Origin: Macrotis lagotis
Lineage: Eukaryota; Chordata; Mammalia; Peramelemorphia; Peramelidae
Reading direction: 5' to 3'
DNA length: 64,000 nucleotides
Assembly (NCBI RefSeq): GCF_037893015.1
Contig: NC_133658.1
Location: 286,817,719 to 286,881,718, forward strand
A program made the position numbers and the translations under genes. This document shows positions 1 through 64,000 of this stretch, piece by piece. The stretch's first letter is position 1. Each line of letters begins with the position of its first letter. The notes below the pieces were generated by a model. That model had not been told where the DNA came from, searched no databases, and worked only from the letters and a program-made list of their open reading frames with translations.

Positions 1-28
1 AACATTCAATGCAAACCTTGCTTTTTAC

Positions 29-133
29 CTTATTGATTCCACATTCAGTTCCATCTAGGAGTGGTATAAGGATGCGGCTACAGCTGGTTTGGTCCTGAGG
101 GTCTGTATGGCAGGAGAGAACTTGGCACATATC
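29..133 (-). CDS. ADAMTS13: ADAMTS13 exon: start of disintegrin-like domain
   Basis: 35 codons, phase 0 at both ends: [20 protein letters not shown] then [15 protein letters not shown], matching the human disintegrin-like domain. Acceptor TTTCTCAG|GAT, donor AAG|GTAAAA. This is the last exon before the left edge. Confidence 0.96.
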
Positions 134-3100
134 CTGAGAAAGGATGAGAGAAAGCTGTAAGTTTGATATCACACTTTTAAGGCCCATATTTGTATGGGCT
201 ACAGGGTCAGGGTACAAAGCTAGTTCTTCTTTCTAGGTTCTGTGGGGTTGGTGATGCCAGGTTACTCTGCAGCAGGGATCCTGATTACCATGGAGAGACA
301 TGTAGGGAACTGGAAACTACCAGAAAGGCAATGGGATACAACAGCATTGGGTTTAGAATCTTAAATATTCACTGGTTCTGAGATCCTGGGTAAATCACTA
401 TGATCCTATGATCCTAAGACACGAGGTTATCAGGGCAAGTGCAGCTGGGGACAGGTGATGGAGAAGTTTGGGCAGAGGGGAGAAGGAAGATCTGGGGCTG
501 ATACTGGGTAGGAGTGGGGAGATATCAGGACAGATCTAAGGTTCTACCTACAACATCATCCCTGGAGAAGGTGCAGGCCACAGCAGCACTCCCAAAAGCA
601 ACCCTGCATTGCTCATCTGCCCCATAGTAGAGGCCAGGCTCTGCCTGGGGAATTGTTCCTTCCAGGTGAGGCAGATCATTCACGCAGCTTGCCTTCCCTG
701 TGCTGGCAAAGATCCCAGCAGACTTTAACATCCCTCTTATCCCAAGTGTCCCCAGGTCAACAGACCAGTCCCAAGGCTGTAGTCCCCAAGGCAGGATGAG
801 ATTTGCTTTCGGGATCAACTCACTAAATGTGAAGCCAGAAGATCCCTCCTTATGCCACCTGTCTGCCTCTCCCTTGCCCCCTCCCTTCATTCACACAGCA
901 TATCAGGTAGTAATGGAATGGCCTCATTCGTTTTACCTTACAAAGTGTAGAAACTGCTCTCGGCTGCACTCAGACCATGTGAGGCCAATGCTGTTTGGGG
1001 TGCCACCAGGGGCCATGATGTGGTCATTGCTGCTACAGCTGTGTTCAATCCCATCATGATCAATACCAAAACTGCACTCAAAGACAGGGTGATAAGAACT
1101 CCTTTTGTCTTTTTTTTTTTTTAGGTTTTTGCAAGGCAAATGGGGTTAAGTGGCTTGCCCAAGGCCATACAACTAGGTAATTATTAAGTGTCTGAGACCA
1201 GATTTGAACCCAGGTACTCCTGACTCCAGGGCTGGTGCTTTATCCACTGCGCCACCTAGCCGCCCCTATTTTGTCCTTTTTCTAGAAGAAATTTTGTTGT
1301 ACTTATCTTCTTTCCCCTCCTTTCCCCTTCTCCATTCCCATCTAGGTTATGTTTAAGAACACCTGGAATACCAGCTTTTCTTTGACTTTACTAGTCTCCA
1401 ATGGACTGAGATTCATGTGACAGTTCTCTATCATTGAAGTTACAACTTTCTATTCCCCTTATAAACATTATCCTAAAACTTTCCTAGTAAAAAGCTTACC
1501 TTCTTAACCAACTGGGGCTATGGAGTATATCTCCTATTCAGTAATGTGGCAATTTTTTCCCATGGTCTACTTCTAACCTCCTCAGGTCTCAATTCCATTT
1601 TATTCTCTGGTCCTACATCTAGCCAGTGTTAATTCTTCTGCCATATTTCATTTCTGAAATCATGCTGGCCCTCCAATAGATTTTACATCCTGTCAATTCT
1701 CCTACTTTGTCTGAGGAAGGTCACATACCTGTGCCCAATCTCATGAGCAATGGTAACCCCCAGATCAAAGCCTGTGTCTTCTGTGATAAGGCAGCTCCAA
1801 GAGGTGGAACATGCACCCCCAAGCTGGGTCACTCCCCGTACCTGTTTGTTGCCATCTGACAGCTCTAGATCAAACCTACAAAAAAAGAAAAAGAAAAAAG
1901 ACAGCTCATAGGGACAAGGCACAGGTAGGGCAAACAGGACAGATGCAAACATGGTCTCTCCCACCTTTGAGAGCCCTTAGGAGTTTTCCAAGTTGCTTTT
2001 CCACTCCCTAAATCATTGATACTGAAGTGTATCAGAGGTGTGGTGATTGTTGTTTGTCCTTTATTCTCCAAGAGGACCATAAGAGGTAATGCCGTGACAT
2101 GCAAGTGAATTGGATTTAAGTGAGAGAAGGCTCTGCAGTCACCAGCCTCATTTTATACTCTCTCCCCAGGAGAGATCTGAATCAGGACTACTGGACTTGT
2201 GATTAAGAGAGGAAGAGTAGGACCTAGGAAAAGTAATATCCTATGCCAGGGTTTTGGCTTTCCAAGCTTCCAAAATAGGGAATTTAGTTACCTTGTGATG
2301 TAGAGGACCAAGTCAGCATGGTGTGGGTGGGTGTCATCTGGGGGATTGATTCTCTGGCTCCATTTACACACACTGAATAGTGAGGAGGTAAGGTTGGTGG
2401 TAATATTCAGATCTGCCTGAGAGGAGTAAAGAAAGAGGCCCTTCAAAGAACATCTTCTGAAGTTAGCATTATCTGTGCCACTGGCTAGGGGGTGGGCAGC
2501 AGGACAAAGGGGCTGCTTTCTGAATTCAATCTGCCTCCTACCTCTGGCTCGGTCATAATGATCATCTTTATCAGGTGAACTCGGAACTGGGCTCCTAGAG
2601 AAACATCTCTCAGCAGTTCTGCCCCCTTTTAAGAAGTGAAGCAGAAATGAGAAGAAAGGAATTGAAAGTAAAGAGATCAACAAGTATTTATTAAAGACTC
2701 CCTATAAGCCAGAGCAATTAAGTACTAGACATTTAAATTCACAAAAGGCTTTATATTCTAATGGAGGAGACAACATATAAAAATATTTACTATATAAATA
2801 TAAAGTTAATAAGTAAATACATACATGTACATTTATACACATAGTAATTAATTACAAATACAATTTAATACAAAGAGGGGAGGGAATATAGTAGTTGGTG
2901 AGGGTTCAGGAAATGTTTCATCTAGAACATGGTATCTGAGCTACATATCTGAGGGAAAGAGAATTGAAATAAAAATTAATTAGGCACCTAGTGCAATGGA
3001 CAGTATGCTGAACCTGTAGTCAGAAAGACAATCTTCCTCAGTTCAGTTCAAATCTTTCCTCAGACACTTACAAGCCACTTAAACTGTTTGCCTCAGTTTC

Positions 3101-6100
3101 TTCATCTATAAAATAAGCTGAAAAAGGGAATGACAAACCACTCCAGTATTTCTGCCAAGAAAAACCTAAATGGGATCATGAAGACTCAAACTAAAAAAAA
3201 AAAATGACCAAACAATGACAATGACAATACCAATAATAAATCAGAAAAGTGAAGTGTTTGTACCTCAGTGGACCTGTCAGGAAACCTTAACTTGAGCCAA
3301 GGTCTGCTTTGGACTTACTAGATGATCCTGGGCAAATCACCTAGTACCATGGCATGTTACAGCTAGAAGGAATTTGAGAGATTATATAGTCTAGAACTCT
3401 AATTTTATAGATGTGGAAACTGAGAAGCCACTTTTATATATTACTGGTTGAGATTTTATAAAATGAGGTTAACAAAAATATTTATAAAAGCTAGTCTTGT
3501 GGTAGCTACAAATTGGAAATCAAAGGAATATCCATTAGAAGAAATATTATTGTGCTATAAAAAATGATGAGCAGCATGATTTTAGAAAAAACTAAAAAGA
3601 CTTAGATGAACTGATGCAAAATGAAGTGAACAGAACTAGGAGCATGTTGTACATAGTAACAGCAGTATTGTACAATAAAAAACTATGAAAGATTTTGCTA
3701 ATCTCAGCAAAACAATGATCCAAGATAATCCCAAAGGACTAATGATGAAGTACTATCAGCCTCCAGAGAAAGAACTTGTATTTTTTAAATACTGACTGAA
3801 ACATGCTATTTTTCCATTTCCATTTCTTTTCTTTTTTCTCTGAGTCTTCTTCATAACGACTAGTAGGGAAATACTTTACATTATTGCACATGAATATATC
3901 TGATTGCTAACTATCTAATGGATAGAAGAGGAGAGGGAAGAAAGGAGGAATAGGATTTGGTACTCAAAACTTTAAAAATGCAGGGGCAGCCAGGTGGTAC
4001 AGTGGATAGAGCACCAGCCCTGGAGTTAGGAGTACTTGAGTTCAAATCTGGCCTCAGACACTTAATCTTTACCTAGCTGTGTGGCCTTGGGCAAGCCACT
4101 TAACCCCATTGCCTTGCAAAAACTAAAAAACAAAAAAAACCTTTAAAAATGTTAAAAATGTTTTAAAATGTATTTGGGGGGAAAATAAAATATATTTAAA
4201 AAAATAAATAGGGGTGGCTAGGTGGCACAGTGGATAAAGCACTGGCCCTGGAGTCAGAAGTACCTGGGTTCAAATCCGGTCTCAGACACTTAATAATTGC
4301 CTAGCTGTGGCCTTGGGCAAGCCACTTAACCCCATGTGCCTTGCAAAAAACCTTTAAAAATAAATAAATAAATAAATAAATGAGATTAGCAAAACTATCA
4401 TTTTCATCTAACCAAAAGTTGCCTTAAATGATATAACAAATACACATAAAAGAATGTGGAAAGTAAAGAAGCTATAGAAATATAAAATTTTATTGTGGGT
4501 CTTTTCTTTACTTTTAGACAGGACCAGTGATTTCATTAGTGTAGAGCAGGGATGGGAACTTTTTTTTTCCTGCCAAAAAATATATCCCTTTTGATTGATA
4601 TTATAAATATACTGATATTTATAATATCAATCAAGGGATATATTTGGTCAAATATTTAATTAATTCACCCCTAAAAGACTACTAGATTTACTGAATTTGG
4701 AATCCCCATCCACCCCCTACTCCCCAGAGTTGCCTTGGCAGTCCCAGACCAAAGCAGGCGAGAGGTTCCCCCATCTGTGGTGTAGAGAATTCTTGACTAG
4801 GGCTTCAGGATTATCCCAGATAACTGCAACTCTATCAGTATCTGTTTGGCAATTTCTATCTGCCCAGGGTCACATGATCATCATATGCCAGAGGGAAATT
4901 CAGTCTTCTTCCTTGATTGTTGAATGCACTGTTCTATAAAATCATGAATGATTTGAAAAGGTTAAGCCTCTGCAGAAGGTAAGTCTGACTCATTGAATTT
5001 CAGAATGGAAGAAATGGATGGGTAGTCAATGTTAAGTCGGGTAAATAAATTTTTCTTTACAGGACAACTCTCTACCATAAGTGCAGGGATAACATTTAAT
5101 TCCAAAGATTTATTCAGTATTTCCTTGAAGTGCTTCCCACCAAAAGTCCTATGTAAAGTAAGTCTTGGAGCAATGTATTTAAATAGGAGTTATTAAAATG
5201 TTTCAATGTGATCTAGGGCCCTGCTTTGGAAATCACTTACAATATTGAGATTTGTGAGGATATATCGCTCTGTGTCTTCCTTGTGGTACTCATAGACATC
5301 ATGGCCCACCACAACCAATAGCTCCAGATGTTTGACATTTCCTAGGGCCCGTTTTGAGATCCGAGGGGAAAATCCATGAGCTGTGTGCAAAATGCCAAAA
5401 GAGTAATGATCAGGATAGAATAAAGTCCCACACTTAGGAAAGTGGGTTTTAGTTTCTCAGATTTTCAAAGATTCTTCCCAAATCCAAGGCAATTTGTAAG
5501 CCTTCCTGGCCTAGGACCCTGTAGTAACAGAATTTGCAGAACACTCTATAGGGAAGGGCTGGGTAGACAGCTAGATATTCAAGTGGATGGAAACTAGGTC
5601 TAGAGTCAGGAAGACCTGAGTTCAAATACAGTTTCAGATACTTACTGGCTATGTTACCCTGGGCAAGTCACTTAACCCTGTTTGCCACATTGCCTCATCT
5701 GTAAAATGAGCTGGAGAAGGAAACAGCAAACTACTTCAGTATCTTTGCCAAGAAATTCCAACAGGAGGACACAAGGAGTAGTATACTTAAACAACTGAAT
5801 TACATCAAGAACATGAGGCCTACATGGACATGAAGTTGCTTTGCTATATAACTTTACTAGACAGTTGTCCTGTCTGAGAGAGAAGGATGGTACCTTGTAG
5901 GGTCTCTGATGCCCTCTGAGTAGTCTTGTGAATAAGGTGGGGCTGGGCAAGTCTGTGGTCTGCCACCAAGCTCCAATGCTCTCTCTTCAGAGGTTGAATG
6001 TAAAGCTGCTCACCCTTCATTATGATCTCCCCTTGCTGATAAAAATAAAAAAGAATATGAAGCAAAGGGAATGACCCTTTATCTTCCCTCTTTAGAAGTG

Positions 6101-9100
6101 AGTTATTTCATTTTACAATTATTCTCCATGTTATTTTCCTTGATATTTGGTTCTTAGATTGCTTCCCTCCCACTTCTGTTTGCAAAGTCTTCCATCATGT
6201 TTTCTTCCTCACTAGAGTTGTCCTACTACCTATAGAAGATATACCCTGAGCTAAATATCTGACAGTGAATATTAATTTACACTAATTCATATGCCCTTTC
6301 TTTCTCTTTCCTGTTATGAACACAAATTCATATTTGTAAGGTGGCTGGGATGCCAATTTCTAATACTAACATGCTAACTGGTTCATATAGAGCCTGGACC
6401 CCATGGTGTTGACCTTAGAAAGATTATGCTCTACACAAGCAAACAACTCTATTCTAAATATAGTTCCTCAAAATCTTACCTAATCACTCTTTGAGGTCAA
6501 CAGAATTTAGGCCTTAGGAGATTAGTGTGGAAGTGTCAAAGATAAAATCCTTTATTGGATCATTGCTGTATAAGTAAGAAGAAACTAGTTAAGCCCATTC
6601 TAAATCCTAGAACCTGTCACAGAACTGAAGCAGAATCACAGAATATTTGAGTTGGAAAAGTATCTCCAAAATTATATAGCATCTAATCTTCTCATTTTAG
6701 AAAAAGGAAAATTGAATCCAGAGAGGGAAAATAGCTTGGCTAACATCACAGAGCCACACAGAGGCACCATATGGTATGATGAAAATGATTTCTGATGATG
6801 TTCGTCCTTTGTTCTGGAAAAAGACCATGACATCAGGGAGGTGATACAATGACAAGCACATGAATTGTATCTGAGTGAGGCAGTGCCAAAACTAAGTCAC
6901 CAGCCTCACTCCAGAGTCATCTAGGCCCAGTGGCCAGATATGGATCAGGACGACTGGAGATGGCCCTGGATGTGAGACAATCAAGGTTAAGTGATCTGTC
7001 CAAGGTCACACCTAGGAAGTGTCAAGTATCTGAGGCTGGGTTTAAACTCAGGTCCTCCTGACTCCAGGGCTGATGCTCTATCCACTGTACTATCTAGCTT
7101 CCCACAACATGGTGTGATGAAAAAAATCACTGGATTTAAAGTCAGAGGACCTGGGTTAATTACTACCTATGTGCTCCTGGGCACATAGACCCCTTTATGG
7201 GTCTCAATTTTCTCATCTATACAGTAAGAACACTGGACAAGATGGTCTGTAAGAAATTTTATGGTTCTAAATCTATGAACCTAAGAGCCAAGCTCTTTTG
7301 ACTACCAATTCACCAACTTAGGAACTAGAGTTTTTAAAGATATATTCAATAACCAAGTTAAGGAAAATTAATCATACACATTTTCACAGAACCTTCCTCT
7401 CATTCTTCTACTTTGAGTTCTAGTGGTTGTCATATTAGGCTCAATATCCCTCCCACTAATATATTCCACTTAGCTGCAAGCAAATGTTAATAAGATGAAG
7501 CCACTAATAAGCCTAGCATTCACTCACCAATTGCCTGGCACAGTAAGTAATCTTAGCAGTAGTCACAGGGGGCAATAGGACCCTGCCTCCTGTAATGCAA
7601 CTGTCTGGATATTGTTTCAGCTGCCAGAGAGAAGAGTTTACCACCCATTGGCTGGTAAAGGATGGAATCAGGAGACTGAGCTCTTCAGGGAACTGGAAGG
7701 CAAAGTGTTCTGCCAGGGCCTCGAAGGTACAATATTGGGTCTTACAACGCAGCCTGGAGATCCCGTGGTCTTCACAAAGGCAGCTGAGCTGAAGAATATC
7801 GAACTCTAGGGCTGGAAGAAACAAGATGGGCTGTGTGATTTAGGAAATCTTAGCTCAGCATTTCTGCAGTTCTCTCTGATGGAGAAAATGGGCAAAACTG
7901 AATACTTTGGAGAACTTATTTTTCAGGAAGAGGCCTCCTTCATTAAAAACCTGCATTTTTAAAATGATCATCTTCTCTCCACTAGACCATGAACAACCCT
8001 TTGGTCCTTGAGGGAAAAGACAGTGATTCCTCATCTGTCATACTAGTACCTAACAGTGCCTGGCAGAGCTACTAAAACCCCAAAAATCTGTGCTTTCAGT
8101 AGCAATGCAGACTCCCAGTATGGTTTCACCAGGTCAGGACAAAACTACCTCCAATAGTGGGTATGCAAGCCCTGAAGCACATAAAGACTAAGGATCTCAC
8201 AAGTAAGCCTCAGAAGTCAGATTTGAATAAGGATTTTCTGTCTCCAAAGCCAATGTTCTTTTCACTATGCCAACAATACCCCTTGGACCTTGAACACTGT
8301 AGGTGCTGAATAAATGTCTTCACATTTTAATTGAATATACTAGGTATAGAAAAAGGCTGCAAGTAACAAGTGAGTCCATGTCAGTAGTAGAAAGTCCCTT
8401 AATACTCTACTCTGCCTAGGGATACCCATACAATGACAAAATTTGTCATGCTCCTAAATCTCCAATTAACAAGCAGAGAAGTATTCATATGCGAGGGTGA
8501 AAATTGATTAATTAATCGCTTTGGTTAAAAAAAAAAGTGAGGCAATGCTATTCATCTCCATTTCCCACCAAAAAAAAAGTTAACCCTGAGTTCTATTAAA
8601 TAGAAATAACCCTTCTTAAATAAAAAAAAATGCTGAAGTTGAAGGGATTTTAGAAAATATCTATCTTAATTGCCTTGTTTTATAGATGAGAGACAGAATC
8701 CTAGAAAAAGGTACTTGCCCAAGCTAATTGGAAGCAATTTGAGATATTTTAAAACATTCTTTTACTGAAAGTTCTGAAATCAGATCTCTAGCTCAGTCCT
8801 GAAAACTACTCAGATCATGTTTCTATATATTTGTCAGTAAGATAACAGCAAGCATTTCATTAGCAGGAAGATACTTGGTCCATGGAAGAGAAGTAGCTTC
8901 CCCCTCATACATACTTCTAAGAAAAAGGTCCTTACAACATGTGTCTTAGCCTAAAGTGGGGGATGTAACAATGAAAATCAAAAACATATTGACTCAACTA
9001 ATTATCATGGAAGATAAAAATTAGTAATGTTTCCCTTACTAAAAAAACACCACAGAATAGTACCTTCTAGGTTGGAAACAGCACCAAAATAAAAGAAAAT

Positions 9101-9718
9101 ATTCTCTGGATCCAAATTCATCAGAAATCTCTGAAAGAGAAAGGGAAAGGAAGGAGCAGGTATATTTTAGTAAATATATATTTTCACTTTTCACTAGATG
9201 AAAAGAAATGATCATAATAATGACAATATTCCTTCTGTAATAAATTGGCTTTAGTCTCCTGGATTTCTAAGTTCTGACTTTAATTTATGTCAAACAACTT
9301 GATATTAGTTCAAAGAAAAATAAAAACTAACTTTTGTGTACTATTATAAAGTTTACAAAGCACACTATAAAACATTGTACTATTTAAGCCTTTTAATAGC
9401 CCCAAAACAGGCACTACAATTATTATCCCCATTTTACAGATGAAGGGACTGAGTCTCAGAGAATTTAAGAAAATTGCTGGTAGTCATTTATCTAGAAATC
9501 ATTAGAGTCCAGTTTTGAATCTACACCTTCCTGACACCAAGTCATTTCTTTTATTTAACAAGATGGTCAGTTTCAATCCATGTCATCATATTTTCAAGGA
9601 CCATAATTCCCTGAATATTAGTATTTCCAGGGAGTAAACTCACCTTCTGGAAATCTGGGAGCTGGAAAGATCCCAGAAGGAAGAAAGCAGAAGCAAAGAT
9701 CACCCATGTGCTAACCAT
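29..9718 (-). CDS. ADAMTS13: ADAMTS13, von Willebrand factor-cleaving metalloprotease (5' part, 11 exons, 485 residues)
   Basis: Secreted zinc endopeptidase that in mammals cuts von Willebrand factor in plasma. Coding exons (minus strand, 5' to 3'): 9644-9718, 9064-9130, 7528-7811, 5894-6035, 5241-5380, 2542-2625, 2292-2416, 1729-1875, 937-1071, 552-702, 29-133. All junctions are GT-AG and keep phase. Residues 1-20 form a hydrophobic signal peptide, about 21-200 a propeptide, and about 201-430 the metalloprotease domain. The zinc site HEIGHSFGIDHD is at 350-361, completed across a splice, with a Met-turn HIMAPGG after it. The disintegrin-like domain starts near 450 ([12 protein letters not shown]). 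Identity rests on near-complete agreement with remembered human ADAMTS13 ([19 protein letters not shown]) and on REXO4 lying head to head. The start ATG has G at -3 and at +4. Thrombospondin repeats and CUB domains lie beyond the left edge. The propeptide is far longer than in human. Confidence 0.97.
552..702 (-). CDS. ADAMTS13: ADAMTS13 exon: end of metalloprotease domain
   Basis: Residues 401-450, from [14 protein letters not shown] through [16 protein letters not shown] to [10 protein letters not shown]. Acceptor TTTGCCAG|C completes a split serine. The donor GTT|GTAGGT is preferred over the nearby TAG|GTAGAA because it gives phase 0, as the following exon needs. Confidence 0.94.
937..1071 (-). 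CDS. ADAMTS13: ADAMTS13 exon: third zinc ligand and Met-turn
   Basis: Residues 356-399 begin FGIDHDG, giving the third zinc ligand H360, then NDHIMAPGG (Met-turn) and [15 protein letters not shown]. Acceptor GAGTGCAG|T lies only about 37 bases from the poly(A) tail of a SINE at 1108-1266. The donor TAAG|GTAAAA was chosen because it alone fits the next exon in phase. Confidence 0.95.
1108..1266 (-). repeat. tRNA-derived marsupial SINE (main family)
   Basis: Head (GGGGCGGCTAGGTGGCGCAG) at 1266, poly(A) tail at 1108. It carries a box-B-like GGGTTCAAATC and the GGCCTTGGGCAAGCCACTTA core. Near-identical TTTTGTC stretches flank it as a target-site duplication. It lies in the ADAMTS13 intron right before the active-site exon. 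Confidence 0.93.
1729..1875 (-). CDS. ADAMTS13: ADAMTS13 exon: first half of the zinc site
   Basis: Residues 307-354, ending in TIAHEIGH with the catalytic glutamate E351 and zinc ligands H350 and H354. Also [19 protein letters not shown], characteristic of ADAMTS13. Acceptor TTTTTTTGTAG|G, donor CACAG|GTATGTG. Phase 2 out. Confidence 0.98.
2043..2200 (+). repeat. Long composite SINE family, partial
   Basis: Opens GTTGTTTGTCCTTTATTC, then GAATTGGATTTAAGTGAG and CACCAGCCTCA, shared with copies at 6795, 33513 and 48281. 3' part decayed. Confidence 0.65.
2292..2416 (-). CDS. ADAMTS13: ADAMTS13 exon: protease domain with N-glycosylation sequons
   Basis: Residues 265-305, [20 protein letters not shown] through HADLVLYIT. 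It carries two overlapping-region sequons, NIT and NLT. Acceptor CTCTCAG|GCA; ends in phase 2 at ACAAG|GTAACT. Confidence 0.96.
2542..2625 (-). CDS. ADAMTS13: ADAMTS13 exon: protease domain (AELLRD segment)
   Basis: 84 bases, phase 0 at both ends, acceptor CTTAAAAG|GGG, donor GAG|GTAGGA. Reads [20 protein letters not shown] then MIIMTEPE, nearly the human sequence. Confidence 0.96.
2978..3200 (+). repeat. tRNA-derived SINE with extended tail, decayed
   Basis: Shows a TTCAAATC box-B-like motif, CCTCAGACACTTACAAGCCA, a CTCAGTTTCTTCATCTATAA stretch, CAAACCACTCCAGTATTTCT and a final A-run. Same family as the copies at 5563 and 57278. Confidence 0.75.
3530..3975 (+). repeat. LINE-1 3' end fragment
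   Basis: Contains the marsupial L1 tail phrases GAAGTGAACAGAACTAGGAG, GTACATAGTAACAGCAGTAT and CCAGAGAAAGAACTTG, shared with copies at 33215 and 41905. Non-coding remnant. Confidence 0.8.
3983..4141 (+). repeat. tRNA-derived marsupial SINE (main family)
   Basis: GGGGCAGCCAGGTGGTACAG head, GAGTTCAAATCTGGCCTCAG box B region, GCCTTGCAAAAAC tail and A-run. Nearly full length. Confidence 0.93.
4210..4381 (+). repeat. tRNA-derived marsupial SINE (main family) with (AAAT)n tail
   Basis: GGGGTGGCTAGGTGGCACAG head, GGTTCAAATCC, GCCTTGCAAAAAACC, then an (AAAT)n microsatellite grown from the tail. It lies 70 bases from the previous copy in the same direction. Confidence 0.93.
4578..4645. repeat. Near-perfect palindrome (hairpin, 4-base loop)
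   Basis: Arms of 33 and 31 bases (4578-4610 and 4615-4645) are reverse complements apart from a two-base indel in a T-run; the loop is ACTG. Very A+T rich. Possibly the core of a short MITE-like element. It lies in an ADAMTS13 intron. Confidence 0.8.
5241..5380 (-). CDS. ADAMTS13: ADAMTS13 exon: processing site and start of protease domain
   Basis: Encodes residues 191-236. SPRISKR is the likely proprotein-convertase site (cleavage after R200), followed by [17 protein letters not shown] and [13 protein letters not shown], the first strands of the catalytic domain. Only Lys-Arg with Arg at P5 is present, not the arginine-rich run of human. Phase 1 in, 0 out; donor ATT|GTAAGTG. Confidence 0.96.
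5563..5762 (+). repeat. tRNA-derived SINE with extended tail
   Basis: GGTAGACAGCTAGAT head (diverged), GAGTTCAAATA, CCTGGGCAAGTCACTTAACC, CATCTGTAAAATGAGCTGG and TATCTTTGCCAAGAAATTCC tail. Lies between two ADAMTS13 exons. Confidence 0.82.
5894..6035 (-). CDS. ADAMTS13: ADAMTS13 extra propeptide exon B (no counterpart in the human transcript)
   Basis: 142 bases, acceptor TTTTTATCAG|CAA after a pyrimidine-rich tract, donor CAAG|GTACC, phase 0 in and 1 out. Encodes residues 143-189: [16 protein letters not shown] then PHLIHKT. This is the hallmark ADAM/ADAMTS prodomain segment 'G-x-I-...-Y-x-I-x-P-L ... H-x-(L/I)-x' that precedes the furin site. Joined to exon A it adds 142 codons, a multiple of three. 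Confidence 0.85.
6795..7104 (+). repeat. Long composite SINE family
   Basis: GTTCGTCCTTTGTTCTGG start, AAGACCATGACATCAGGGAG, GATCAGGACGACTGGAGATG, then a SINE-like 3' part with GGTCACAC and CTCTATCCACTG. Same family as 33513 and 48281. Confidence 0.8.
7528..7811 (-). CDS. ADAMTS13: ADAMTS13 extra propeptide exon A (no counterpart in the human transcript)
   Basis: 284 bases, open throughout, acceptor TTTCTTCCAG|CC and donor TTG|GTGAGTG, phase 1 in and 0 out. Encodes residues 48-142. The latter half resembles ADAM/ADAMTS prodomains: a stretch like an AFG..F...L....LLAP.F segment ([20 protein letters not shown]), then C-x-x-G-G-R-V and, 12 residues on, ITYCARQL, as in the family's C-(Y/F)-x-G-x-V ... 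C-x-G-L core. Six cysteines are present. Homology is inferred from motif memory, not from an alignment run. The exon structure is read directly. Plus-strand frames here are shadows. Confidence 0.82.
9064..9130 (-). CDS. ADAMTS13: ADAMTS13 exon 2: propeptide N-terminus
   Basis: Encodes residues 26-47 ([20 protein letters not shown] and two more), matching the short human exon 2 in position, length and phase. Acceptor TTTCAG|AGA, donor GAAG|GTACT, ending in phase 1. That phase fits both the next exon at 7811 and the exon at 5380. Confidence 0.88.
9335..9555 (+). repeat. MIR-class SINE
   Basis: TATTATCCCCATTTTACAGA then GAAGGGACTGAGTCTCAGAG is the classic MIR core. Heavily diverged, old. Confidence 0.7.
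9644..9718 (-). CDS. ADAMTS13: ADAMTS13 exon 1: signal peptide
   Basis: Encodes residues 1-25. The start is [18 protein letters not shown], a basic-poor but clearly hydrophobic secretion signal. The ATG at 9716-9718 sits in GGCCATGG. The donor is AAG|GTGAGT and the exon ends in phase 0. No CpG island surrounds this start, unlike REXO4. Confidence 0.9.
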
Positions 9719-10544
9719 GGCCAGAGAAAAGGTAGCTCACGCTGTGCTGAAGTCTTCCCCCTGCATTACTCAAAATACAGTCTCAAGGAAAAGACAAATT
9801 CAGAATTTTAAACAACTATGCAAAGTGGTATGGTGGGGAATGGAGCTCCCAGGAGGGAAATCTGGACAGTATCAACTGTGACAGCAACAGCTGGGAGGGA
9901 GCTGTTAGGCAATGTTTACTCATTAGGAGCCTTGTAAGGTTAAGAGGTCTGAGATAGTTTGCATTATACAACAACCAAACAAAAAGGGAAAAAGAAGTTA
10001 GAAAAGAGGTGGTTTCTAATAGCAAAAAAATTTCCATTCCACAATGAAGATTCTTATACTATAGGACAGAAGCACTGAATTCAGTATGTAAATTTGTCTC
10101 TGTGGGACTTGTGACTTTCCTGGGTGATCTACTTCTTGCTATTGTTATTGTATTTGATTCCATAAGTTTGGCATTTTCCCAAAGTTTCATGCAATCATGG
10201 ATGCTTGCCTTGACAGAGTGAAGCATGGGAGAATTTGCTGGGAAATTTCAGTCAATGAATAGGATCTAATCCTTCTTTCTTGTTATTTCAAAAAGCCAGG
10301 GATGAATCTACATCCTGGGTCTGTTTAATGCTTGAGCAAATCAGAGCTTTGCACTATTTTAGTGGTCTCCAAAGTAGAACACGTTTCCTAGAAGTATAAG
10401 AGACAATACGTTGGGAAACAGGAAGAACCGGGCTAGGATTTTCTATTTAAACAGATAAGAAATGAATTTTTACTAGTATTTAACATGTGATATGGGTTAA
10501 CACTGGCTCTTTGACTCAGTCCAAATTTCAGATGGTTATGTAAC

Positions 10545-10795
10545 ATTATCTTTAAGTCCCAACTAAAATCTCACTTTCTACAACTCCTCCGAATTCTAAT
10601 ACCTTCCCTCTTTTAATTATTTCCTCTTTATCCTGTATTTGGCTTGCTTCATATATCTTTATTTGCATGTCATTTTCTTACTAGAGTGTAAGTCTTTGAG
10701 GGGAGGGATTCTTTTTTCTTCTTTTTGTATTCTCACCACTTAGTACAGTGTCTGACATTTGACAAATATTTATTGATTGACTGATGTAATATGCA
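10545..10795 (+). repeat. LINE-2 3' end
   Basis: GTGTAAGTCTTTGAGGGGAG followed by CTCACCACTTAGTACAGTGT and GACAAATATTTATTGATTGA is the typical L2 3' tail. Confidence 0.75.
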
Positions 10796-11429
10796 TGGTA
10801 TATAAGTTATCCTAAGGGAAATGTGGGCATTCTGCTACAAAGAGGTAAGGTGAATGCTATCTATATCTGTTTCATATATTTTAAGTATGCACATGCCCAG
10901 TTAAGTGACAAGAAGATTCCTGCAAAGAAACCAAAGATTAAACTAATACAAGCTCAAGTAAAAAGGCAAAATTGCTCCTTCTACTCCTAGGGCAAACTCT
11001 TTGTCAGATATATTGAGGTAAAAAAAACTGATTTAATCTGTTAGGAAAAAAACAGCACCCTGAAATCAAGATTATCAAAGACATTTGACATGAATTTATT
11101 TACACAACTGTTAATAATGAACTTTACTCTGTATTTATATTGTGTTTTGTAACATTAGCTAATGATAACAAAAAGCCATTGTGATTAATGAAATTGAAAA
11201 ATTAAGCATTTAAAGCCCCAAATTAGATTGTGACACCCATGAAAATTCTCATATTTTCTAAAATTTGGAAACTGATTTTTTTCCTGTTTAAAAATATTCA
11301 AAATGGAGAGTTCATAGGGTTTTCTAACTCACCTATTTGAAATATAAGTATCTTCTAATTTACAACTAACATCAAAGAAAATAGAACATACTAGCTGATT
11401 TCAACAAAAACCTTTATATAGCTGATAGA

Positions 11430-12850
11430 TTATGATGAAGATGGCTGCTTGAACAGAAGCAGACCAAATGGCACCCACAGACTCTTTTTCCTGAAAAATA
11501 ACAATTAAAAAACTCTTAAACTAAAAAAAAAAACTTTGAAATTTGCTAGAACAAAAATAAAGATATTTAAAAATCTGATGATAAACTTAAGTAAACAGTT
11601 TTTTTTCCCCATCCTAGAGTGCACAAAATTTCAGTTAAAAGTCCATAGGCAGTCAGGGAGGGGGCTATTGGCAAAAGCCAATTTGCCAGAGCAGGCAAAT
11701 GAAAAGGTAGTCTCCCAGAGTCCTGTATAGATTTTGGGACTATGTGTTTGGAGAAAGGAAGAGTGGAAGGACCCATCAGGAAGCCCCAGAGAAGTGAGAA
11801 ATCCCCTTTGTGGTCATAAAATCTCAGGATAAAGGCCTTGGCAGCCTGGGGAATAGGAGTGAACAGTAGGGCACAGTGATGCTCAGCTCAGAATGAGATA
11901 GAACAGGTGCCCAGGGTCTCCAAAATTCTTAACATGTTCTAAGATGACATTGAGAGACCTTAAGTTCCAGTACTTTGAACTTCAAAAATCTAGGGGAGGT
12001 TAACCTTTGTTGGTGAAATTGGTCTAGGAACAAAGGTGACTCAAGAAGCCATAAGGGAAAACTGGCCAAATCTATTAGAACTAGAGTCCAAAGTAAAGGA
12101 AGAAAGAATCCACCAATCACCTCCTGAAGAAAAAAATAAGTCTCAGGAATATTACAGTCAAAATCCAGAGTTTCCATGTCAAAGAAAAATTACTGCAAGC
12201 ATTTACAAAGTAGGCAATAGGCAAGTAACAGGCAAATTTATTTATTAAGCTCCAGCTATGTGTTAGATAGTGTGCTAAGCCAAAGAACCAGTCAGAATCA
12301 CATAAATCTTGGCTACTTCTACAAATGAAAGATCATGGAATGTAGTATTCTAAAGGGCAAAAGACAGAAGGATTACAACTAAGAATAATTTACAGAATTG
12401 TATAATCCTACAGGGGAAAACAAATATTTAATGAACTTTAGAGGATTTTCAAGAATTTATGACAAAATAACTTATCATAATAACTAAGTTGTTTTAAGCC
12501 TGGGGAAAATATAATGGCCCACAAGATCCACTTGTGTCTTCCCTCTGAGACATTAGCGAATTTATTTTATATGAAAAGTTCTAAGATGAGTCACAATGAC
12601 TCTCACCTCCAGGTAGGAAAATTCTTAACATCTAGGCAAAGGTTTAATTCTCTGCTTAGTCTTACATTTATCTCTCCATCTAATTAACCTGTGACATTGT
12701 GGTTGAGGCAAAATTCAGTTCAATGAAAACATTTGGATAACTAAACAATAGATTATATTATAATGTTTGTGAAAAAATAGTCATCAGGAGGAAAAGTTGG
12801 GGAAAGAGCTGATCTTTTATTGGGACTTGCTAGCAGACTGGGCACAGCTC
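11430..12850 (+). repeat. LINE-1 5' part, decayed
   Basis: Starts with GATGAAGATGGCTGCTTGAA. Further on GAATCCACCAATCACCTCCT, ATTACTGCAAGCATTTACAA and AGGATTACAACTAAGAATAA match the marsupial L1 body as I recall it. Several small deletions; no intact frame. Confidence 0.65.
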
Positions 12851-12924
12851 TCCAAAATGCTTATAGAGCAACAAAAACACAAACATACTTCCTAATCTTG
12901 AAAGGGAATGGAAAAGAAAAGAAA

Positions 12925-13095
12925 CAGATATGGAATGGTTGAACAAATATACTGAAATATTATTGAACAATGAAAAATGAAGAAAGGTTACTTCAGAAAT
13001 CCTGAACAGTATTAACTGAATTTGAGTAAACTGTGTAGAACCAGAAAAAACAATTTATATGACATCCCTGTAAACAAAAATAAAGATTCATATAC
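12925..13095 (+). repeat. LINE-1 3' fragment
   Basis: ATGGTTGAACAAATATACTG, then GAAATATTATTGAACAATGA and GTGTAGAACCAGAAAAAACA, recognisable late L1 sequence. Confidence 0.6.
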
Positions 13096-13329
13096 ATGTC
13101 TGCGTTTAATTGTTTATATGGAAATATTTTTTAGTGTTTAAGTAAATAAAATATAAATAAAATTAGTAGCACAATTTTAGTTGTGTAAATTCTTCCACTT
13201 AAGTCAATGGATGTTTGTGAAGCATCTTTTATGCTATGACAGCTAATAGCATCAACTATCAAAACAAAATGTATTAACTTAGAATCTGATCTTTGAATGT
13301 CCATATCATAGTGTTAAACCAAGAGTTGT

Positions 13330-13560
13330 TTTTTCATGGATAAACATTTATTCATTTATTTTTCCAACTACATGCAATGGTAGTTTTCAACTATCATATT
13401 TTTGCAAGGTTTTGAGTTTTACATTTTTTCTCCTTTCCTTCCCCCCAAAGAAAGCAATCTAAGTTATGTATGTATAACTATTTTAAACATAGATCCATGT
13501 TAAACATAAATCAGGATTTTAAAGAAATAATGAAACATATTCAATCACATTGCTCTTACC
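13330..13560 (-). repeat. LINE-1 3' end, antisense
   Basis: ATAAACATTTATTCATTTAT, GTTTTGAGTTTTACATTTTT, CCTTCCCCCCAAAGAAAGCA and CATAGATCCATGTTAAACAT are the reverse complement of the common L1 tail. Confidence 0.65.
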
Positions 13561-13864
13561 AAAAACATTAATTTAAATGAGAGCAAAAAGGGTGATAAAG
13601 TTTAAAATTTTCCTATCATAAAATTTCTATTTTGTTTTATTAGTTTAATGTATACATGAAATTTAAAAATATCTAATTTAAGTATTTATAGTTTATAAAT
13701 ATGCATGCATACAAGTATATTATAAGTACATGATCAAATTTTTTTACTAATAGGGATTCAAAAAGTTTGTCCATCATGATAATGAATACATCTCTTCTGA
13801 TTTGACCTGGATGATTGTGGCCTATAGAGAGCAACTAAGAAGTTGGGAATTCAAATGTGACCTT

Positions 13865-14000
13865 TTACTGTGGCAAGTTGCTTAACTTCAGTTTCCTCAT
13901 CTGCAAAATGAGGCTAATAATAGGACCTACCTGCCAAGGTTTCTGTAAGTATAAAATGAAATGGTACGAAGTTCTTCTCAAACCTCAAAGTGCTATAGTA
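13865..14000 (+). repeat. MIR-class SINE fragment
   Basis: GTTTCCTCATCTGCAAAATG, then AATAATAGGACCTACCTGCC and CCTCAAAGTGCTATAG, the 3' part of a MIR-class SINE. Confidence 0.65.
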
Positions 14001-14166
14001 AGATCAAACAGAACATATAATCTGTCTGCATATATGTATTTACAGATGTACATGTATATTGTTGTTGGTGGTCCTGTGGGGTTTTGGACACGTAGGACAG
14101 TCTTGACTTGGAGTGAGAGGCAGAGTTGCCCTGAGTCAGACTCTTCCAAAGTCCAGTGGTAGGGAA

Positions 14167-14326
14167 AAGGTCAAGACCGCAGGGCGAAGGTCATGACTGC
14201 AGGGCGAAGGCCAAGACCAGAGGGCGAAGGTCAAGACCGCAGGGCGAAGGTCAAGAATGCAGGGCGAAGGTCAAGACCAGAGGGCGAAGGTCAAGAACGC
14301 AGGGCAAAGGTCAAGACCGCCAGCCC
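14167..14326 (+). repeat. Minisatellite: eight 20-bp units with AAGGTCA half-sites
   Basis: Units of the form AAGGTCAAGACCGCAGGGCG repeat eight times at exactly 20-base spacing. Units 3 and 6 share a CCAGAGGGCG variant, which implies a 60-base higher-order period. Seven units keep AAGGTCA, the extended nuclear-receptor half-site; units 1 and 8 read AAAGGTCA. About 1 kb upstream of REXO4. The array also gives a basic open frame, which I take as an accident of the repeat. Confidence 0.92.
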
Positions 14327-14572
14327 TGGTCCTGGGAACTAGCCGTTCTCATCCGGGCATTCTGAAGTCTTCATCCCTCGCCGGAGCTGCTCCCCCCGGA
14401 CCGCACAGGCCGCTCTGAAGGACCCTGGTTAGGCTGTGCAGACCCGTTACCTTGGCAGGCCCTGTGCACGAGGAGCTGCAGCTTCTCGGAGCCACAGGGG
14501 GAGGCTTCGGGGGCAGGGGGTGTTCAAAGCCGCTCATCCACCTTTGGCGTCCTCCTTGGCACTCTTTTATGA

Positions 14573-14598
14573 GTGTGTGTGTGTGTGTGTGTGTGTGT
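14573..14598. repeat. (GT)n microsatellite
   Basis: Thirteen uninterrupted GT units at the left margin of the G+C-rich REXO4 upstream region. Confidence 0.95.
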
Positions 14599-15198
14599 AT
14601 AAATACATGTGCTACACATGTGACTATGGAAGCATGCGTCTGCAAATGTGCGAATCTGTTCTACTGATATTTGCTAAGTCCTGGGCCAGAATGAATGAAA
14701 ATGCATTTATCATGCACTCTGTGCCGAGTGTGAGAAATATTAATTGAAAAATGGAGACTGTCCGAGTTCTCAAAGAATGGGAGAAAGTGCGAGAAGGGGA
14801 GAGCGGGGAGGGAGGGGGAGGGGAGAGGACAAGAGGGAAGCCAAGCGTTGCCCCTCTTACAGACCCCCTTGCTCATTCTAAGCGGCTTCTCCCCCGCCCC
14901 CCGCTCCGGTGCGCAGTCTTCTCCGCCAGAGAACTCAGATTGTAGCCACCTAGCCTCGGCCGGGGTCACCACATTCCCCCCGGAACTCAGCCCAGAGGAG
15001 CTTCCGTCCCAGCCGACCCATAGAGCGTGGGCTTCCGGTAAGGGCACGAGCGCGCGCGCGCACGTTGCATGCGTGCCTACGTTGCGTGCGTGCGTGCGGG
15101 GCGGCGCGTAGCCCGCCCAGGACCTGTCTACGGGAGCCGGCATGCTCCCTCCCGGCCGGCCGGGAGCCCCCTTCGCTTTAGCGTGACCGGGGTTCGAG

Positions 15199-15300
15199 GT
15201 GAGTGAGGGGACGGGAAAGGGGGGGAGGCGCAGGCGGGAGGGCCCCCGAGTTCCAGGGCGGCCCGAGGCCGGCTGACGCTCCGGCTCGCTCCCTCCTCAG
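15199..15300 (+). other. REXO4: Probable REXO4 5'UTR intron (102 bases)
   Basis: CGAG|GTGAGTGAGG is a strong donor and CTCCCTCCTCAG|CC a strong acceptor, 102 bases apart, just upstream of the start codon. Inferred from splice signals alone; the open frame crossing it does not need the intron. Confidence 0.5.
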
Positions 15301-15317
15301 CCGCCTCGGGCCCTCGG

Positions 15318-15332
15318 ATGGCTCTGGGATGA
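15318..15332 (+). promoter_or_regulatory. REXO4: Four-codon uORF overlapping the REXO4 start codon
   Basis: ATG GCT CTG GGA TGA: its stop codon shares two bases with the REXO4 ATG at 15329-15331 (GGATGA). This layout can support termination-reinitiation and lower translation. Whether ribosomes use it is unknown. Confidence 0.65.
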
Positions 15333-15559
15333 AAGCCAAGGCCGGGCCCGCCGGATCTCCCAAGGGGCTCGCCGTGCTCAAGCCGGAGCTTGTCAAGAGA
15401 CCCGACCAGAGGAAGCAGAAGAAGAAGAAGTTCCGGAAAAAGCACCCCCGGGCGGCCGCGAAAGCCGCCAAGAAACCGGGGAATAAGGCGGCCGAGGCGG
15501 CGGCGCTGCCCCCCAAGGGGCCGCAGGAATTCTCTCACAACTGGAAGACCTTGCAGGAG
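15329..15559 (+). CDS. REXO4: REXO4 coding exon 1
   Basis: Residues 1-77: lysine-rich [14 protein letters not shown], a likely nucleolar targeting stretch, ending [10 protein letters not shown] as in human. Very G+C rich; donor GAG|GTAAGC, phase 0. Confidence 0.95.
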
Positions 15560-18500
15560 GTAAGCCGTAAGCGCGGGCCGAGCCGGGCCAACGGGACCCA
15601 CGCCCTAGCTCAGCTCCAGCACCCTTAGGTTTGTTTTTTTAGTTTTTTTGCAAGGCAGTGGGGTTAAGTGGCTTGCCCAAGGCCACACAGCTAGATAATT
15701 ATTAAGTGATTATTAAGTGTCTGAGACCGGATTTGAACCCAGGGACTCCTGACTCCAGGGCCGGTGCTCTATCCACTGCGCCACCTAGCCGCCCCCTGAA
15801 GAGCTTTTTAAATGAAGGGAAAGGAATGAGTTTTCTGCTTGACACTAACGCAACAGGAATGTAAGAATAATTCCCAAAGATCCAAAAATAGGTAACATTT
15901 ATATCACACCTCCTATGTGCCATGCAGTTTATCATTATTACCTCATTTGGTCCTTAGAAAAAAAAAAAAACCGAGGGGGGCTGCTGTTATTATCCCCATT
16001 TTATAGTTGTGTCTGAGGCCAGATTGGAGCTTAAGGCTCCCTGGTGCTATCACATACCTGCTTTCAATGTATGCAGTCTTTTTCCCCCCAAGAGGAAAAA
16101 AGGAACCCACAAGGCTAAATAAGTTTTTACGTTATTTTTTTTTGCAGTACCATTTAGTATACTGTAACTGTATAAAATAAGTTCAAGATGCTGTGAGAGG
16201 TTGAAAGGGGGTGGGGTCCTAGGCTTGGAAATTAGGTAAAGTTTCAAAACAAAAAGATCTGTGGCTAATCCCCAGGTATTTGTTGCATTAAGTGTTTGAC
16301 ATTCTGTAGAAATAAGGAATAGGTATTAGATTGGAAGCTACAACTGGAAAAGAATAGGTTAGTCTGAAATAATATATGGATATAAGTTTAAATTCTTTTT
16401 TTAATATTTGACAATTCTTTAGCAAAGAAAATCTAGAGTTGAAAATAATCATTAAGTGAAAAAAGAGGAACTTTGAGAGTAGAGACATCATTTTTATTGA
16501 TGTTCTACTCCAAGACATAATTGTCATTTAATAAATGCTTGTTGATTCATACACAGGACCATTTGCCTTTAGATGGTGCTAAGTGCTCTTAGTAGGAAAA
16601 GATGTTCTTAGATAAAGAACCACATGTTTTGAATGTTTAAGTTTCAAGTTAAAATATAGGGTTTGTTGGGGGGTTTTGTTTTTTTTTTTTTGGTTCTCAT
16701 CAGCTGTTGAAACAGAAAACACCACATCCAGAAAAGTCTGTTCCTGCTTCCCTGGTGAATTCCAGAAAACAATCCAAAAGCTACCAGAATGGCAGAAATG
16801 TTTCTAAAAAGGAAGAATATGGTGATGCAGAACTAGCAAAGGTGCCAGACCCACCCTCCTCCAAGGCTTCTATTCCTTCAGGATCTTTGAAAGACACAAA
16901 GGTTGTCCCTCATAAAAAGTTAAGTGAAACAAAGGGCAAAGACAGTGGAACTGAAACCAAGAAAAGAAAAAATGGTGGCTTTCACCAGAAAATAGGGGAC
17001 ATCAAGCATCAGAAGAGAAAAGCAGAGGAATTAGTTCCTCCTCCACCAACAGAGTGAGTATTGAAGCTCCTGGATTCCTTTGCAATTGGAATGAATAATA
17101 TTGTTTAAGGAGGAAGAAAACATTCTAATTCCCACAGTTGACCTTCGTGGGTTTTTTGCTTCAGGTGTACACTGAGTTTTTTTTGGGGGGGGGTTAGTAT
17201 TTTTTTGCAAGGAAAATGGGGTTAAGTGGCTTGCCCAATGCCACACAGCTAGGTAATTACTAAGTGTCTGAGACCGGATTTGAACCCAGGTACTCCTGAC
17301 TCCAAGGCTGGTGCTTTACCCACTGTGCCACCTAGCCGCCCCCACTGCACCACCTAGCTGTCCCTACACTGAGTTTTAAAAATAAGTTAAGTGGAGCAAT
17401 GAGTTAATGTTGTTGACTCTTTGATATGGAGATTTAAGTTTTGACTTGTCTGTTGCAGAAATGAACTTTAGGACATGGATCCATTAATTATTTTGGTGTA
17501 TACTTAATAGAAACCCCATTAGTGGAAGTTCAGAACAAAGCCAAGATCAAAATGTCAGTTCTGAACTTGAAATCCACGAACTTTTTTTTGTTTTTTAAAT
17601 TGACTATTTCAGTATAATAGAGGGGTTTCTGGTTATAGTATTTTATTAAGGTTATGTTATTTTATGCATTTTAAGAACATTATTTTGACTTAAGGGCCAT
17701 AGGCTTTTTACCACACTGCCAAAATACATGACACAAAAACGTTTACAGAACTCTGATGTAAAGAATTCCTTCTGTACACCCTTTGCCTACATTGGTTTTG
17801 GTGCCAGTCATAGCCCTCATGACAGCAGATGAGAAGGAAATGGAAGAAGTACATCTTTCCTTTGGTGCCAAATGTCTTGTCTTTGCTTTTTAGATCAGAC
17901 ATCTGGTTTGATGATGTAGATCCTAAGGATATTGAAGCTGCCATTGGTCCAGAAGCTGCAAAAATAGTCCGAAAAAAATTGGGTCTGAAGGAAAGTAATC
18001 TGTCACTGGTGAAAGAAGGAGCATTTGAAGGGTATGTTGAAGGGTTGTTGTTTTGTTTTATTATGGAAGAAGAAATATATGCCACAATCTTCAAGGGCAT
18101 ATATAGGTTTTCTTCCTTCTTTTTTGTTAGGCAATGTAAATAATCTTCCATGAAGCACCTCTTTAGTTAAATGGCAATAACCAAGGACATGTCACTTTAT
18201 TACCAAACAGATCATGTCAGGATAGAGTCACTTGTGTCCCTGCTGTAAGTTACAAATATGCAGAGATTCTTCCTTAATCCTGATATTTTAACCCAGACCT
18301 TTGGTTTCCTCTCAGAATGACCAAAGCCATAGCTATGGACTGTGAGATGGTGGGAGCAGGGCCAGATGGGGAAGAAAACATCCTTGCCCGAGTGTCCATC
18401 GTGAACCAGTTTGGGAAGTGTATCTACGACAAGTACGTCAAGCCAACAGAGAAAGTGACCAATTACCGGACAGATGTCAGTGGGATTCGACCAGAGGACA

Positions 18501-21500
18501 TCAAACATGGTATGCCTCTCATAAATACCAGAACTAGCCTGAAAGAATTACTGCTGGGAACATCTGTATTTATTTCTCCCCCTTCTTTATGCAAGAAGTG
18601 TTATTTGTAGTACAGAGTTCTGTCAGAAGTTTGTCCCTAGGGACTTTAAAAGGGTAGAAAAGATTGAATGGCATATGACAAAAGACATCTAGTTCATTTA
18701 TCCTCATGTCAGTTCTCTTGGAGAGACACAAGAATTCTCATTTTGGGGGAGAAACCCGTGATTTGGGCCTTTCTAACTCTTCTGAAACCAAGGACAGTGT
18801 TCTTTGTATTCATTTCTGCTCTCATACTATGCTTGTTAAAATCTAGCTTTTAATGGTGGGAGATCAAGCAAGGTTCTGGTAGCTAAGGCATTCTTACATA
18901 AAGGAAAAAATCCATGTTTTGGATTTAGGTTTGTATGCCCTCTCTCCCTCTGCTGCGTAACCATGGACAAATCATTTGAAATCTTTGAACATCCTGAAAA
19001 AAGATTGTACTGAATGATCTTTTTTTTTTTTGCAAGGCAAATGGGGTTAAGTGGCTTGCCCAAGGCCACACAGCTAGGTAATTATTAAGTGTCTGAGGCG
19101 GGATTTGAACTCAGGTACTCCTGACCTCAGGGCTGGTGCTCTATCCACTGCACCACCTAGCCGCCCCTGAATGATCTCTTAAGGTCCCTTCCAAGTCTAC
19201 TGTTCTGTGATTTTTATAATTCTAGTTTTAATGTATTTTTAAACAAGGCCTATTTTTTGCCACTTACATAAGGATAGCCTTCCCCTAAGATCCTCTTTTG
19301 ATGCTTCACTGTGGTGTGGACATGACCCCCTGAACTCATGAAATCTTTGCCAGTGGTATGTTCTGGTAGGTTCCTCCAAACTAGAAAGACTTCAGGTGTG
19401 GGCTTAGAGACAGAGTTGCAGGATATTGATTTTTTTTTTTTAGCTACAACTTTCATCCCAAGATGTAGAAAGATTACAATCAGTTGAAGTAGGTTGCATG
19501 GGGGAACGGAATAATGACATGAAAGGTCTTTGGAAGAATTGAAGCAACAGAATTGATTTTCTCTTGACCTTAGCTTCCCCATTACATCCTACCTTTGTGG
19601 ACCACAGTGATGATTTAACTTCCTTCTGTATCTCCTGAATTGAAGGAAAGAAATGTTTGAAGATCCTACATGCATCTCATTCCCATCACTAAATGGGATT
19701 ATCCAGTTAGCACTTTTTCCCTGGTGTCTGGTGATTTGGAATTTACATGTATATTGTTTAGAACCAAGTCTTTGTGGGGGGATATAATCATACCATTTCT
19801 AACAGGTCTGGGAGTGTCATTGCCTTGCTGATTGTGATTTCTCTTAGTAACTTGCTTCTCCACCATTCATATGTTCTCATTTTCTAAAATAAGATTTCTT
19901 TTGGGTTTCCAGGAGAACAGTTCCACATTGTTCAAAAGGAGGTAGCAGAACTGCTTAAGGACAGGATTTTAGTTGGACATGCCCTACATAATGACTTAAA
20001 GGTATATGACTTCAGGTAGCCTAACTAGTAATTGTTTATACCTATATGGTGCCAATTAGCTTAGATCTTTAGATATATGCCAATAACATAAATCTTCAGT
20101 GTAGCCCTCAGTTTGGGGTTTCTTCCAGATGATGAGGGAATTGAAGTTTGTTCTTGGACTACAGAATAGCCTTTCTACTGAAGCTCTGACTTAGACTGCT
20201 CTGGTAAAATGTTTTATACTACTTTTTGTCATCTAGCTCATTTTGCTGTTATTACATTGATATTACATAACTATAAATATATCTAAACTAGACTAGATGA
20301 TGCCTATATGAAGGCAGGATTTCTGTCTTAGTCATTTTTGTGTCCCCTATAGTATTGGAGTACACATTCAGTAAATACTTAATCAACTTGAAACATGTAA
20401 GGAAAAAGTGTCACTCTAGAGATTGTGAGTTGATGGTTTATGATGGTCATAAAGCCTGTACTAGGCTTGCCTTGATTGGGTGACTATAATGTCACCTGGT
20501 AAGAAAATAGTAGTTAATTATAATAGCTTTTTGACAGAGCAGGATGGGAATCTGATAATTCATGTGTGTGTTTTTGAATTGTATTTCTATATTGTATTTC
20601 TGTTCCAGATTTTACTTCTTGATCATCCCAAAAAGAAGATCCGGGACACACAGAAATATAAACCTTTCAAAACACAAGTAAAGGTAGGATATTAGAGGTA
20701 AAGATAGCTTATTTATTGGAGGAAGAAAATCTGATCGTTCAGTGTATTAGTTTAATCTCAGTTCATACCAGTTGTTAGAACATTTCACCTTATAGTAAGC
20801 TCATGGGTTTGATTTATTTTTAGTCCTAGAAAAAGGATATTTTATATAAAGTAGATTGATGTTGGCAGCCTTCCATTAAAAAAGTTCATGTTTTATTTTT
20901 ATGCTCTGATGTTTGTAGTAGGATTTTTGTCTATGTATGTTATTACAAATAGCTTTCATAAGGGAGTATTTTCAAGGAAAGGACAATCTGGGAAATGAAG
21001 CAAAGAAGGCTTTAACATTGAATAATTATGCTTTATCATTTCATTTAAATTCATTGCCAAATACAATTTGATAAGATGTGCACTCAGTAAATTTTTGTTT
21101 CAGTAAATTCCATTGAAGAGAGGTAATGTGGCCTAGTACAGGGTCTAGCATTCTCAGAAGGAAAGCCTGAACCCCTCTGACATCTTGGCTGTGTGACTCT
21201 AAGCCAGTCATGTAACTTTTCACTCCCTCAGGCAACTTTGTGAGACTATAAGTTACAGATAATTTGACATTTGACATTGATAGAAAGGAAGGAATCTTTT
21301 GCAGTGACCAAATAGTGCCAGGGTGGGGTCTTATGTAATATCTCCATTATGTGGCAGAGGCAACTGTCCTAAATACCAGAAAGACTTAGATTTGTTTGGT
21401 CATGTAGTTGTGATTAATATCCCACTCTTTCCTTACTAGACCATTGAGCACTATTAAAACCAAAATTGACTTCTTTTTGACTTTTAGTCTGTTCTTTCCT

Positions 21501-22001
21501 GCTCTACTGGGCTTGAAGAATATTTTACCTTGATAAGAGTTTAAATTCTCAACAGAAAGTGTTTATTTAATCCAAGCCATCTCTGTAACCATCATTTCCT
21601 TTGCAGAGTGGAAGACCATCTCTGAAACTACTCAGTGAGAAAATTCTTGGTATCAAAATACAGCAGTCAGAACACTGTTCGGTAGGTAACCTTTGTGGCC
21701 AAAAGCAGCAAGCAGATTTCACTATTATCACTGACTGTGGCTTTCTGTTCCTATAACTGTCACCAAGCAAATGGGGGACACAAACATGGATGTTATATCC
21801 ATGTCCAAGGGCACCTAAATGAGATGATACCCTGCCCCTTTATCTTGATCTCCCTTTCTAATTGTGTTTGGTTTTCTTGACTTCCAGATTCAAGATGCCC
21901 AGGCAGCAATGAGGCTCTATGTAATGGTGAAAAAACAATGGGAAGGAACCATCAAAGACAAATACAAATTACAAAGAGAGAAAATAGCAAAGCAGAACTG
22001 A
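15329..22001 (+). CDS. REXO4: REXO4, DEDDh-family 3'-5' exonuclease (complete, 421 residues)
   Basis: Member of the REXO/RNase T-like 3'-5' exonuclease family (yeast relative Rex4, linked to rRNA processing), expected in nucleus and nucleolus. Coding exons: 15329-15559, 16704-17053, 17894-18031, 18316-18509, 19913-20001, 20609-20683, 21607-21681, 21888-22001, all GT-AG and in phase. Residues 1-190 are a lysine-rich, disordered, poorly conserved N-terminus. Then DIWFDDVDP and [18 protein letters not shown], followed by the exonuclease fold: Exo I AMDCEMVG (D248, E250), Exo [11 protein letters not shown] (D332), Exo III HCSIQD (H382, D387). All catalytic residues are present. Length is close to human (422). 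The ATG was chosen by match to human and exon phase. Head to head with ADAMTS13, tail to tail with STKLD1. Confidence 0.98.
15631..15796 (-). repeat. tRNA-derived marsupial SINE in REXO4 intron
   Basis: Poly(T) then TTGCAAGGCAGTGGGGTTAA to CGCCACCTAGCCGCCCC. It sits only about 70 bases after the first donor, at the edge of the CpG island. It holds a short internal duplication of ATTATTAAGTG. Confidence 0.93.
15890..16030 (+). repeat. MIR-class SINE fragment
   Basis: GGTAACATTTATATCACACC then TGTTATTATCCCCATTTTAT; an A-run interrupts the element. Old and partial. Confidence 0.6.
16704..17053 (+). CDS. REXO4: REXO4 coding exon 2
   Basis: Residues 78-193, starting [14 protein letters not shown] and ending [15 protein letters not shown] with a split glutamate. 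Low-complexity, charged linker. Acceptor TCTCATCAG|CTG after a T-rich tract, donor AGA|GTGAGT. Confidence 0.95.
17176..17363 (-). repeat. tRNA-derived marsupial SINE with duplicated head
   Basis: Full main-family copy ending CACCTAGCCGCCCC, followed directly by CACTGCACCACCTAGCTGTCCC, a second diverged SINE head. Either an insertion into an older copy or a local duplication. Confidence 0.9.
17894..18031 (+). CDS. REXO4: REXO4 coding exon 3
   Basis: Residues 195-239: [20 protein letters not shown] through [10 protein letters not shown], the conserved lead-in to the nuclease domain. Acceptor GCTTTTTAG|A, donor AAGG|GTATGT. Confidence 0.96.
18316..18509 (+). CDS. REXO4: REXO4 coding exon 4: Exo I motif
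   Basis: Residues 241-304. [15 protein letters not shown] carries metal ligands D248 and E250; then [20 protein letters not shown] and [10 protein letters not shown]. Acceptor CCTCTCAG|A, donor CATG|GTATGC. Confidence 0.98.
19020..19167 (-). repeat. tRNA-derived marsupial SINE in REXO4 intron
   Basis: Poly(T), TTGCAAGGCAAATGGGGTTA, ending CACCACCTAGCCGCCCC. TGAATGATCT flanks both sides (before 19020 and after 19167) as a target-site duplication. Confidence 0.94.
19913..20001 (+). CDS. REXO4: REXO4 coding exon 5: Exo II motif
   Basis: Residues 306-334, [18 protein letters not shown] then [11 protein letters not shown] with the third acidic ligand D332. Acceptor GTTTCCAG|GA, donor AAAG|GTATAT. 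Confidence 0.97.
20609..20683 (+). CDS. REXO4: REXO4 coding exon 6
   Basis: 25 codons, phase 0 both ends: [20 protein letters not shown] then KTQVK, almost invariant in REXO4. Acceptor TGTTCCAG|ATT, donor AAG|GTAGGA. Confidence 0.97.
21607..21681 (+). CDS. REXO4: REXO4 coding exon 7
   Basis: 25 codons, phase 0 both ends: [20 protein letters not shown] then SEHCS, contributing the Exo III histidine H382. Donor TCG|GTAGGT. Confidence 0.97.
21888..22001 (+). CDS. REXO4: REXO4 last coding exon: Exo III aspartate and stop
   Basis: [20 protein letters not shown] (D387 completes H-x4-D), then a lysine-rich end and TGA at 21999-22001. The C-terminal tail differs from human. Confidence 0.96.
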   Translation: MQDAQAAMRLYVMVKKQWEGTIKDKYKLQREKIAKQN

Positions 22002-22402
22002 GCCCTCGTCACCATTTCTGCTGCCTACCCTGCCAGCAGGTTTATTCTTCAACAGCATGATCATGTCCCCAGAAGAAATCTAGCAGTGACCTTCCTGAGC
22101 CAAGGGTATTCTGTCAGCTTACTATGTAATTTGCTGATTGTGTGACCCTTGGAGTTGGCACAAATGAAATATTCCCAAAGATTGATGCCTTTTGGAGAAA
22201 CTTTCAAACATATAGCTACAGAGGATGTATGCTACCCAAGGGGAATTTGCCCCTTCCAGATACAGTAGCTCTTGCCTAGGAGCTTACAGTTTCTTGTTTA
22301 CGTTACTTTCCTATGTTCCAGAAGTCACTATAAATGTGAGAGGTATAATTAGAGTATAGGTAAGGGGTCTTTGTGGTGAGATGGCCTTTTCTTTGGACAG
22401 AG

Positions 22403-22408
22403 AATAAA
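22403..22408 (+). terminator. REXO4: Polyadenylation signal candidate, REXO4
   Basis: AATAAA about 400 bases after the REXO4 stop. A second AATAAA at 23709-23714 could give a longer 3'UTR reaching the STKLD1 3' end. Confidence 0.6.
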
Positions 22409-22429
22409 GATCAGAGACTAGTTCTGGAC

Positions 22430-23600
22430 CTCAAGCTGTGCAGCCCCCCAATAATCCAGTTTCAAAATTAAACAATTTCATCAGCACATGCAGTGACTTG
22501 ATCACTTTCTGGACCAATAGGTCTACACATGTGCAACAGAAGGCGTATTGGCTTGTTAATTAGGATTCCTACCATCTTATTCTCCCTCTTTGCTCTCTTG
22601 AACTCTATGCAAAACAGTATCATGGACCAGACTAGGGGTAAATGTGAGGGAGCAGTATCTAGGGAAGCCATTGAACTCAACAACAAGGCAATTCAGATTC
22701 TTTAATTTGTCCTGCTAAAAATTAACAGGAGAAGCCAACAATCCTGTGAAATTCCCATCTGATTCAGTTGTTGCTGCCAGAAGGGGGAAAAAAAATCTCA
22801 TCTGTAATTGGCAGACCACAGATGGAGGCATAAGATACCTCTACCTTTCCAGGAAATTTATCTGAAAGATGTCCCATTGTTTCTGTTCAAGTTTACTTAA
22901 ACTTTCCTTTTTCTGATTTGGTGCATCTGGTAAAAGTACTTAACTCCATGTGTTTTAACTAGAGTTCCTGAAATAGGCTTCTACTGTGGGAATTATTTGA
23001 CTTCCCAGAATCACTAAATCACTTTTAAATTATATTTAGATGATGTAAATAATTTATGAATTAATTTCTAAGTAAGGTTGATTCTGTTTAATCAAAATGT
23101 CTGTTAGTTCCAGTCATAACCTTACTTTTAACACAAACATCCTGAAATATAATGAGCACTTCTAAGAATTGCATTTTTAGGAGTGATTTAGGTTTTGTTT
23201 TTGAAATGATTTATTGACCTTGTGATATTTGAGTCTAAGAAGGCTATTGTTTGATCACACTGAGATCAAAGCATCAGATTTTTAGATATGATTCCTCCTG
23301 AGAGTGAGTTACAGAGACATACTGTGCTAATTCAAATGTACAATGCTAGAGGACTGTTATGGTTGTTCCACGTTTTCTGTGTAACAAAATAAGATTTTTT
23401 AAATTATGTATACTTGTACTGGGTATATATTATCTGAAGTAAATACTACTTTGTGCTTTTTAAATGAACTTTCTTGTTGATTCTGTTGTCCTCATTTTCT
23501 TCCTTGCTTAGGGTGTTAAAAGCTGATGAAACATTTTTTATCAAGTGACATTAACTCCATAGAACTCCCTGGAAGTTGATCAAATGTTTATACAACACTC
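22430..23600. other. REXO4-STKLD1 tail-to-tail interval
   Basis: No gene or clear repeat recognised. Moderately A+T rich unique-looking sequence that may belong to a long REXO4 3'UTR, ending where STKLD1 polyadenylation signals begin. Confidence 0.5.
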
Positions 23601-23612
23601 GGGTTCTTTAGG

Positions 23613-23618
23613 TTTATT
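23613..23618 (-). terminator. STKLD1: Polyadenylation signal candidate, STKLD1
   Basis: AATAAA on the minus strand (TTTATT as printed), about 365 bases past the STKLD1 stop, the first canonical signal downstream. Confidence 0.55.
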
Positions 23619-23980
23619 CAGTTCTCAGAGCACTGCCCAGAATTTCCTTTGAGCCCTGAATCTAATCCAGGGATGAAGTTTGTCGATTTATATAAACTAA
23701 AAATACATAATAAAGGGGAATAATTAAATCCACCTATCTGTGAGCTTGAGACATAGATTACTTTGGGGGCTAAGAATTCCTACAAAAATCTTTACAATTA
23801 AGGAAAAGCAGCACTTTCACTAACTTATTAGGTAACAAAAAAGCAGGGTCTTATTTCTTCAAATACAAGATGGCACAAATATGAAGAAAAAATAGCACTT
23901 TTACTGATTGAGTGTGATGACAAAAAAGCAGGTTCTTATTTCTTTCCAGTTTAAGCACAAGATGGTTCAAATATGATGTT

Positions 23981-63037
<39,057 letters not shown>

Positions 63038-63572
63038 CTGTTAGTCAAATGGGTGACATGATCAATACCTATTTCACTTTAGGAGGGGATAAAAAAATTG
63101 TTTTCCCATTCATAATCTTATTTACTATTAAGTCAGACTTCTTTGTTTTCTTACCTTGATTTTTAAAAACTGTGTTTTTATATACTCTTTATATCCAAAT
63201 ACATCCCTTCTCTCTCTCTCCCCTCTCTTACCAGTCATCCCTTGTAACCAAAGATAAAAAGAGAAAGTTCCACAAAACCAACTCATATATTTACTTGATC
63301 TGATAAAATGTGCAACATTATATACTCAAGTGCCTACCTATGCAATTTAAGGATAGAAAGAAGTGATAGCTCCCATCTTCATAGTTTTAAGATTCACAAC
63401 AGCCCTATGAGTATAATTATCTCCAGTTTAAGATGGAGAAACTAAAGATTACAGGGTTGAAGAAACTTGCCCAAAGTCACATACTCAGTAAGGGTCAGAA
63501 TTGATTGGCACCCAAGTTTCTTGATTGTACTCCTTCCCTCATAACAGTCCCGTGGAGGATAAAGGTAAGAAA

Positions 63573-64000
63573 TACCATATTTCCCCATGTACAAGATGCA
63601 CCTTAATTGTGGGGCCCCAATAAAAAATGTATTACATAAAATTACTGAAGTTTTATTCATCATGAAATTTGAGGACCTTCTGCTCATAGCTTTCAGGAAT
63701 CTCTTGGGCAAGTCTGGTGCATGTACACATGCTTAGTCCATTCTGTTTCATGAACTTGAAGTACCAATTGTGTCCTTTGAAATCAGTCACTTCTTTTTCA
63801 TCAGCAATTCTTCTTGCCTCATGCTGAACCATCTTTGTGGATACAGGAATTCCAATTGCCCTTTGTTCTTCAATTCATCTCAATTCCCTCTCTAAATCAG
63901 GCCATTTTGCTGACTTGCCTTCTTCTGCCGAGGTGTTTTCAACAGGGTTTCTTCTTCAACAGCCAGTCTTGGATTGTTTTCTCAGTTGAAGGAGGTCCAA
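63573..64000 (-). mobile_element. pogo-like DNA transposon, internally deleted, runs off the right edge
   Basis: The end at 63573 starts at a TA with ACCATATTTCCCCATGTA, then AAGATGCACCTTAATTGTGG, a pogo/Tc1-mariner-type terminus. On the minus strand the remnant translates to IEEQRAIGIPVSTKMVQHEA and DFKGHNWYFKFMKQNGLSM, matching the CENP-B/pogo-type DNA-binding half (residues order HTH, then F-x-x-R/K-N-x-L-S). The catalytic DDE part is absent between it and the terminus, so this copy is a non-autonomous deletion derivative with at least one in-frame stop. Confidence 0.8.

Follow-up and report, generated by a model that had tools for sequence, protein, structure and literature searches.

The ADAMTS13 locus of Macrotis lagotis

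We analyzed a stretch of 64,000 nucleotides of the Macrotis lagotis genome (contig NC_133658.1), named the window hereafter, and modeled on its minus strand residues 1–485 of ADAMTS13, distributed over 11 exons between positions 9718 and 29 with an unbroken reading frame (Table 1). The downstream catalytic domain is, judged by its resemblance to known structures, that of ADAMTS13: its best PDB match is human ADAMTS13 (PDB 6qig, E 8.2e-136, 455 bits), and since no other ADAMTS of known structure comes as close, the next best being ADAMTS-5 with 129 bits, the gene is considered an ortholog. It appears to run on beyond the window into an exon in which the first TSP1 repeat begins (locus L027). 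The second exon presumably corresponds to exon 2 of human and mouse ADAMTS13. On the opposite strand, an RNase_T exon with ISG20-type matches encodes a REXO4-like exonuclease, which we take to be REXO4 itself and not a relative; in human, REXO4 lies beside ADAMTS13, and the neighborhood observed here agrees with this gene order.

Table 1 Exons modeled in the window, with positions counted from its first nucleotide
Feature	Position	Strand	Remarks
ADAMTS13 exon 1	9644..9718	-	ATG and predicted signal peptide
ADAMTS13 exon 2, propeptide start	9064..9130	-	presumed human exon 2 equivalent
Extra exon A (N-terminal and central parts of the prodomain), 284 nt	7528..7811	-	C-x18-C core inside
Extra exon B (C-terminal part of the prodomain, includes PHLIHK), 142 nt	5894..6035	-	
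Human exon 3 equivalent	5241..5380	-	predicted cleavage between ISKR and ALGN, then catalytic domain begins
ADAMTS13 catalytic-domain exon	2542..2625	-	
ADAMTS13 catalytic-domain exon	2292..2416	-	
ADAMTS13 catalytic-domain exon	1729..1875	-	has HEIGH; Arg193 and Asp217 equivalents retained
ADAMTS13 catalytic-domain exon	937..1071	-	Gly at the Asp252 equivalent (HIMAPGG)
ADAMTS13 exon, end of catalytic domain and start of disintegrin-like domain	552..702	-	
ADAMTS13 disintegrin-like exon	29..133	-	gene appears to run on beyond the window (L027)
RNase_T exon, REXO4-like exonuclease	18317..18610	+	opposite strand to ADAMTS13

Two additional exons ahead of the human exon 3 equivalent

Two exons, A and B, are intercalated between those that correspond to exons 2 and 3 of the human gene. 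With 284 and 142 nt, they total 426 nt and add 142 codons in frame, and each is bordered by an AG acceptor behind a pyrimidine-rich tract and by a GT donor. The initial annotation had claimed two in-phase extra exons adding 142 codons and joined through 9064/7811, 7528/6035, and 5894/5380; the lengths, phases, and splice sites confirm the former, and all three junctions are correct in our exon model. The phases are 1–0 for exon A and 0–1 for exon B, so the pair can be kept or skipped in frame, which neither exon can be on its own.

The openness of these exons is more than a chance effect: when the nucleotides of the joined exons were shuffled 20,000 times (mononucleotide shuffles), 34 of the products remained open in frame, and, among the minus-strand AG..GT segments of the window, 3 of the 229 with a length of 284 nt and 12 of the 203 with a length of 142 nt are open in the same phase as the real exon, which is included in either count. 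The G+C content of the extra exons is 0.50–0.51, whereas that of the three adjacent introns is 0.37–0.41.

Relationship of the extra residues to ADAM and ADAMTS prodomains

The Pfam model PF01562 (Pep_M12B_propep) gives no match to the spliced protein or to the 142 residues at E values up to 10. Searched against the whole genome of Macrotis lagotis, the same model matches 26 places among the matches listed, and the ADAMTS13 locus is not one of these. From them, 24 prodomains, 14 of ADAMTS and 10 of ADAM type as labeled by reading the sequences, were assembled into a profile; two loci (L018 and L024), in which the motif failed to locate the stretch, were dropped. This own-genome profile recognizes the 142 residues with 24.4 bits (E 1.1e-5), the top of 10,000 shuffles reaching 11.1, and an earlier profile of 18 prodomains gave 25.3 bits (i-Evalue 1.8e-6). 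The check by profile HMM is thus negative with Pfam alone and positive with the profile built from the genome itself.

The profile match spans the exon A/B junction, and its signal requires both exons and both groups of prodomains. With the 24-prodomain profile, exon A alone scores 9.3, below the best shuffle, and exon B alone 4.8. A profile of the 14 ADAMTS prodomains yields a marginal 12.0 bits (12.9 for exon A alone), its best shuffle attaining 11.4, and that of the 10 ADAM prodomains a nonsignificant 7.0 against 11.3. When the ADAMTS profile was run over the 1162 open frames of the window, the exon A frame came first with 12.4 bits, the second reaching 7.8. The distance from the family is nevertheless large: in leave-one-out comparisons, the 14 other ADAMTS prodomains score 47–94 bits, each well above ADAMTS13, which with its 24 bits is far more divergent. 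Pairwise, at least 10% of 300 shuffles scored equally well in 11 of the 24 comparisons.

The 142 residues are colinear with ADAMTS and ADAM prodomains: they display the C-x18-C spacing, the next Gly, the I-x-P-L motif, and a His near the end. The core of the 14 own-genome ADAMTS prodomains has the same organization with a C-x18 to x20-C spacing, and in the four loci with a readable continuation (L010, L017, L021, and L023) the Gly is followed by [YF]-x-[IV]-x-P, as in ADAMTS13. The ADAM prodomains of the PF01562 type share the pattern of Cys, Gly, and I-x-P, and several single-exon ADAM loci also the C-x-x-x-L-x-G spacing past the second Cys, although the Pfam model finds no match here and the ADAM-only profile stays in the range of shuffles.

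In a PDB search with the N-terminal part of the protein, ADAMTS13 was matched by its catalytic stretch only. The other matches, to dTale2, a DNA-binding repeat protein (E 0.0079), and to HMG-CoA reductase (E about 1), appear fortuitous, and the Pfam search of the spliced protein and the 142 residues gave one match to a restriction enzyme model, at a chance-level E of 0.23.

An intron position shared with the ADAMTS family

The gene structure is the strongest independent evidence for a prodomain of this family. All 11 ADAMTS prodomain exons found in the genome that are split by an intron end in phase 0 directly after Cys-x-Gly-Leu/Met, where the exon end is defined by the motif and the GT following it and the acceptor is observed in L010 only. 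Exon A of ADAMTS13 likewise ends in phase 0; its last residues are Cys-Ala-Arg-Gln-Leu, which exceeds the family motif by one codon. In L010, the next exon lies 188 bases on, is also in phase 0, and begins with HGLIVADEEEYLIEPL, which resembles the start of exon B. Second prodomain exons were sought in the flanks of 11 ADAMTS loci and found in L010 only; none was found in the 2.5–3 kb downstream of six ADAMTS loci.

In three further loci (L017, L021, and L023), the ADAMTS prodomain reads through without an intron. If they belong to the ADAMTS1/4/5/8/15 branch, their intronless structure fits the view that this branch arose by retroposition, as proposed in PMC4349717.

The profile and the gene structure support the homology jointly. 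The 142 residues appear, on balance, to be a true but distant prodomain of the ADAM/ADAMTS type. The own-genome profile and the colinear core thereby uphold the type of domain that had been assigned to the two exons at the outset.

Features of the predicted propeptide

The propeptide comprises about 177 residues, close to the 180 or so claimed initially, if counted from the human-equivalent start up to Arg200, behind which cleavage is predicted. The cleavage site lies as far from the HLELL motif as in human ADAMTS13, which is the same gene by its catalytic domain. The sequence at the prodomain end does not follow the furin consensus R-X-[KR]-R: it is a dibasic ISKR with Ile in P4, and would make a weaker cleavage site than R-X-X-R. 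A single N-glycosylation sequon, NSS at residue 106, is present in the prodomain.

Cysteines occupy positions 58, 60, 70, 75, 119, and 138, and residues 139–200, up to the predicted cleavage site, contain none. The third Cys, which follows the core ahead of the cleavage site as part of a Cys-Gly-Val motif, is therefore absent from ADAMTS13 here; among the four readable ADAMTS loci, Cys-Gly-Val is present in three (L010, L017, and L021) and absent from L023. Published statements conflict on such a residue: ADAMTS propeptides are stated to contain a cysteine switch in PMC6706451, and ADAMTSs are stated to be generally devoid of it in PMC4448532.

The designation of the prodomain as conventional, as first annotated, is too strong in view of the missing PF01562 match, the low score, the lack of Cys-Gly-Val, and the weak cleavage site. 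The idea that the protease is held inactive by its prodomain finds no support either, given a stretch from 139 to 200 with no cysteine ahead of a weak predicted cleavage site.

Origin and possible function of the two exons

The simplest reading of the locus is likely that of retention here and loss toward human. We consider it quite probable that exons A and B represent the ancestral ADAMTS prodomain, retained in Macrotis lagotis as a fast-evolving aid to folding or secretion, and that both were lost together on the way to human. The divergence would agree with the report that ADAMTS13 is the fastest-evolving member of the family (PMC4349717). In the scenario that we favor, translation of the extra exons would place their residues behind the signal peptide and ahead of the catalytic domain, giving the propeptide of about 177 residues; this would most likely assist folding or secretion intramolecularly in the secretory pathway and be clipped, probably inefficiently, by a proprotein convertase after Lys199-Arg200. 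A processing of this kind would have a parallel in ADAMTS10, described as poorly processed at a degenerate site (PMC8275829). The propeptide is probably not a cysteine switch. A role in folding or secretion seems likelier than latency because no cysteine occurs between 139 and 200, the cleavage site is weak, and the secretion of ADAMTS9 and ADAMTS17 is reported to depend on the propeptide (PMC8275829).

The human lineage would have dropped the pair in a single in-frame step, once its catalytic domain no longer needed a prodomain to fold. Mouse ADAMTS13 is also of the short form, which would place the loss before the split of primates and rodents.

The opposite direction, in which marsupials gained the exons by copying them from a different ADAMTS gene and the short form seen in human is ancestral, could equally produce the common intron position and phase. 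It is very improbable for two reasons. No close donor is found among the 24 prodomains: the best pairwise local scores of the 142 residues are 69 and 63, below the median of 97 between ADAMTS paralogs (lowest 32), these ADAMTS scores being lower bounds as most rows are devoid of the second exon. Moreover, each of the 14 ADAMTS loci other than ADAMTS13 was found to have a prodomain, and its ancestral absence would therefore cost an extra step. The lack of a close paralog makes a recent borrowing of exons unlikely, whereas the distance alone gives no date, since some ADAMTS paralog pairs are equally distant. The common intron position favors ancient retention over a marsupial gain, and the initial proposal of ancestral retention and loss in the human lineage remains the favored one.

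Two other explanations concern the use of the exons rather than their origin. The pair could be a cassette that some or most transcripts skip, with a short propeptide of the human kind as the outcome, and others include: skipping both preserves the frame, since phase 1 is then joined to phase 1, and on visual inspection exon 2 (gtactatt) and exon B (gtaccatc) seem to have weak donors. We regard this as unlikely, although less so than a gain, and the open and prodomain-like character of the exons indicates that their inclusion was under selection at some time. That they are decaying remnants no longer spliced in would account for the strong divergence, the absence of a Pfam match, and the missing Cys-Gly-Val; this seems scarcely credible for 426 nt that are wholly open, with intact splice sites, a raised G+C content, and the preserved spacing of the conserved core.

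Comparison with human ADAMTS13

The propeptide of human ADAMTS13 is reported to have 41 residues and to end at an RQRR furin site (PMC3787661), and removal of the prodomain is described as immaterial for the enzyme (PMC3787661, PMC8275829, and PMC4448532). The protein of Macrotis lagotis differs from it by 142 more propeptide residues, by ISKR in place of RQRR, and by a Gly at the equivalent of Asp252. In three papers, the short and dispensable propeptide is treated as a property of ADAMTS13 itself (PMC4448532, PMC8275829, and PMC10499240). Were it confined to the human lineage, the two forms would constitute a natural experiment on one protease with and without its prodomain. The literature searched (titles, abstract openings, and passages of selected papers) does not mention any species with a longer ADAMTS13 prodomain; unpublished gene models of other vertebrates may already show one.

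Gatekeeper residues of the catalytic domain

Alignment with 6qig indicates that the equivalents of Arg193 and Asp217 are retained and that of Asp252 is replaced by Gly, the residue numbers being derived from the spacing of 24 and 35. This triad is stated to be conserved from human to zebrafish, and the latent catalytic domain has been suggested to accommodate a noninhibitory propeptide (PMC6706451). A marsupial ADAMTS13 regulated at least partly by its prodomain, through slow or incomplete removal and a gatekeeper loosened by the change of Asp252 to Gly, would make the prodomain-less human enzyme, with its latency based on the catalytic and CUB domains, a late therian specialization that followed the exon loss; we put this forward as a speculative and rather doubtful extension. 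A triad dating back to zebrafish, combined with a prodomain loss within therians, would mean that the former did not arise as a substitute for the prodomain. Seen from the one species analyzed here, the gatekeeper triad may thus predate the prodomain loss, which bears on the accommodation proposed in PMC6706451.

ADAMTS prodomain exons and the catalytic domain of ADAMTS13

The genome was found to hold 11 ADAMTS loci whose prodomain is split by an intron (L001–L007, L009–L011, and L015). In each of them the prodomain exon ends in phase 0 immediately after C-x-G-L/M, a convenient sign of belonging to the ADAMTS family. The predicted cleavage site of the ADAMTS13 prodomain, ISKR|ALGN (window 5241–5380, minus strand), lacks Arg at P4, where furin prefers this residue. 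In the catalytic domain, the equivalent of human ADAMTS13 Asp252 is Gly (HIMAPGG; window 937–1071, minus strand). Asp252 is one of three "gatekeeper" residues, reportedly conserved from human to zebrafish (PMC6706451).

Neighboring reading frames

Pfam searches gave no match for the basic N-terminal exon of the REXO4-like gene or for the open frame, which presumably resembles STKLD1. The REXO4-like gene contains an RNase_T exonuclease exon.

Features neighboring ADAMTS13
Feature	Window position	Strand	Remark
REXO4-like gene	15203–18610	+	divergent from ADAMTS13
Open frame	27681–28085	-
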